Below, piece after piece: positions 1-64,000 of a DNA stretch of 64,000 nt. Both the position numbers and the translations under genes were made by a program. The DNA is from Loigolactobacillus coryniformis subsp. coryniformis KCTC 3167 = DSM 20001 (GTDB lineage Bacteria; Bacillota; Bacilli; Lactobacillales; Lactobacillaceae): assembly GCF_002706425.1 (NCBI RefSeq), contig NZ_CP017713.1:1488001-1552000 (forward strand), given 5' to 3'. The notes beneath the pieces were generated by a model that saw only the letters and a list, made by a program, of their open reading frames with translations, had not been told where the DNA came from and made no database searches. The stretch's first letter is position 1. Every line of letters begins with the position of its first letter.

Positions 1-1
1 G

Positions 2-1039
2 AGCAACTTAGATCATGAAGTGCCGGTAATTGGCTTCTTAGGACATTTTGATACTGCTGATTTTAATGCTGAAGGGATCAATCCGCAAATCGTTAAGGAT
101 TATGACGGGCATTCAGAAATCAAGTTAGATGCAGCTGGGCAGTTTACGCTGAATACAACTGATTTTCCTTTTTTAGCTAATTATGCTGGGCATACTCTGA
201 TCACCACCGATGGCAGTACGCTTTTAGGCGGTGATGATAAGGCTGGGGTGACCGAGATCATGACGGCAATGGAATATTTGATTCAGCATCCGGAAATTAA
301 GCATGGTGAATTGCGGGTTGGTTTTGGTCCTGATGAGGAGATCGGCACTGGTGCTGATCATTTTGACGTTAAGGACTTCAATGCAGCCTTTGCTTACACG
401 GTTGATGGTGGTTCTGAAGGGCAATTGGAATATGAAACCTTTAATGCAGCTGAAATGAAAGTTCATATTCAAGGTAAAAACGTGCACACCGCTACTGCTA
501 AGGGTGTGATGGTCAACGCTTTGCAATTAGCTGTTGATTTTCAAAACGGTTTACCTCAGGCAGAAGTTCCCGAAAAAACTGCTGGTGTGGACGGTTTCTT
601 CCATTTGTATCAATTGAATGGAACGGTTGAAGAAGCAGACATGACGTACATTATCCGCGACTTTGAACGAGATGGTTTAGAAGCACGTAAAGAAAAGGCC
701 CGCCAGTTAGCGGCTAAATTAAATCAGCAATTGGGGTTGGAACGAATCACCCTCGATATTTTTGATCAATATTATAATATGAGTGAAATATTGAAACAAG
801 ATATGACTAGTGTTGAATTAGCCAAAAAGGCAATGGAAAACTTGGATATCAAGCCACTGATCGAACCTGTTCGCGGGGGGACTGATGGGTCAAAGATCTC
901 CTTCATGGGCTTACCGACACCTAATTTGTTCGCCGGTCCAGAAAATATGCATGGCCGTTACGAATTTATTTCCGAGCAAGTCATGGCGAAAGCCGTCGAT
1001 GTGATTCTAGAGATCACGCGGTTGAATAGTCAGAAATAA
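2..1039 (+). CDS. pepT: Peptidase T (tripeptide aminopeptidase), 5' end outside window
   Basis: Zinc-dependent cytosolic aminopeptidase of the M20 family that releases the N-terminal residue from tripeptides. The frame is open from base 2 (SNLDHE before VPVIGF), so the GTG at 20 is internal and about 70 N-terminal residues of the usual ~410 lie upstream. Visible metal-site motifs, in order, are GHFDTAD, GGDDKAG, DEEIGTG (catalytic Glu pair), YTVDGG and the C-terminal [13 protein letters not shown] carrying the last His. All expected ligands are present, so the enzyme should be active. It reads toward clpB, but a promoter of its own precedes clpB, so the two are probably separate units. Identity is secure; only the start is missing. 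Confidence 0.95.
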
Positions 1040-1101
1040 TTCAGTCTTGAGTCTGAGGTAAAAGGGATTGATGCTATGTTATCGTAAGGTGTCGATTAAT
1101 T

Positions 1102-1118
1102 GGTTAAAGATGGTCAAA
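1102..1118 (+). promoter_or_regulatory. CtsR operator upstream of clpB
   Basis: Direct heptad repeat GGTTAAA-GAT-GGTCAAA, one base away from the CtsR consensus (two RGTCAAA-type heptads separated by 3 nt). It lies 4 bp upstream of the -35 of the clpB promoter, where CtsR binding would block RNA polymerase. Confidence 0.85.
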
Positions 1119-1122
1119 ATAT

Positions 1123-1151
1123 TTGTATAGAACATACGTTCGTGATATGAT
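1123..1151 (+). promoter_or_regulatory. Sigma-A-type promoter for clpB
   Basis: -35 TTGTAT (1123-1128), 17-bp spacer, -10 TATGAT (1146-1151). Transcription should start near 1158, giving a leader of about 145 nt before the clpB start codon. Confidence 0.7.
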
Positions 1152-1179
1152 ATAACCATCAGATAATTAAAGGATAGGT

Positions 1180-1205
1180 CGGCGGTGAATAACTGCCGAT
1201 TTTTT
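1180..1205 (+). terminator. Terminator-like hairpin inside the clpB leader
   Basis: CGGCGGT (1180-1186) pairs with ACTGCCG (1192-1198), one G-T pair, 5-nt loop, followed by ATTTTTT. It lies only about 25 nt after the predicted start site, so it may act as an attenuator rather than as a gene-end terminator. Confidence 0.6.
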
Positions 1206-1235
1206 AATCACTAAACCTTATTTTAAAGTAGGAAA

Positions 1236-1272
1236 ATATTCCTTGTAGTTACGTACTGTACGACGGGAATAT
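1236..1272 (+). promoter_or_regulatory. Second hairpin of the clpB leader, next to the SD
   Basis: ATATTCC (1236-1242) pairs with GGAATAT (1266-1272), with a short inner CGT/ACG pairing. The 3' arm overlaps AATATG (1268-1273), which can instead pair with CATATT (1298-1303) and loop out the SD GGGAGG (1291-1296). Two alternative folds around the SD are therefore possible; function is inferred. Confidence 0.45.
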
Positions 1273-1303
1273 GCATCATGATTATGTAATGGGAGGTCAT
1301 ATT

Positions 1304-3898
1304 TTGAATCCAGAAAAATTAACTCAAGCTGTTCAAGATGCCTTGGCTGAGGCACAACAAATTGCGGTCACGCGCAAGCATCAGGAAATTGATGTGGCGC
1401 ATTTATTTAAATTTTTGATTCAACCCGGTCAATTGGGGCGGAAAATTTATGAAAAAGTCGGCGTTGATCTGAATCAATTTGAAGCGCGGATCGATCAGTT
1501 ATTAGACGAAGCGCCAGCGGTTGAAGGTAACGTTAAGTACGGTCAAAGTATGAGCCAGAACTTATATCAATTATTGCAAGCAGCTGATCAGGTGCGGGCT
1601 AGTTTCAATGACGATTTTATCGCAACTGAAAGTGTTGTTCTGGCGTTAATGACGTTGAAATATCATCCATTGACACAGTTTTTGACTCAAGCTGGGATCA
1701 CTGAAGTTAAATTACAAGCAACGATCACTGAAATGCGTGCCGGTGAACGTGTGACTTCTAAAAATCAAGAAGCACAGTATCAAGCACTAGAAAAGTACGG
1801 GATCGATTTAGTCAAGGCTGTGCGGACAGGTGATCAAGATCCGATTATTGGCCGTGATGAAGAAATTCGCAATGTGATCCGTGTCTTGTCGCGTAAAACT
1901 AAAAATAACCCTGTCTTGATTGGCGAACCTGGTGTTGGTAAAACCGCGATTGTTGAAGGTTTGGCCCAACGAATCGTCAACAAAGATGTTCCCGATAACC
2001 TAAAAGACAAAACGATCTTTAGTCTGGATATGGGCGCTTTGATCGCCGGAGCTAAGTATCGCGGTGAATTTGAAGAGCGCTTAAAGGGCGTGCTTAAGGC
2101 CGTTAAAAAAAGTGACGGTCAGATCATTCTTTTTATTGATGAAATTCATAACATTGTTGGTGCTGGTAAAACGGAAGGCAGTATGGATGCCGGTAACTTA
2201 CTGAAGCCAATGTTAGCCCGTGGTGAACTTCATTTGATCGGCGCGACTACGTTAGATGAGTACCGTCAATACATGGAAAAAGACAAAGCATTAGAACGAC
2301 GTTTCCAGCGTATTTTGATTAAAGAACCAACTGTTGAAGATACAATTAGTATTTTGCGAGGACTGAAGGAACGTTTTGAGATTTTTCATGGTGTGCGGAT
2401 CCACGACAATGCTTTAGTCGCTGCTGCCACCTTATCCGATCGCTATATCACCGACCGCTTTTTACCTGATAAGGCAATTGATCTAGTCGATGAAGCGAGT
2501 GCTAATATCAATGTGGAAATGAACTCGCAGCCAACCGAGTTGGATCAAGTCACCCGCCGGTTGATGCAAATGGAGATCGAAGAAGCTGCCCTCAAAAAAG
2601 AGACCGATGATGCATCTAAAAAGCGATTAGCTGAACTACAAGGTGAGTTAAGTAATTTGCGGGAAGAAGCGAATAACTTAAAGATGCAGTGGGAAGCAGA
2701 GAAAGAAGATATTACTTCAGTCAATGCTAAAAAATCTGAATTAGATAAGGCTAAGCGTGAGTTGCAGGATGCACAAGGCAACTATGATCTGGAAAAAGCG
2801 GCCCGCTTGCAGCATGGGACGATTCCTGAACTGGAAAAGAAACTGGCGCAGCTTGAACAGCAAGATCGACCAGAAGATTGGCTGGTTCAAGAATCGGTGA
2901 CTGATGATGAGATTGCCGCAGTCGTTAGCCGGGAAACTGGGATTCCAGTGGCAAAATTGGTTCAAGGTGAACGGCAAAAGTTACTCCACTTAGGTGATAG
3001 CCTGCATCAACGAGTTGTTGGTCAAGATCAAGCTGTTACAGCGGTTACGGATGCGGTTCTACGTTCACGAGCCGGGTTACAGGATCCTAATCGACCTTTA
3101 GGCTCATTCTTGTTCTTAGGCCCAACCGGCGTGGGGAAAACTGAGCTGGCTAAAGCTTTGGCCGAAAATTTATTTGATTCAGAATCGCATATGGTGCGGA
3201 TCGATATGAGTGAATATATGGAGAAATCTTCCGTATCACGTCTAGTTGGGGCAGCACCTGGTTATGTTGGTTATGAAGAAGGCGGTCAATTGACTGAAGC
3301 TGTACGCCGTAATCCTTATTCGATCGTTTTACTGGATGAAGTTGAAAAAGCCCATTCAGACGTGTTTAACATTTTATTGCAAGTTTTGGATGATGGGCGT
3401 TTAACGGATGGTCAAGGCCGGACAGTTGATTTTAAAAATACGATCATCATCATGACCTCTAATTTAGGTTCAGAGATTTTGTTAAATGGGGTTGATGATC
3501 AGGGCCAAATCTCGGCTGAGAGTCAAGCGCAAGTTCGCCAATTGATCCAAACTAAATTTAAACCAGAATTTTTGAATCGGATTGACGATATTATTATGTT
3601 CACACCGTTAAGCTTAAGTGATGTGCAAGCAATCGTAGTGAAATTATTACAACAACTTGAACAACGGTTGTCAAACCAAGAAATTACACTAACGATTTCG
3701 GATAGTGCTAAGCAGTGGTTGGCTAAACAAGGATATGATCCTGCTTTTGGGGCACGGCCACTACGGCGCTTCATTACCCGTGAGGTTGAAACCCCATTAG
3801 CTAAAGAGATCATTGCCGGTCGCGTTGCGCCACATACTACGATCAATATTAATTTGTTAAATGATCAATTGGTGTTCGAAAATAAGACAGCTAAATAA
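1304..3898 (+). CDS. clpB: ATP-dependent disaggregase chaperone ClpB
   Basis: Hsp100 AAA+ chaperone that extracts polypeptides from aggregates with DnaK. The start is TTG 1304 behind GGGAGG (7-nt spacing), giving [10 protein letters not shown] and 864 residues, the usual ClpB length; the ATG at 1271 lies further upstream without an SD. Order: N-terminal repeat domain (about 1-145), AAA-1 with Walker A GEPGVGKT and Walker B FIDEIHN, a long coiled-coil middle domain rich in E/K/L (about 400-525), AAA-2 with GPTGVGKT and LLDEVEKAH, then the small C-terminal domain with GARPLRR. The middle domain and the lack of a ClpP-binding loop separate it from ClpC/ClpE. The promoter carries a CtsR box, so heat or stress induction is expected. 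Confidence 0.97.
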
Positions 3899-3903
3899 AA
3901 AAT

Positions 3904-3938
3904 AAAAAAAGACCGGTGAGTTACGCCGGTCTTTTTTT
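3904..3938 (+). terminator. Terminator after clpB, probably bidirectional
   Basis: GACCGG (3911-3916) and CCGGTC (3926-3931) form a stem flanked by A-rich sequence 5' and seven T's 3'. The flanking A-run means it can also stop the convergent minus-strand gene ending at 3937. Confidence 0.88.
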
Positions 3939-4119
3939 ATTTACTTGTTGTCGCTTTCGTATTCAAAACATGTGGTAAAATGCAAACGATCAATCCGAAA
4001 ATTGCCGAAATGATTGCCACAGTGACTGGGCTGTACGCCAATGAAGTTACGGCGGAACCGATGTAACCTACTAATTGGCCAAGAACTAATGCCCAGATAA
4101 CGACGATAATTTCTTTCAT
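3937..4119 (-). CDS. Small membrane protein, DUF2929 (YjzD-like)
   Basis: A 60-residue hydrophobic protein. I place the start at ATG 4119, preceded by AGAGGTGG on the minus strand, rather than at the upstream ATG 4185, which has no SD. It starts MKEIIVVIWALVLGQLVGYI and carries two predicted membrane spans (about 4-20 and 30-50), then a short polar tail. The pattern of an initial IW..LG...GYIGS segment resembles the DUF2929 family of Bacillales and Lactobacillales, whose function is unknown. It is convergent with clpB and monocistronic. Family assignment comes from memory of the pattern and is moderate. Confidence 0.65.
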   Translation of the reverse strand: MKEIIVVIWALVLGQLVGYIGSAVTSLAYSPVTVAIISAIFGLIVCILPHVLNTKATTSK

Positions 4120-4385
4120 GCCGCCACCTCTTTCTACTTTGCTGATTTTAGCATAATTTGCGGATAAGTGAAAGCGATGATTCATTGTTTAGCTGTGATT
4201 TTTATAGTGTTGTTGGAAAAAATTCAATCAACTAGGGGAACCTGTTTTCGTTTGTTATAATTATTAGTATAGTAATGATTTTGTGGAGTAACCTTGTGTT
4301 TTGACGGTATACTTTTGCTGTAATGAGGGGTTACCGCATATGATTAACGAGTATTCATTTTAGCATGTAGTGCTTTGCGTGAGCG

Positions 4386-4550
4386 GTTGAATTAAGTCGT
4401 CATAATACGATTGATTCAACGCGGATCGTTGGGATTCACTAATGCTGCTTGCTAGTAAATAATTTTAATTGGGAAACTGTGTCAAACAAGGTAGGTCGTG
4501 GTGGACTGCCTGCTAGGCGATGCTCAGATCCTGAACATCTTCCTTGACAC
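4386..4550 (+). other. Structured intergenic region upstream of dnaE (4120-4570 has no gene)
   Basis: The gap contains no convincing ORF but two strong hairpins. The first is GTTGAAT (4386-4392) with ATTCAAC (4414-4420), enclosing GTCGT/ACGAT. The second is closed by GTGTCAA (4479-4485) and TTGACAC (4544-4550), with AGG/CCT continuing across a bulge and an internal GCCT-GCT-AGGC hairpin. The second ends 20 nt before the dnaE start. It could be the dnaE leader or an independent small RNA; I recognise no known family. Confidence 0.45.
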
Positions 4551-4570
4551 GCTAGAAAGGATGTGGCGAG

Positions 4571-7500
4571 TTGACCTTTGTACAATTACAAGTAAAAAGT
4601 GCTTATAGTTTACTTGAAAGTTCATTGACGATCGCCGATTTAGTTAAAAATGCTAAGGAGCGGGGGTACGGTGCGCTGGCGCTAACTGATTTTCAATCAT
4701 TATCAGCTAGTATTGATTTTTATAACGCTTGCCAAGCAGCGGCTATTCAACCAATATTGGGTTTAACCATTGCACCTAGTGGGGTGTTTGCGGCAGAACA
4801 AGCTGCGCCATTGTTAGTTTATGCGTTAGATCATCCGGGGTACCAAGCTTTATTAAAGCTATCAACTCAGGTTATGACTAGTGAAACTTTATTATCTTTG
4901 GCTGAGCTACAGCCCTATTTAAGTCATCTAGCGGTGATTACCCCGGCTTATGCTGCTGAATTACCAGAATTGGCGGTCAATGATTTGCCGCAAGCACAGC
5001 GGTATGTACAACGCTTGCAGGCACTTGCGCCGGCGCAAGTACGTATTGGCGTCAGTTTACAGCCAGAAGGACAACCATACGTAGCCGCATTAAAGCAGTT
5101 AAGTCAGCTGAGCAATGTTCCGTTGATCGCCTTAGAAGATGTCCAGTACTTGGATCCACAAGATGCTTTTAGTGTAACGGTTTTGCAACACATCAAAGCC
5201 GGTACGACCATAGAAGATACCACGACTCAGGCGGATGGTACCCATTACTTGATGCCAGCAGCACAGGTTGCCGAGCGTTATCAGGCTAATGGTTTAGCAG
5301 CTGCTGCAGCTGAAACGACTAAACTGGCGGCTGCTAGTCAATTAGACATCAAGCTACACAATTCGTTGTTGCCTAAGTTTCCAGTACCAACCAAGCAATC
5401 AAGCCACGTTTATTTACGCCAGGTCGCTGAAACTGGATTGCAGCAGCGCTTTAGTGACGGTAAGATTCCGCCTGCCTATCAGCAACGCTTGGATTATGAG
5501 CTTGGCGTGATCCAGAAAATGGGTTTCGATGATTATTTTCTAATTATCTGGGATGTCATGCAGTATGCGCATAAGGTCAATATTCTGACTGGACCAGGAC
5601 GTGGTTCAGCGGCCGGCGCTTTAGTTGCTTATGCATTAGCCATTACTGAAGTTGATCCGCTGGAATATAATCTGTTATTTGAGCGCTTCTTGAACCCTGA
5701 ACGGCATAACATGCCGGATATCGATTTAGATATTCCTGATAATAAACGGGAGCAGTTACTGCAGTATGTGCATGAAAAATATGGTCAACAGCATATGGCG
5801 CAGATCATCACCTTCGGGACGTTGGCAGCTAAGCAGGCATTGCGGGACGTCGGGCGCGTTTTAGGGCTGACTCAGTTTGAAATGGCCGATTGGTCCCAAG
5901 CTGTGCCTAATGTGTTGCATATTGATTTAAAAACCGCCTATGACCAATCTTTACGTTTGCGTAATTTGGTCAGTGATAGTCCGCGTAATCAACTTTTATT
6001 TGCTACTGCCACTAAACTGGAGGGGTTGCCACGACATTATTCAACCCATGCTGCTGGGATCGTCTTAAGTGATCAGGATCTTACTGACTATTTGCCTTTG
6101 CAAACCGGTAGCGAAGGTATTTTATTGACTCAGTTGCCGATGGGAAATGTTGAAGCGCTAGGCTTGTTAAAAATGGACTTTCTAGGTTTACGTAATCTTA
6201 GTATTTTGGCTAACGCTTTAAATTTGATCAAGTTGCAAACCGGGCAAGTTTTACCGATTGCACAAGTACCATTGGACGATGCGGCTACGTTGGCTTTATT
6301 TCAGCGTGGTGATACGGATGGTGTCTTTCAATTTGAATCGAGTGGTATTAAAAATGTGTTGCGTGAATTACAACCAACTAGTTTCGAAGACATCGTGGCG
6401 GTCAATGCGTTGTATCGACCGGGGCCAATGGCAAATATTCCCACGTTTATTCAACGTAAACATGAGCAAAAGGAGCCCGACTATCCTGACCAACGGATCG
6501 CCACCATTTTGGCCCCAACTTATGGAGTGCTTGTTTATCAGGAACAAGTCATGCAGGTTGCCGCAGCTATGGGTGGTTTTAGTTTAGGTGAGGCCGATAG
6601 TTTGCGTCGGGCGATGAGCAAAAAGAAAAAGGCCGTGATCGATGCTAAACGGGATGAATTTGTCACCGGCGCGTTAAAACGTGGCTATACCCGGGAGTCG
6701 GCAACTCAAATGTATGATTATATTGAGCGTTTCGCCAATTATGGTTTCAATCGATCCCATGCGGTCGCCTATAGTATGGTTGCTTTCCAATTAGCTTACC
6801 TTAAGGCACATTATCCGGCGGCTTTTTTTGCGGCTTTGCTGAACTCAGTGATCGGTAATCCGACTAAAACTAAAAGCTATTTGGCTGAGGCCAAAAAAAG
6901 ACACTTGACGATCTTACCGCCAGATATTAATCAGAGCCAGTTAACTTATACTGTTCGGCGCCCAAACAAAATTTTATTTGGCTTATTATGCATCAAGGGC
7001 TTACGGCGTCAATTTGTTACTGATTTATTGGCGGAACGGCGGTCCAATGGTCGTTTTACTTCGTTGGAGCAATTTTTGCAACGTTTGGCCAAGTTAGATG
7101 ATAAGTGGTTGAGCATGAATTATCTAGAACCGTTGATTTATAGTGCGGCTTTTCATGAGTTCAATAGCAATCGTGGGGCGCTCTTAAAGCGGGTACCGCA
7201 ATTGATCGCCAATACAAATTTTAGTGGGCAAAGCGAATTATTGGCGGAAGAATTAGCTTTAAAGGAAGAGGCGGTACTTGATTTAAGCTTGGCGGAAAAA
7301 TTAGATCAAGAAGAAACTTATTTAGGTGCCTACTTATCTGGCCATCCCGTAGAAAAATATGCCAACTTACAGTGGCTTAAGCCGACTGTGGCGATAAGCG
7401 AATTAGTGGCCGGTAAACGGCAAGCCGTGTTATTATTTGTCAAGCGTATTAAAGTTATTCGGACTAAGCGCGGTGAGCAAATGGCCTTTTTGACGGCAAA

Positions 7501-7912
7501 TGATCCTACCGATGAAGTGGATGTCACGGTTTTTCCGCGGCTTTATCGACAAATTAGTCCGTGGCTGGAAAAGGGCCAAGTCATTTATGTGGCGGGTAAA
7601 GCGGATGCCCAACGTGGTGAATTGCAGTTGATCGCCGAACAAATTCAAGCGGCGGCTGATTTAGAACAGCAATTGCCGCAAAAAATGTTATTTCTGCGTT
7701 TAGAGGCGACTCAGACCACGCAAGTGCAAAAGTTGTTGCAAAAACACAAGGGCGCAACCCCAGTTTTATTATTTTATCCGACAACGAAGCGTAAATTATT
7801 ATTGCGGCAAAATTATTGGATCGACTTAGCCAGTGAAGTGGTCGAACAGTTAGCGACTGTTTTAGGCGATGATAATGTGGTCGTGAAAGCGCAAACGTTG
7901 CCGGCGCCGTGA
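4571..7912 (+). CDS. dnaE: DNA polymerase III alpha subunit, DnaE type
   Basis: Replicative polymerase that in Firmicutes extends primers, mainly on the lagging strand, before handing over to PolC. Starts at TTG 4571 behind AAAGGATG and is 1113 residues. Domains: PHP (about 1-200), palm with GPGRGSAAG and the acid motif MPDIDLDIPD (about 380-390), fingers/thumb with FQFESSGI and NALYRPGPM, tandem helix-hairpin-helix, and an OB-fold (about 950-1030). The N terminus reads FVQLQVKSAYSLL; the usual HxH of an active PHP metal site is replaced by Q and K, so PHP activity is probably lost. It is upstream of pfkA, as in Bacillus but without accDA between them. Confidence 0.95.
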   Translation: MTFVQLQVKSAYSLLESSLTIADLVKNAKERGYGALALTDFQSLSASIDFYNACQAAAIQPILGLTIAPSGVFAAEQAAPLLVYALDHPGYQALLKLSTQVMTSETLLSLAELQPYLSHLAVITPAYAAELPELAVNDLPQAQRYVQRLQALAPAQVRIGVSLQPEGQPYVAALKQLSQLSNVPLIALEDVQYLDPQDAFSVTVLQHIKAGTTIEDTTTQADGTHYLMPAAQVAERYQANGLAAAAAETTKLAAASQLDIKLHNSLLPKFPVPTKQSSHVYLRQVAETGLQQRFSDGKIPPAYQQRLDYELGVIQKMGFDDYFLIIWDVMQYAHKVNILTGPGRGSAAGALVAYALAITEVDPLEYNLLFERFLNPERHNMPDIDLDIPDNKREQLLQYVHEKYGQQHMAQIITFGTLAAKQALRDVGRVLGLTQFEMADWSQAVPNVLHIDLKTAYDQSLRLRNLVSDSPRNQLLFATATKLEGLPRHYSTHAAGIVLSDQDLTDYLPLQTGSEGILLTQLPMGNVEALGLLKMDFLGLRNLSILANALNLIKLQTGQVLPIAQVPLDDAATLALFQRGDTDGVFQFESSGIKNVLRELQPTSFEDIVAVNALYRPGPMANIPTFIQRKHEQKEPDYPDQRIATILAPTYGVLVYQEQVMQVAAAMGGFSLGEADSLRRAMSKKKKAVIDAKRDEFVTGALKRGYTRESATQMYDYIERFANYGFNRSHAVAYSMVAFQLAYLKAHYPAAFFAALLNSVIGNPTKTKSYLAEAKKRHLTILPPDINQSQLTYTVRRPNKILFGLLCIKGLRRQFVTDLLAERRSNGRFTSLEQFLQRLAKLDDKWLSMNYLEPLIYSAAFHEFNSNRGALLKRVPQLIANTNFSGQSELLAEELALKEEAVLDLSLAEKLDQEETYLGAYLSGHPVEKYANLQWLKPTVAISELVAGKRQAVLLFVKRIKVIRTKRGEQMAFLTANDPTDEVDVTVFPRLYRQISPWLEKGQVIYVAGKADAQRGELQLIAEQIQAAADLEQQLPQKMLFLRLEATQTTQVQKLLQKHKGATPVLLFYPTTKRKLLLRQNYWIDLASEVVEQLATVLGDDNVVVKAQTLPAP

Positions 7913-7960
7913 TTGAAACCGATTTAAAGTGAATTTGTGATGAAAAATTCAAAGATAAAG

Positions 7961-7989
7961 CAGACATATTTTCTGAAAAGTGGTATGAT
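7961..7989 (+). promoter_or_regulatory. Promoter for pfkA-pyk
   Basis: -35 CAGACA (7961-7966, four of six), 17-bp spacer, -10 TATGAT (7984-7989). The start of transcription would fall near 7996, about 60 nt before pfkA. Confidence 0.6.
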
Positions 7990-8046
7990 ATTGTCTGGGT
8001 TTGAGTGCAGGTGCTTGTGCTTTAACAAATTAAACAAAATGCCTGA

Positions 8047-9015
<969 letters not shown>

Positions 9016-9093
9016 TCTAAGTAGTTATTCAAAATTCGATAAAAATGACATTAAAGTCTTTTTATAAAAAATTCCAAGGGAGAGATTCTACCT

Positions 9094-10854
9094 ATGAAGA
9101 AAACCAAGATCGTAAGTACACTTGGTCCTGCTAGTTCCGACAAAGAAACAATCAAAAAATTGATCGAAGCTGGTGCTAACGTATTCCGTTTCAACTTCTC
9201 ACATGGTGATCATGCTGAACATGAAGACCGGATGCAACAAGCACGTGACGCAGCCAAAGAAACTGGTAAAATGATCGGCTTCATGCTGGATACTAAAGGT
9301 GCAGAAATCCGCACTACAGTTGAAAAAGAAGGTAAAATTGCCTTCAAAACCGGCGATGTAACACGTATTTCAATGGATGAATCCATTGAAGGGACTAAAG
9401 ACAAGATTGCGGTTACCTACCCAGGTTTATATGATGACGTTCATGTTGGCGGCCATGTCTTATTTGATGATGGTTTGATCGACATGAAGATCACCGAAAA
9501 AGATGATGCTAACAAAGAACTTGTCGTTGAAGTTCAAAACGATGGTTTACTTGGCTCCCGTAAAGGTGTTAACGCTCCTGGTGTATCAATCAACTTACCT
9601 GGTATCACTGAAAGGGATGCTTCTGATATCCGTTTTGGTTTAGACCATGATATTGACTACATCGCTGCAAGTTTTGTACGTAAAGCACAAGACGTTTTAG
9701 ATATTCGTGAATTGTTAGAAGAAAAGCACATGGAACATGTCCAAATCTTCCCTAAGATCGAATCACAAGAAGGTATCGACAACATCAGCGAAATCTTAAA
9801 GGTTTCTGATGGTTTAATGGTTGCTCGTGGTGACATGGGTGTCGAAATTCCTGTTGAAAATGTGCCAATTATTCAAAAACGTTTGATCAAGATGTGCAAC
9901 GTTTTAGGCAAACCAGTTATTACTGCAACACAAATGTTAGATTCTATGCAAGAAAACCCACGGCCTACTCGTGCCGAAGCTACTGACGTTGCGAACGCTA
10001 TCTTTGATGGTACTGATGCAACAATGCTTTCTGGCGAAAGTGCTAATGGTAAATACCCTGTAGAATCTGTTGCAACAATGGCTAAAATCGCTGAACGTGC
10101 TGAAAAATCAATGGTCGATCAAGATTCATTTGCTTTGAAGGAATTCAGCAAAACTGATGTTACTGAAGCAATTGGTCAATCTGTTGCCCATACTGCTCGT
10201 AACTTAGGTATCCGTACGATCGTTGCTGCTACGGAATCTGGCTTCACTGCCCGGATGATCTCCAAGTATCGTCCTAAGTCAGATATCTTGGCAATTACTT
10301 TTGACGAACGCACTCGTCGCGGCTTAGCCGTTAACTGGGGTGTTCAACCAATCGTAACTGACAAGCCTGCATCAACTGATGACATGTTCAACTTGGCTTC
10401 ACAAAAAGCACAAGATTTAGGTTTCGCTAAAGAAGGCGATTTGATCTTGATCACTGCCGGTGTGCCAGTTGGCGAACGTGGTACAACTAACGTTATGAAG
10501 ATTCAATTGATCGGTTCAAAATTAGTTGAAGGCCAAGGTGTTGGCGATCAAACCGTTATCGGTAAGACTGTTATCGCTACTTCAGCTGCTGAAGCTAATC
10601 AAAAAGCTGTCGAAGGTGGGATCTTAGTTGTTAAGACAACTGATAAAGACTACTTACCAGCTATTGAAAAATCAAGCGCATTGATCGTTGAAGCTGGTGG
10701 CTTAACTAGCCATGCTGCTGTTGTTGGTATTGCAATGGGTATCCCAGTTGTCGTTGGTGCAACTGATGCTACTTCATTGATTGCTGATGACGAAGTCATT
10801 ACAGTTGATTCACGTCGTGGGATCATCTATCGTGGTGCTTCTAACGCAATGTAA
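9094..10854 (+). CDS. pyk: Pyruvate kinase with extra C-terminal PEP-utilising domain
   Basis: Transfers phosphate from phosphoenolpyruvate to ADP, the last step of glycolysis. 586 residues: the catalytic barrel and B domain (about 1-340) with RFNFSHGDH, FPKIESQEG and ITATQMLDSM, an alpha/beta C domain, and about 110 extra C-terminal residues homologous to the PEP-synthase/PPDK phosphohistidine domain with GGLTSHAAVVG. This extension is typical of Bacillus and Lactobacillus enzymes. Codon choice is strongly biased, as for highly expressed genes. Ends at a strong terminator. Confidence 0.97.
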   Translation: MKKTKIVSTLGPASSDKETIKKLIEAGANVFRFNFSHGDHAEHEDRMQQARDAAKETGKMIGFMLDTKGAEIRTTVEKEGKIAFKTGDVTRISMDESIEGTKDKIAVTYPGLYDDVHVGGHVLFDDGLIDMKITEKDDANKELVVEVQNDGLLGSRKGVNAPGVSINLPGITERDASDIRFGLDHDIDYIAASFVRKAQDVLDIRELLEEKHMEHVQIFPKIESQEGIDNISEILKVSDGLMVARGDMGVEIPVENVPIIQKRLIKMCNVLGKPVITATQMLDSMQENPRPTRAEATDVANAIFDGTDATMLSGESANGKYPVESVATMAKIAERAEKSMVDQDSFALKEFSKTDVTEAIGQSVAHTARNLGIRTIVAATESGFTARMISKYRPKSDILAITFDERTRRGLAVNWGVQPIVTDKPASTDDMFNLASQKAQDLGFAKEGDLILITAGVPVGERGTTNVMKIQLIGSKLVEGQGVGDQTVIGKTVIATSAAEANQKAVEGGILVVKTTDKDYLPAIEKSSALIVEAGGLTSHAAVVGIAMGIPVVVGATDATSLIADDEVITVDSRRGIIYRGASNAM

Positions 10855-10864
10855 TTTTTAAATT

Positions 10865-10898
10865 AAAGCCGTCGTGTTTGACACGACGGCTTTTTTTT
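10865..10898 (+). terminator. Terminator of the pfkA-pyk operon
   Basis: GCCGTCGTG (10868-10876) pairs with CACGACGGC (10882-10890) around a short loop, followed by eight T's. Confidence 0.93.
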
Positions 10899-11019
10899 GT
10901 GCTATGATTAATAAAAGTATGATCAGAAATAAAAATGGTACATGAATAGACTAAATAAAATTAAAGATACCTTATTATCGATTTTCTAATCTGCAAAGTT
11001 GAGGTACTGAGGAGGTTTC

Positions 11020-11484
11020 ATGGAAAGTTGGCTATTTTTAGCGATTATTTTAGTGGTCGCTTTTTTAGGTAAAAATCAGTCATTAGTTATTGCATCGCTG
11101 GTGGTTTTAGCCTTAAAATTAATTCCTAACACCCAGAAATTATTAACGACAATTCAGGCTAAAGGCATTAATTGGGGAGTGACGGTTATTTCCGTCGCTA
11201 TCTTGGTGCCGATTGCGACTGGTCAAATCGGTTTTAAGGATTTACTGAATGCATTTAAGTCGCCAGTCGGTTTTGTTGCGGTGGCTTGTGGTGTTTTGGT
11301 GGCAATCTTGTCGAGTAAGGGCGTTGGGCTATTATCCCAAAGTCCAGAAATCACGGTGGCATTGGTTTTTGGTACGATTATGGGGGTTGTTCTATTCAAA
11401 GGCATCGCGGCTGGTCCAGTGATCGCTTCCGGAATAACTTTTGTAATTATTCAAGTCATGCAGTCATTATCATTGATCAAATAA
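11020..11484 (+). CDS. UPF0756 / DUF441 membrane protein (YtwI-like)
   Basis: 154-residue, very hydrophobic protein with about four to five membrane spans separated by short polar loops (for example [10 protein letters not shown] and [12 protein letters not shown]). Starts at ATG 11020 behind TGAGGAGG. The length, the glycine-rich spans and its position downstream of pyk match the YtwI/YeaL (UPF0756) family, which neighbours pyk in Bacillus too. The molecular function is unknown. The next gene starts 44 nt later. Confidence 0.85.
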
Positions 11485-11528
11485 TTAAATAAAAACAGCA
11501 TAAAGCTGAATGTGAGATAGGAGATATT

Positions 11529-12407
11529 ATGGCAGTAAATCAAGCAATTGGACAAAAAATTTCGGTAACCGTTACCGATGAGAATCAGGATTATTATTTT
11601 GCACAGCGGGATGGCTTCACCTATCGGGTGGCTAAATCCGAATTTACTAAAGAACATAAGGTGACCGATGCAATTACTGGGTTTGCCTACGAAAATGAGA
11701 ATCATGAGTTACAAATCACTACTAAAATTCCACGGGTGCAGATTGGTCGCTTCGATTTTGTGCCAGTTGTAGCGGTGCGCCATGATCTAGGTGTCTTTGT
11801 GGACATTGGTTTGCCTAATAAGGATGTCGTCGTTTCGTTGGATGAACTACCTACGATGAAGCAATTATGGCCGGCACGAGGTGATTATTTACTGGTCAGC
11901 TTGACTGTTGATAATAAAGGACGTTTATGGGGCGATTTAGCTGATGAAGATCGGTTCCAGCAAATGGCTAAAAAAGCTGAGGCAAGTTTAAAAAATACCA
12001 ACGTTGTCGGCACGATTTATCGACTAAAAGTAGTTGGCAGTTATGTCTTCACTTCGGAACACTATTTAGGTTTCATTCACCCCAGTGAACGCGATGCAGA
12101 ACCACGTTTAGGTCAGCACGTTAAGGCACGGGTGATCGGTGTTCGGCCTGACGGAATCTTAAATCTTTCTTTACGGCCACGTGCTTATGAAGCAATCGGC
12201 GACGATGCACAAATGATTTTAGCGGTTTTACTGCACCAACCAGAAGGTAAAATGCCGTACACTGACAAAAGTAGTCCTGAAGATATCAAGCAATACTTCG
12301 GTATTAGTAAAGGGCAGTTTAAGCGTGCGTTAGGCCATTTGATGAAAGCGGGTGTGATCAAACAGATCGCTGGCGAAACAATTTTGGTTGAACAAAACGA
12401 AGAATAA
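11529..12407 (+). CDS. cvfB: S1-domain RNA-binding protein CvfB (YitL)
   Basis: Protein of the CvfB/YitL family; in staphylococci it affects virulence gene expression and binds RNA. 292 residues, ATG behind ATAGGAG. The architecture fits the family: an N-terminal degenerate S1-like barrel, a second S1 barrel (about 70-135, with VAVRHDLGVFVDIGLPNKD), a third S1 segment (about 150-215, with GFIHPSERD and KARVIGVRPDGILNLSLRPRAYEAI), and a C-terminal winged helix (about 230-290, DIKQYFGISKGQFKRALGHLMKAG). It reads in line with fur and xerD and may be cotranscribed with them. Confidence 0.88.
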   Translation: MAVNQAIGQKISVTVTDENQDYYFAQRDGFTYRVAKSEFTKEHKVTDAITGFAYENENHELQITTKIPRVQIGRFDFVPVVAVRHDLGVFVDIGLPNKDVVVSLDELPTMKQLWPARGDYLLVSLTVDNKGRLWGDLADEDRFQQMAKKAEASLKNTNVVGTIYRLKVVGSYVFTSEHYLGFIHPSERDAEPRLGQHVKARVIGVRPDGILNLSLRPRAYEAIGDDAQMILAVLLHQPEGKMPYTDKSSPEDIKQYFGISKGQFKRALGHLMKAGVIKQIAGETILVEQNEE

Positions 12408-12435
12408 GTGATGAGCGTGAAAGCGGGGGATCAAG

Positions 12436-12912
12436 ATGGTCGATCAGGCGTATGTGAAAAAAATCAAGGCACAATTACATCAAGCTGGGTTCAAATTGAC
12501 ACCACAGCGGGAAGCAACAGTGGTTTCTTTGCTGCAAAACGAAACGGGCCATTTAAGCGCTGAAGAAGTTTATTTGCTAGTCAAAGAGTCTACGCCTGAC
12601 ATTGGTTTGGCGACAGTATATCGGACATTAGAAATCTTAACCGAGTTAAATATTGTTAACAAGGTCAGTTTTACTGATGGATTGATCCGCTATGATCTGC
12701 GGCGTGAAGGTGCTCAGCATCACTTTCATCATCACCTACAGTGTTTGCAGTGTGGGAAGATCCAAGAAGTGCACGAAGATCTACTGCATGATGTTGAGCG
12801 GCTTGTAGAACAGCAATATCATTTTCAAGTTCAAGATCATAAACTGACTTTCCAAGGCATCTGTGCGGATTGTCAGCGGCGTAATCGGGAAGCTAAAGCT
12901 AAGCAAGAATAG
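12436..12912 (+). CDS. fur: Fur-family metal-responsive repressor
   Basis: Dimeric DNA-binding repressor. 158 residues. The N-terminal winged helix contains FKLTPQREATVVSLL and the recognition segment IGLATVYRTLEIL (about 55-68). The C-terminal dimerisation domain holds the His-rich QHHFHHHLQC and the two structural-zinc pairs CLQC and CADC. Fur, PerR and Zur cannot be separated with certainty by eye; the location just upstream of xerD is the position of fur in Bacillus, and I follow that. ATG 12436; the nearest SD is GGGGG about 7 nt upstream. Confidence 0.85.
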   Translation: MVDQAYVKKIKAQLHQAGFKLTPQREATVVSLLQNETGHLSAEEVYLLVKESTPDIGLATVYRTLEILTELNIVNKVSFTDGLIRYDLRREGAQHHFHHHLQCLQCGKIQEVHEDLLHDVERLVEQQYHFQVQDHKLTFQGICADCQRRNREAKAKQE

Positions 12913-12927
12913 AGAGTTGGAACCCTT

Positions 12928-13824
12928 TTGGATGTTATGACGAATCAGATCGCTGATTTTAAGCGTTATTTATTAGTCGAAAAAGGACTATCGCAAAATA
13001 CGGTCAGCAGCTATACACGTGATTTAATGAAATTCAAGGCTTATTTAGAACAACAAAAATTAGCTGATTTTAAACAAGACCGGTTTGTGATCCTCAACTT
13101 TTTGGCAACTTTAAAAGCGCAAGCAATGGCTAATAATAGCGTTATTCGGATGGTGTCCAGTCTACGTAAATTTTACCGGTTCTTATTGGAAACTGAACAG
13201 ATCACCATTGATCCGATGCAACAAGTTGACTCACCCAAGAAACAACAGCATTTACCCCAGGTTTTATCGCAAGCAGAGGTCAAACGGCTGCTAGCAGTAC
13301 CGGACACGACAACAGCTTTAGGCATTCGCGACCGGACTATATTGGAGGTGCTATATGCAACGGGATTGCGGGTCAGTGAATTAACTCATCTGAAATTGGC
13401 TGAGCTACATTTGAGCCTTGGGCTGATTCAAACTTTGGGCAAAGGGGATAAAGAACGGTTAATTCCAATTGGTGACGTGGCGATCGAATGGATCAAACGC
13501 TACCTAGAAACGAGTCGACCGACTTTTTTGAAGGCAGGCCAAAGTGAGCCGATTTTGTTTTTAAATCATTACGGCCGGCCATTTACACGTCAGGGAATTT
13601 GGAAAAACCTTAAGCAGATGGTGCGTGCTGCAGGAATTGAAAAAGACATCACGCCGCATACGCTGCGCCACTCGTTTGCAACCCATTTACTGGAAAATGG
13701 GGCTGATCTACGGGTGGTTCAGGAACTGCTCGGCCACGCTGATATTTCGACCACACAAATCTATACACACGTGAGTCAAAAGCATTTGCGTGAGGTTTAC
13801 GATCGCTATCATCCCCGGGCCTAA
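12928..13824 (+). CDS. xerD: Tyrosine recombinase XerD
   Basis: Site-specific recombinase that, with XerC, resolves chromosome dimers at dif. 298 residues from TTG 12928; ATG 12937 is an equally possible start, and neither has a textbook SD. SAM-like N-terminal core-binding domain (about 1-90), then a catalytic domain with the full set of active-site residues: first Arg in YATGLRVSEL, HTLRHSFATHLL (His and second Arg), LLGHADIS, and the nucleophile Tyr in TTQIYTHVS. Follows fur closely. The partner XerC is at 58905 in this window. Confidence 0.95.
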   Translation: MDVMTNQIADFKRYLLVEKGLSQNTVSSYTRDLMKFKAYLEQQKLADFKQDRFVILNFLATLKAQAMANNSVIRMVSSLRKFYRFLLETEQITIDPMQQVDSPKKQQHLPQVLSQAEVKRLLAVPDTTTALGIRDRTILEVLYATGLRVSELTHLKLAELHLSLGLIQTLGKGDKERLIPIGDVAIEWIKRYLETSRPTFLKAGQSEPILFLNHYGRPFTRQGIWKNLKQMVRAAGIEKDITPHTLRHSFATHLLENGADLRVVQELLGHADISTTQIYTHVSQKHLREVYDRYHPRA

Positions 13825-13923
13825 GCCTGGTATTTGGTAACTGACAGTAGCATTGTATCGGAAATATTGTTATGATAGGATAGCTATGGTTAGAAACAAG
13901 CGGTAAGGGCTGGGAGGTCTAGC

Positions 13924-14307
13924 ATGTTATTAAAGTATAAAACGGACTACGAGAAGATCGCGATGGGTCTTCTTTCCTTTATTCCTGATCTGAATGATGT
14001 TAGCCATCTGAAAACTGAGATCGAATGGTATCAAAATGAGACTGGTCGGCAGCTGTTTTTATGGAAAAATACAACTGGTGATCTAGCAGGTGTCGTTGGG
14101 GTCGAGCAAAGTAAAGATTATTTGATCGTACGGCACTTGTCATTAAGTCCATCCGATCGCGATGAAGGTAATAGTTTTACGATTTTAGATGAATTAGCGC
14201 AGTTATATCCAGCCGATAAATTAATGGGTACGATTGCCACTTCCCCATTGATCGGTAAATGGGAACAACGGCATAAGAAGGATGAGTTTAGTGGCCTTAA
14301 CGGTTAA
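13924..14307 (+). CDS. ribT: RibT-like GNAT acetyltransferase
   Basis: 127-residue protein starting LLKYKTDYEKIAMGLLSFIP, a beginning characteristic of RibT, found next to scpA in Bacillus (where it belongs to the rib operon). It has a GNAT-like fold: a beta segment GVVGVEQSKDYLIVRHLSLSP followed by the region where the acetyl-CoA loop usually sits (DRDEGNSFTILDEL). The usual R-x-x-G-x-G/A of that loop is altered, so acetyltransferase activity is uncertain. SD GGGAGG with 7-nt spacing. The 3' end overlaps scpA by 26 nt. No other riboflavin gene is nearby. Confidence 0.8.
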   Translation: MLLKYKTDYEKIAMGLLSFIPDLNDVSHLKTEIEWYQNETGRQLFLWKNTTGDLAGVVGVEQSKDYLIVRHLSLSPSDRDEGNSFTILDELAQLYPADKLMGTIATSPLIGKWEQRHKKDEFSGLNG

Positions 14308-15031
14308 GTTACCTGAATTTGAGGGTCCTTTAGATCTGTTATTGCATCTGATCAAGGACTCGGAAATGAATATTTATGATATTCCCATTGTGGCGATCAC
14401 GTCACAATATTTAGATTATTTGCATTCATTACAACAAGTGCAATTGGAAGTTGCCGGCGATTATTTTGTGATGGCAGCAACGCTAATGCGTATTAAAAGT
14501 CAGTGGCTGTTACCACAGCCGGAAGAACCATTACTGGATGAAGACGTAAATAGTGAAGATCCGCGTGATGAATTGGTTGCACAACTTTTGACTTATCAGG
14601 CCTATAAAGAAGCGGCAGCTGATCTGCAAAATCGCGAGCAGGAACGCAAGGATTATTTTAGTAAAGCACCTAGTTTATTGGCTAGTGCTGAACCAATACC
14701 GATGCCAGATCAGCCATTGGCCTTGACTGAACTGACAGCGGCTTTTACTGCCCTATTGCGGCGCCAGCAACCACAAACGCCGGTAACGCGTAATGTACAG
14801 TGTGAGACGATTACGGTTGCGGAAAAGGTGACACAGATTACTCAGGCTTTGCGGCACAGTGCGCAAGGACAATTAGATTTTACCCGGTTACTTTCGACCG
14901 AACCATCAATCGAAGAAACCGTGACGACCTTTATGGCAGTATTAGAATTAATGAAGAATAAGCAAATTGCTTGTTTTCAAGCACAAACGTTAGCACCGAT
15001 CACGGTTGCCTTGAAAGAGGAAGTTGCATGA
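14282..15031 (+). CDS. scpA: Segregation and condensation protein ScpA (kleisin)
   Basis: Kleisin subunit that bridges the SMC heads with ScpB in the chromosome-condensing complex. 249 residues from ATG 14282; the in-frame GTG at 14291 is a realistic alternative because AAGGATGAG then stands at proper SD distance. The N-terminal signature FEGPLDLLLHLIKDSEMNIYDIPI is split here for length: FEGPLDLLLHLI and MNIYDIPI are both present. Middle QLLTYQAYKEAA and C-terminal winged-helix segment ETVTTFMAVLELMKNKQI also fit. Overlaps ribT upstream and scpB by 4 nt (ATGA), so translational coupling is likely. Confidence 0.95.
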   Translation: MSLVALTVKLPEFEGPLDLLLHLIKDSEMNIYDIPIVAITSQYLDYLHSLQQVQLEVAGDYFVMAATLMRIKSQWLLPQPEEPLLDEDVNSEDPRDELVAQLLTYQAYKEAAADLQNREQERKDYFSKAPSLLASAEPIPMPDQPLALTELTAAFTALLRRQQPQTPVTRNVQCETITVAEKVTQITQALRHSAQGQLDFTRLLSTEPSIEETVTTFMAVLELMKNKQIACFQAQTLAPITVALKEEVA

Positions 15032-15624
15032 ATATCACGGCAGAGTTAGAAAGTTTGTTGTATGTTGTCGGTGATGACGGCATTAGTTTAGATGAATTAG
15101 ATCATTTATTGTCCGCATCGCGGGCGACAATCAAGCGGGCGTTGAGTGCCTTTGCGGAACAGTTGCGGGCAGATAATCAACGTGGCTTAGTTTTATTTCA
15201 ATTTGGTGAGCGCTATAAGCTAGTGACTAAGAAAGCTTACGCAGCGTTAATCAAGCGTTATTTTGAAACGCCATTGACGACTAACCTGAGTCAAGCTTCT
15301 TTAGAGACTTTGGCCATCATTGCTTATAAGCAACCAATTACACGGGTAGAGATCGATGAGATCCGTGGTGTCCAAAGTGGTGGGGCCTTACAGCGGTTGA
15401 TGTTGCGTCAGTTGATTGAAGAGCGGGGTCGTAAAAATGCGCCAGGCCGACCGATTCTCTATGGCACCAGTGCTTTTTTTATGGATTATTTCGGTTTGAA
15501 ATCAATGGCCGAATTACCACCGTTGCCGATGCCTGAAGCTGATGCGTCAACTACGGCAACCACCAATCAAGATCTATTTGCACAATTTGAAGCCCAATTA
15601 AAAGATAAGGAAGAAAATCATTAA
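15028..15624 (+). CDS. scpB: Segregation and condensation protein ScpB
   Basis: Winged-helix dimer that binds ScpA in the SMC complex. I start it at ATG 15028 behind GAAAGAGGAAG, giving 198 residues beginning MNITAELESLLYVVGDDGIS; an upstream in-frame ATG at 14971 lies inside scpA. Two winged helices are visible (about 1-85 and 90-165), the second with ASLETLAIIAYKQPITRVEI and DEIRGVQS. The acidic C-terminal tail (about 170-198) is low in complexity. The stop overlaps the rluB start (TAATG). Confidence 0.95.
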   Translation: MNITAELESLLYVVGDDGISLDELDHLLSASRATIKRALSAFAEQLRADNQRGLVLFQFGERYKLVTKKAYAALIKRYFETPLTTNLSQASLETLAIIAYKQPITRVEIDEIRGVQSGGALQRLMLRQLIEERGRKNAPGRPILYGTSAFFMDYFGLKSMAELPPLPMPEADASTTATTNQDLFAQFEAQLKDKEENH

Positions 15625-16355
15625 TGGAAAGATTACAAAAAGTGATCGCTGCTGCAGGAATTGCTTCGCGGCGTAAGGCTGAACAACTGATCAGTACTGG
15701 TCATGTTCAAGTCAATGGACAAGTGGTCAAAGAAATGGGGATCCAAGTCGAGCCCCATGATCATGTTGAAGTTGATGGCGTGCCGGTCACAACCGAACAA
15801 AAACGTTATTTCTTATTATACAAGCCACGGCGGGTGATCTCATCTGCTCACGATGAAAAAGGCCGTAAAACAGTGATCGACTTTTTCCCTGAGGTCAATG
15901 AACGTCTTTACCCAATCGGGCGTTTAGACTATAACACTTCAGGTTTGATCATTATCACTAATGATGGTGAATTGGCCAACTTATTGACTCATCCGCGTTA
16001 CCGGATTGAAAAGCAATATACAGCGAAAGTAGAAGGTATTCCCACAGTTGAAGCGTTGAAAAAATTACGTGCTGGGGTCAAATTAGAAAAGAAAAGAACC
16101 GCACCAGCTAAAGTTAAGGTATTGTCCACTGATCGAACAAAGAAAATGGCGTTGGTTAGTTTGACGATCCATGAAGGGATGAATCACGAAGTTCGGGATA
16201 TGCTACAAGCAGTTGGCTATCCAGTCAATAAATTAAGTCGCGAACGGTACGCCTTCTTAACCACGGAGGGGATGACTGCTGGTGATTCACGACCAATGCA
16301 ACCACAAGAAGTTGCGGCTCTAAAAAAATTAGCCCGTACTGGCAAATTGCGTTAG
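15624..16355 (+). CDS. rluB: Pseudouridine synthase RluB
   Basis: Makes pseudouridine in helix 89 of 23S rRNA (position 2605 in E. coli numbering). 243 residues. N-terminal S4 domain (about 1-60) starting MERLQKVIAAAGIASRRKAE, then the RsuA-family catalytic domain with the aspartate motif GRLDYNTSGLIIITNDGEL (about residue 100-118). Start overlaps the scpB stop by one base. Last gene of the ribT-scpA-scpB-rluB unit. RluE and RsuA are less likely because gene order and the full S4 domain match RluB. Confidence 0.93.
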   Translation: MERLQKVIAAAGIASRRKAEQLISTGHVQVNGQVVKEMGIQVEPHDHVEVDGVPVTTEQKRYFLLYKPRRVISSAHDEKGRKTVIDFFPEVNERLYPIGRLDYNTSGLIIITNDGELANLLTHPRYRIEKQYTAKVEGIPTVEALKKLRAGVKLEKKRTAPAKVKVLSTDRTKKMALVSLTIHEGMNHEVRDMLQAVGYPVNKLSRERYAFLTTEGMTAGDSRPMQPQEVAALKKLARTGKLR

Positions 16356-16397
16356 CCAATACGAACTAATTATAGTTTGAATGATCGTGCGGGGCGC

Positions 16398-16646
16398 TTA
16401 TAAGTGCGTCGTACTTTTATTTTCTGGCGGGAATGGCTTATTTTGCCGTTTGATCGCGCCAGTCGGACAATCACGATATGCTTGCTTAAAGGCTGCTAGC
16501 TGATCGGACGGAATCGGTGTGGTCCCCTGATTGTTATCAGGACGATAATAAGCAATTCCTTCTTTATCATAGTTAAATAGTGCTGGGGCCCGTAATTGGC
16601 ACAAGCCACAGGCGATACATTCTTCACGTTGAACACGGCTATACAT
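16398..16646 (-). CDS. fer: 4Fe-4S ferredoxin
   Basis: 82-residue electron carrier of the Bacillus Fer type. The cluster ligands are CIACGLC near the N terminus and the single distal Cys in DCPTGAI (about residue 60), i.e. one [4Fe-4S] cluster. The middle is acidic. The C-terminal tail KRQNKPFPPENKSTTHL is longer than usual. ATG 16646 with AAGGAGTC on the minus strand. Transcribed divergently from ypbB-recQ, the same neighbourhood as in Bacillus. The redox partner cannot be told from here. Confidence 0.92.
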   Translation of the reverse strand: MYSRVQREECIACGLCQLRAPALFNYDKEGIAYYRPDNNQGTTPIPSDQLAAFKQAYRDCPTGAIKRQNKPFPPENKSTTHL

Positions 16647-16686
16647 GTAAAGACTCCTTAGAATTTAAGGTTAATAATTGGTCCAG

Positions 16687-16716
16687 TTGTTCTATGGACT
16701 GATATAAGGCTAGAAT
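16687..16716 (+). promoter_or_regulatory. Candidate promoter for ypbB-recQ
   Basis: TTGTTC (16687-16692), 18-bp spacer, TAGAAT (16711-16716), 20 bp before the ypbB start. Sequence match only. Confidence 0.45.
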
Positions 16717-16735
16717 AAGACTAAAAGGTGGTAAA

Positions 16736-17767
16736 ATGGACGATCGCTTATACTTACTTTATTTATTCGATCAAAATCAGTGGCGTCGACCACTAGCGAT
16801 TCAAGCACTGCTTAAAGGTAAACGGACGGTCTCGAATCTTTATGCTGGACTGGATTACGATCTATTACCATTATACCAATTATTGCCCCATTTGGCGGCG
16901 TCAAAATTTCAGCAGGCTTTAGCTAGGTTGATTGCGGACGGTTTATTAGAACAGCAGACCCGTGCAGTTCGTTTAACCGCTGCTGGTACAGCAATTAAAG
17001 AAGCGCATCGTGCGACAGTTTTTCTGCCGCAACATTATTCTGGTTTTACTTTTCAACACAGCCGTGAATTTAGTGATCGTTTATTTTTAGCGACGCAGGT
17101 GGTATCAGAGTTACAGGCGCATAATCGGCGTTATTTTCCATTGGAAGTTAGTTTATTGACACAGCAGCGGGTTAAACAGTGGTTGCGGCAACAGGATATC
17201 AGTATCGTGGCAGAACGATTACAGCATGAGTGGGAACTTTTTTTAGCGATATTACCAACGGTGCAAGCTAATTATTATAGTCAATTTTTGTTAGGGCATG
17301 AGGTGCAGCGAGCAACGACAGCCCAAGCGGATCAATTAGCGGGCTGGACAACTTTAACTGGTGAGTTGGTGCGGCAAGATATTAGTCATCACTTGTTGAG
17401 CTTGGTCACCGCACAAGCCGCGCGTTTTCCATTGCTGGCAGCGTTATGGCAACCATTGGCTAGTGGTCCCTTAAGTCAAAGTGCCACGCAAACCATCAAC
17501 TTATTACAGCAAGGTAATACTTTAGCTGCAATTAGTCGACAACGCCGAGTCAAGTTAAATACACTTAAAGAGCATCTACTGGAAGCGGCTATTTTATTGC
17601 CGGAGTTTCCTTTTGCAACCTATTTATCAGCGCCAGCACGCCAAGAACTGGCAACTGCTTTTAGTGATCAACCACTAGCTGATTGGCGGTTTGATCAATT
17701 GACCAATACTGCGCTTAGTTTCTTTGAATTTCGCTTATATCAGATCGAACGGAGGAAAAGCTTGTGA
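16736..17767 (+). CDS. YpbB-like helix-turn-helix protein, RecQ partner gene
   Basis: 343 residues, SD AAAGGTGG. No enzyme motif is visible. The protein is Gln/Leu-rich and largely helical, with an N-terminal winged-helix-like segment (FQQALARLIADGLLEQQ, about 60-80) and a C-terminal helix-turn-helix (about 255-285, NTLAAISRQRRVKLNTLKEHL) of the type found in the YpbB family and in C-terminal regions of some helicases. Overlaps recQ (GTGA), suggesting coupled translation, and the pair is conserved in Firmicutes. An accessory role to RecQ is inferred from this linkage only. Confidence 0.8.
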   Translation: MDDRLYLLYLFDQNQWRRPLAIQALLKGKRTVSNLYAGLDYDLLPLYQLLPHLAASKFQQALARLIADGLLEQQTRAVRLTAAGTAIKEAHRATVFLPQHYSGFTFQHSREFSDRLFLATQVVSELQAHNRRYFPLEVSLLTQQRVKQWLRQQDISIVAERLQHEWELFLAILPTVQANYYSQFLLGHEVQRATTAQADQLAGWTTLTGELVRQDISHHLLSLVTAQAARFPLLAALWQPLASGPLSQSATQTINLLQQGNTLAAISRQRRVKLNTLKEHLLEAAILLPEFPFATYLSAPARQELATAFSDQPLADWRFDQLTNTALSFFEFRLYQIERRKSL

Positions 17768-19212
17768 TCGAGATGGAGCAGATCATGCAAACATTGCAGC
17801 AGCGTTTTGGCTATACGGCGTTCAAACCAGGACAAGCTGAGGTGATCCGTGCGGTTCTAGGCGGTCAAGATACGTTCGCCATTTTACCGACAGGAACGGG
17901 AAAATCGTTGTGTTATCAGTTGCCGGGTTATTTACTTGCCGGACAGATCGTGATCGTATCACCATTACTGTCATTGATGCAAGATCAAGTCGCACAACTG
18001 CATTATTTAGGCGAAAAGCGGGTGCTTGCGTTAACTTCCGCACTTGATCCGGGGATGCGGCGTTATAGTTTAGCGCATTTTGAACAGTATAAGTTTATTT
18101 TTCTATCACCAGAAATGGCTAATCAAGAACAGATTCGGCGTAAGTTACAGCAATTGGATATTGCGTTATTAGTCGTGGATGAAGCTCATTGCATTTCTCA
18201 ATGGGGGGTCGATTTTCGCCCTGATTATTTAGCTTTAAAATCATTGCGTGCCGCAATCAGGCCACAGGCAACTCTAGCTTTAACGGCTACGGCGACTAAG
18301 CGTGTCCGGGCGGATATTTTGGCTAAATTAGGCCTTGATCCGGCAGCAACGAAGCAGATCGTTCATTCGGTTGATCGCCGTAATATTTATTTGGCAACGG
18401 CGGAAGTTACGGATGAGGCGGAGAAGAATCAGCGCGTAGTGGCATTATGTCAGCAACTCAAACAACCGGGGATCATTTATTTTTCCAGTCGACAAAAGGC
18501 AGAAGAAATTGCTGCTTTGTTGCAGCAAAAAGTGAGCCCACGAGTGGCCTTTTATCACGGTGCGATGACCAGTCAGGATCGGTTTGCCGTACAGCAACAA
18601 TTTATGCATGGTAAATTGGCGATTATTTGTGCGACTAATGCGTTTGGTATGGGGATCAATAAGGCGGATGTACGCTTTGTAATCCATTATCACTTGCCTA
18701 GCAGCTTAGAAAGTTATTTGCAGGAAATTGGTCGTGCCGGCCGAGATGGGCAGCAAAGCGTGGCTATTTTACTATATGAAGCACGTGATTTTCAGCTGCA
18801 GGCTAACTTGGTGACCAATACATTGCCTGATGCTGCTTTGATCAAACAATATTTTGCGCAGCCACAGCGCTTTGCAACCGCGGCAATTCCGGAAATTGAA
18901 TTATTGCAATTCTATCGTCAGCATCATCAAAGTGAGGCGGAGGTACAACAATTATTTGCTAAACGGCGTAACGAAAAATTATTGGCATTGCGGAGTATGT
19001 TGGCTTTTTTGCAGACGCCTAATTGTAAGCGGCAATTTATTCTGAATTATTTTACCGATACGACAAAAATTGTTCATGATGCCACCTGTTGTAATGCGGG
19101 ACAACCATTGGACTTAGCGGCGCTATCTTTGATTCGACCGGCAACGGCGACCGATACTGTAGCAGTTGATCAAAACTGGCAGGAACGTTTGGCAGCACTT
19201 TTCACGAATTAA
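17764..19212 (+). CDS. recQ: ATP-dependent DNA helicase RecQ, short form
   Basis: 3'-5' superfamily 2 helicase acting in recombination and repair. 482 residues, GTG 17764 behind GGAGG (8-nt spacing). Motif I AILPTGTGKSLCYQLP (about 38), motif II DEAHCISQWG (about 140), motif III LALTATAT, motif VI QEIGRAGRDGQ (about 320) are all present. It ends soon after the zinc-binding-like region (Cys at FLQTPNCKRQ and DATCCNAGQP), with no HRDC domain, as in the Bacillus YpbC/RecS type. Coupled to ypbB. Confidence 0.93.
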   Translation: MIEMEQIMQTLQQRFGYTAFKPGQAEVIRAVLGGQDTFAILPTGTGKSLCYQLPGYLLAGQIVIVSPLLSLMQDQVAQLHYLGEKRVLALTSALDPGMRRYSLAHFEQYKFIFLSPEMANQEQIRRKLQQLDIALLVVDEAHCISQWGVDFRPDYLALKSLRAAIRPQATLALTATATKRVRADILAKLGLDPAATKQIVHSVDRRNIYLATAEVTDEAEKNQRVVALCQQLKQPGIIYFSSRQKAEEIAALLQQKVSPRVAFYHGAMTSQDRFAVQQQFMHGKLAIICATNAFGMGINKADVRFVIHYHLPSSLESYLQEIGRAGRDGQQSVAILLYEARDFQLQANLVTNTLPDAALIKQYFAQPQRFATAAIPEIELLQFYRQHHQSEAEVQQLFAKRRNEKLLALRSMLAFLQTPNCKRQFILNYFTDTTKIVHDATCCNAGQPLDLAALSLIRPATATDTVAVDQNWQERLAALFTN

Positions 19213-19326
19213 ATGATCGCGATTACTGCAGTTAAAAAGATAGTACATGCTGAACTTGTTTGATTCTGAGCCTTGACTGCTGGATAGTTTTAAACGAAAT
19301 TTAAAGAATTTTAAATAAGATTATGT

Positions 19327-19441
19327 TACAATATTTGCTGTAGGTTTGGCAGGAAAGTCTATTGCTAATTGCTCACATGCTAGTTACTCACTGGCTTATT
19401 TCCTGTTGAACATGACGCTTGGTGAGCAAGAAGGAGCATTG
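19327..19441 (+). promoter_or_regulatory. Structured leader of the LysM gene, with two crossing perfect stems
   Basis: A -10 hexamer TACAAT (19327-19332) without a good -35 precedes a leader of about 100 nt. CAGGAAA (19350-19356) is complementary to TTTCCTG (19399-19405), and TTGCTCAC (19369-19376) to GTGAGCAA (19422-19429). The stems interleave, so they form either a pseudoknot or two competing folds. The 3' arm ends one base before the SD AAGGAG (19431-19436). Confidence 0.55.
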
Positions 19442-20047
19442 ATGAGTAAACGAGATCAGAAAATAACTGATGATAAGCCTTGGGACGCCAAATTTGAGGA
19501 TGATCGTGATGATAAAGGTAATTTGTCACGGTCAGCGACCCATCGCAAAGATAAGAGTAATGCGTTATTTGTGACTATTTTAACGATTGCTTTACTAGTT
19601 TTAGCAGCATTACCCGTTGGTGCATGGACGATTTGGCAAAATCAGATGAATCGTCCCGTAGCCACTGAAAGCTCAGTTTCTAGTAGTAGCAGTTCTAAAG
19701 CTAAAAAAGTTGCGGTCAAATCATCAAAAAAGACGACTAAGACCACTAGTAAGAAAGCCGCAGACACAAATTCAACACAAGCAGCTGCTAGTACAACGAC
19801 GGATAGCACTAGTGACGCTGATGCGAGCTCAGTAACCAGTGAGTCAAGTGATGCTAGTTCAAGCTCAGCAGCAAGTTCGAGTAGTAGTGCTAGCAGTTCC
19901 AGCGGTAGCTATGTTACAGTTGGTGCTGGCCAAGGAATCTATCGGATCGCCGCTAATAATGGCTTAACGGTTTCTGAACTTTTACAGTTAAATGGACTCA
20001 CTAGTACTAGTACTATCAAGCCAGGACAACAATTACGGGTTAAATAA
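19442..20047 (+). CDS. Membrane-anchored LysM-domain protein (YpbE-like)
   Basis: 201 residues from ATG 19442 (SD AAGGAG, 5-nt spacing); the longer frame from 19346 runs through the leader and is not used. Layout: charged cytoplasmic N terminus (about 1-40), one membrane span (about 43-63, ALFVTILTIALLVLAALPVG), a long Ser/Thr/Ala/Lys-rich linker of low complexity (about 75-150), and one LysM domain at the C terminus (about 153-201, YVTVGAGQGIYRIA... IKPGQQLRVK). Topology puts LysM outside, where it would bind peptidoglycan. Location after recQ matches Bacillus ypbE. No hydrolase domain, so a structural or regulatory wall role is inferred. Confidence 0.85.
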   Translation: MSKRDQKITDDKPWDAKFEDDRDDKGNLSRSATHRKDKSNALFVTILTIALLVLAALPVGAWTIWQNQMNRPVATESSVSSSSSSKAKKVAVKSSKKTTKTTSKKAADTNSTQAAASTTTDSTSDADASSVTSESSDASSSSAASSSSSASSSSGSYVTVGAGQGIYRIAANNGLTVSELLQLNGLTSTSTIKPGQQLRVK

Positions 20048-20063
20048 TAAAATTGATTTATGG

Positions 20064-20099
20064 CGAGATCGCGGCGTAGGTCGTGATCTCGATTTTTTT
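20064..20099 (+). terminator. Terminator after the LysM gene
   Basis: CGAGATC (20064-20070) pairs with GATCTCG (20085-20091), with extra inner pairs, then seven T's. The cmk start follows within 20 bp. Confidence 0.9.
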
Positions 20100-20117
20100 G
20101 GATAAGGGGTTTGAATA

Positions 20118-20804
20118 ATGACAGCAGCTTTACAAATTGCAATTGACGGGCCAGCATCAGCAGGTAAAAGTACGGTGGCCAAATTGGTGGCTAAACAATT
20201 GCACTATACATATTGTGATACCGGTGCGATGTACCGTGCTTTAACCTTAGCGGCAATGCAAAAACAAATTGATTTGCATGATGAACCAGCGGTTTTGGCA
20301 GTTTTGGCTGAGATCACGATCAGTTTTAAGCCAGGTGAGCCTGAGCAACAAGTTTTTGTAAATGAACAAGAAGTGACCCAAGCAATTCGGCAACCGGATG
20401 TGACCAATAATGTTTCAACCGTTGCTGCTTTAGGCGGTGTGCGGCAGCAACTCGTTCAGCATCAGCAAAAAATTGCGGCTGCTGGGGGAATCGTGATGGA
20501 TGGTCGTGATATTGGGACGGCGGTTTTACCTAATGCAGCGGTCAAGATCTTTTTGGTGGCCAGTGTTGCTGAGCGGGCGCAACGACGATATGCGGAAAAT
20601 ATTCGCAAGGGTATCGATACACCTTTGGCGGTTTTGCAGCAAGAAATCGAGGTTCGCGATAAAAAAGATTCGACGCGTGCAGTTTCACCACTAACACAAG
20701 CAAAGGATGCTGTATTAGTTGATACGACAGCGCTGTCAATCGAACAGGTGGTTGCAAAAATCATCGCGATCACTAACGAAAAACAGAAAGATATGAATAA
20801 ATAG
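20118..20804 (+). CDS. cmk: Cytidylate kinase
   Basis: Phosphorylates CMP and dCMP with ATP. 228 residues, the bacterial length. P-loop AIDGPASAGKSTVAK at the N terminus, CDTGAMYRA for nucleotide binding, MDGRDIGTAVLPNA at about 130, and the lid segment RRYAENIRKGI. SD GGGG about 9 nt upstream of ATG 20118. A strong terminator lies just before it, and a promoter-like sequence follows it, so its own promoter must be close to the terminator. Adjacent to rpsA as in most Firmicutes. Confidence 0.96.
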   Translation: MTAALQIAIDGPASAGKSTVAKLVAKQLHYTYCDTGAMYRALTLAAMQKQIDLHDEPAVLAVLAEITISFKPGEPEQQVFVNEQEVTQAIRQPDVTNNVSTVAALGGVRQQLVQHQQKIAAAGGIVMDGRDIGTAVLPNAAVKIFLVASVAERAQRRYAENIRKGIDTPLAVLQQEIEVRDKKDSTRAVSPLTQAKDAVLVDTTALSIEQVVAKIIAITNEKQKDMNK

Positions 20805-20811
20805 CAGCTTT

Positions 20812-20841
20812 TTGTGGCAATTCAAGCCGTTTTACTATAAA
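20812..20841 (+). promoter_or_regulatory. Candidate promoter for rpsA
   Basis: TTGTGG (20812-20817), 18-bp spacer, TATAAA (20836-20841), about 40 bp before rpsA. Confidence 0.5.
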
Positions 20842-20881
20842 ATAGATATTGTAGTTTCAAGCTGTTAAGGAGGATTTTGGC

Positions 20882-22132
20882 ATGAGCGAAGATAATACAA
20901 ACCAAGTTGAAAATAAAAATGCCATGGCGGACGCATTAAACAGCGTCCACGATGTAAAAGTCGGTGACATTGTGAAAGGTGAGATCTTGGCGATCGACGA
21001 TGACAAGCAATTGATCGTTGGTATCCAAGGTACTGGTGTTGAAGGGGTTGTTCCCGTCAAAGAATTAGCTAGCCAACCTGTTGCTGATATTAATGAAGTG
21101 GCTAAGGTCGGGGATGTTCTTGATCTTGTTGTCATCTCAACAATTGGCAAAGACAAGGAAAATGGTAGCTACTTACTTTCCAAGCGACGCCTCGAAGCCC
21201 GCAAAGTTTGGTCTGAAATTCAGGACAAATTTAATGCTGGCGAAAACATCACTGCACCAGTTACCGAGGTTGTTAAAGGTGGCTTGGTCGTTGATGCTGG
21301 CGTTCGTGGCTTTGTCCCAGCATCAATGATTCAAGATCATTTTGTTGATGACTTAAATGCTTATAAGGGTAAAAAATTAGAATTGAAGATCATTGAGATC
21401 GAACCAAGCGAAAATCGTTTGATCTTATCTCATCGTGCAATTGTTGAAGCTGAAAAGGCTGAACAACGTGAGCATGTATTAGCAACATTAAAAGCCGGCG
21501 ATACTGTCGAAGGTACAGTAGCCCGGTTAACATCATTTGGTGCATTTGTAGATCTTGGCGGCATTGACGGTTTAGTCCATGTTTCTGAAATCTCATTTGA
21601 TCGAGTTGAAAAACCATCTGATGTACTCAAAGTTGGTCAAAAGATAACCGTTAAGGTCTTGTCTGTTGATGCTGACCGCGAACGGATTTCATTATCAATC
21701 AAGGCTACTTTACCAGAACCTTGGACCGATATTGAAGAAAAAGCACCTGCTGGTAGCGTTTTGGAAGGTACAGTTAAACGTTTGACTACATTTGGGGCAT
21801 TCGTTGAAGTCTTCCCTGGCGTTGAAGGTTTAGTGCATATTTCTCAAATTTCACATCAGCATATCGCAACACCTAATGAAGTTCTTTCTGAAGGTGAAGA
21901 TGTGAAAGTTAAAGTACTTGAAGTCAATCCAGAAGCTCATCGTTTGGCATTGTCAATCAAGGCTTTAACATCAAAACCAGCCGGTGAAGAGAGTCATTCA
22001 GCACCAAAAGCTGAAAAAAATGATTATCAAGAAAATAATTCTAGTTACCAAGATAACGACGAAGGTGGTTTCACTTTAGGCGATTTGATTGGTGATGAAT
22101 TAAAACACAGTACTGACGACGATCAAAAATAA
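20882..22132 (+). CDS. rpsA: 30S ribosomal protein S1 (four S1 domains)
   Basis: RNA-binding protein of the small subunit, or a ribosome-associated homologue in Firmicutes (Bacillus YpfD). 416 residues, SD AAGGAGG. Four S1 barrels are visible: about 22-95, 110-175, 195-265 (GTVARLTSFGAFVDLGGIDG) and 280-355 (GTVKRLTTFGAFVEVFPGVEG), then an acidic, Asn/Asp-rich tail. Two fewer barrels than the E. coli protein, as normal for this phylum. Codon use is biased as in highly expressed genes. Confidence 0.95.
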   Translation: MSEDNTNQVENKNAMADALNSVHDVKVGDIVKGEILAIDDDKQLIVGIQGTGVEGVVPVKELASQPVADINEVAKVGDVLDLVVISTIGKDKENGSYLLSKRRLEARKVWSEIQDKFNAGENITAPVTEVVKGGLVVDAGVRGFVPASMIQDHFVDDLNAYKGKKLELKIIEIEPSENRLILSHRAIVEAEKAEQREHVLATLKAGDTVEGTVARLTSFGAFVDLGGIDGLVHVSEISFDRVEKPSDVLKVGQKITVKVLSVDADRERISLSIKATLPEPWTDIEEKAPAGSVLEGTVKRLTTFGAFVEVFPGVEGLVHISQISHQHIATPNEVLSEGEDVKVKVLEVNPEAHRLALSIKALTSKPAGEESHSAPKAEKNDYQENNSSYQDNDEGGFTLGDLIGDELKHSTDDDQK

Positions 22133-22153
22133 TTGATCTTAGGTAGTGGTGGA

Positions 22154-22182
22154 AGAGATTGGTAATGACCAATCTCTTTTTA
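22154..22182 (+). terminator. Terminator after rpsA
   Basis: AGAGATTGG (22154-22162) pairs with CCAATCTCT (22169-22177), followed by TTTTAT. Confidence 0.92.
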
Positions 22183-22303
22183 TTTGCACCTAACTTAGTC
22201 AAACGGTGATAGTCTATAATTTTAGTGCGATTTGTGCTATTATCAAGTGACTGAAAATTTATAATTAAATGATGATGAAAATTTTAAGAAAGTAGGCGAT
22301 AAT

Positions 22304-23614
22304 ATGGCAAAACCAGTAGTTGCCATTGTTGGTCGACCCAACGTTGGTAAATCAACTGTGTTTAACCGGATTGCCGGTCAACGCGTATCCATTGTTGATG
22401 ATGCGCCTGGTGTGACTCGTGATCGGATTTACACATCAGCTGAATGGCTGGGTCATGAGTTTAACTTGATCGATACTGGGGGGATCGACATTGTTGATCA
22501 ACCTTTTGTTGAACAGATTAAGGAACAAGCGGAGATTGCAATTGAAGAGGCTGACGTGATCGTTTTTGTCACTAGTGTCCGAGAAGGCATTACTGATGCG
22601 GATGAAAATGTTGCGCGTATCCTGTATCGTTCTGATAAGCCAGTTGTTCTGGCCGTCAATAAAGTCGATAATCAGGATTTACGTCAGGATATTTATGACT
22701 ACTATGCATTAGGCTTTGACGAACCAATTGGTATTTCTGGGGTCCACGGTATCGGTGTCGGCGATTTGCTGGATGCGATCATCAAGCATTTTCCAACTGA
22801 TATTGAACCTGAAGATGAAAGCCGGATTCGTTTTAGTCTGATTGGGCGGCCTAACGTTGGTAAATCATCGTTGGTTAATGCTATTTTAGGCGAAAATCGG
22901 GTGATCGTTTCTGATATTGCCGGTACAACGCGTGATGCGATCGATACGCGCTTTGCTGCGGCTAACGGTACGGAATTTAATATGATCGATACCGCTGGTT
23001 TACGCAAGCGGGGTAAGGCCTATGAAAATGCCGAAAAATATAGTGTTTTACGGGCAATGTCTGCCATCGATCGTTCTGATGTTGTGCTAGTGGTTTTAAA
23101 TGCTGAAGAAGGTATTCGTGAGCAGGATAAGAAGATCGCTGGCTATGCGCATGAAGCAGGTCGTGGGATCATTATTGTCGTCAATAAATGGGATACCTTG
23201 AAAAAGGATAACCATTCGTTGAGTAACTTTGAACAGGCTATTCGCGCTAATTTTGCTTACTTGGATTATGCGCCGATCGTTTTTGTCTCCGCTAAAACTA
23301 AGCAGCGACTAAGCCAGATACCAGGTATGATCGAAAAAGTTAGCGAAAACCAGAGCCGGCGTATTGCTTCTTCAACGTTAAATGATGTGTTATTGGATGC
23401 TATTGCAACTAATCCAACGCCATCATCCAACGGTAAACGGCTACGAATCTATTACGCGACTCAGGTCGCAGTTAAGCCACCGACATTTATTGTGTTCGTT
23501 AATGATCCAGATATGATGCATTTTTCGTATGAACGTTTTTTGGAAAATCAGTTGCGAAATGCATTTGAATTTTCAGGGACGCCAGTGCATATTATTGTGC
23601 GGCGGCGGAAGTAG
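22304..23614 (+). CDS. der: Ribosome-assembly GTPase Der (EngA)
   Basis: Essential GTPase for 50S subunit maturation. 436 residues. Two consecutive GTPase domains: G1 motif GRPNVGKST at about residue 10 with DTGG and NKVD, and a second GRPNVGKSS at about 183 with DTAG and NKWD; then the KH-like C-terminal domain (about 350-436). SD AAGTAGG. A perfect -10 TATAAT lies at 22215-22220 but its -35 is weak. Gene order rpsA-der-hup is the usual Firmicute one. Confidence 0.97.
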
Positions 23615-23657
23615 GTTAAACCTTGATCTAGCAATAAAAACGTCGATTTATGAAGAC

Positions 23658-23710
23658 TTTTCTCATATTTCGCACTTTTTCGGTAAAAAGCGCTTAAAAA
23701 TGTGAAAAAA
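23658..23710. repeat. Long imperfect hairpin between der and hup
   Basis: An inverted repeat of about 20 bp with a 4-nt CGGT loop centred near 23682: CTTTTT/AAAAAG, then GC-A-C opposite G-C-GC with one mismatch, then CATATTT/AAATGTG and a flanking TTTT/AAAA. There is no clear T-run on the plus side, so it is not a classic der terminator; on the minus strand T's do follow. Confidence 0.5.
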
Positions 23711-23846
23711 CCTTGCTATCAAGGCGTTCCTATGATATCTTTGATTCAGAAATGATGTTGTTAACCATTATTTCAGAACTGCAGATGCAGTTACTCATTT
23801 TATATTAGACTACGGTCTAATTGTTGCTCAGGAGGTGACATTCACT

Positions 23847-24122
23847 ATGGCAAACAAAGCTGAATTAATCGAAAACGTCGCTAGTCAAACTGGTTTGACT
23901 AAAAAAGATGCAACTGCTGCTGTTGATGCTGTCTTTGGTTCAATCCAAGATACATTAGCAAAAGGCGAAAAGGTTCAATTGATTGGTTTTGGTAACTTTG
24001 AAGTTCGTGACCGTGCTGCTCGTAAGGGCCGTAACCCACAAACTGGTGCTGAAATTGAAATTCCAGCCAGCAAAGTACCTGCATTCAAACCTGGTAAAGC
24101 ATTAAAAGATGCAGTTAAATAA
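23847..24122 (+). CDS. hup: Nucleoid protein HU
   Basis: Small basic DNA-bending protein forming homodimers. 91 residues from ATG 23847; the GTG at 23835 lies inside the SD GGAGGTGA (23831-23838) and is not the start. The DNA-binding arm signature [19 protein letters not shown] and the conserved C terminus [15 protein letters not shown] are present. Separate promoter expected in the 230-bp gap before it, where TATATT (23801-23806) is a possible -10. A perfect inverted repeat TTAGAC-TACG-GTCTAA (23805-23820) sits in its leader. Strong codon bias. Confidence 0.97.
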
Positions 24123-24131
24123 TGTATGATG

Positions 24132-24160
24132 AACTAGCAATTTCGATTGCTAGTTTTTTT
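24132..24160 (+). terminator. Terminator after hup
   Basis: AACTAGCAA (24132-24140) pairs with TTGCTAGTT (24147-24155), followed by T's to 24160. Confidence 0.92.
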
Positions 24161-24180
24161 ATACTCAGAATAAGGTTGTT

Positions 24181-24215
24181 CCGTCATGGATTGATGGGAC
24201 GGCCTTTTGTTTTTT
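24181..24215 (+). terminator. Possible second terminator after hup
   Basis: CCGTC (24181-24185) pairs with GACGG (24198-24202), then a T-rich run. Shorter stem than the first one. Confidence 0.45.
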
Positions 24216-24227
24216 CTAAGCGCTTAG
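24216..24227. promoter_or_regulatory. cre-like palindrome upstream of the Mga-like gene
   Basis: Perfect palindrome CTAAGCGCTTAG. The core AAGCGCTT is that of catabolite-responsive elements, but the outer TG/CA positions do not match. A similar core stands before the WxL operon at 27517. Confidence 0.4.
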
Positions 24228-24808
24228 TTGTCTTCACAAAGACTTCAATTTTTAGCTAAAGTTTAATCGTACCTTCAACTTAAAATTAACTTAAATAAAA
24301 GGACTAGCTAATAGTAGAAGGAGGTCGACATGTTTAAAACGGATTTACTGGATAAACAAGATCGAATCGTGGTGATGCTACTAGAAGCGCTTTACTTAGC
24401 TGATGGTGCCGTTAGCAAACAGAAATTAAGCCAAGAGTTAGCAGTTTCTTTATCATCGTTGAATCGCTATATTGCGCAATTAAACCAGTTATTAGCGCCA
24501 CAAATTAACGCGGGTGCGGTTATTTTGAATATTCAATCTAATCAACTGGAGCTAAAACTAGTGGGTCAGGTCACATTTGATGAGCTATATTGTGATCAAG
24601 CGATTCGTAATGCAATCAATTATCAAATACTGATGTTGATTTATCAAAAAGGCAAAGTGACGTTACCGGAGTTTGTTTTTGAGTTGGCGCTCAGCGAGGC
24701 TTCATTGTACCGGCATTTGCAGCAATTAAATTCATTATTGGCCGAATTTAAATTAACGATCAAACAAGGACAATTAAGTGGCACCGAGTTACAGATTCGT
24801 TATTTTTA

Positions 24809-24815
24809 TTATCAA
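24809..24815. repeat. Target-site duplication of the IS4-family element, left copy
   Basis: TTATCAA, repeated exactly at 26385-26391 on the other side of the element. Confidence 0.9.
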
Positions 24816-26384
24816 CTAAGTCGTGAAAGTTCCAATTCGAGTAATCCCTTAGTCCACCAAGCTTTACAGCCTGAAAATTAACCTTCAACTATTGCTCATG
24901 CTCAGCGTGATCAGCGCCGAAGTTTGAATCGATAAGCCATTTAAAAATTGGTCAATCAGTGTCTTGATCTGCGCAGTCATTTTTGCAGGTGATTTAGTCA
25001 CCTTTAGGTTAGTCAACTCACCTAGTAACTGGCCGATTGCAGTCGCCAGATCAATGATCGGCAGTAAGGTATCCAATTGATAGAAAATATCGCCAATCGT
25101 TGGGTCGCCTGGTTGGCGCCGCTGTTGCCAAGCCAACAGATCATAGGTCATCATGGTCACAGCCATATGCGCACAAAGCCCGTCATAATCCTGGATCTGA
25201 GTCTGATCAAGGCGTAAATATTGTTTGGCGGCCTTAAAATAGTTCTCAATCTGCCAACGGCGACTATAAAGTTGAATGATCGCTGCCGGGGTCAGATTGG
25301 TTTTTGTGGTCGCTAACACCAGGTAGTCGTTGGCGCAATGGCGTTTAGCGACAAAAACTAAGCGTAACGGTAACTTTGCGGTAGCGGCCTGAACCACGCA
25401 ACTATATAAATAGTCGGCTCGTGGTTGACGATGCGACTGACGTAAGTACTGATAGAGCGTTTTGACGGTGTATTGGCGGCCACGATAGCGGTAATAGATC
25501 TTCTTGGTCCGTTTAAGCATGCCAATACCGATCAACTTTTGGTCGTTTAACGCCGCAAACATTTTAGGCGAGGTAAACCAACTATCGAATAGCACATATT
25601 TAGCTTTGAGCCCATTTGCCCGCGCTTGCTTGATCAGTTCTAGTGCGACCGCTGGCATTGGCCGCATCGCTTGGGCCCGCCGTTGTCCGGCTAAGGTGCG
25701 TTGATCTAAAGTTTTAGCTGGTGTGCCCACCCGATTACGTGCTTTCTGTGACGACAAAACTGCCGTCGTGACTGGCAACACGAGCTGGCCGTTACTCCAA
25801 GCCAAGGTCAAACCACGGTAACCTTTTAAGTAGCGTTGCCGATCATGATCGAAGGTGTTGGCTAAAAGCTCGGTTTGTTTCGCATTCAGTCGTGAGATCA
25901 GGGTGTCATCAATGATCAGCGCACCACTTTTGCGGGCGTCGAGCCACTGTGCTAGGCCAGTAATCACCCGTTGTGCCAATAAACAACTAAGCCGTTGCCA
26001 ATTGATCCGACCGTCATTCAAGATATTGTAGACCGTGCGTTTGGTACACATGCCTGGTGCTTCTGCTCGGTAAAGTGTCCGCCGCTGGAAAATAACCTTG
26101 AGTAACCAAATCAAGATTGCAGTTAGTGAAACGTTAGAATGGCGGTGATCATTGAGCAAGCGGACCAAAGCTGGTAGGTGCGCCAAGGCACAAAATTGGG
26201 TAATTATTTTAAAACTTGATTTTTCAATTTTATTTTGCGGTATACTAGCCATAGCACAAGCACTCCTTTGTATCGTGGTTTAGACGACTCAAGTATACTT
26301 CAAGGAGCTGCTTGTGTTTAATTTTGGGCTAAAATAACTTAGTGCAATCAGGGTTTAGCTGGGTTTTGAACTTTCACGGTTTAG
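24816..26384 (-). mobile_element. IS4-family insertion sequence, complete, 1569 bp
   Basis: Ends are 17-bp inverted repeats matching at 15 positions: CTAAGTCGTGAAAGTTC (24816-24832) and the complement of 26368-26384 (CTAAACCGTGAAAGTTC when reversed). Flanked by the 7-bp direct repeat TTATCAA. One transposase gene on the minus strand. Intact ends, an exact duplication and an intact ORF suggest a recent insertion. Confidence 0.92.
24885..26252 (-). CDS. IS4-family DDE transposase
   Basis: 455 residues, ATG 26252 with AAAGGAG upstream on the minus strand. DDE residues fit IS4: first Asp in ALIIDDTLIS (about 115), second in YVLFDSWF (about 223), and the family signature Y-(2)-R-(3)-E-(6)-K is exact at Y329, R332, E336, K343. 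Basic N terminus with likely DNA-binding helices. No frameshift or internal stop, so it should be functional. It is antisense to the regulator gene it interrupts. Confidence 0.93.
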   Translation of the reverse strand: MASIPQNKIEKSSFKIITQFCALAHLPALVRLLNDHRHSNVSLTAILIWLLKVIFQRRTLYRAEAPGMCTKRTVYNILNDGRINWQRLSCLLAQRVITGLAQWLDARKSGALIIDDTLISRLNAKQTELLANTFDHDRQRYLKGYRGLTLAWSNGQLVLPVTTAVLSSQKARNRVGTPAKTLDQRTLAGQRRAQAMRPMPAVALELIKQARANGLKAKYVLFDSWFTSPKMFAALNDQKLIGIGMLKRTKKIYYRYRGRQYTVKTLYQYLRQSHRQPRADYLYSCVVQAATAKLPLRLVFVAKRHCANDYLVLATTKTNLTPAAIIQLYSRRWQIENYFKAAKQYLRLDQTQIQDYDGLCAHMAVTMMTYDLLAWQQRRQPGDPTIGDIFYQLDTLLPIIDLATAIGQLLGELTNLKVTKSPAKMTAQIKTLIDQFLNGLSIQTSALITLSMSNS

Positions 26385-26391
26385 TTATCAA
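26385..26391. repeat. Target-site duplication of the IS4-family element, right copy
   Basis: TTATCAA, identical to 24809-24815; belongs to the regulator frame as part of codons S-Y-Q. Confidence 0.9.
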
Positions 26392-27516
26392 TTATTTACT
26401 TTGATTCCAATTACAGCAACTAAACAGAATGTTTTACATGATCAATATATTCGCGGATTGGAAGAACATTTTGCTTATCAATTTAATGCAGTTGCGGCAC
26501 AGCGAATCAAGTTGTGGATCACCATTTCTCGGCAGCGCCAGTTAACGATTACGCAGTTTGATCGGCGTCTACCAGCGGCAGTGATTGATTTAAGTCGCAA
26601 TAACGTTTTATTCGATCAAATGAGCGCCAACTATCGTCAGTTATTCGGTCAAATGGACGCGACGGCAGTAAATTTTGAAACCAAAGCTTTGTTTGCGATG
26701 TTGGTTGGAATGTCTGTTTTTAATAGTCAAGCAGCTTTAGTGTGGGAGTTTGCGGATATTTACTTGCATAATGACACTGAACTTAGTCAGTTACTAACGG
26801 TGTTTAATCGTTTGTTGTGTCAAAGTCTAGCGATTCAGCCGGAACAATGGGGCTTCAGCTTTTCCAAGGCGTTATTTGATACGTTGGCCCGGCCGTATTT
26901 ATTCACCGGCGAACTCAGTAAATTTACGCCTAAGCGGGCTGATTATTACCGCCAGTTTTATTTTCCGGTTGAAATTCAGCGAAATGTTGGGCAGATAATT
27001 GAGCGACTTAAGCAGAGTACTTGTGTGAAGTTACGTCAAATCGTACTCAAAAATGAGGCTTACTTCAGGCGCTGTTTATTATTAGTAGTTGATGAGTTTG
27101 AAGGTCAGCAGACTCACGAGCTTAAGCTTGGTTTAGAACCTGACTTTACAGACAGTACGGTGCACTTGCTGATCAATAAATTGCATCAATATTTAGCGGG
27201 ACAAGCTTTGATCGAAATCACGCCTTATCAACCAGGACATGATTATGACTTAGTACTGACTAATCGACAATTGACGGAGACAGAAAAGAGCCAGCCGATT
27301 TATCGTTTTGCTGATTTAGCTAGTTTACGAGATTTTAAAAATATAAGAAAAATAGTTATAAAAATGAGTCTAATTGAAAAAGGCTTAGTCGTTCTTAATA
27401 ACTGAAATAAAGGCGTTAAATTAGTTATAAAATAACTTTTTTAATGCCTTTATTTTTATTAATAGCTATTATATAAAATTATTATTATCATTTTTGATAT
27501 AAAACTTGCTATTTCT

Positions 27517-27530
27517 GATAAGCGCTTTCA
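27517..27530 (+). promoter_or_regulatory. cre-like site upstream of the WxL operon
   Basis: GATAAGCGCTTTCA matches 12 of 14 positions of the CcpA consensus TGWAANCGNTNWCA (the first two bases differ). It lies 57 bp before the first WxL start codon. A TACAAT at 27543-27548 could be the -10. Confidence 0.55.
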
Positions 27531-27586
27531 TTGACATCGGGTACAATGAGTTTGTAGCAAAATAGTTGATGAAAGCAGGTGAGCTT

Positions 27587-29053
27587 ATGGGAAAAAGGAT
27601 GTGGCGTCGCAGTTTGAACTTGTTAGCCATACTTAGCCTATTTTTAAGTGTTGCGATCAGTTCAGTACATGCGGCGACCACAGCGCAGCCAGAGATTACC
27701 CTTAGTGGGGTTAACCAACTACAAGTTGGGGAAAGCAAAGAACTAATTGTCTCTACGACAAATCTAGCGGCAGAGACGCAAATCACCTTATCATTACCAG
27801 CCGGGCTGGAATTTGATGAGGCTCAATTCAAGCAGCGAGCTGATGTCACTGAAGAACAAATCAGTATTCACCGTGAACAAGCTGAATTGGTAATCACTCT
27901 TCACACCGCAATGGCAATGAAGTTGAGCCTACCTGTGATAGCGGCGAAGGCGGGGACTTACCAATTACAAGCACGAACCACCACTTTACAATCTAACCAA
28001 CAGACCGTTACCGTAACCGATATGCAAAGCGCAACGGAAACTACAACTGAAAAGAATGATTCGACTGCAACGGTAACAACACCAGAAGACAACTCAAGTA
28101 CGTCCGTGGCTGAAAGTAATAATACGAGCAGTTCGAGTACCACGACGGCTAGCAGTTCAGTCACCAGCGAAAAAGAGTTTTCAGCCTCAACCTCAACTAC
28201 CCCAGTTTTAAACAGTAAAAGTATCATACAATCAAGAGCGTCTTCAACAATTTCGCTAAAAGTTGATCAGTCATCTGGTACCAGCAGTTTGTTAACTAAT
28301 AACTACTATGGTGGTGATTATCAGGTTAGTGGCACTGTTTGGGATAATACTGCGGAAACACTTTCGTTTTACGCAATGATGACTAAACGCGATGGTAATG
28401 GTGCTACACCTGCCAAGGAGCAATTGTTAGGTACGGTAAAAGTTGCCAGCAACGTGCAACAAAGTAGGCAATTCACGATTCCGGATAGTTATTTACCGGA
28501 TGTGAATACACAATCAGCTGGCTCGCTTTATCGTGTGCGTATTGAAGCACGGCAAACGACAAGTAATTTTGGTAGTGCTAATTTTCAGTTAGCTTATGTA
28601 CAGGGTAATTTAGGGCTTACTGCACCGAGTATGGTTAATTTCGGCGATAATTTAAGTGTGACTGAGACTGAGAAACGGACTTTCTTAGGTAAAATTGCCG
28701 CTGGTGATCAACCATTGGCAGTTAAAGATACGCGAATATTTCCAGCGAGTTCAACGATCAATGGCTGGCAGTTAACAGTCAGCTTGGCACAACAGATGAC
28801 TGGTGCCAGTACTGGAACCGTGCTAACTGATAGCTTGCATTATTTGAATAACGGTACTGACTATACTTTATCTAGTGCCGCTAGTCCGGTAGCGAGTTTA
28901 CAAACAGCGACGCCCGGTAAGAATACAGTAATCTCAGATACTTGGAACGCGCAAAATGGGTTAGCTTTTGAACCAACACCGGGACAACCAAAATCTGAGC
29001 AATATAGCGGTAGTGTCACTTGGAATTTACAAGAGACTCCAGCTAATAAGTGA
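27587..29053 (+). CDS. WxL-domain cell-surface protein, long form
   Basis: 488 residues; start ATG 27587 chosen for AGGTGAG upstream, with no SD for the TTG/ATG at 27566-27569. Signal peptide: basic MGKRMWRR, hydrophobic core, cleavage after VHA. Then a beta-rich region (about 30-145), a low-complexity Ser/Thr/Glu linker (about 147-215) and the C-terminal WxL domain with its two motifs, GWQL (W394) and TWNL (W479). WxL domains bind peptidoglycan non-covalently, so the protein should sit on the outer wall. First gene of a four-gene surface-complex operon; the next SD overlaps its stop. Confidence 0.9.
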   Translation: MGKRMWRRSLNLLAILSLFLSVAISSVHAATTAQPEITLSGVNQLQVGESKELIVSTTNLAAETQITLSLPAGLEFDEAQFKQRADVTEEQISIHREQAELVITLHTAMAMKLSLPVIAAKAGTYQLQARTTTLQSNQQTVTVTDMQSATETTTEKNDSTATVTTPEDNSSTSVAESNNTSSSSTTTASSSVTSEKEFSASTSTTPVLNSKSIIQSRASSTISLKVDQSSGTSSLLTNNYYGGDYQVSGTVWDNTAETLSFYAMMTKRDGNGATPAKEQLLGTVKVASNVQQSRQFTIPDSYLPDVNTQSAGSLYRVRIEARQTTSNFGSANFQLAYVQGNLGLTAPSMVNFGDNLSVTETEKRTFLGKIAAGDQPLAVKDTRIFPASSTINGWQLTVSLAQQMTGASTGTVLTDSLHYLNNGTDYTLSSAASPVASLQTATPGKNTVISDTWNAQNGLAFEPTPGQPKSEQYSGSVTWNLQETPANK

Positions 29054-29067
29054 AAGGAGTGCCGCCG

Positions 29068-29388
29068 ATGAAATTTCCAAAGTTGGTTTTAAGTCTAATG
29101 TTACTGACGACACTCCTGGGGTTCAGTACCATTAGTCAGGCAGCTACAACCACTAGTCATGCTCAAACTGGTTTTGTCGCTAATAATACTGTTACTGCAC
29201 CCACCACTACGAAACCGCAGGTACCCAATCAAATCGCTAATCAGCATGTCGATCAATCTAATCAATCGCAGCAATCAGTTTTACCGCAAACTAGTGAACG
29301 ATCTTCCTGGGATTTTTCTATTTTAGGGATGATCATTCTAGTAAGTTTAGCGAGTTTTCACTTACGAACTAAATTAAAAACAGTATAA
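29068..29388 (+). CDS. Small sortase-anchored surface protein, LPQTS motif
   Basis: 106 residues from ATG 29068 (SD AAAGGAG, 8-nt spacing). Signal peptide with hydrophobic core LVLSLMLLTTLLGF and cleavage after SQA; a Gln/Asn/Thr-rich middle; then the sorting signal LPQTS (72-76), a hydrophobic span and a Lys/Arg tail. The last motif residue is Ser instead of Gly, a variation seen in some lactobacillar anchors. It corresponds to the small LPxTG member (CscD type) of WxL clusters. Its wall anchoring by sortase is inferred; no sortase gene is in the window. Confidence 0.85.
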   Translation: MKFPKLVLSLMLLTTLLGFSTISQAATTTSHAQTGFVANNTVTAPTTTKPQVPNQIANQHVDQSNQSQQSVLPQTSERSSWDFSILGMIILVSLASFHLRTKLKTV

Positions 29389-29408
29389 ATTAATAGGAGT
29401 GATTTTAG

Positions 29409-30152
29409 ATGATGAAAAAAAGTGCTTTATTAACGGTAGCTGCAATGAGCGGCCTATTACTTGGTGGCGTAACTTCGAGTGTTAGTGCAGCAGAGACGTC
29501 TAGTGCAGCAGAGACGTCTAGTGCAGCAGAGACGTCTAGTGCGACCTCAAAAGCCTCGGCTACCTTTACCAACGCTACTGACCCAACTACGCCCATCGAT
29601 CCAACTGATCCAACCGATCCAGAAAATCCTGGTGGTGGCCCTGGTACCGGTAATGCTGGACCATTATCGTTGGATTATGTTTCTGACTTAGATTTCGGGA
29701 CCCACGAGGTGCCAACCACGGATCAAATTTATGCAGCCAAAGATGATACTGATACCACTGGCAACGCGATTCCTAACTATGTTCAGGTGACTGATCAGCG
29801 TGCTGGTACACCTAAAGGATGGACGTTGCTGGTGACGCAGAATGCACAGTTTGCTAGTGCTAGTGATACAACTTTAGATGGTGCACAAATATCCTTTTCA
29901 GGCACCGCAATCACCGCTAATGCTTCAACTGCAGATGGCGCAGCCACACATGATGTGACTTTAACTCCAGGGACGTCAACTGTTATCATGGACGCCAGTG
30001 CAGGTAAAGGCTTTGGCACGTGGGCAGATAAATGGGGCGATACGGGTAGTTCTACTGCAAAATTAGCTGTACCAGTGGCCACCCATCCAGAAGCTGAGGC
30101 CTATACCGCAAACTTAACTTGGTCGTTGACTGATACACCAGCTAACACCTAA
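29409..30152 (+). CDS. WxL-domain cell-surface protein, short form
   Basis: 247 residues, SD AGGAG, ATG 29409. Signal peptide cleaved after VSA. Next come three AAETSS repeats, a Pro/Asp-rich hinge (about 57-80, PIDPTDPTDPENP) ending in a Gly run, then the WxL domain: DLDFGTHEV start, GWTL (W138) and TWSL (W238). This is the usual form of secreted WxL proteins. Third gene of the surface operon, 20 nt after the LPQTS gene. Confidence 0.93.
   Translation: MMKKSALLTVAAMSGLLLGGVTSSVSAAETSSAAETSSAAETSSATSKASATFTNATDPTTPIDPTDPTDPENPGGGPGTGNAGPLSLDYVSDLDFGTHEVPTTDQIYAAKDDTDTTGNAIPNYVQVTDQRAGTPKGWTLLVTQNAQFASASDTTLDGAQISFSGTAITANASTADGAATHDVTLTPGTSTVIMDASAGKGFGTWADKWGDTGSSTAKLAVPVATHPEAEAYTANLTWSLTDTPANT
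29484..29537 (+). repeat. Three perfect 18-bp tandem repeats in the short WxL gene
   Basis: The unit AGTGCAGCAGAGACGTCT occurs at 29484, 29502 and 29520 without mismatch and encodes AAETSS. Being a multiple of three, changes in copy number would alter linker length without a frameshift. Confidence 0.95.
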
Positions 30153-30223
30153 AAATTATGACTAATACGCTGAGAAAGTTATTGGTGAAATGCATAGACT
30201 AACGAATAAAGGATGTGTGTCTG

Positions 30224-31288
30224 TTGAAAAAAAGAAATTTGGTAGTGACTGTCCTCGCACTAGGTTTAGGTTTGTTGACGTTAACGCGACCGGTGGCGGC
30301 GAATGAATTAACTTTCGGAGTCGAAACTAATTTGCCCGACAATCAATTGACTAAAAACGTTAATTATTTCGATCTAAAGCTTGATCCAGGTCAGCAACAG
30401 ACGATCAGTGTAACGATCACCAACAGCACAAATAAAGAAGTGAAGTTGAAGCCAGAAGTTAACGCGGCAACAACTAACTTAAATGGGGTCGTCGAGTACA
30501 CTAAAACCAAAACTAAGGCAGATGCCAGCCGACGTTATTCGTTAGCCGATTATGTGCGACCTGAACAACGGACAGTGACCGTTCCGGCACAGCAAAAAAA
30601 ACAATTGAATCTGAAGGTGACCATGCCTCGTAGTCAGATGAATGGCGTGATTGCTGGTGGATTACGGTTGCAAGATCAAAATGCAACCAAGCAAACTGCT
30701 GAATCGTCTAAAGGAACCACCGTCCAGAATCAATATGCGTATATCATTGGGATCGTTTTACACCAAAATACGAAAACAGTGACGCCACAAATGAAATTAG
30801 GCAAAGTGGCTGCTAGTCAAGTTAATTATCGCAATGTGATCAACACAACTTTACGCAACGTTACAGCCACTTATATCAATCAATTAACGGTCAAAGCTAA
30901 AATTTATCGTCAGGGTAGTCAGAAAATTAGCTATCGGCAAACGAATAAAGGGATGCAGATGGCGCCTAACTCGCAATTTGCTTTTCCAGTTCGTTTAAAT
31001 GGTCAGCCGCTAAAGGCCGGTAAATATACACTGGATCTAGTGGCGACATCCAAGGATCATAAATGGCATTTTAAGCGTAACTTTACGATCGCTGGGCAAC
31101 AAGCTACTAAGTTGAACAAGCGTGATGTCACGATCAAGCCAGATTATACTTGGTTGTATACACTGATTGGTGCAGTCGTCTTGATCTTGTTGATTGGTGT
31201 TCTCTGGTTCTTTAACCGGCGTAAACTAAAAGCTAAAGAAGCAGAAAATGCTGCGCTACGTGCAGCATTAGATAAGAAAAAACACTAA
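30224..31288 (+). CDS. WxL-interacting protein, DUF916-DUF3324
   Basis: 354 residues from TTG 30224, preceded by AAAGGATG; the GTG at 30215 overlaps the SD. Signal peptide cleaved after VAA. The DUF916 (peptidoglycan-binding) part, about 27-150, starts FGVETNLPDNQL and contains YFDLKLDPGQQQ; the DUF3324 part spans about 165-300. A C-terminal membrane span (about 308-330, LYTLIGAVVLILLIGVLWFF) and a basic tail hold it in the membrane. Proteins of this build bind WxL partners and host or wall ligands. Last gene of the operon; a strong terminator follows. Confidence 0.92.
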   Translation: MKKRNLVVTVLALGLGLLTLTRPVAANELTFGVETNLPDNQLTKNVNYFDLKLDPGQQQTISVTITNSTNKEVKLKPEVNAATTNLNGVVEYTKTKTKADASRRYSLADYVRPEQRTVTVPAQQKKQLNLKVTMPRSQMNGVIAGGLRLQDQNATKQTAESSKGTTVQNQYAYIIGIVLHQNTKTVTPQMKLGKVAASQVNYRNVINTTLRNVTATYINQLTVKAKIYRQGSQKISYRQTNKGMQMAPNSQFAFPVRLNGQPLKAGKYTLDLVATSKDHKWHFKRNFTIAGQQATKLNKRDVTIKPDYTWLYTLIGAVVLILLIGVLWFFNRRKLKAKEAENAALRAALDKKKH

Positions 31289-31293
31289 AAAAT

Positions 31294-31328
31294 GGCGGTG
31301 CTGGCGAAAAGCCCACCGCTGTTTTTTT
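31294..31328 (+). terminator. Terminator of the WxL operon
   Basis: GCGGTG (31295-31300) with CACCGC (31314-31319), and GGC/GCC inside, then seven T's. Confidence 0.9.
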
Positions 31329-31412
31329 GCGTTCAATCTTTTTAATTTTCCGCTTAAATATGCTAAACTAGTTTAGTTTGAATAACGTGAACGAATGGAA
31401 GGTGCGGTTAAT

Positions 31413-32684
31413 TTGAGTTACGCAAAACAAATGTTAGATCAATTGCGCGCTGGGCAGTTGGAGGAAGCTAAGACGGCCTTTAATCATGCATTACGCCATG
31501 ATGACGATGAAACGCTGTACAGTTTAGCCGAGGATCTGTACGCCTTAGGTTTTCTGCGGCAAGCACGCCGTACCTATTTACAATTATTGAAAAAGTATCC
31601 CGATGAAGATGAATTACGAACAACTTTGGCTGATATTGCTATCAGCGATGGTAAAACTGATGAAGCGCTGACTTATTTACAAGCGGTCAAACCGGATTCA
31701 CCAGCTTATGCTGAGAGTCTGTTAGTAAGTGCTGATCTCTATCAGCAACAAGGACTATATGAGGTCAGCGAGCAGAAATTGCTGACGGCGCGTCGTTTAT
31801 TTCCCGATGAGCCAATTATTAGTTTTGCCTTGGCTGAGTTTTATTTTGATAGTGGTGAATTTCAAAAAGCAATCGCCCATTATGAGGCGTTGGTGGCTGC
31901 TGGTGAGACAGAAATTGCTCAGGTCAATCTTTATCAGCGCTTAGGTGTTGCGTATGCGAATAGCGGTGAGTTTGAACAGGCCCGCGATTATTTAAATGAG
32001 ATTCCAGCTGGGGAAATGGATAGTAACACGCTATTCCAAAGCGGCTTTATTGCCTTGCAGCTGAAGGATTACACTCGGGCAATCGACAGTTTCGAACAAG
32101 TGGTGGAGCAGGATCCGCAGTATAGTTCTGTCTATCCGTATTACGCTGACGCTCTAGAGGCTGATCAGCAGCTAGAAGCGGCTTTACGCATCGTTCAGGC
32201 GGGTTTAGCTGTTGATCAGTATAATGAGGTATTATTCGATAAAGGTGCGCACATCGCTTTAAAATTAGACGATAGCGCAACAGCAGAAAAATACTTGCAG
32301 CAGCTATTAACGATCGATCCGGAAAATATGCAAGCCTTGATCGAGTTGAGTAATTTGTACGTGAAATTAGCTCGACATGAAGAAAACTATGCCTTGTTGG
32401 AACCAGCATTACAGCAAGGGGATGTTGATCCGCAGGCCTATTGGAACTTTGCTCGGTCAGCGGCCGAACTTGGTCACGATGAGACTGCACGTTCTAATTA
32501 TTTATTGGCATACCCAACGTTCAAGGATGAGCCTAACTTCCTAAAGGAAATCATCACTTTCTTCCGGGAAATGGGCTTACGTGCAGAGACTTTAGCGGCA
32601 CTGCAGCGGTACGTTAAGTTAGTCCCAACTGATGATGAAATGGTTTATTTATTAGATGATTACTTAGCTGACGATGATCGCTAA
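31413..32684 (+). CDS. Tetratricopeptide-repeat protein (YpiA-like)
   Basis: 423 residues. Start TTG 31413, with AAGGTG 8 nt upstream, is preferred to ATG 31395, which has none. Nearly the whole chain is TPR units, recognisable by repeated A-x-x-Y/L-x-x-A-x-x-x-x-P patterns (for example FADSGEF-QKAIAHYEALVAAG, split here, and YTRAIDSFEQVVEQDP). No catalytic or membrane segment. Cytoplasmic scaffold role is expected; partners unknown. Position downstream of hup and upstream of the dapB-cca group resembles Bacillus ypiA. Confidence 0.85.
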   Translation: MSYAKQMLDQLRAGQLEEAKTAFNHALRHDDDETLYSLAEDLYALGFLRQARRTYLQLLKKYPDEDELRTTLADIAISDGKTDEALTYLQAVKPDSPAYAESLLVSADLYQQQGLYEVSEQKLLTARRLFPDEPIISFALAEFYFDSGEFQKAIAHYEALVAAGETEIAQVNLYQRLGVAYANSGEFEQARDYLNEIPAGEMDSNTLFQSGFIALQLKDYTRAIDSFEQVVEQDPQYSSVYPYYADALEADQQLEAALRIVQAGLAVDQYNEVLFDKGAHIALKLDDSATAEKYLQQLLTIDPENMQALIELSNLYVKLARHEENYALLEPALQQGDVDPQAYWNFARSAAELGHDETARSNYLLAYPTFKDEPNFLKEIITFFREMGLRAETLAALQRYVKLVPTDDEMVYLLDDYLADDDR

Positions 32685-32685
32685 G

Positions 32686-32723
32686 AAAAAACGGTATGGC
32701 TGTGATAGCCACACCGTTTTTTT
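32686..32723 (+). terminator. Terminator between convergent TPR and recombinase-like genes
   Basis: ACGGT...GGCT pairs with AGCC...ACCGT; A-run 5' and T-run 3' make it usable from both sides. Confidence 0.88.
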
Positions 32724-33537
32724 ATGGTAATAGACTGCGATAATAATCTAGGGAAGCCGGATCAAGGCGCAGTTGTTGCTGTAATTCAGTTGCGCTAGTT
32801 GACCGATGCTGCAGCAGATAGTGCAGAATATAGCCTTGATGTAATTTACGTGGTGTTAGGGCAAAATCTAATAATGGGGCGTCTTTTTTTAAATATTTAT
32901 GCAAGGCGGGAGCCGTTAATTGGGGATGCTGGCGGTCCAAGCGAGTTTTTAAAAAGAGTTCCGTGCTGTTTTGTAGCGTCTGTAATGGCTGTAAGTAAAC
33001 GTGCAAATCGTGCATGAAATCGCGCTCAACTGGAGTAAAAGGTAATTTAGCAGCCAATTCGGCGAACCCAGGCGCTAAGATCTCTTGGCTAGTAAAGCCG
33101 TAAGCACTGAATAACAATAAAGCGCGCGTGTAGTAACTTAAGCGCTGATCGGTCAGCAGTGTCGGTAACTGCGTCAACCAAGCAAAATCAATCGTCGGTT
33201 GCAAAGTCTCTTTACTCAAACCTTTTAAAGCAACGGTTGGGTAGTGGGCAATTAATTCATGGGTAAATAAAAATTTAAAATAGCCATTTAAATGCGACAG
33301 TATTTTATTATACGTGTCGTTTTTTAATTCGCGTTGACTCAGCAGCATGCTTAAATAATCACGAACATCGTTTTCTAGAATATTGTCTAAGCTAGGGTCA
33401 CTACTAAAGGCCCAGTTAAAGCGATGAAGGTAGTTAAAGAAATCATCTAAGGTACGGGCGTATTCAGTAATGGTAACATCGGCTAATTCTTTTTCAGCCA
33501 GGTAATGTTGAAAGTTTTTTTGATAAGGGTAAGCCAA
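32722..33537 (-). CDS. Degenerate tyrosine-recombinase-like protein
   Basis: 271 residues from TTG 33537 (minus-strand SD AAGGATG). The N-terminal half is a SAM-like core-binding domain as in Xer proteins (YLAEKELADVTITEYARTLD, LNGYFKFLFTHELI). The C-terminal half keeps the fold pattern but not the chemistry: where XerC/D have GLRVSEL this has GFTSQEIL, where they have HTLRH it has TPRKLHQ, and the LGHxS segment is absent. A terminal YY remains. It is therefore probably not a recombinase but a DNA-binding paralogue. No phage genes or repeats surround it. Convergent with the TPR gene. Confidence 0.75.
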   Translation of the reverse strand: MAYPYQKNFQHYLAEKELADVTITEYARTLDDFFNYLHRFNWAFSSDPSLDNILENDVRDYLSMLLSQRELKNDTYNKILSHLNGYFKFLFTHELIAHYPTVALKGLSKETLQPTIDFAWLTQLPTLLTDQRLSYYTRALLLFSAYGFTSQEILAPGFAELAAKLPFTPVERDFMHDLHVYLQPLQTLQNSTELFLKTRLDRQHPQLTAPALHKYLKKDAPLLDFALTPRKLHQGYILHYLLQHRSTSATELQQQLRLDPASLDYYRSLLP

Positions 33538-33595
33538 TAAGATCACATCCTTTAACAACAGTATAACATAAAAAAGTTACTTTAACCTACATAAT

Positions 33596-33624
33596 CAAAA
33601 AACAATAGCGCAGACAAGCTGCGC
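33596..33624 (-). terminator. Terminator of the YitT gene (minus strand)
   Basis: GCGCAG (33608-33613) pairs with CTGCGC (33619-33624); on the minus strand a T-rich run follows. Confidence 0.82.
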
Positions 33625-33629
33625 CAAAA

Positions 33630-34499
33630 TCAAAAAATAGACCATCGTTTACGTTCATAAGTAAAGCCTTCACCAAGCACTTCGTGTACATTAATGATCG
33701 AGATAAAGGCTTTTTCATCATGTTGAGCGATAATGCGTTTTATCAGTGCAATTTCATTAGGCGCGACCACACAATAGATCACCCGTTTATCAGCGTGCTG
33801 GTAGCCACCTTCAGCATGGAACAAGCTAGTTCCACGATCTAAGTGTGTCATAATATCGTCGGCAATCGCTTGATAATCATCACTAATGATCAAAATACCA
33901 CGTGCCGCATATGCACCTTCCTGAGTAAAATCAACCACTTGAGAAAAAATGAATGACGCGAGTAGCGTGTACATCATGTGACGAACATCTAGATAACTTA
34001 AGGATAAGGTGAGTACGATCACATCAAATCCAAGTAACGTGCGGCCCATAGAAATACCGCGTTGTCGTTCGATCACCCGGGCAACAACGTCACTGCCGCC
34101 AGTCGTGCCACCAGCGCGATAGATCAAGCCGCTACCAAACCCACCACATAATCCGGCCATTACACCGGCGATAAATAGATCATGATGTAAATTTAACTGT
34201 ACTGGCAGCCGTTGCCATAACCACAGAAAAACGGATAACATTACTGTGCCATAAATGGTCAGCAGCAATGCATTACGGCCCAGAAACTTATAGCCCACGA
34301 TAATCAGCGGAATGTTGAGCAATAAACTTGAATAGGCGGGATCAATCTGAAACCAAAAACGTAAGATCAAAGTGATCCCGGTGATACCGCCTTCGGCTAA
34401 ATGATTATTGATATTAATACTTACTAAACCTAATGCGTATAAAGCACAGCCCAATGTAATCAAGAATAAATCACGTATTCGTATTTCTTGCTTCGTCAT
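33630..34499 (-). CDS. YitT-family membrane protein (DUF161/DUF2179)
   Basis: 289 residues, ATG 34499 preceded by AAGGTGG on the minus strand. Five to six membrane spans in the first two thirds, with the family motif GGITGITLIL and the glycine-rich GLCGGFGSGLIYRAGGTTGGSD, then a cytoplasmic DUF2179 domain (about 205-285). Members may be transporters; substrate unknown. Monocistronic and divergent from dapB. Confidence 0.9.
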   Translation of the reverse strand: MTKQEIRIRDLFLITLGCALYALGLVSININNHLAEGGITGITLILRFWFQIDPAYSSLLLNIPLIIVGYKFLGRNALLLTIYGTVMLSVFLWLWQRLPVQLNLHHDLFIAGVMAGLCGGFGSGLIYRAGGTTGGSDVVARVIERQRGISMGRTLLGFDVIVLTLSLSYLDVRHMMYTLLASFIFSQVVDFTQEGAYAARGILIISDDYQAIADDIMTHLDRGTSLFHAEGGYQHADKRVIYCVVAPNEIALIKRIIAQHDEKAFISIINVHEVLGEGFTYERKRWSIF

Positions 34500-34689
34500 G
34501 GAATGCCACCACCTTATTATTTTAAAAAACGTTTTAACTGCATTATACCGAATTCATTAGCCAACTTGGCTGGAATGGGCAGATTCTAATTTTAGGATTA
34601 TTTTTAGCGAGTAACCGATATTTTAATTACCGGCATAATTTGTTAGTATGGTAGGTAACGGATTAAATTAAATGAAAAAGGTGATCGTT

Positions 34690-35478
34690 TTGACAAAAAT
34701 TCTTGTGGCGGGTTTTAAAGGTAGAATGGGCGCTACCGCAACCCATATGGTATTGAAGAACACTGATTTTGAATTAGTTGGTGTTTATGATCCAATTGCA
34801 ACTGAAAAAGATTTAGCTGAGGTAGCAGAATTTGGCGGTCAACATGCACCAGTGTTTACTGACTTAGAAGCAACCCTTGCAGCAGAACCGGAAGTTTGGA
34901 TCGATTTTACGATTCCTAAAGCAGCCGTTGCTAATACAAAATTTGCGTTGGAACATCAAATCTCACCAGTTGTGGGAACAACTGGGTTTACGCCAACCGA
35001 TATTAAGGCGTTACAAGAATTAGCAGCTAAGAACCAAGTTGGTGGCTTGATCGCACCTAACTTCAGTCTAAGTGCTGTCTTAATGATGCAATTTTCTAAA
35101 CAAGCAGCTAAGTATTTTCCTGATGTTGAGATCATTGAAATGCATCATGATAATAAATTAGACGCACCAAGTGGTACTGCCGTCAAAACAGCCGAGATGT
35201 TGGCCGAGGTTCGTGGCGATAAACCACAAGGTAACCCTAATGAGAAAGAAAGTATTCCTGGTGCTCGTGGTGCTAACTACGCGGGTATGCGGATCCATAG
35301 TGTTCGTTTACCCGGTTTAATCGCCCATCAGCAAGTTCAATTTGGTGGTGTCGGGGAAGGCTTGACCATCCGCCAGGATACGTACGATCGCGAATCATTT
35401 ATGACTGGGGTCGCGTTAGCTTGCCGTAAAGTGCGCCAAGAAAAGCAACTTTATGATGGGCTTGAATATTTACTATGA
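34690..35478 (+). CDS. dapB: 4-hydroxy-tetrahydrodipicolinate reductase
   Basis: NAD(P)H-dependent step of the diaminopimelate/lysine pathway that supplies peptidoglycan. I start at TTG 34690 (AAGGTG upstream), giving [14 protein letters not shown], 262 residues. The N-terminal Rossmann motif is GFKGRMG; the catalytic segment [15 protein letters not shown] (about 150) has the His-His pair and Lys. No other dap gene is adjacent; in Bacillus dapB and cca also lie close together, so this is a reduced version of that cluster. Overlaps cca by 4 nt. Confidence 0.95.
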
Positions 35479-36677
35479 AATTAACCCAATTACCAGACGA
35501 ATTTGTCCAAGCGCTACCGGTATTGCAGACAATCACCCAGGCCGGTTTTGAAGCTTATTTTGTCGGTGGGAGTGTCCGTGATGCGCTTTTAGGTAAAAAG
35601 ATCCATGATGTCGATATTGCAACCAGTGCTTATCCAGCAGAAATCAAGCAAATTTTTCGGCGCACGATCGATACTGGTATCCAGCATGGGACAGTGACCG
35701 TGATGCAACAAGAGACAGCTTATGAAGTTACCACGTTTCGTACTGAATCAGGTTATCAAGATTTTCGGCGGCCAGATCATGTCACTTTTGTGCGCTCACT
35801 GCGTGAAGACCTTAAGCGGCGTGATTTTACGATCAATGCACTAGCATTGCAACATGACGGCACGATCATCGATCTATTTGCTGGGTTAACGGATTTAGAA
35901 AATAAAGTGATCCGCGCAGTGGGCGATCCTAATGAGCGCTTCCATGAAGATGCTTTACGGATGATGCGTGCGGTTCGTTTTGAAAGTCAATTAGGTTTTA
36001 CGATCGAAGCAAATACTGAAGTGGCGATCCGCGCCCAGCATCAATTGTTGAGTAAGATTGCGGTTGAACGAATTCATGATGAATTTGTCAAACTTATGCT
36101 GGGACAGGCGCGTTATAACGGGCTGGTCAGTTTTGTACAGACCGAGTTATATCAGCAATGTCCAGATTTTACGAATGCTGGGCCGGCGTTCAAAGCGCTA
36201 CTGAAATTGCCCACAACACCGTTACGTAGTGAAGCTGCGGTCTGGTTGTTGATCGCGCAGCAGCTACAATTGGACAGTGAGCAGGTCAAACCATTTTTAC
36301 GTCATTGGAAATCGGCTAATGATTTGATCTATGCAGTGAGTACCAGCTTACCTGTTTTACAAAAATTTTTAGCCCAGCAACCATTAAGTAACTGGGATTT
36401 TTATCAAGCAGGTTTAACTAATGTGCTAACGGCTAATCAGATCGCCTATTTTTATGGTGCTGACATGGCGGAAACTGCTTTACAATCTAAGTACCAGCAA
36501 TTACCGATCAAACAGCGTAGCGAGCTTGCTGTCAACGGTGGCGACTTGTTACAAGCATTAGCACTAAAACCGGGACCAAAATTAGGTCAGTTGCTGGCAC
36601 ATTTGGAACGTGCAGTTGTGGCAGCACAGATTCCCAATCAAAAAGCAGCTTTGATCGCAGCCGCGACAAAGCTTTAA
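35475..36677 (+). CDS. cca: CCA tRNA nucleotidyltransferase
   Basis: Adds or repairs the 3'-CCA of tRNAs without a template. 400 residues. Class II nucleotidyltransferase head: [21 protein letters not shown] (shown in part as [10 protein letters not shown] and HDVDIATSA) with the two metal Asp residues; RRDFTINAL and the neck motif [16 protein letters not shown] follow. ATG 35475 overlaps the dapB stop (ATGA), so translation is probably coupled. Ends at a terminator. Confidence 0.95.
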
Positions 36678-36680
36678 TAA

Positions 36681-36722
36681 GTGAGTGCGCTGATAATTGA
36701 TCAGTGACTCTCACTTTTATTT
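36681..36722 (+). terminator. Terminator after dapB-cca
   Basis: GTGAG/CTCAC (36681-36685 and 36710-36714) and, inside, CTGAT/ATCAG (36690-36694 and 36700-36704); TTTTATTTT follows. Confidence 0.85.
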
Positions 36723-36796
36723 TGCGGATAAAGTTGATTGCTTTTTCGGAAGTAATCTTTTACGATGGGCGCAATAGAAACTGAGGTAGATAAGTC

Positions 36797-38686
36797 ATGC
36801 AAACTTTAACTGCAGAGAATTTAACTAAAACTTACGGTGAAAAAACACTATTTGATCATATTTCCTTTTTCATTAAGGAAGGTGATCGCATTGGTTTGAT
36901 CGGTACGAATGGTGCGGGTAAAACCACATTGCTAAATGCGTTAACCGGTAATGATACTTTTGATCAAGGTGATATCACCACGCCTAAACAGTATCGTATT
37001 GGGTATTTACAGCAAGTGCCACAATTACCGCAAGACTTAACGATCATGGAAGCTATTTTTACCGGCGATAATCCATTATTCAAAGTAATTGCGGCATATG
37101 AAAAAGCCTTGACTGCGCTAAGCCTTGACGGCAATAGTACAAAGGCACAGGCAGCCTATACCAAGGCTGAAGCGGCTATGAACCAAGGTGATGCTTGGAA
37201 CGTTGATACGCAGATCAAATCGATTTTGTCCCAATTAAAGCTAACTGACTTAAATCAGCGCATCAGTGAATTATCTGGTGGTCAGCAAAAGCGGGTCGGT
37301 TTAGCGCAAGTTCTGATCGAATCTCCAGACTTGCTTATTTTAGACGAACCGACCAACCATTTAGATTTTGCATCAATTGCGTGGTTAGAAGAATACTTAG
37401 CTAGTTATAAAGGTGCATTGTTAGTGGTGACCCATGATCGGTATTTCTTGGATCGAGTTACTAATCAGATCTACGAGTTAGCCTTTGGTCAATTGACCGC
37501 TTATAGTGGTAATTTTGAAGACTATCTGCGGCAAAGTGCTGAGGCAGCCGAACAAGCCAGTGAACAAGCCGCTAAACAGGAAAAGCTTTATAAGAAAGAA
37601 CTTGACTGGATGCGTGCTGGTGCTAAGGCACGGTCGACTAAACAACAGGCACGGATCAATCGATTTAACGATCTCAAGGCACAAGTTAATAAAGGGGTTG
37701 AGCAAGCTGCCACCGTAGCCATTAACTTAGGCCAGCAACGCTTAGGCAAAAAAGTTTTGGAACTAAAACAGGCCAGTCTAAGTTTCCATCAGCATCCCAT
37801 TATCAAAGACCTTGATTTAATGGTCCAAAGCAACGCTCGTTTAGGTATAACCGGTGAAAATGGTGCTGGCAAGTCAACTTTCTTAAATGTTCTGGCTGGG
37901 CGCCTACCATTAGATTCTGGAACGATCACATTAGGCGAAACGGTTCGTTTAGGCTACTATACGCAAATGACTGAACCATTGGACCCAGATAAGCGAGTAA
38001 TCAGTTATTTGCAAGAAGTTGGCGAGGCCGTCACTGAACGTAACGGTGATGTGGTCAGTGTGACTCAGTTGTTGGAACAATTTCTCTTTCCACGTTTTAT
38101 GCACGGAACGCTGATCCGTAAATTATCTGGCGGTGAACAACGACGGCTGTACTTGTTAAAAATCTTGATGCAGCAGCCGAATGTTTTATTGCTTGATGAA
38201 CCAACTAACGATTTAGATATTAGTACATTGACGGTGCTGGAGCATTATTTGGCTAACTTTAATGGTGCAGTGATCACCGTGTCCCATGATCGGTATTTCC
38301 TGGATCAAGTGGCGGATGAGCTCTTAGTTTTCAATGGTAACGCGCAAGTTACACGCTTTACTGGGGCTCTAAGTGATTATTTAGCGCAACAGCAAACTAG
38401 TGATACCACAAAAGTAGCTACACCAAAAGTGACGACAGAAACACCGACTAAGCCAGTGGTTAAAGAAAAGACTAAGCTCACCTATAACGAGCAAAAAGAA
38501 TGGGATACATTGGAAGATGACATCGATCAGCTGGAACAGCAACTAGCTGCCACCCAAGCAGCCATGCAAAGTAACGGTGATGATTACGGCAAGTTAGCCC
38601 AACAACAAAAGGACGTTGACCAACTTAATCAACAAATCGAAACTAAAATGCAACGCTGGGACTATTTAAGTCAGTACGTGGAATAG
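36797..38686 (+). CDS. ABC-F ATPase, Uup/YfmR type
   Basis: Soluble ATPase with two ABC modules and no membrane part; ABC-F proteins act on the ribosome. 629 residues. First module: [21 protein letters not shown] and [11 protein letters not shown]; then a charged linker (about 240-310, with [20 protein letters not shown]); second module: [20 protein letters not shown] and [11 protein letters not shown]; then the C-terminal coiled coil (about 555-629) typical of Uup/YfmR. The latter distinguishes it from EttA and from antibiotic-resistance ABC-F proteins. ATG 36797. A resistance role is not indicated. Confidence 0.9.
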
Positions 38687-38711
38687 TTTTTTGAAGGAGG
38701 AAATAGTGATC

Positions 38712-39659
38712 ATGGAAGAAGCATACCTCGATTTAGCACGTCAGATCTTAGCCGAAGGTCATCAAAAAAATGATCGTACTCAGACTGGGACTTATAGTAT
38801 TTTTGGTTATCAAATGCGCTTCGATCTTAGTAAAGGCTTCCCGTTATTAACCACTAAAAAAGTTCCTTTCGGCTTAATCAAAAGTGAACTATTATGGTTT
38901 TTAAAGGGCGATAGTAATATTCGCTATTTGTTGCAACATAATAATCATATTTGGGACGAATGGGCGTTTAAGCATTACGTTGAAAGTACTGATTACCATG
39001 GTCCAGACATGACTGACTTTGGTCATCGGCAATTGACTGATACGACCTTTGCGGCAGCCTATCAGGAACAAAAAAAGCTTTTTTGCGAGCAAATACTAAA
39101 CGACGATGCTTTTGCGGCTAAATACGGCGAATTAGGCAATGTATACGGTAAACAATGGCGGGCATGGAAAACACGTAGTGGCGAAACAATCGATCAAATC
39201 AAAGATGTGATCGCAGCAATCAAAACTACCCCTGATTCACGACGCTTGATCGTAACTGCTTGGAATCCTGAAGATGTGCCCACCGCAGCATTACCACCTT
39301 GTCATACTTTGTTTCAATTCTATGTTGCGGACGGTAAACTAAGTTGCCAACTTTATCAGCGCAGTGGCGATGTTTTTCTTGGTGTTCCATTCAACATTGC
39401 CAGCTATGCATTGTTGACAGCTTTGATTGCCAAGGAAGTTGGTCTAGAAGTCGGGGAATTCGTACACACTTTAGGTGACGCGCATATTTATAGCAATCAC
39501 GTCAAACAAATTGAGGAACAATTGACGCGGACACCACGGCCAGCGCCTACGCTTGAACTAAATCCGGCCAAACATAGTATATTTGATTATGATGTTACGG
39601 ATATTAAGTTAGCTAATTATGATCCGTATCCAGCAATTAAGGCACCGGTTGCGGTTTAG
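38712..39659 (+). CDS. thyA: Thymidylate synthase
   Basis: Methylates dUMP to dTMP with methylene-tetrahydrofolate. I start at ATG 38712 (315 residues), which fits Lactobacillus enzymes; GTG 38706 is closer to the SD AAGGAGG (38694-38700) and remains possible. Contains the ~50-residue insertion characteristic of the L. casei enzyme (about 90-140), the active-site Cys in [30 protein letters not shown], and the C terminus ending APVAV. Followed by dfrA, which regenerates tetrahydrofolate from its product. Confidence 0.96.
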
Positions 39660-39710
39660 TATAATATTAAGTCGTAGCTCACTTTAATTGTGAAATAGGA
39701 GGATTTTAAA

Positions 39711-40211
39711 ATGACGATTGCGTTCATGTGGGCGGAGGCCCGCGACCATTTGATTGGGGCCAACGGACACTTGCCATGGCATTTGCCTGCCGATCTCCAA
39801 CATTTTAAGCAAACTACATTGAATCAAATTGTAGTGATGGGTCGGAAAACTTATGCTGGTATGGGCAAGCCACTACCAGGGCGTACCAATATCGTACTAA
39901 GTCAACAAGTGGATTATCCAGTGGCACCCGGCGTCATTTTATTAAATAACGTCGCTGCTGTTTTGGATTATGCATCCGCGCACCCACAGCAGGAGACAAT
40001 CATTATTGGCGGTGCACAAATTTTTGCTTTATTTAAAGAATATGTTACCCGCTTGTATGTTACTGAGATCGATGCTACTTTTAGCGGTGATACGTATATG
40101 CCAGCGCTAGATTGGTCAGCATTTAAACGGGTTGCTTTTCAAGCCGGTGAAATCGACACCAAAAATAAATATCCTTATTCATTTGCGACCTACCAACGCC
40201 GTGACGAATAA
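39711..40211 (+). CDS. dfrA: Dihydrofolate reductase
   Basis: Reduces dihydrofolate produced by ThyA. 166 residues, SD AGGAGG. N-terminal WAEARDHLIGANGHLPWHLPADL with the substrate-binding Asp, then VVMGRKTY for NADPH binding, IIIGGAQIF, and a C-terminal YPYSFATYQR. In many DHFRs the first segment reads W-A..; here MTIAFMWAEARDHLIG fits the lactobacillar form. Lies 51 bp after thyA, probably one operon. Confidence 0.95.
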   Translation: MTIAFMWAEARDHLIGANGHLPWHLPADLQHFKQTTLNQIVVMGRKTYAGMGKPLPGRTNIVLSQQVDYPVAPGVILLNNVAAVLDYASAHPQQETIIIGGAQIFALFKEYVTRLYVTEIDATFSGDTYMPALDWSAFKRVAFQAGEIDTKNKYPYSFATYQRRDE

Positions 40212-40367
40212 TTTTTAGAGTGACAAGTGAAAAAGCAAGGTTAATCTGCTATACTAAATTAGTGTTTATTTGCTGGTCCAACGTTAATTTAGAAGGTTAC
40301 TTTTGAGTTAGCGTTTTCCGACAATAGCAAGTTGAAAACAATTTGTAAGAAAGTGTGGCTGAAGTTC

Positions 40368-41213
40368 GTGGCAACTATAAAAATCGTAACCGATTCGTCG
40401 GTTCAACTAACCCCTGAAGAAGTTGAAAAATACAATATCACGGTCATTCCACTTTCAGTTATGATTGACGGTACCGTTTATATCGATGGCAAAACGATCA
40501 CACGTCCACGTTTTGTTGAATTAATGAATCAATCGACCGCGTTACCTAAAACTAGTCAACCGCCGATCGGTGAATTCATTGAATTATTTGATCAACTGGG
40601 TGCTGACGGTAGTCAGGTGATTGCTTTGCATATGACGGATGCCATCAGTGGTACCGTTAATACTGCGCGTCAAGCAGCTAACTTAAGTAAAAGTGATGTT
40701 ACGGTTATCGACACACGGGAAACTGATCGTGGCATGGCCTTTCAAGTCTTACGTGCAGCACAATTAGCACAATCTGGTGCCGATAAGGAAACTATTTTGA
40801 GCTCATTGGATCGTGTGCGCAACAGTACAAAGTTATACATGGCCGTCATGACCTTAGATAACATCGTTAAAGGTGGTCGAGTCAGCCGGGTTACTGGCTT
40901 GATCTCCAATATTTTGAACATGAAGGTTATTTTTGAAATGATCGATGGTGAGCTAAACGTCAGGACTAAGGGTCGCGGTACGAAAACCGTTAATAACTTT
41001 ATGCGTGATTTGATTGCTGACCTAGCAAGCAAACCAAATATTAAGAGTATCGGTATTTCACATGTAGCAGCGAATGATGTTATGGAAAAATTCAGAGCAG
41101 ACATTCATGCAGCATTGCCGAATGTACCTTTATTGATTCGTGATACTAGCCCAATTATTGCAACATATGCGGGTATGGGTGCTTTTGCGATTATGTATTA
41201 CACTGAAGATTAG
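40368..41213 (+). CDS. DegV-family fatty-acid-binding protein
   Basis: 281 residues from GTG 40368 (MATIKIVTDSSVQL); the frame is open from ATG 40332 and no SD is clear, so the start is uncertain. DegV fold: DSS near the N terminus, PPIGEFIELFDQL, HMTDAISGTVNTARQA, and a C-terminal domain ending MGAFAIMYY. In Firmicutes such proteins (FakB) present fatty acids to the kinase FakA for phospholipid synthesis; several paralogues per genome are common. No fakA nearby. Confidence 0.9.
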   Translation: MATIKIVTDSSVQLTPEEVEKYNITVIPLSVMIDGTVYIDGKTITRPRFVELMNQSTALPKTSQPPIGEFIELFDQLGADGSQVIALHMTDAISGTVNTARQAANLSKSDVTVIDTRETDRGMAFQVLRAAQLAQSGADKETILSSLDRVRNSTKLYMAVMTLDNIVKGGRVSRVTGLISNILNMKVIFEMIDGELNVRTKGRGTKTVNNFMRDLIADLASKPNIKSIGISHVAANDVMEKFRADIHAALPNVPLLIRDTSPIIATYAGMGAFAIMYYTED

Positions 41214-41232
41214 TTGATAATTTGTAGTAAAA

Positions 41233-41266
41233 TGGGGGCTGTGACGCGTTTGTCAAAGCCCTTTTA
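41233..41266 (+). terminator. Terminator after the DegV gene
   Basis: GGGCT and AGCCC close a hairpin with inner TGAC/GTCA; TTTT follows. A TATAAT (41280-41285) downstream of it could serve the next transcript, without a recognisable -35. Confidence 0.7.
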
Positions 41267-41300
41267 CTATAGTCAGACATATAATTATCGTTATTAGTAA

Positions 41301-41637
41301 GATAGAACCATGTTTCAACTTAGCGATTTTTGCCTTAGTTGAATGGACATCGCCACGAACATCAGAAAGTTTATTAGTGGTTTTGGCTAAGAAACTTAAC
41401 CTAATTTTAGTGAGATAGAGCCATGTTTCAACTTGGCGATTTTTGCCTTAGTTGAATGGACATCGCCACGAACATCAGAAAGTTTATTAGTGGTTTTGGC
41501 TAAGAAACTTAACTTATTTTAGTGAGATAGAGCCATGTTTCAACTTGGCGATTTTTGCCTTAGTTGAATGGACATCGCCACGAACATCAGAAAGTTTATT
41601 AGTGGTTTTGGCTAAGAAACTTAACTTATTTTAGTGA
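41301..41637 (+). repeat. Three tandem 112-bp leader repeats before the GDSL hydrolase gene
   Basis: Copies at 41301-41413 (113 bp), 41414-41525 and 41526-41637 (112 bp each). The next seven bases (41638-41644, GATAGAG) begin a fourth unit that turns into the SD GAGGAG of the hydrolase gene. Copies 2 and 3 are practically identical; copy 1 differs at a few bases. Each unit carries CCATGT, a hairpin TTCAACT/AGTTGAA with inner GGC/GCC, then TGGACATCG and AACATCAGAAA. No ORF runs through. A related single copy precedes hslU. Confidence 0.95.
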
Positions 41638-41655
41638 GATAGAGGAGTTTTAATA

Positions 41656-42531
41656 GTGCGCGGTTTAAAGATCATTAAAGAAATCGTGTTGGTGCTAGTC
41701 ATTATTGGGGTGGTCGCCGGTGGTATTTATGCCGGGCTGAACTATTTTGGGCCGGGAACCGTCAGTGAGCAAACTGTGAAACCCAAGGCGACACCAACGG
41801 TTAAAAAGAAAAAAAGTATCAAGCTTGTCGCGGTCGGCGATTCTTTGACTCAAGGAGTCGGTGATGGCATGAATCAAGGCGGCTACGTGGGGATCATTAA
41901 GAGTGAACTCACCACTAAACAAGCTGTGAAAGCAAGTACACAAAATTATGGCATCGCGGGTGAAACCAGCACTCAAATCGATCAACGCGTGCGGACTAAC
42001 AAAGACTTGCAGCAGGCGTTGAAAGATGCTGATGTGATCACAATGTCAGTTGGTGGCAACGATTTAATGGCCGTTTTACGTCAACAAATGTTGAACTTAA
42101 ATGAAGCCGACATCAAACGAGCACAAACGGCGTATACCACACATTTAGCTACGTTATTGCAAGACGTCCGTCAATATAACGATCAGGCGCCAATTTTTGT
42201 TTTTGGTATCTATAATCCGTTTTATCTGTATTTTCCTAAAATGACGAAAATGCAAGCTGCCGTTGAAAATTGGAACACTGCTTCAGCTAAAGTGATCAAG
42301 CAACAAAAGAATAGTTATTTGATCGATATTTGCGATCAACTATCTAAAGGCGAAAAATTGACGACACAGAAAAAGTCTAAAGCGGCTAGTGATTCTAGTA
42401 ATGAAAAAAATCAGTTAATTTTCACAGAAGATAATTTTCATCCCAATCATTCGGGATACCAAGTCATGGCCGACGATTTATATCAAGTCATGATGCAACA
42501 AAAGAATAAATGGCTAATAGATAGGAAATGA
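41656..42531 (+). CDS. Membrane-anchored SGNH/GDSL hydrolase (YpmR-like)
   Basis: 291 residues, GTG 41656 with GAGGAG 8 nt upstream. One N-terminal membrane span (about 7-28) with the catalytic domain outside. SGNH blocks: VAVGDSLTQGVGDG (Ser), a Gly in AGETSTQ, VGGNDLM (Asn) and DNFHPNHSGY (Asp-x-x-His). Probably a lipase/esterase of wall or membrane lipids; substrate unknown. A Lys/Ser-rich loop (about 240-255) interrupts the C-terminal part. Followed without gap by the YpmS gene, as in Bacillus. Its leader carries three structured repeats. Confidence 0.9.
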   Translation: MRGLKIIKEIVLVLVIIGVVAGGIYAGLNYFGPGTVSEQTVKPKATPTVKKKKSIKLVAVGDSLTQGVGDGMNQGGYVGIIKSELTTKQAVKASTQNYGIAGETSTQIDQRVRTNKDLQQALKDADVITMSVGGNDLMAVLRQQMLNLNEADIKRAQTAYTTHLATLLQDVRQYNDQAPIFVFGIYNPFYLYFPKMTKMQAAVENWNTASAKVIKQQKNSYLIDICDQLSKGEKLTTQKKSKAASDSSNEKNQLIFTEDNFHPNHSGYQVMADDLYQVMMQQKNKWLIDRK

Positions 42532-42533
42532 GT

Positions 42534-43142
42534 ATGGAAACAAAAAAAAGGACAGTTAAAAAGCCACTTAATTGGTGGAAATGGCTTTTCATCGCCTTAG
42601 TGGCAATTTTACTAGGCAGTGGGGCTTATTTGGGTGTTAAACTGACAACACCGCCACCAGCTGATACAAGTAGCGAACAATTGATCAAGCGTGATCCAAC
42701 ATTTGCGATTAATTTAAAAAAATCGCAGGTCAACGCAGTGATCAGTTATTACCTTAATCATTATTTGAAGGACAGTAAAATTAAGTACGAATTTGATCTT
42801 GATGATCAGGCGATTCTTAAGGGTAAGTTTAAACTATTAGGTTATCCGGTACCATTTTCAATCTACTTTGATCCCTATGTAAAAGAAAATGGTGACGTCC
42901 AATTAAAAGCTCGGCGCATGGCAATCGGAAGTTTATCAGTTCCAATTAAAACTGTTATGAACTATATTGGCAATAGTTATAAATTTCCTAAGTGGGTTGT
43001 ACTTGATAGCAAGCAAAAAACGATTTTATTGAAATTAAATCAGTTCAAAATGAAAAATGGCATGCAGATCAAAGCAACGCGGATCGATTTACCTAATGAT
43101 AAGATCGATCTGAATGTCTATATCCCACAATTTAATGAATAG
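42534..43142 (+). CDS. YpmS-family membrane protein (DUF2140)
   Basis: 202 residues from ATG 42534; AGGA seven bases upstream favours it over ATG 42528. Short basic N terminus, one membrane span (about 15-34, WWKWLFIALVAILLGSGAYL), then an extracytoplasmic beta-rich domain with FAINLKKSQVNAVISYYLNHY and KFPKWVVLD. The family is conserved beside the YpmR hydrolase, so a joint envelope function is likely but unproved. Confidence 0.87.
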   Translation: METKKRTVKKPLNWWKWLFIALVAILLGSGAYLGVKLTTPPPADTSSEQLIKRDPTFAINLKKSQVNAVISYYLNHYLKDSKIKYEFDLDDQAILKGKFKLLGYPVPFSIYFDPYVKENGDVQLKARRMAIGSLSVPIKTVMNYIGNSYKFPKWVVLDSKQKTILLKLNQFKMKNGMQIKATRIDLPNDKIDLNVYIPQFNE

Positions 43143-43155
43143 GCGGTGAAGTTCT

Positions 43156-43383
43156 ATGCGTAAAAGTTTCTATCAATTCTTGATGACCCAGCGAAACCCA
43201 GAAAGTCATGATGAGGTTGCACAATTTGCGGCAAATGCGTTTTTTGATCAAGGCTTTCCTAAGTTAGACCAAAATTATGATTCTTTATCAAAGTATTTAG
43301 AAGAAAATGCTGGCTATCTACCTAGTATGACTATTTTTGACGAGGCTTTTCAACGCTATCAAGAACAAGCAAGTGAGCTATAG
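43156..43383 (+). CDS. YozE family protein (UPF0346)
   Basis: 75 residues, SD GGCGGTGAAG. Acidic, helical protein with [12 protein letters not shown] and the Phe/Tyr-rich [11 protein letters not shown]; the family has a sterile-alpha-motif-like helical fold of unknown function. Follows YpmS by 13 nt, probably cotranscribed. Confidence 0.9.
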
Positions 43384-43438
43384 CGTTAAGTTAACTAGTA
43401 ATAACGATTTTAAATGTGAATTAGAATAGGTGATTTTA

Positions 43439-44899
43439 TTGAAAGAAGCTCCAAAGTCAGAGTCAAAAGTTCCTAAGAAACGTAAACGCCGTGTTAGTTT
43501 ATTGGTTTACATCAGTTCAACCTTGTTAGCTTTCTTCGTTGGCATTTTCATGACGATCTTGATCGTCGGTTTGAATAGCCGCACTAGCCAACAGTTGGAT
43601 ACTTCTAGCGCTGGTTTTAGTAAAATTAGCCAAGTATACCAGACCATTAGTCAGCAATATTATCGTAAAACGGACCAGAAAAAATTGATCAATGGTGCAA
43701 TTAAAGGTATGGTCAATAGCTTAGATGATCCGTATTCTGAATATTTGACCGGCAGTGATGCCAGCAATTTGGACAACACGATCTCTGGTAGCTTCGAAGG
43801 TATCGGCGCGGAGATCCAGAAAAAAGGTAATTACGTTGAAATTGTTTCGCCAATCGCTGGTAGTCCGGCTAAAAAGGCTGGTTTAAAAGCCAATGACGTC
43901 ATTACCGCGATCAACGGCCACTCAACGGCTGGTTGGAGCGCTACTAAAACCACCAATAAGATTCGTGGTAAAAAAGGCACCAAAGTCACGTTAACGATCA
44001 AACGGGATCAGCAAAGCTTCAAAATTACGCTTAAGCGTGATGTGATCCCAGTCAAGACGGTTAATGCCCGCATTGATAAGCAACACCCAACAGTTGGTTA
44101 TATCCAGATCACCAGCTTTTCTGAACCAACTTTCAAAGAGGTTAAGACAGCCATCAAGAAATTACGCCAAGAAGGCGCCAAATCGTTTATTCTTGATGTA
44201 CGCAGTAATCCTGGTGGTATCATGCAACAAGCTCTGAAAATCTCCAGTATGTTTGTCGCTAACGGCAAGACTTTAATGCAAGTTAAGGCGCGCACTGGGC
44301 AACCAACTGTTTACAAGGCAGGTAAGTCACAAGATGGCGGCTTTAAGGTTAAGGAGCCCGTCAAAGTCTTGATCGATGACGGTAGTGCTAGTGCATCAGA
44401 AATCTTTGCGGCTGCGTTAAATCAATCCGCTAATGTGGAATTGATCGGTACCAAGTCATTCGGTAAAGGCACCGTGCAACAGGTCAGCCAGTTGGATAAA
44501 AAGAGCGAATTTAAAATCACCGTTGCTAAATGGTTAACTCCAAATGGCAGTTGGATCAACAAGCGCGGATTAACGCCAAATATTGAAGCTAAGTATCCAG
44601 GTTATGCTTATCTACCAATGGTCAGTGATCAAAAAACCTACCAATTAGAGGATGTCTCAAGTAAGATCAAAACCTTGCAGACAGAATTAAAGGCAGTTGG
44701 TCAAGATCCAGGAACGATCAATGGTTACTTTAGCGCAACGACGCAGAAAGCGGTCGTTGCTTTCCAAGCAGCCAATAATTTGGATCAAACTGGTAAACTC
44801 GATACTGCTACGATTGATAAATTACAAACTGAGATCACCAAGAAAATCAGTGATAATGACGTTGCTTATGACAAAGCAGTTGAACAATTAACGAAGTAA
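43439..44899 (+). CDS. Carboxy-terminal processing protease (S41, CtpA type)
   Basis: 486 residues from TTG 43439 (TAGGTGAT upstream). Basic N terminus, one membrane span (about 20-43), then outside: a PDZ domain (about 110-190, GSFEGIGAEIQ and GSPAKKAGLKANDVI), the S41 protease domain with the catalytic Ser in DDGSASASEIF (about 318) and Lys in KSFGKGTVQQV, and a C-terminal peptidoglycan-binding domain (about 405-470, GTINGYFSATTQKAV). The last domain points to wall-associated substrates. Last gene of the run that starts with the hydrolase. Confidence 0.93.
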   Translation: MKEAPKSESKVPKKRKRRVSLLVYISSTLLAFFVGIFMTILIVGLNSRTSQQLDTSSAGFSKISQVYQTISQQYYRKTDQKKLINGAIKGMVNSLDDPYSEYLTGSDASNLDNTISGSFEGIGAEIQKKGNYVEIVSPIAGSPAKKAGLKANDVITAINGHSTAGWSATKTTNKIRGKKGTKVTLTIKRDQQSFKITLKRDVIPVKTVNARIDKQHPTVGYIQITSFSEPTFKEVKTAIKKLRQEGAKSFILDVRSNPGGIMQQALKISSMFVANGKTLMQVKARTGQPTVYKAGKSQDGGFKVKEPVKVLIDDGSASASEIFAAALNQSANVELIGTKSFGKGTVQQVSQLDKKSEFKITVAKWLTPNGSWINKRGLTPNIEAKYPGYAYLPMVSDQKTYQLEDVSSKIKTLQTELKAVGQDPGTINGYFSATTQKAVVAFQAANNLDQTGKLDTATIDKLQTEITKKISDNDVAYDKAVEQLTK

Positions 44900-44904
44900 A
44901 TTAA

Positions 44905-44946
44905 AACGAAGCGTTAGCAAATAATTGTTGATGCTTCGTTTTTTGT
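44905..44946 (+). terminator. Terminator after the S41 protease gene
   Basis: AACGAAGC (44905-44912) pairs with GCTTCGTT (44933-44940), then T's. Confidence 0.88.
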
Positions 44947-45131
44947 TTGCAAAATTGATAGGGAGACGTACTTACTTAAAATCTATTGCCTAACACAATA
45001 ATTTTATACGGATACTTATTGATCACCACCTTTATCCAGTTATCTAAATATGAGTAAAATGAAACTTCATCTATTACTATATACTCCGACTGTAAGTGAG
45101 TCTAAACATAATAAGTGGCAAAATTTACTTT
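44947..45131. other. Gene-free stretch upstream of ppsA control region
   Basis: AT-rich DNA without an ORF carrying an SD and without a stem I would defend. The control elements of ppsA follow directly. Confidence 0.6.
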
Positions 45132-45147
45132 AACTTTGTACAAAGTT
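45132..45147. promoter_or_regulatory. Perfect 16-bp palindrome, candidate operator of ppsA
   Basis: AACTTTGTACAAAGTT, fully symmetric, just upstream of the -10 TACAAT (45152-45157) and thus across the -35/spacer. The protein that binds it is unknown to me. Confidence 0.6.
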
Positions 45148-45169
45148 GAACTACAATAGAGTTGGTTAA

Positions 45170-45183
45170 TGTAACCGATTCCA
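45170..45183 (+). promoter_or_regulatory. cre (CcpA) site downstream of the ppsA start site
   Basis: TGTAACCGATTCCA matches 13 of 14 positions of TGWAANCGNTNWCA. It lies 12 bp after the -10, i.e. around +7 to +20, a position where CcpA blocks elongation or initiation. Confidence 0.65.
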
Positions 45184-45250
45184 TTTAGTCTTTTTGTTTG
45201 GTAATCAATAAGGTTTAAGTGATCATGATTAATTACAAGGAGGTAATATC

Positions 45251-47656
45251 ATGAGTAGTCGCGATACTGCGAATGTTTTATGGTTCAATGAGTTGCACCG
45301 TGAAGATGTTAACCTAGTAGGTGGCAAGTCGTCCTCGCTAGGGGAAATGACTTCTTCGATGGATGTGCCAGTGCCATATGGTTTTGCCACAACCGCACGC
45401 GCATATCGGTACTTTATGCATCAGACAAAATTAAACGATAAAGTTAACGCTTTACTTGAAAGTATTAAGGACTACGAAAATTCAGATGAACTGCATACAA
45501 CCTGCCAACAGATTCGTGATTTAATTATTAGCGCAACAATGCCGGAAGATCTAGCAAATGATATTAAGCAAGCATATGCTGAATTAGCTAAAAAAATGGG
45601 TCAGGATGATCCCTTTGTTGCGATCCGTTCTTCCGCAACAGCTGAAGACTTGCCTAACGCTTCGTTTGCGGGACAACAAGAATCCTACTTGAACATTAAA
45701 GGCGCCGCAGATGTGGTTAATCGTGTTCAACAATGTTATTCGTCACTATTTACTGATCGGGCAACTTATTATCGCCATAAGCAGCATTTCCCCCACGAAA
45801 AAGTTGCATTATCAGCAGCAGTACAGATGATGGTCTTTTCTAAGGCATCAGGCATCATGTTTTCCGTTAATGTTGCTAATGGTGACGCCTCTAAAATTGT
45901 GATTGATGCAATTTATGGTTTAGGTGAGTATATTGTCTTAGGTAAGGTAACACCAGATCATTTTGTGATTGATAAACAATCGATGAAGATCGTCGAAAAA
46001 AATATCATTAAACAGCCGATAGAATTGATGCGGATCCCAAATGGTGGTACGAAGGAGCAGGCTGTTCCTACTGAGTTACAAGAGCAACCAGTACTTACTG
46101 ATAATCAGGTAATTGAATTAGCAGGTTATGCCAAGGAAATTGAACGTCATTATGGTTGTTATATGGATATGGAATATGCCTTGGATACCAATACAAATCG
46201 CTTGTGGATCGTGCAGGCACGGCCAGAAACTGTTTGGTCACGGCGCAACAAAGAAAAGAAGACAAATAATGCACCTAGCGATGATAGTGACGTTACTGCA
46301 GATAATGCGGAAGTTGCTGTTCGTGGGTTACCGGCTAGTCCTGGTGTCGCCAGTGGCGTGGTTCATGTGATTGATAATCCGAAAGATATTGATCAATTCA
46401 AGCAAGGCGAAATTCTGGTCACGTTAATGACTTCACCTGATTGGGTCCCAGCTATGAAAAAAGCAGCGGCAATTATCACCAATAATGGGGGCATGACTTG
46501 CCATGCAGCAATCATTTCCCGTGAAATGCAGATTCCTTGTATTGTTGGAACCAGAAGTAAAAATGTGGCCGCAACCGATGTGCTCAAAACCGGCGACGTA
46601 GTAACCGTTGATGCTAAAAATGGCGTTGTCTATCGTGGCAAAGTTGAAAGTATGTTTAAGCAGTCAGCACCAGTCAATACAGCAAATGGTCAAGTTGTGG
46701 CAGCTGAAACCTTTGCACCAACTGCTACGGGTGTCATGATGAACTTAGGTGACCCCGATTTAGCCGATCGGTACGCTTCCTTACCAGCTGATGGTATTGG
46801 TTTGATGCGGGAGGAATTTCTTTGGACATCGTATATTCATGAACATCCACTCTATTTAATTGAAAAAGGTGAATCTGAAAAAGCGGTTAATATGCTGGCG
46901 GAGGGGATTGCTAAAGTGACACGAGCAATGGTACCCCGGCCCGTTGTGCTGCGGCTATCGGATTTCAAGTCAAGCGAATACCGGAAGTTAAAAGGTGGCG
47001 AAAAATACGAACCACATGAATCTGCAGATTTACTCGGTTGGCGGGGTGCTTCCCGTTATTATGATCTTAAGTATATTGCGGCTTTCAAACTTGAATTGGC
47101 CGCAGTTAAAAAGGTACGGAATGAATTTGGCCTAAAAAATCTGAACGTGATGATTCCATTCGTCCGGACAGTTGCTGAAGCACAAAAAGTAACGACTATT
47201 ATGCATAATGAAGGCTTAGTGCGTAATGCAGATTTCAAAGTTTATATGATGGCAGAAATCCCGGCCAACATTATTCTTGCCGATCAATTTAATCAGTTTA
47301 TTGACGGTTATTCGATTGGATCAAATGATTTAACCATGCTGATTTTGGGCTGTGATCGGAACAACGATACAGTTGCCAGCCTATTTGATGAACGTAACCT
47401 GGCCGTTAAACGAGCGATTCATCATTTGATTGCGACTGCACATAAAGATGGAAAGACCGTATCTATTTGTGGACAAGCACCTTCGGAATATCCCGACTTT
47501 ACGAATTTCCTGATTCAAAGTGGTATCGATTACGTTTCTGTTAATCCAGATATGGTTAAAGAAACAAAACGCAATGTAGCCCACTTTGAACAACGGATCA
47601 TGCTGGATAAAGCTACTGGACGCGGTTTACAAGACCAAACGGATTACGACTGGTAA
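45251..47656 (+). CDS. ppsA: Phosphoenolpyruvate synthase
   Basis: Makes PEP from pyruvate and ATP (AMP and phosphate released), the gluconeogenic entry. 801 residues, SD AAGGAGG. Order: ATP-grasp pyruvate/ATP-binding domain (about 15-335, VGGKSSSLGEM and IRSSATAEDLPNASFAGQQ), swivelling phosphohistidine domain with GGMTCHAAIISRE (His about 420), and the PEP-binding barrel (about 490-790) with DGIGLMREEF and SIGSNDLT. PPDK is less likely: the linker and GMTCHAA arrangement fit PpsA. Its cre site fits repression by sugar. Supports growth on lactate/pyruvate or similar. Confidence 0.92.
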   Translation: MSSRDTANVLWFNELHREDVNLVGGKSSSLGEMTSSMDVPVPYGFATTARAYRYFMHQTKLNDKVNALLESIKDYENSDELHTTCQQIRDLIISATMPEDLANDIKQAYAELAKKMGQDDPFVAIRSSATAEDLPNASFAGQQESYLNIKGAADVVNRVQQCYSSLFTDRATYYRHKQHFPHEKVALSAAVQMMVFSKASGIMFSVNVANGDASKIVIDAIYGLGEYIVLGKVTPDHFVIDKQSMKIVEKNIIKQPIELMRIPNGGTKEQAVPTELQEQPVLTDNQVIELAGYAKEIERHYGCYMDMEYALDTNTNRLWIVQARPETVWSRRNKEKKTNNAPSDDSDVTADNAEVAVRGLPASPGVASGVVHVIDNPKDIDQFKQGEILVTLMTSPDWVPAMKKAAAIITNNGGMTCHAAIISREMQIPCIVGTRSKNVAATDVLKTGDVVTVDAKNGVVYRGKVESMFKQSAPVNTANGQVVAAETFAPTATGVMMNLGDPDLADRYASLPADGIGLMREEFLWTSYIHEHPLYLIEKGESEKAVNMLAEGIAKVTRAMVPRPVVLRLSDFKSSEYRKLKGGEKYEPHESADLLGWRGASRYYDLKYIAAFKLELAAVKKVRNEFGLKNLNVMIPFVRTVAEAQKVTTIMHNEGLVRNADFKVYMMAEIPANIILADQFNQFIDGYSIGSNDLTMLILGCDRNNDTVASLFDERNLAVKRAIHHLIATAHKDGKTVSICGQAPSEYPDFTNFLIQSGIDYVSVNPDMVKETKRNVAHFEQRIMLDKATGRGLQDQTDYDW

Positions 47657-47710
47657 ACGTACTTTTATGACTATCGTATGTAGTGTAACAATTTTATTAG
47701 CTGATAGTAC

Positions 47711-47759
47711 AAAAATCCTGTTAACGGCTTAAATAATAAGTCTTTAACAGGATTTTTTT
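47711..47759. terminator. Bidirectional terminator between ppsA and lysR-type gene
   Basis: AAAAATCCTGTTAA (47711-47724) and TTAACAGGATTTTT (47744-47757) form a long symmetric stem with A's before and T's after. Confidence 0.9.
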
Positions 47760-47855
47760 GGCGTGGAAGAATAAAACGTTAATGTGTTAAAAGCGTTTAA
47801 TTTTTAGCCTAGTCATTCGGATGATCACTGCTAATTGATGACGGCACTTAACCAC

Positions 47856-48785
47856 TTATTTTTCATTAAATACTTCAAACCCATAGCCGCGAATATGCTG
47901 CTTCAATAAGGCTAAATAGCGTTGTGCGGTTGTACTCAGCTCGATTTTTTTGTGGCGTAAGTAGCCTAAGGTCATGGCATCATCAACTGCCAGCGGAATA
48001 GCGATAATTTTTTCATCATTTAGCTCGCTACTAATAATACCTGAACTAATGGTGTAGCCGTTTAAACCGACCATCAAATTAAAAATCGTGGCCCGATCAC
48101 TGATCCGAATATGCTTTTTATGAGGTAACGTGCTGAGAATTTCTTCGGCAAAATAGAAGGAGCTGGTGTCACCTTGTTCGTAGGATAAATAAGGATAGTC
48201 CTGTAGATCAGCCAAAGTAAGTGTCTTTTTTTGCGTCAATGGATTGTCACGACCGATGAACACGTGGGGACGAGCTTCAAATAATGGCACAAAGCTTAAA
48301 TCTTTTTCCGCAATCAAGCGTTTAAGTACGGTGCGGTTAAACTTGTTTAGGTAAATCACACCAAGTTCACTTTTCAATGTTTGGACATCATTGAGTACGT
48401 TTTCGGTTTCCGTTTCCCGCAGTGTAAATTGATACGTATCCGCACCGATTTCTTTAACTAATTCGACAAAAGCGTGAACCACAAAGGCGTAATGTTGCGC
48501 GGATACACTAAAAATTCGTTTACGGACGGTTCCTTGTCCAAAATGTTCATTGAGTAAATTAACTTGATCCAATACACTACGCGAATAGTTGATAAATTCA
48601 CGCCCCGCATCGGTTAAGGTAATACCGGTCTTATTGCGATAAAATAGTTGAATCTGGTACTCTTTTTCTAATTCTTTCATCGCTTGTGATAATGATGGCT
48701 GACTAATAAACAGCTGTTTCGCTGCTTCATTGATTGATCCTGTCGTCGCAATCTTTTCCAAATACTTTAATTGTTGAATACGCAT
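47856..48785 (-). CDS. LysR-family regulator, probably of methionine metabolism (MtaR/MetR-like)
   Basis: 309 residues from ATG 48785 (MRIQQLKYLEKIA); AAGGAG lies 12 nt upstream. N-terminal winged helix with GSINEAAKQLFISQPSLSQAMKELE (shown in two parts: GSINEAAKQLFISQ and PSLSQAMKELE), followed by the effector-binding periplasmic-protein-like domain (about 90-300). Divergent from the MetE-like gene, with a MET-box-like palindrome in the shared 160-bp gap. From this arrangement I infer that it activates that gene; the ligand is not visible. Confidence 0.85.
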   Translation of the reverse strand: MRIQQLKYLEKIATTGSINEAAKQLFISQPSLSQAMKELEKEYQIQLFYRNKTGITLTDAGREFINYSRSVLDQVNLLNEHFGQGTVRKRIFSVSAQHYAFVVHAFVELVKEIGADTYQFTLRETETENVLNDVQTLKSELGVIYLNKFNRTVLKRLIAEKDLSFVPLFEARPHVFIGRDNPLTQKKTLTLADLQDYPYLSYEQGDTSSFYFAEEILSTLPHKKHIRISDRATIFNLMVGLNGYTISSGIISSELNDEKIIAIPLAVDDAMTLGYLRHKKIELSTTAQRYLALLKQHIRGYGFEVFNEK

Positions 48786-48846
48786 ACTGTTAATAAGCTC
48801 CTTAAGATTATTGCTGATCACAAATATTACAATAGTGTGCTTTCGG

Positions 48847-48863
48847 TTATAGGTAAAACCTAT
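48847..48863. promoter_or_regulatory. MET-box-like operator between lysR and metE-like genes
   Basis: ATAGGT-AAA-ACCTAT (48849-48863) is a perfect palindrome inside TTATAGG...CCTATTATA, close to the streptococcal MET-box (TATAGTTTSAAACTATA). It is centred about 66 bp before the expected start site of the metE-like gene, the usual LysR activation position. Confidence 0.6.
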
Positions 48864-48885
48864 TATATCATCAAAGTAATCAGTC

Positions 48886-48915
48886 TTATCTATTTTCTCA
48901 GCAGACTGTTATACT
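48886..48915 (+). promoter_or_regulatory. Promoter of the metE-like gene
   Basis: TTATCT (48886-48891), 18-bp spacer, TATACT (48910-48915); the weak -35 is consistent with activator dependence. Confidence 0.5.
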
Positions 48916-48949
48916 AATCTCATCAATTAATAACGGAGGCTTTATATTT

Positions 48950-50098
48950 ATGACAAAAACACACTTTCAATTAGTCGGTTCCTTACTTCGTCCAGCTAGC
49001 TTGCTAGACTATAAAAATAAAATCGAACATCGTGATGATATTCAATATCCGTTTTATGACGCTTTTCCTGGCTATCAAGCCGCTGAAGCTGCAGCGGTGA
49101 AGGACGTGATTGCCAAGGAAAAAGCACACGGCATCGATGTATTAACCGATGGTGAATACACGAAATCAATGTGGCATTTAGATTTTATTTGGGGTTTTAG
49201 TGGTATTCGCCGGTTCATCGCTGACAGTGGCTATAATTTCCGCGATCATGACGGTAGTGATTTCCAAACGCGTAAAGATATTGGCATCGAGATCACAGCG
49301 CCACTTTCCGGTAAGAATCATCATTTTCTTGATATTTACCGACAGCTTAAAGCACAAGCCGGTGACAATGACGTGAAATTAACCGTTTGGAGCGCTGCAC
49401 ATGCCTTTGTTGAATTTGGTTACATCGATAAGCTTTACGGCCCTGACCAAGTTTATAAAACGGTTGCTGAACTACACGATGGTTTGTTAGGTGCTTACAA
49501 AGAATTTCTCACTGAATACAAAGCTGCTGGCGGCGAGATCATTCAATTTGATGATTGTTTGTGGGAAATTTTTGCCAGTGACAACAAGCAAAGCCCATTC
49601 AGTACCCGCAATATTAGCCTACAGGACCTAGCTGATGTTGCTGTGAACACAAACAATGAGATTGCTGATTTTGGTCACAAATTAGGCTTAAAAGTATGGA
49701 CCCATAATTGCCGTGGTAACTACGAAAGCCGCCACTTCGCGGAAGGCAGTTACAATACGATTGCGCAAAAGTTTCTCCACGATCAACATTATGATCGCTT
49801 CTTCTTAGAATGGGACGATGACCGTGCAGGGGATATCACCGCTTTGAAGGCACTCGAAGATCGGCCTAACGTCGAAGTCGTGCTCGGATTACTGTCCAGT
49901 AAAACCAGCACCTTAGACGACGAAGACCGTGCTTTGCGTTTATTGACGCAAGCCAGTCAAATTTTGAATAAGGACCAGTTATACCTGTCGCATCAATGTG
50001 GTTTTGCTTCATGCGATTCGGGTAACGAACTGAGTGAAGCTCAACAGTGGGCTAAAATTGACCAAGGGCAAAAGATTGCGGCTAAATTCTGGAATTAA
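48950..50098 (+). CDS. Cobalamin-independent methionine synthase C-terminal-type enzyme (YxjG/YxjH-like)
   Basis: 382 residues, SD CGGAGG. Single MetE-type barrel without the N-terminal MetE half. Zinc-site residues are visible: His and Cys in WTHNCRGNYE, a Glu in FLEWDDDRAG, and a Cys in HQCGFASCDSG. An early QLVGSLLRPASLL is the family start. Paralogues methylate homocysteine or handle related thiols; the methyl donor is unknown. Expression probably answers the divergent LysR regulator. A terminator and then a group II intron follow. Confidence 0.88.
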   Translation: MTKTHFQLVGSLLRPASLLDYKNKIEHRDDIQYPFYDAFPGYQAAEAAAVKDVIAKEKAHGIDVLTDGEYTKSMWHLDFIWGFSGIRRFIADSGYNFRDHDGSDFQTRKDIGIEITAPLSGKNHHFLDIYRQLKAQAGDNDVKLTVWSAAHAFVEFGYIDKLYGPDQVYKTVAELHDGLLGAYKEFLTEYKAAGGEIIQFDDCLWEIFASDNKQSPFSTRNISLQDLADVAVNTNNEIADFGHKLGLKVWTHNCRGNYESRHFAEGSYNTIAQKFLHDQHYDRFFLEWDDDRAGDITALKALEDRPNVEVVLGLLSSKTSTLDDEDRALRLLTQASQILNKDQLYLSHQCGFASCDSGNELSEAQQWAKIDQGQKIAAKFWN

Positions 50099-50132
50099 TT
50101 AGGTAATAGGTAAATAGATCATGACGAAAGTG

Positions 50133-50160
50133 GGACCGTAATTTGCGGTTCTGCTTTTTT
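50133..50160 (+). terminator. Terminator of the metE-like gene, intron insertion target
   Basis: GGACCG (50133-50138) pairs with CGGTTC (50146-50151), with one G-T pair, followed by TGC and six T's ending at 50160. Confidence 0.75.
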
Positions 50161-50161
50161 G

Positions 50162-52068
50162 GTGCGCCCGGCATGGGCGTCAACTAGGTGGTGAAAGTCC
50201 ACTGCGGGCCGTAGTAGTCGGAACCGCTAGCCAAAGGCAAGGCCTTTATCGTGAGGTGAAGACTGAAGGAAGCCTGATGAGCAAAGTACTGCACCGATGA
50301 ACAAGAAGCAGCTATAAGGCCGGAAGTAACTGGATAAGGTGGCCAAACACACTGAAGTCCGATACTACCCGAAGTTACGACAGTAAAGCTGACGGTGACA
50401 TGGTACGAAAGTTGACGTTCTTACCCGGGGAGACCTGTACACACAATCCTGATTTTCTTAGGGAATACCCAAATGACAAGGAAATATGAGTTCAAAGCAA
50501 GTCAGAAATGGCTGGTTAAGTGTACAGGAGTCAGCCGAGGTCATAGTAGTGGGTAACCATGAAGGACCAAACAATAATAACTCATATTGAGACTGGAAGT
50601 GAAGACGATGCGAAAATCGCAGAAAACAGAACAAGCTGACCGCCAGCGGATGATAGGTCTGGAAGACCAAAGACAAACTGGGGCGCGTAGTATCGCCTCC
50701 GGTGAAGGAGAAAAGATGAGTGGCACTCAGTTTCAAGCATTAGTTTTGGCCCGCAACAACCTGAATTTGGCTTATCAACGTGTGGTCAGGAACAAAGGGG
50801 CGGCCGGAGTTGACGGTATGACCGTTGATGAATTGAAACCGTACCTGAAAGTACATCGCGAAGAATTACTCGCAGAATTGGCCAATGGGACTTATAAACC
50901 GGCACCAGTCAAGCAAGTCTCAATTCCAAAGCCCAACGGTGGAACGCGTAAGCTTGGCATTCCGACCGTGATCGACCGGCTAGTCCAGCAGGCCGTGGCC
51001 CAGGTCCTTTCGCCGATATATGAACAGATCTTCGCCAATAATAGTTTTGGTTTTCGACCCCAACGCAGTGCACATGACGCAGTTCAACAGGTCGTTCAGC
51101 TAGATAATGCGGGTTATCACTATGTGGTTGATCTGGATTTGAAGGCCTACTTCGATACGGTTAATCATGACATGCTTATGAAGTTTCTCAAGCAGCGAAT
51201 TAGTGACCGCTGGATACTACGGCTCATTCGCCGTTTTCTGACTAGTGGCACCATGAATGGGCAATTGTTTGAACGCAGTGAGAAAGGCACACCGCAAGGC
51301 GGGCCGATCTCGCCACTGTTAGCGAATATTTATCTCAACGAATTCGACCAAGAACTAGCTAGGCGCGGTCATGAATTTGACCGTTACGCCGATGACTGCA
51401 ATATCTTTGTTAAAAGTCCACGCGCGGGCCAACGAGTCCTCGCTAGTGTGACTCGTTTTCTCGAGCATGAGTTAAAACTCACGCTCAATCAGGAAAAAAC
51501 ACAAGTGGTCGCCACCAACAGAATGAAGTTCTTAGGGTTTACGTTGGGCCACACTAAAGGCAGGGCTTTTCCCTATCCGGTGTGGTCAGCGAAGCAGCGA
51601 GTTAAACAAGCATTGAGGCGGCTGACTAAGCGTAATCGTGGTGTATCCGAAGACCAAATAATGGCAGAGATTCGTCAAAAGATGCGCGGTTGGTTGCAGT
51701 ATTACAGCTTGGGTAGAATGAAGCGGTTCATCACGGAATTAGATGCGTGGCTGCGGTCACGTATTCGCCAGTACATTTGGAAACAATGGAAGAAAGCCAA
51801 AACTAGAGAGAACAACTTGAGCGGATTAGGATTTACGAAAGATGAAGCTAAGCTATCCGCTAACACGCGTAAAGGGTACTGGCGGACAGCGCATAGTAAA
51901 ACGCTGTGCCGTACCCTAACTAACAAAGAGCTGGAACGTCGTGGACTCATTAACTTGAGTCAGACGCTCCAGCAAATTCAGAGTGCTTAAATTATTGAAC
52001 CGCCGTATACGGAACCGTACGTACGGTGGTGTGAGAGGACGGTAACTTACAATTACCTCCTACTCGAT
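50162..52068 (+). mobile_element. Group II intron with maturase gene, about 1.9 kb
   Basis: 5' boundary GTGCGCCCGGCATGGGCG, a typical group II start; catalytic domain V region near 51998-52042 (GCCGTATACGGAACCG, then GTACGTACGGT and GGTGTGAGAGGACGG); 3' end CTCCTACTCGAT at 52068. The end is set by family pattern, not by comparison with an empty site. It stands 1 bp after the T-run of a terminator, the kind of target preferred by group IIC introns. The ORF sits in domain IV. Confidence 0.87.
50608..51990 (+). CDS. ltrA: Group II intron reverse transcriptase/maturase
   Basis: 460 residues from ATG 50608 (MRKSQKTEQADRQ); ATG 50716 behind AAGGAG would give a 424-residue form that starts at MSGTQF. 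RT domain with GAAGVDGMTVDEL, NGGTRKLGIPTVIDR, SFGFRPQRSAHDA, the catalytic RYADDCNIF (about residue 270) and KFLGFTLG; then the maturase X domain (about 330-430, WLQYYSLG). No HNH endonuclease domain follows. Splices the intron RNA and makes its cDNA at new sites. Confidence 0.93.
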   Translation: MRKSQKTEQADRQRMIGLEDQRQTGARSIASGEGEKMSGTQFQALVLARNNLNLAYQRVVRNKGAAGVDGMTVDELKPYLKVHREELLAELANGTYKPAPVKQVSIPKPNGGTRKLGIPTVIDRLVQQAVAQVLSPIYEQIFANNSFGFRPQRSAHDAVQQVVQLDNAGYHYVVDLDLKAYFDTVNHDMLMKFLKQRISDRWILRLIRRFLTSGTMNGQLFERSEKGTPQGGPISPLLANIYLNEFDQELARRGHEFDRYADDCNIFVKSPRAGQRVLASVTRFLEHELKLTLNQEKTQVVATNRMKFLGFTLGHTKGRAFPYPVWSAKQRVKQALRRLTKRNRGVSEDQIMAEIRQKMRGWLQYYSLGRMKRFITELDAWLRSRIRQYIWKQWKKAKTRENNLSGLGFTKDEAKLSANTRKGYWRTAHSKTLCRTLTNKELERRGLINLSQTLQQIQSA

Positions 52069-52733
52069 TTTGCTGATTAAGGAATAGAGATGGCTAAGGA
52101 TTATCTAATACCAAAATATCAGCAACCCCCCATCAGGTTGACCTGTTAGCTACATTTAAACATAAAAATACCATTCAATTGTTTTAATATTCCAGTGAAA
52201 ATCATTCCAAGTATTCCGGAATTTTCATAATTTTGCGTTCCGAATCTATGATTACCAAAAGCTTGTAAATTCTAGAGAAACAGTTCAGGCTATATAGAAT
52301 AAAAACGTTGGCTGTGGCAAACTACTGAATAGTAGGTTATTGCTTTAACTTAAGTAAGTCGTCTTTCATCAATACTGGTTAACTAGGCATGTAAGGTCAG
52401 ACCATTTAGAAAATAAGTTACGAACTCAGTCTATCAGCTGTTTTTGGTTATTGATATAAATTTTTATTGGAAATAACACCACTATTTAAAATTATCAACA
52501 AATGGTAAAATAGAATTTACTGATCAAAATTGCATTTTATACTATTCGTGGAATTATATGCACCTAATCTAATCGGTGTACCAAGTTAATGAATTTGTAA
52601 ACGAAGTAGCAATAAAAATCTTATAATAAAACATGCCTTATTTGCCCTTTACATATGGCAAATTTATGGCAAATTCCACGATTTTTATAACCTTGAGGGC
52701 TTCAAACCCTTGATATGAAAGGAGTTACACAAC
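52069..52733. other. 665-bp AT-rich gene-free region between intron and rbgA
   Basis: No ORF with an SD. Near its end ATGGCAAATT is repeated (52655-52664 and 52666-52675, 11-bp period), followed by CCTTGAGGGCTTCAAACCCT. Such short repeats next to a gene start resemble integrase arm sites, but there is no integrase. Base composition is clearly more AT-rich than the neighbours. The rbgA SD AAAGGAG closes the region. Confidence 0.5.
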
Positions 52734-53591
52734 ATGGCAACTATTCAATGGTATCCTGGTCACATGGCGAAAGCTAAAAAACAGGTCCAAGAAAAATTAC
52801 ATTTAGTTGATATTGTGTTAGAAATTGTTGATGCGCGTTTACCATTAGCTTCGCGCAATCCAATTCTTGATCAAATCATTCAGCAGAAACCGCGTTTGAT
52901 GATTTTAAATAAGGCCGATTTGGCTGATCCAGCGTTAAATGCTGCGTGGATCAATTACTTTAAGCAACACGATCTACCGGCCATCAGTATCGATTCGCAA
53001 CACAATCACAATGTCCAACAAATCGAAAAGCAAGCGCAGGTGATTTTAGCAGACAAAATTGCCCGGCAGCAAGCTAGAGGGATCAAGAATAAACCGATCC
53101 GCGCGATCTGTATTGGCATCCCTAACGTCGGCAAGTCCACAATCCTAAATCGCTTGGTTAAGCGTAATGTAGCGATTACTGGGAATCATCCTGGGGTAAC
53201 TAAGAAGCAGCAATGGTTAAAGGCCGGCAAGAGTTTAGAGTTACTAGACACACCAGGGATCTTATGGCCTAAATTTGAGGATCCGTTGGTTGGCAAAAAA
53301 TTGGCATTAACTGGCGCAATCAAGGATTCGCTGTATCACGCTGATGACGTTGCGCTGTATGCACTTGCGTTCTTCAAGCAATACTTTCCTGAACGGCTCC
53401 AGAAGCGTTACCGTTTAACCGAAGCTGACTTTGAACTAACTGACCCTGATCTATTATTGAAGATAACGGCTGATCTAGGTTTGAAAGACGATTACGAACG
53501 GGCTAGTGAGCGGCTAATTTTGGATTGCCGTAAGGGTAAGTTAGGTCGTTATACATTGGATCAAGTCACCGAGGCGGCTGCCAATGACTGA
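52734..53591 (+). CDS. rbgA: Ribosome biogenesis GTPase RbgA (YlqF)
   Basis: Circularly permuted GTPase needed for late 50S assembly. 285 residues, SD AAAGGAG. Starts IQWYPGHMAKAKKQ. The G motifs come in permuted order: G4 NKAD (about 60), G1 GIPNVGKST (about 130), G2 NHPGVT and G3 DTPG (about 175). The C-terminal helical domain (about 215-280) binds the ribosome. Overlaps rnhB by 8 nt; the pair is conserved in Firmicutes. Confidence 0.96.
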   Translation: MATIQWYPGHMAKAKKQVQEKLHLVDIVLEIVDARLPLASRNPILDQIIQQKPRLMILNKADLADPALNAAWINYFKQHDLPAISIDSQHNHNVQQIEKQAQVILADKIARQQARGIKNKPIRAICIGIPNVGKSTILNRLVKRNVAITGNHPGVTKKQQWLKAGKSLELLDTPGILWPKFEDPLVGKKLALTGAIKDSLYHADDVALYALAFFKQYFPERLQKRYRLTEADFELTDPDLLLKITADLGLKDDYERASERLILDCRKGKLGRYTLDQVTEAAAND

Positions 53592-54342
53592 ATCGATCGC
53601 GCAAGTTAAGCAGCATCTTAGCATTGAGCCAACTGCTGAATATTTGGCACAGTTGGCGACTGATCCACGCAAGGGTGTGCAACAATGCTTGCTACAATAT
53701 GAAAAAAAGCAGGCCGCTTTAGCTGCTAAAAAAGTGGCCTTTTTAGCGCGACGGCAATATGAGGATCGTTTATGGCCAAATTATCCGCAAATCGCTGGAA
53801 TCGATGAAGTTGGCCGTGGGCCGTTAGCAGGTCCAGTCGTGACCGCGGCCGTGATTTTACCGCATGATTTTGCGGTTTATGATGTCAATGATTCAAAGCA
53901 ATTATCGGCGACCAAACGGCAACTGCTGTATCGCCAAATTTTGGAGCAAGCGGTTAGTGTATCAATTGGTATCAGTGATGTCGCAACAATTGATCGAGTC
54001 AATATTTTAGAGGCGACCAAGTTGACCATGTCGCAGGCCATTGCTGGTTTAAGCGTACCGCCAGATCATTTATTGATCGATGCTGTGAAACTGAATACCG
54101 ATATTCCGACGATCAGTATGTTTAAAGGTGATAGTCATAGTATCAGTATTGCGGCGGCTAGCATTGTGGCCAAAGTCGTACGTGATCACTTGATGTTGGC
54201 TTATGATCAGGCCTATCCAGGCTATGATTTCGCCGATAACGAAGGTTATGGTACAGCCAAGCACTTAGCTGGACTGGCAAAATATGGCGTCACTCCGATT
54301 CATCGCCGTAGTTTTGCACCGGTAAAAAAATATTTAGCATAA
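53584..54342 (+). CDS. rnhB: Ribonuclease HII
   Basis: Removes ribonucleotides from DNA and RNA-DNA hybrids. 252 residues. An N-terminal Gln/Lys-rich extension (about 1-65) precedes the catalytic core, which starts IAGIDEVGRGPLAGPVVTAA (Asp-Glu pair); further acidic residues are in LLIDAVKL and VVRDHLM. The ATG overlaps the end of rbgA. A hairpin containing the next gene's SD begins just after its stop. Confidence 0.95.
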   Translation: MTESIAQVKQHLSIEPTAEYLAQLATDPRKGVQQCLLQYEKKQAALAAKKVAFLARRQYEDRLWPNYPQIAGIDEVGRGPLAGPVVTAAVILPHDFAVYDVNDSKQLSATKRQLLYRQILEQAVSVSIGISDVATIDRVNILEATKLTMSQAIAGLSVPPDHLLIDAVKLNTDIPTISMFKGDSHSISIAAASIVAKVVRDHLMLAYDQAYPGYDFADNEGYGTAKHLAGLAKYGVTPIHRRSFAPVKKYLA

Positions 54343-54345
54343 TTT

Positions 54346-54393
54346 AGCGTTCCTTTGCGTAGTTTTATAGTAAACAACCGAAGGAGCGTTTTT
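54346..54393 (+). promoter_or_regulatory. Hairpin plus T-run that embeds the dprA SD
   Basis: AGCGTTCCTTTG (54346-54357) pairs over 12 positions, three of them G-T, with CGAAGGAGCGTT (54379-54390). The 3' arm contains the SD AAGGAG and is followed by TTTTT and directly by the ATG. It looks like a terminator and a translation blocker at once. Confidence 0.6.
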
Positions 54394-55257
54394 ATGCTAC
54401 CCCAAACTTTTTTACTAAAACTGCATCTCTGCCCTGGAATCGGCCAGGTGGGTGAACTGCGTATTGCTGAATACTTACGGCAACGTCCAACAGCTCAATT
54501 AGACGTTACACAACTATGTCAGCTAGCACGCTTAAATGCACGACAGACTCAACACTTACAACAAGCTTGGCTGAGCCCACAATTGGCTATGGCTGTACGT
54601 CAGCATCAGCAGATCAATACTTTGACCTGGCTTGATGCTGCTTATCCTGAATATTTACGTGAAAGTTATCGCCCGCCGGCTGTATTATTCTATCAAGGTG
54701 ATTTAAACCTATTGCAGCAGCCGGTATTAGCTTTAGTTGGTGCGCGGCAAGCGACTAATTATACCCAACGTGTGCTCAGCCAATTTATGCCGGCGTTAGT
54801 CGCTAATCAAGTCGTGACGATCAGTGGTTTGGCCGCAGGCGCTGATCGAATGGCACATTTAACCACGTTAGCTGCTCATGGTTCGACGATTGCAGTGATT
54901 GGTACAGGTCTAGATGTTTATTATCCACGAGTTAATCAAGCACTGCAGCAGCGTATTGCCACAACTGGCCTAGTGTTAACCGAATATCCATTAGGCAGTT
55001 CACCGCAGCGGCATCACTTTCCCGAGCGGAACCGAATTCTGGCTGGCTTGTGTCAAGCATTATGTGTGACTGAAGCACGTCACCACAGTGGTAGCTTGAT
55101 TACCGCTAATTTAGCGTTACAGGCTAATCGTAATGTTTTAGCGGTGCCAGGGGCATTGTGGCAACCACTCTCGGTCGGCTGTAATCAGCTAATTGCTGCC
55201 GGTGCGCGGCCGGCACTTTCGGCCACTGATCTACTTGAAGAATTGGCTATTATATGA
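54394..55257 (+). CDS. dprA: DNA-processing protein DprA (Smf)
   Basis: Loads RecA on incoming single-stranded DNA in natural transformation. 287 residues from ATG 54394; the upstream frame from 54355 runs through the SD hairpin. Rossmann-like core with LALVGARQATNYT, ISGLAAGADRMAH, VIGTGLDVYYPR, FPERNRILAGL and SGSLITANLAL. It lacks the C-terminal winged helix of longer forms. Position before topA is standard. Expression in competence is not evident from promoter elements here. Confidence 0.95.
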   Translation: MLPQTFLLKLHLCPGIGQVGELRIAEYLRQRPTAQLDVTQLCQLARLNARQTQHLQQAWLSPQLAMAVRQHQQINTLTWLDAAYPEYLRESYRPPAVLFYQGDLNLLQQPVLALVGARQATNYTQRVLSQFMPALVANQVVTISGLAAGADRMAHLTTLAAHGSTIAVIGTGLDVYYPRVNQALQQRIATTGLVLTEYPLGSSPQRHHFPERNRILAGLCQALCVTEARHHSGSLITANLALQANRNVLAVPGALWQPLSVGCNQLIAAGARPALSATDLLEELAII

Positions 55258-55276
55258 AGGAAAAATTTACTTTCAG

Positions 55277-55306
55277 TTGACAAACCGCTTCAGCTTGGCA
55301 TATGAT
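55277..55306 (+). promoter_or_regulatory. Strong promoter for topA
   Basis: TTGACA (55277-55282), 18-bp spacer, TATGAT (55301-55306), about 50 bp before topA. Confidence 0.8.
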
Positions 55307-55354
55307 GTTTTACGATTCGTTAGCGTTAAACAAACGAACTGAAAGGGGATTGTC

Positions 55355-57430
55355 ATGGCGTATAAAAACCTCGTGATCGTTGAATCACCATCAAAAGCCA
55401 AGACGATTGAAAAATATCTCGGCCGCAATTACAAAGTCGTGGCGAGTCTCGGCCATATTCGCGACTTACCTAAAAGTAAAATGGGGGTCGACTTCGAAAA
55501 TAATTACGAACCACATTACATTTCCATTCGTGGTAAAGGTGATGTGATTAAAGACTTAAAAAAATATGCTAAAAAGGCGGAACACGTTTACCTAGCATCT
55601 GATCCCGATCGTGAAGGTGAAGCAATTGCTTGGCACGTGTCCCATATTTTAGGCCTTGATCCAGCTGGTAAAAATCGAGTCACCTTTAACGAAATCACTA
55701 AAGATGCCGTTAAGAATGCTTTTAAATCACCGCGCAGTATCGATATGGATTTAGTTGATGCCCAGCAAGCGCGGCGGATCATGGACCGAATTGTTGGTTA
55801 TTCGATTTCGCCATTATTATGGAAGAAAGTTAAAAAAGGCCTTAGTGCCGGCCGCGTTCAATCGATTGCTTTGAAACTGATCATTGATCGTGAAAATGAA
55901 ATCAAAGCTTTTAAGCCAGAAGAATACTGGACGATCGATTCGCAATTTAAAAAAGGGACGAAAAAATTTGAAGCTAGTTTTTACGGTATCGCTGGTAAAA
56001 AGAAAGCTTTGAAGAATGAAAAAGCGGCCCAGGAAGTTGTTGATCGCATCGATCCTAAGGCTGACTTTGATATTGTTAAAGTGACTAAGCGTGAACGTAA
56101 ACGATTCCCACAAGCACCGTTTACGACTAGTTCTTTACAGCAAGAAGCTGTACGTCGCTTGAATTTCCGTACACGGAAAACCATGATGGTGGCCCAGCAA
56201 TTGTACGAAGGTATCAACCTTGGTGGACGGCAAGGAACAGTCGGTTTGATTACCTATATGCGGACTGACTCAACCCGGATCTCGCAGGTTGCCAAGCACG
56301 AAGCCAGCCATTTTCTCCATGAAAACTATGGTGAAGAGTTTGCGGCCTTGAAGATTCATAAAACTAAGAACCCTGAAGGCTCGCAGGACGCCCATGAAGC
56401 AATTCGACCATCATCTGTTTTGCGGACACCGAAGAGTCTTGAAGGTGTTTTGAACAAAGACCAGATGAAATTATACCAACTGATTTGGTCACGTTTCTTG
56501 GCTAGCCAAATGACACCAGCAATTTTGGATACGATGGCGGTTACGATTGAGCAAAATGGGGTCACTTATAAAGCCAATGGTTCCAAGATGAAGTTTGCTG
56601 GTTTTACTAAAGTTTATGATTCAGGTAAAGCGGACAAGAAGGACAACATGCTGCCTGACTTAGCTGAGGGCGATACGGTCAAGTTAGTTAAAAATGATCC
56701 TAATCAGCATTTTACTCAGCCACCAGCACGTTTTTCTGAAGCAACTTTGATCAAAACGCTGGAAGAAAATGGCGTTGGTCGGCCATCGACTTACGCACCA
56801 ACTATTGAGACGATTCAACGGCGCTACTACGTTAAGCTAGAAGCTAAGCGGTTTGAACCAACCGAATTAGGTGAAATCGTTAATAGTATTATCGTTGATT
56901 TTTTCCCGGATATCGTCAATATTGACTTTACTGCTGGATTAGAAAATGATCTTGATGGCATTGAAGCTGGTAAGCGCCAGTGGATCAAGGTCGTTGATGA
57001 GTTTTACCAACCGTTTGAAAAGGAAGTCACCTCGGCAGAAACTAAGATCGAAAAAGTCCAGATCAAGGACGAACCAGCTGGTTTTGATTGTGATATTTGT
57101 GGGGCACCAATGGTGATCAAACTCGGCCGTTACGGTAAGTTTTATGCCTGCAGTCGCTTTCCTGATTGTCGCAACACCAAGCCAATCACTAAAGAAATCG
57201 GCGTTATTTGTCCACAATGTCACGAAGGACAAGTGGTTGAACGTAAGTCTAAGAAAAAGCGAATCTTCTATGGTTGCAGTCGCTACCCTGACTGTGATTT
57301 TGTGACCTGGGATAAGCCGGTCGGCCGTGATTGTCCCAAAGATGGTCATTATTTAGTCGAGAAAAAAGTCAAAGGTGGTAAGCAAGTCGTTTGCCCAAAT
57401 GGCGATTACGAAGAACCTGTCCAGAAATAG
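55355..57430 (+). CDS. topA: DNA topoisomerase I
   Basis: Type IA topoisomerase that relaxes negative supercoils. 691 residues, SD AAAGGGG. TOPRIM domain (about 3-115, [17 protein letters not shown] and [14 protein letters not shown]), active-site Tyr in [11 protein letters not shown] (about 301), then the gate domains. The C terminus has two four-Cys zinc modules (CDICG...CSRFPDC and CPQC...CSRYPDC) and a third in which the last Cys pair is incomplete (CPKDG...CPNGDYEE). Own strong promoter. Confidence 0.96.
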
Positions 57431-57477
57431 TAGGCGTTGAAGAAATATTTACGCTAAATTAACGGTAAAAATAACGT

Positions 57478-57500
57478 AGTCGTATTTTTCAAATGCGACT
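57478..57500 (+). other. Hairpin between topA and trmFO
   Basis: AGTCGTATTT (57478-57487) pairs with AAATGCGACT (57491-57500), one G-T pair, 3-nt loop. No T-run follows, so it is probably not a terminator. Confidence 0.5.
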
Positions 57501-57528
57501 TAATGTGAAATAGAAATGAGGAACGAAT

Positions 57529-58842
57529 ATGACACAAAATGTCCCCCATATCAATGTGATCGGTGCCGGTTTAGCTGGTAGTGAAGCCGCTTGGCAAGCA
57601 GCACAACGCGGTGTCCATGTTGATCTTTATGAAATGCGACCAGTAAAAACGACACCCGCTCATCACACAGCCCAATTTGCTGAATTAGTTTGTACCAATT
57701 CGTTGCGGGCAAATCAAATTACCAATGCGGTGGGTTTATTAAAAGAAGAAATGCGCCAACTTAATTCAGTAATTTTAGCAGCAGCGGATCAAAATGCCGT
57801 CCCGGCTGGTGGGGCTTTAGCTGTCGATCGGGAACCTTTTTCAGCTTCAGTGACCGAACGAATCAAATCATTGCCTAATGTGACTGTGCATAACGAAGAA
57901 CTAACGGCCTTTCCCGAAGGACCAACAGTCGTTGCTACTGGTCCGTTGACTTCACCAGAATTGGCCAAGCAGATCCAAGCGCTTAACGATAGCGATGGCT
58001 TGTACTTTTACGATGCCGCCGCACCGATCCTCGATAAAAATAGTATTGATTTTGATAAAGTTTATCTGAAATCACGCTATGATAAAGGTGAAGCTGCCTA
58101 CCTTAATTGCCCAATGGACAAGCAAGAATTTGAAACTTTCTATAAGGCCTTGATCACCGCAGAAACCGCTGAAATGCATGGCTTTGAAGATGAAAAGTTT
58201 TTTGAAGGCTGTATGCCAATCGAAGTGATGGCGAAACGTGGGTTAAAAACCATGCTGTTTGGACCGTTGAAACCAGTTGGTTTAGAAGATCCACGAACCG
58301 GTAAACAACCTTATGCCGTCATTCAGCTACGCCAGGACAACGCTGCAGGAAGCCTGTACAATATCGTCGGCTTCCAGACCCATTTAAAATGGGGCGAGCA
58401 AAAGCGGGTTTTTCGCTTGATCCCTGGTCTAGAAAACGCTGAATTCGTACGTTATGGCGTCATGCATCGTAATACGTTTATGCGTTCTCCAGAGTTACTT
58501 GAACCGACGTACCAATCTAAAAAGCGAGCTGATTTATTCTTTGCTGGTCAGATGACTGGTGTTGAGGGTTATGTTGAAAGTGCTGCTAGCGGCTTAGTGG
58601 CTGGGCTCAATGCTGCTCGCTTGGCGCAGGAACAGGCACCAGTCGTTTTCCCACAAGAAACAGCAATTGGTGCGATGGCGCATTATATTACCCATACTAG
58701 TGCTAAGCATTTCCAACCAATGAACGCTAACTTTGGTATCGTTAAGGCGTTACCGCAAAAAATCCGCGATAAACAATTGCGTAATCAAACTTTAGCTGAG
58801 CGTTCTTTAGCAACTTTAGCTGAATTTAAGCAACAACTATAG
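57529..58842 (+). CDS. trmFO: tRNA m5U54 methyltransferase, folate/FAD dependent
   Basis: Methylates U54 of tRNA with methylene-tetrahydrofolate and FADH2. 437 residues, SD GAGGAACG. N-terminal FAD-binding motif [16 protein letters not shown] and [15 protein letters not shown]; a Cys-containing [12 protein letters not shown]; and [13 protein letters not shown] carrying the catalytic-type Cys; [18 protein letters not shown] closes the FAD site. Between topA and xerC, as in Bacillus. Confidence 0.96.
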
Positions 58843-58861
58843 CTTCCTTTTTAAATTCTTT

Positions 58862-58905
58862 CCGACTTGTGTTACAGTGAATGCATTAAGTCGGGAGGGA
58901 TTTTT
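58862..58905 (+). promoter_or_regulatory. Hairpin plus T-run overlapping the xerC SD
   Basis: CCGACTT (58862-58868) pairs perfectly with AAGTCGG (58888-58894). GGGAGG (58893-58898) lies at the base of the 3' arm, TTTTTT follows, then the TTG start. Same design as before dprA: a terminator-like structure that shares bases with the ribosome-binding site. Confidence 0.6.
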
Positions 58906-59813
58906 TGCTTGAATTAAATTGGCTCGATTTATTTATTCAGTATTTAAATGTAGAGCGACAATATAGTCCAGAAACCAGTAAGGCATATCAGGAAGATATT
59001 TTAAGTTTTATTAATTTTCTCAAGAACAATGGTGGCGTCGATTCTTTTAAAGCGATAAAATTATTAGATGTACGAACCTATTTGAGTTACTTATATGAAC
59101 AGCAATACAGTCGTAATTCGGTGTCGCGTAAAATTTCAAGTTTACGTTCGTTTTACAATTATTTAGTCAAAAATAGTTTTGTGGCGGTCAATCCATTTAC
59201 TTCCGTTCAGTTAAAGCGGCACAATGCACATTTACCGCGTTTTTTTTACGAAAAGGAAATGCAAGCGTTATTTGATGCTGCCCAAGGAGATCGGCCTTTA
59301 GACCTACGTAATTCGGCGTTACTTGAGGTATTATATGCCACAGGGATCCGGGTCAGCGAATGTGTTAACCTAACTTTAGACGCCGTTGATTTTGACCTTA
59401 GCGTGATGTTGATCCATGGTAAAGGTAACAAAGATCGTTACGTTCCGTTTGGCCATTTTGCGGCTGAGGCCCTGGATCGATATTTAACCGATTGCCGCAC
59501 CCCATTAATGACTAAATATCATGCTGAACATGATTATGTTTTCGTTAATCATTATGGCAAACAGCTGACGGCTACCGGTGTTGAATACATTTTGAATCAG
59601 ATCATTAAGAAAAGTAGTCTGACCTCGGATATTCATCCCCATATGTTACGGCACACTTTTGCCACGCATTTGTTAAATAATGGTGCGGACTTGCGGACTG
59701 TGCAAGAATTGTTAGGTCATAGTAGCCTCTCAACCACACAGATCTACACACACGTCACCACCGAGCACTTACAACAGGATTATCGGAAATACTTTCCACG
59801 AGCAAAATCTTAA
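58905..59813 (+). CDS. xerC: Tyrosine recombinase XerC
   Basis: Partner of XerD in dimer resolution (Bacillus CodV). 302 residues from TTG 58905, GGGAGGG upstream. Core-binding domain (about 1-95), catalytic domain with YATGIRVSEC (Arg), KGNKDR, HMLRHTFATHLL (His, Arg), ELLGHSSLS and Tyr in TTQIYTHVT. All active-site residues are present, unlike the paralogue at 32722. Confidence 0.96.
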   Translation: MLELNWLDLFIQYLNVERQYSPETSKAYQEDILSFINFLKNNGGVDSFKAIKLLDVRTYLSYLYEQQYSRNSVSRKISSLRSFYNYLVKNSFVAVNPFTSVQLKRHNAHLPRFFYEKEMQALFDAAQGDRPLDLRNSALLEVLYATGIRVSECVNLTLDAVDFDLSVMLIHGKGNKDRYVPFGHFAAEALDRYLTDCRTPLMTKYHAEHDYVFVNHYGKQLTATGVEYILNQIIKKSSLTSDIHPHMLRHTFATHLLNNGADLRTVQELLGHSSLSTTQIYTHVTTEHLQQDYRKYFPRAKS

Positions 59814-59918
59814 AGGTAACGGGTACTGATTTCAAATCAGTGTGCACATTAGCCATGTTTATCTACAACTTTTGCTGACAAACTAATATTTTTAAGTAAG
59901 ATAAAGGAGTGCAAATCA

Positions 59919-60464
59919 ATGACAGGTATAAAATTTGAAGCAACAACGATCTGCGCAGTACAGCACAATGGCCATGCGGCAATGGCTGGTGACGGCCAGG
60001 TGACCATGGGCGAAAAAGTAATTATGAAGGGTACTGCCAAAAAAGTGCGTCGTATCTATAACGATGAAGTTGTTGTCGGTTTTGCTGGCAGTGTTGCCGA
60101 CGCCTTTAATCTAGAAGAGCGTTTTGAAAAGAAACTCAATGAATATAGCGGTAATTTATCTCGTGCGGCCGTTGAATTAGCTCAAGACTGGCGTGCTGAT
60201 CAAACTTTGCAGAAGTTGGAAGCCTTGTTGATCGTGATGAATAAAGATCAATTATTGATGGTTTCTGGTAATGGCGAAGTGATCGAACCAGATGATAATG
60301 TTTTAGCCATCGGTTCAGGCGGTAACTATGCATTAGCAGCCGCTAAAGCCTTAACTACCAATGCTAAAGACATGAGTGCACATGATATTGCTCACGCCGC
60401 AATCAGCATCGCCGGAGACATTGATATTTTCACTAACCATAATATTATTGTTGAAGATCTATAA
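59919..60464 (+). CDS. hslV: HslV peptidase subunit of the HslUV protease (CodW type)
   Basis: Proteasome-like N-terminal-nucleophile peptidase; works with the HslU ATPase. 181 residues, SD AAAGGAG. The usual E. coli-type protein starts MTTIV, so that Thr is exposed after Met removal; here [16 protein letters not shown] has an eight-residue extension before the TT and Thr at position 2, recalling Bacillus CodW with its extended, Ser-starting N terminus. GDGQVTMG and [10 protein letters not shown] follow. The TAA stop (60462-60464) lies within the duplicated target site of an IS1380-family element, which leaves the protein intact. Confidence 0.95.
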
Positions 60465-60465
60465 A

Positions 60466-62162
60466 CCTGAATTATGCATATGCATCAAATTGATTGGCCA
60501 AATTATCAGTTTTACGTAATTTCTCTATATTCACGACTTGGGCTAGTCATGACTAGCCAAGTTTGACTTAATTTAGTTAGTTTGATTAGTTTTCATACTT
60601 GATCGCGTCAAAAAAGTAGCCACTAATCCCTTGGTCAAACACAATAATTTTAAAAAATTTTAAAAGTAACTGCGCTATTTTCTTAGTTGGTCACTAAGGG
60701 GCTTAACGTGTGAATGTTAGCTAATAAGGCTTCGATCTGCTGGCTAAAGACGTTGCTTTGCGCCAGATGAATGATTATTTTTCCGGCGTGACGGGCTAGT
60801 TTTCCAGCAACATGAAAGATTTGAAAGCGTAGTGTACTAATGGTCGTGTTGCGCTGCTCTTTTGGTAAGGCCATTAACTTCATCAAGGCAATCAAGTTAT
60901 AGGCAATGCCGCTGATAGTTGCTCGCGCGGCATTGGTAGTAAAGGTGTGGCTATTCGTCTTATCCATAAAAAAGCCGGCTTTACTTTCTTTGATCAGGTT
61001 TTCCATGGCCCCACGCTTTTGATAGGCTAAGTACAATAATTTGACCCCGGCTTCAGTCATATTAGTGACCACATATTGCCGTTCAAAGAATAGTTCGCCT
61101 ACTTGATGCGTCGATTTTACTAGGACGCGCCGATCAATCGACCAGCTCTTGGCCGCGTAGTTGAATTCACCATAGATGACCGAATTCTGATCAAAATGCT
61201 TGGGCACTACTGGTGTGAATTCATCAGCTAGTTGGTCTAAAGCGGCGTTTCGCTTCAGGCGGATCACATATTTTACATCATAAAATTCGCAGAGCGTATA
61301 AAGCTCAGGCGTCGCAAAACCACTATCACCGCGTAAAATCAACTGAACATCAAACGGCAATTCGCAAAAAGCCGCAAAGATCGGGGCTAAGAATTCTTTG
61401 ACACCAGTGCTGGTGTACTGATTGCCTGGACGTTGCTTGATTCCTAAAAGCAAATTCAGCTGCGCGATATAGGCCACTAGCGGATGGAAACCAGTAACCC
61501 CATAATGCGCATTGAAACTAGCAGCTTCTTGATGACCAAAGGTATCACAATGCGTCGAATCAACATCAAGCATGACCGTGTCAATATGGTTAGTCCTGAT
61601 ATAATCGAGCGCCAAGGTTAAAATCAAACGGTTCAAGTGCAGAACATCATCACAAGTTAGCGCACTTAAAAAACGAGAAATAGTCGGTTGGGGTGCTAAA
61701 TCAGTCGTCCCATGGACCTGTTTCATGACTGGGTCGTGTTGTAGCGCGTCGGCCGCGACATCATTGCCGTAACCGGCAATATTCAGTTCCAGCATTTGAT
61801 TGAGTAAGCTAGTTTTAGAATAATGAGGGCCAATACGTTTTTCGCTTAATTGTGCCGCCGCTTGATCAATAGTTTGGTCAAGACCAGCTGCGTGCTTAAA
61901 TTCGGCGTAAAACAACAGGCCTGCGTTATTTGAAAGTTGAACATCATCAGTCTTAATTTTGATTTTAGGGTTGAATCGCAGTTGGGTTTCGTGTAAGTTA
62001 GTCATGAGGCATCTCCTGTGTTCGTTATTGTTTGGTCGCTATAACAATAACACGGAAGGTGCTTTTTTGGTACACCATTTTGGTGAAACCCTCAATCAAA
62101 GGTAAAACGATGGTGTAGCAGCATTCTCGTTAAGGTTTAGGAAAAGATATGCATAATTCAGG
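60466..62162 (-). mobile_element. IS1380-family insertion sequence, complete, 1697 bp
   Basis: Perfect 16-bp terminal inverted repeats: CCTGAATTATGCATAT at 60466-60481 and its complement at 62147-62162. Flanked by the 5-bp direct repeat ATAAA (60461-60465 and 62163-62167). Size, CC ends and short duplication fit IS1380. It separates hslV from hslU, which are normally adjacent. Confidence 0.92.
60683..62005 (-). CDS. IS1380-family transposase
   Basis: 440 residues, ATG 62005; the minus-strand SD AGGAGATG is close upstream. IS1380-type DDE features: DTVMLDVDSTHCDTFG (first Asp), LILRGDSGFATPEL (second Asp) and the Glu region KRGAMENLIKESKAGF; SNNAGLLFYAEF is typical of the N terminus. No internal stop, so probably active. 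Opposite to the host genes. Confidence 0.93.
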   Translation of the reverse strand: MTNLHETQLRFNPKIKIKTDDVQLSNNAGLLFYAEFKHAAGLDQTIDQAAAQLSEKRIGPHYSKTSLLNQMLELNIAGYGNDVAADALQHDPVMKQVHGTTDLAPQPTISRFLSALTCDDVLHLNRLILTLALDYIRTNHIDTVMLDVDSTHCDTFGHQEAASFNAHYGVTGFHPLVAYIAQLNLLLGIKQRPGNQYTSTGVKEFLAPIFAAFCELPFDVQLILRGDSGFATPELYTLCEFYDVKYVIRLKRNAALDQLADEFTPVVPKHFDQNSVIYGEFNYAAKSWSIDRRVLVKSTHQVGELFFERQYVVTNMTEAGVKLLYLAYQKRGAMENLIKESKAGFFMDKTNSHTFTTNAARATISGIAYNLIALMKLMALPKEQRNTTISTLRFQIFHVAGKLARHAGKIIIHLAQSNVFSQQIEALLANIHTLSPLVTN

Positions 62163-62188
62163 ATAAAATAACCGTAGCGAAAGCTTAG

Positions 62189-62318
62189 TATAAAATACCC
62201 ATGTATTGTGGCGTAGAGCCATGTTTCTTGCGGTACGGTCTTTACCACAAGAATGGTCATCGTCCGTAACATCAGAAATTTTTGGTACAAAAAATAACCA
62301 CTATTGTGGAGTAGAGAT
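62189..62318 (+). promoter_or_regulatory. Structured leader of hslU, related to the 112-bp repeats
   Basis: A copy of the leader element: GTAGAG-CCATGT, hairpin TTCTTG (62225-62230)/CAAGAA (62248-62253) with inner GGT/ACC, then TGGTCATCG and AACATCAGAAA. The flank TATTGTGGCGTAGAG (62204-62218) is repeated after it as TATTGTGGAGTAGAG (62302-62316), just before the SD. CCAC-TATT-GTGG (62299-62310) is a further small hairpin. Confidence 0.7.
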
Positions 62319-62331
62319 AAGGAGTTTACCT

Positions 62332-63747
62332 ATGCAACCAGCTGAAAAAACACCAAAACAAATCGTGGCCGCTTTAGACGAATATGTCATCGGTCAACAT
62401 GACGCTAAACGAGCGATCGCCGTTGCTTTACGTAATCGTTATCGCCGGATGCAACTTGCCCAAGATATGCAAGAAGAGATCACCCCGAAAAACATGTTAA
62501 TGATCGGCCCGACTGGGGTCGGTAAAACTGAAATTGCCCGTCGGCTAGCTAAAATTGTTTCGGCACCATTTGTGAAGGTCGAAGCGACTAAATTTACTGA
62601 AGTGGGCTACGTCGGTCGTGATGTTGAATCGATGGTCCGTGATCTAGTGGATGTTGCTATCGAAATGGAACGTAAAATTCAATATAAAAATGTTCATGCT
62701 GAAGCTAGTCGTGAAGCTGACAAACGTTTAGTAAAATTATTGGTTCCTGGCGTCAAAAAACAACCCACACAACAAAACCAAATGCAAAGCTTGATGAATG
62801 CTTTCACTGCCATGCAAAATGGCCAAAATCCATTGCAAAACAATGAAGAGAAAGAAGAAGTAACGGATACAGTCCGTGACCAACGGCTATCAGTTAAAGA
62901 ACAGCTAGACCGTGGTCTTTTAGAAAATGAAGAAGTGACCATCGAAATGGATGATCCTAAACAAGCTGTAGCCATGAATAACAACATGATGGGCCAAATG
63001 GGTATCGATCTTAGTGAGACCTTAGGCGCGTTAACACCAAAACGTAAGATCAAACGGACCGTTTCTGTTAAGGAAGCTCGCGAAGTTTTGATCAAGGAAG
63101 AAGCCGAAAAGCTCGTCAACGACGCTGATATTTATCATGACGCAATTCAACGTGCTGAGAATACCGGCATCATTTTCATCGACGAAATTGACAAGATCAC
63201 GGCAAATGGTCAAAAAAATAGCGGCGAAGTTTCTCGTGAAGGGGTTCAACGCGATATTTTACCAATCGTTGAAGGGTCTGCGATTACGACCAAATATGGT
63301 ACGATCAATACTGACCACATCCTATTCATTGCTTCTGGCGCTTTTGCTGACAGCAAACCGAGTGATTTGATTGCTGAATTACAAGGTCGTTTACCGATCC
63401 GGGTCGAACTAGATGATTTATCCAAGGAAGACTTCGTCCGTATTTTGACTGAACCAAATAACGCTTTGATCAAGCAATATATGGCAATGATCGCTACAGA
63501 TAACATTCATACCACCTTCACCAAAGAAGCAATCGAACGAATCGCGGAGATTGCTTATGATGTCAATCATGAAACTGAAAACATTGGTGCACGGCGTTTA
63601 CACACGATTTTAGAGAAGTTATTAGAAGATATTCTCTATGAAGGTCCCGACATGGAAATGGGCGACATTACGATCACTGAAAAATACGTTAACGATAAAA
63701 TTGGTGATATCGTGGCGAATAAAGATCTTAGCCGCTATATTCTGTAG
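62332..63747 (+). CDS. hslU: HslU ATPase subunit of the HslUV protease
   Basis: AAA+ unfoldase that feeds HslV. 471 residues from ATG 62332 (AAGGAG, 7-nt spacing); the open frame upstream to 62206 is leader. Walker [10 protein letters not shown] (about 58), VGYVGRDVESMVRD pore region, an I domain rich in Gln/Asn (about 140-190, QQNQMQSLMNAF), Walker B IIFIDEIDK, and the sensor and C-terminal helices ending LSRYIL, the tail that docks into HslV. It is now cut off from the hslV promoter by an IS reading the other way, so it needs a promoter within 62163-62331 or in the IS end. Confidence 0.96.
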   Translation: MQPAEKTPKQIVAALDEYVIGQHDAKRAIAVALRNRYRRMQLAQDMQEEITPKNMLMIGPTGVGKTEIARRLAKIVSAPFVKVEATKFTEVGYVGRDVESMVRDLVDVAIEMERKIQYKNVHAEASREADKRLVKLLVPGVKKQPTQQNQMQSLMNAFTAMQNGQNPLQNNEEKEEVTDTVRDQRLSVKEQLDRGLLENEEVTIEMDDPKQAVAMNNNMMGQMGIDLSETLGALTPKRKIKRTVSVKEAREVLIKEEAEKLVNDADIYHDAIQRAENTGIIFIDEIDKITANGQKNSGEVSREGVQRDILPIVEGSAITTKYGTINTDHILFIASGAFADSKPSDLIAELQGRLPIRVELDDLSKEDFVRILTEPNNALIKQYMAMIATDNIHTTFTKEAIERIAEIAYDVNHETENIGARRLHTILEKLLEDILYEGPDMEMGDITITEKYVNDKIGDIVANKDLSRYIL

Positions 63748-63751
63748 TGCT

Positions 63752-63842
63752 AGCTGTTAGGTGTTGCTATTGGTGATCCGGCTAATAGCTGGAATATCTA
63801 AAACTTTGATACAAAAATCAACCACTATTGTGGAGTTGGAGG
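63752..63842 (+). promoter_or_regulatory. Leader of the mutarotase gene, diverged relative of the hslU leader
   Basis: AGCTGTTAG (63752-63760) pairs with CTAATAGCT (63782-63790). Then a stretch matching the 3' half of the hslU leader: UAC-AAAAA and AACCACTATTGTGGAGT (63820-63836), which is identical to the hslU one (62297-62313), including the CCAC/GTGG hairpin, again just before the SD. Confidence 0.6.
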
Positions 63843-63848
63843 GCAAAT

Positions 63849-64000
63849 ATGTCACTTTCAATCAAAAATCAATTTTTACAGGCGAACTTCACCGAAAAAG
63901 GTGCCGAGTTAACCAATCTGATCTCATTAGATTCTGGTACTGAATATATTTGGCAAGCCGATCCGCAGATCTGGGGCCGTCATGCACCGATTCTTTTTCC
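63849..64000 (+). CDS. LacX-type aldose 1-epimerase family protein, 3' end outside window
   Basis: Only the first 50 codons are present, from ATG 63849 (GGAGGG upstream). NQFLQANFTEKGAELTNLIS and YIWQADPQIWGRHAPILFP, given here as QADPQIWGRHAPILFP, are characteristic of LacX/YphB-like mutarotases, which interconvert sugar anomers. In Bacillus the gene after hslU is codY; here it is this one. The catalytic His and Glu lie beyond the window. Confidence 0.85.
   Translation, partial: MSLSIKNQFLQANFTEKGAELTNLISLDSGTEYIWQADPQIWGRHAPILF

What the first reader, a model, noticed from the sequence alone, without database searches (positions are those of the whole stretch)
41301..41655. Triple tandem 112-bp structured leader before a GDSL hydrolase gene
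Seen: three near-identical 112-113-bp units with no coding capacity, ending in a fourth unit start that becomes the SD. Each can fold into TTCAACT/AGTTGAA with GGC/GCC inside and CCA/TGG outside across a bulge. The hairpin-loop segment GGCGAT is also complementary to ATCGCC just 3', so a pseudoknot or switch is possible. A related single copy precedes hslU. Tandem cis-regulatory RNAs (as in glycine or T-box tandems) are known but three copies are rare; alternatively these are tandem promoters. I recognise no named family.
Basis: partly seen in the sequence, partly recalled or inferred. Interest (0 to 1): 0.82.

Follow-up and report, generated by a model that had tools for sequence, protein, structure and literature searches.

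The report
Folding repeats inserted before ribosome-binding sites
The triple repeat is one of at least about 130 copies, in this bacterium's chromosome, of a folding repeat that mostly sits directly in front of the ribosome-binding site of unrelated housekeeping genes, apparently arriving there by insertion and then multiplying in tandem.

Summary
In detail: three near-identical 112-113-bp units fill 41291-41644, and their last half-unit runs into the Shine-Dalgarno (SD) of a GDSL-hydrolase gene; a diverged single copy precedes hslU. The reading changes. This is a dispersed family: 140 covariance-model hits at E<=1 in the genome (a capped list), 130 kept, in 75 loci; 62 of 75 end 20-40 nt before a start codon on the same strand (random points 348 of 3000; antisense 1 of 75). 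The genes are unrelated (gyrB, murF, prfA, era, mutS, typA), so a ligand-specific riboswitch regulon is unlikely. All 8 genomes of the genus have hits, and one genome of another Lactobacillaceae genus repeats the SD-adjacent tandem layout. At four genes compared, most relatives lack the unit but keep an SD, so the repeat appears to insert immediately 5' of it. The fold is well supported: 17 of 23 pairs change on both sides, including a J-linker pair around hairpin 1. The proposed loop pseudoknot is not supported. No Rfam match. Best reading: a BOX-like, probably mobile, structured leader repeat that docks at ribosome-binding sites. How it moves and what it does to translation are unproven.

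The parts
41291..41307 (+). first J spacer (diverged), 5' edge of the array
   Evidence: sequence; resembles the J at 41401-41420 and 41625-41644
41308..41346 (+). unit 1 hairpin 1, CCA..TTCAACT / AGTTGAA..TGG
   Evidence: family covariation
41347..41366 (+). unit 1 linker ACATCG..AACATCA; 41350 and 41351 pair with 41306 and 41305 of J
   Evidence: J-2:k4 covariation; sequence
41367..41397 (+). unit 1 hairpin 2, AAGTTTATTAG / CTAAGAAACTT (one mismatch)
41401..41420 (+). second J spacer CTAATTTTAGTGAGATAGAG
   Evidence: family D2
41421..41459 (+). unit 2 hairpin 1
41480..41510 (+). unit 2 hairpin 2
   Evidence: sequence, family; not the stem in the single-sequence minimum-energy fold
41513..41532 (+). 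third J spacer
41533..41571 (+). unit 3 hairpin 1
41592..41622 (+). unit 3 hairpin 2
   Evidence: sequence, family
41625..41644 (+). last J spacer, merging into the SD
41643..41647 (+). Shine-Dalgarno AGGAG of the GDSL gene
   Evidence: sequence; orthologous unfilled sites keep an AAGGAG-type SD
41656..42531 (+). GDSL/SGNH hydrolase gene (GTG start)
   Evidence: Pfam PF13472, E 4.8e-23
62202..62218 (+). 5' J spacer of the single copy before hslU
   Evidence: sequence
62219..62256 (+). hslU copy hairpin 1, type B (TTCTTG/CAAGAA)
62278..62295 (+). hslU copy hairpin 2
   Evidence: sequence, read by eye
62300..62316 (+). 3' J spacer before the hslU SD (62319-62324); ATG 62332
   Evidence: hslU named
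39682..39699 (+). solitary J spacer directly before the SD and ATG (39711) of the DHFR-like gene (name recalled), without recognisable hairpins
   Evidence: no model match there

Best explanation
A dispersed, structured leader repeat. One unit is J - hairpin 1 - linker - hairpin 2 - J. SHOWN: at least about 130 copies in this genome, mostly sense-oriented with the 3' J touching the SD of an unrelated gene; relatives lack it at the same gene but keep an SD; the fold covaries; the same SD-docked tandem form occurs in a genome of a second genus. INFERRED: the repeat spreads by insertion immediately 5' of SDs (donor enzyme unknown); J copies act as short direct repeats, so unequal recombination makes arrays of 1-5 units and leaves solitary J's; being transcribed, the array becomes part of the 5' UTR, folds into self-contained hairpins and leaves the SD usable, so insertion is tolerated and perhaps mildly useful for translation or mRNA stability. 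It is not tuned to one metabolite.
For: 140 model hits at E<=1 in the own genome, 150 of 2756 candidates scored, so a lower bound; 130 used, 77 arrays, 75 loci after merging; 62 of 75 have a start codon 20-40 nt downstream on the same strand, 60 of them with an SD-like word, against 348 and 82 of 3000 random points, 7-20 of 74-75 shifted points and 1 of 75 antisense. J 16-mer with up to 2 mismatches: 83 sites, reversed-pattern control 0; of 18 fetched sites outside the 130 hits, 17 stand 4-20 nt before a start, antisense 1, shifted 0-7. Filled and unfilled orthologous sites at four genes. Genes unrelated. Fold: 96.2% of cells paired, 17 of 23 pairs with two-sided changes, covariation score 0.364 against 0.110, 0 of 500 shuffles. 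Right array edge at the J end in 30 of 38 periodic arrays, left edge scattered over the unit (counted by eye). Composite copies with one type inside hairpin 1 of another (L097, L099, L126, by eye). Second genus G176: 9 of 11 rows SD-adjacent. SD unpaired probability 0.478 with the native unit, 0.414 with shuffled upstream sequence, higher in 42 of 62.
Against: No transposase is tied to it: no Y1_Tnp (RAYT/IS200) match in the own genome; no terminal inverted repeats or target duplication noticed, but not searched systematically. Gain was not polarised on a species tree, so loss in several relatives is possible. No strain-level polymorphism was tested. Site sharing between some species (typA in G000 and L086 of G003; yidC and prfA in G000 and G004) shows part of the set is old. 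13 of 75 loci failed the start-codon test; 2 of these pass on reading beyond a long unit, about 8 look like the composite class II, 3 (260167, 2042697, 2448606) are unexplained. The SD-accessibility difference is small. No expression data.
Confidence: 0.62

Rival explanations
1. A dedicated global riboregulator: the unit binds a protein or a small molecule and sets translation of about 60 genes; tandem copies sharpen the response.
For: Sense orientation and SD contact, strong covariation including the J-linker pair, same layout in another genus, tandem copies.
Against: Genes share no pathway; same gene filled or unfilled in sister species; two hairpin-1 types are used interchangeably, also at the same gene (prfA: type B in G000, type A in G004); related modules in other genomes lie in composites that are mostly not before a start codon.
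Confidence: 0.22
2. An old vertical leader element of the family, now being lost gene by gene; no mobility.
For: Some sites are shared between species; several J sites carry degenerate units upstream (L161, L166, L169, L172, by eye), and the gene at 862274 has only a J here but a full unit in G002 (L087).
Against: Only 15 of 201 Lactobacillaceae genomes have hits, a patchy spread; unfilled hslU and prfA sites show no recognisable unit (by eye); composite copies that look like nested insertions exist.
Confidence: 0.1
3. A DNA-level REP/REPIN-type repeat spread by a RAYT (Y1) transposase, whose hairpins matter as single-stranded DNA, not RNA.
For: Hairpins, no obvious inverted ends, tandem copies; covariation cannot by itself tell RNA from single-stranded DNA, and the + strand excess of wobble pairs is small.
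Against: No Y1_Tnp match in the own genome while the same search rings in 5 of 14 control genomes (sister genomes not searched); position at SDs in sense orientation is not the REP pattern (recalled).
Confidence: 0.04
4. Tandem promoters.
For: Promoter-like matches on the minus strand in two units.
Against: None on the + strand; 2 found, 1.7 expected from shuffles; family conservation follows base pairs.
Confidence: 0.02

Closest known systems
BOX elements of Streptococcus pneumoniae (boxA-boxB(n)-boxC)
   Same: Short non-coding interspersed repeat, modular with tandem inner units, RNA-type stem-loops, clustering and nested insertion, nearly absent from most relatives (PMC3049150: abstract and passages seen; PMC10969869: passages seen).
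   Different: BOX is over-represented between convergent genes (70 upstream of a CDS, 16 convergent; same paper); here 62 of 75 loci touch an SD in sense orientation. The same J flanks the units instead of different boxA/boxC ends. Sequence relation to BOX was not tested.
REP/REPIN elements with RAYT transposases
   Same: Dispersed hairpin repeats, tandem clusters (recalled).
   Different: No Y1_Tnp in this genome; SD-adjacent sense placement. PMC3116915 seen only in a search listing.
Tandem riboswitches (glycine, T-box tandems)
   Same: Tandem structured units in a 5' leader (recalled).
   Different: Many unrelated genes, 1-5 copies, no Rfam match to this stretch even at E<=5.
Miniature inverted-repeat elements (MITEs)
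   Same: Non-autonomous, small, dispersed.
   Different: No terminal inverted repeats or target duplications noticed at the edges read by eye; no systematic search.

Membership tests
BOX element (S. pneumoniae) | boxA and boxC ends with boxB repeats between them | tested here: not met
   Arrays are repeats of one J-hp1-hp2 unit from edge to edge; sequence comparison with boxA/B/C itself was not run
BOX element (S. pneumoniae) | multi-copy, dispersed, modular, tandem unit, structured RNA | tested here: met
REP/REPIN | mobilised by a RAYT (Y1_Tnp) in the genome | tested here: not met
   0 matches to PF01797 in the own genome; controls ring in 5 of 14; sister genomes not searched
MITE | terminal inverted repeats and target-site duplication | tested here: inconclusive
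   none noticed at edges read by eye; no systematic search
Known Rfam family | covariance-model match | tested here: not met
   window, gathering: 3 matches, all group II intron models; 41200-41700, E<=5: none
Ligand-binding riboswitch | genes downstream share a pathway | tested here: not met
   39 different downstream proteins scanned (40 slots, the GDSL protein twice): replication, wall, translation, repair, amino acids, redox, transport; the remaining downstream genes were not scanned
Ligand-binding riboswitch | ligand-dependent structural switch | not testable with these tools
   needs in-line probing or reporter assays
5' leader RNA element | conserved secondary structure with compensatory changes | tested here: met
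   17 of 23 pairs; J-2:k4 81 of 92 Watson-Crick against shuffle mean 34.3, max 50; class I only 52 of 57 against 34.9, max 45
5' leader RNA element | transcribed as part of the mRNA | not testable with these tools
   no expression data
Pseudoknotted leader RNA | loop 1 pairs with the linker | tested here: not met

The most novel reading that the evidence does not exclude
A mobile genetic element that specifically homes to ribosome-binding sites: it inserts in sense orientation just 5' of the SD, carries a spacer (J) that rebuilds an extended SD, and so colonises the leaders of dozens of essential genes without harm, then tunes their translation by tandem copy number through J-J recombination.
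Probability: 0.3. Interest if true: 0.85.

Novelty: new variant of a known kind. Interest (0 to 1): 0.62.

Why it matters
Small bacterial repeats are usually thought to be tolerated between or after genes. One that sits mostly at ribosome-binding sites of housekeeping genes, in sense, and in tandem, would be a natural experiment on how structured leaders affect translation, and a case where 'mobile repeat' and 'leader RNA' are the same thing. Filled and unfilled alleles of the same gene in sister species make the effect directly testable. It also warns that covariance searches can report a multi-copy repeat as a regulon.

Tried and rejected
Pseudoknot loop:linker: rejected. Tandem promoters: rejected. 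Rfam families: three matches at gathering in the window, all group II intron, none at E<=5 for 41200-41700. Short uORF ATG TTT CAA.. TGA in type-A units: rejected by reading, since type-B units lack that stop (sequences). RAYT mobilisation: no Y1_Tnp in the own genome. Plasmid or phage carriage: blastn of one 112-base unit, E<=1e-3, no match in either collection. Literature: the listings (0 papers; 5; 20 of 81 listed; 12 of 94; 3; 8; 7) show no paper on this repeat by title or start of abstract; only PMC3049150 (abstract, passages) and PMC10969869 (passages) were opened.

Weak points. The hairpin-2 arm test used stems chosen by the same search, so its contrast (95.7% own, 48.7% re-dealt; 87.5% when re-dealt within the same loop-proximal triplet) is partly circular. 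Alignment A4 (137 matches from 78 sources that I picked; loci with weak or class II matches partly left out; 12 rows built the model) is fitted to the model. The J-2:k4 pair was first noticed by eye and is the top pair outside hairpin 2 in the scan, but related arrays are not independent. Wobble pairs favour the + strand (82 against 19 in hairpin 2; 15 against 4 without the loop-proximal and outermost pairs), a small excess; hairpin 1 gives only 62 against 47. Single-sequence folds are only modestly stable: z -2.23, -1.03 and -1.85 for the three units, while the reverse strand of one unit gives -4.02, which speaks against a simple RNA-stability argument. Ten of 140 own hits (E above 0.09) were dropped. 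One of the 62 SD-adjacent loci (2882976) is a class II copy with a doubtful 66-aa ORF. Of the 18 J sites, at least four carry degenerate units and two lie beside dropped weak hits, so not all are solitary. G005 has only weak hits (best E 7.4e-4), not read. Species reads: G005 prfA and G007 hslU could not be read.

Full report
What is there. The window lies at 1488001-1552000 of a 2.95-Mb single-contig genome of, most likely, the genus Loigolactobacillus: the protein of the gene behind the array finds six relatives in genome contigs, all Loigolactobacillus (the own species is probably L. coryniformis, by exclusion, which is recall). Between a degV-like gene (name recalled; ends 41213) and the GDSL-hydrolase gene (GTG 41656; Pfam PF13472) stand three 112-113-bp units. 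Each unit holds hairpin 1 (39 nt), a linker (ACATCG..AACATCA), hairpin 2 (31 nt) and a 20-nt spacer, J, whose end TAGAG runs either into the next unit (TAGAGCC) or into the SD (TAGAGGAG).

It is a family. A blast of the array on its own genome gave 46 matches. A covariance model from 12 type-A units (A2, model R1) gave 140 hits at E<=1 (only 150 of 2756 candidates were scored, so this is a lower bound); 130 (E<0.09) were carried on, in 77 arrays of 1-5 units. The model finds four matches in the window, three of them here and the fourth at hslU. Two main hairpin-1 types exist: A (TTCAACT/AGTTGAA) and B (TTCTTG/CAAGAA). Longer units carry extra inserts in the hairpin-1 loop or the linker, one insert being seen in both orientations (by eye).

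Where it sits. After merging into 75 loci, 62 have a start codon of an ORF of 60 aa or more 20-40 nt downstream on the same strand. Controls with the same rule: 348 of 3000 random points, 7 to 20 of 74-75 points shifted by 400-800 nt along the same strand, 1 of 75 reading antisense from the other edge; if an SD-like word is also asked for, 60 of 75 against 82 of 3000, 2 to 8, and 0. Of the 13 others, two (1018847, 1462026) reach a start beyond a long unit, about eight look like a composite form, class II, that ends GTAGTAG and is not before genes, and three (260167, 2042697, 2448606) are unexplained. J occurs outside the kept hits too: 83 sites within two mismatches, 0 for the reversed pattern; of 18 fetched, 17 stand 4-20 nt before a start (antisense 1; shifted 0-7). 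Some of these carry degenerate units upstream, others no recognisable hairpin; one further J lies in this window before the DHFR-like gene at 39711. The genes have nothing obvious in common: gyrB, a PPDK/PEP-synthase regulator, argJ, ornithine carbamoyltransferase, murF, truA, dnaX, yabA-like, prfA, proA, mraY, typA, rbfA, phoH-like, era, yidC, rsfS, nrdR, trxA, mutS, trxB, serC, rmlD, nth, an ABC-F-like ATPase and others (39 different proteins; the rest not scanned).

Filled and unfilled sites. GDSL gene, six named relatives: a truncated unit in L. binensis (26 bits), none directly before the gene in the other five (two of these, L092 and L093, have a class II-like match elsewhere in the locus); all six keep AAGGAG or AGAGGAG. 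prfA: arrays in G000 and G004 (different hairpin types); none recognisable in G001, G002, G003, G006, G007; G005 not read. era: array in G000; none in G001, G002, G003, G005, G006, G007; G004 has another repeat with an antisense copy inside. hslU: one unit in G000; none recognisable in G001-G006; G007 not read (by eye). At prfA the unfilled relative reads CTTAAG-AAAGGAAATTAGTCATG and the filled one GAAGTAG-AAAGGAAACTAATCATG: the junction is the SD. Within periodic arrays the right edge is at the J end in 30 of 38 (3 of 41 arrays tested had no usable period; in the other 8 the match stopped inside a unit, probably at an indel), while the left edge is spread over J, hairpins and linker (counted by eye). 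Gain is the simpler reading for hslU and era, but no species tree was used.

Fold. On 128 distinct aligned units from 78 chosen sources, 96.2% of cells pair, 17 of 23 pairs have changes on both sides, covariation score 0.364 against 0.110, with 0 of 500 shuffles reaching any of the five measures; sliding partners by 1-3 columns drops pairing to 27-45%. A pair between J position -2 and linker position 4, noticed by eye, is the strongest pair outside hairpin 2 in a mutual-information scan (AT 43, TA 24, GC 13 of 92 arrays) and is Watson-Crick in 81 of 92 against a shuffle mean of 34.3 and maximum of 50; within class I, 52 of 57 against 34.9 and 45. So J and the linker probably clamp hairpin 1, though the neighbouring pair hardly varies. 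The loop pseudoknot is not supported. Against a simple RNA reading: single-unit folds are only modestly stable (z -2.23, -1.03, -1.85; reverse strand -4.02), and the + strand excess of wobbles is small.

Spread. R1 hits at E<=1e-3 occur in 15 of 201 Lactobacillaceae genomes, 5 of 40 genera: all 8 of the own genus and 7 others (stricter filters, 20 candidates scored per genome). G005 of the own genus has only weak hits. In G176, of another genus, 9 of 11 rows examined end directly before a start; G021 of that same genus has none. In the remaining genomes the matches shown are mostly class II-like composites, and some (G064, G034) may be other hairpins (19 of the 30 loci read). No match of one unit on plasmids or phages.

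How it most likely works. Shown: a structured repeat, docked at SDs, variable between species. Inferred: insertion 5' of the SD, tandem change by recombination between J's (the gene at 862274 has only a J here and a full unit in G002), co-transcription, and a mild effect on translation. The only functional hint is computational: the SD is unpaired with probability 0.478 with the native unit and 0.414 with a shuffled one (42 of 62 higher). That J's TAGA(AAGGAG) end extends complementarity to the 16S rRNA tail is recalled, not tested.

What is known. The nearest published kind that I saw is the pneumococcal BOX repeat, called parasitic there and enriched between convergent genes (PMC3049150, abstract and passages). 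The present family differs in its SD docking. The paper searches made here (some listings capped) showed no paper on it.

Noticed in passing
window 60683-62005 (-): A 440-aa transposase-like ORF (recalled look, no family search) lies between an hslV-like gene (59919-60464, name recalled) and hslU (62332); in the relatives read the same upstream gene end stands close before hslU.
   Followed up: partly
window 29483-29542: An 18-bp tandem repeat, 3.3 perfect copies, inside a 247-aa ORF (29409-30152), encoding a repeated SSAAET stretch.
   Followed up: no
window 50245-52068: Group II intron (three matches to Rfam group II models).
   Followed up: no
L146 about 1100-1510 (era upstream, G004): A different tandem repeat whose units end AACAGGAG just before the era start, with an antisense copy of the present hairpin unit inside it: perhaps a second SD-docked repeat family (by eye).
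   Followed up: partly
L219 1057-1936 (G079): Five copies of a 197-bp composite repeat containing the hairpin unit, in another genus, not clearly before a gene.
   Followed up: no
L114-L132 (G006, G007, G001): Class II composite (..TTGCCATG..GTAGTAGCTAC..) dispersed in these genomes, mostly without a start codon close behind; T at J-2 is matched by A in the linker in nearly all, the third state of the J-linker pair.
   Followed up: partly
L182 (G095) and G000 C1:2910044: Almost identical copies of one diverged unit in two genera, near a polysaccharide-type gene in the own genome (recalled): possible transfer of a gene cluster.
   Followed up: no
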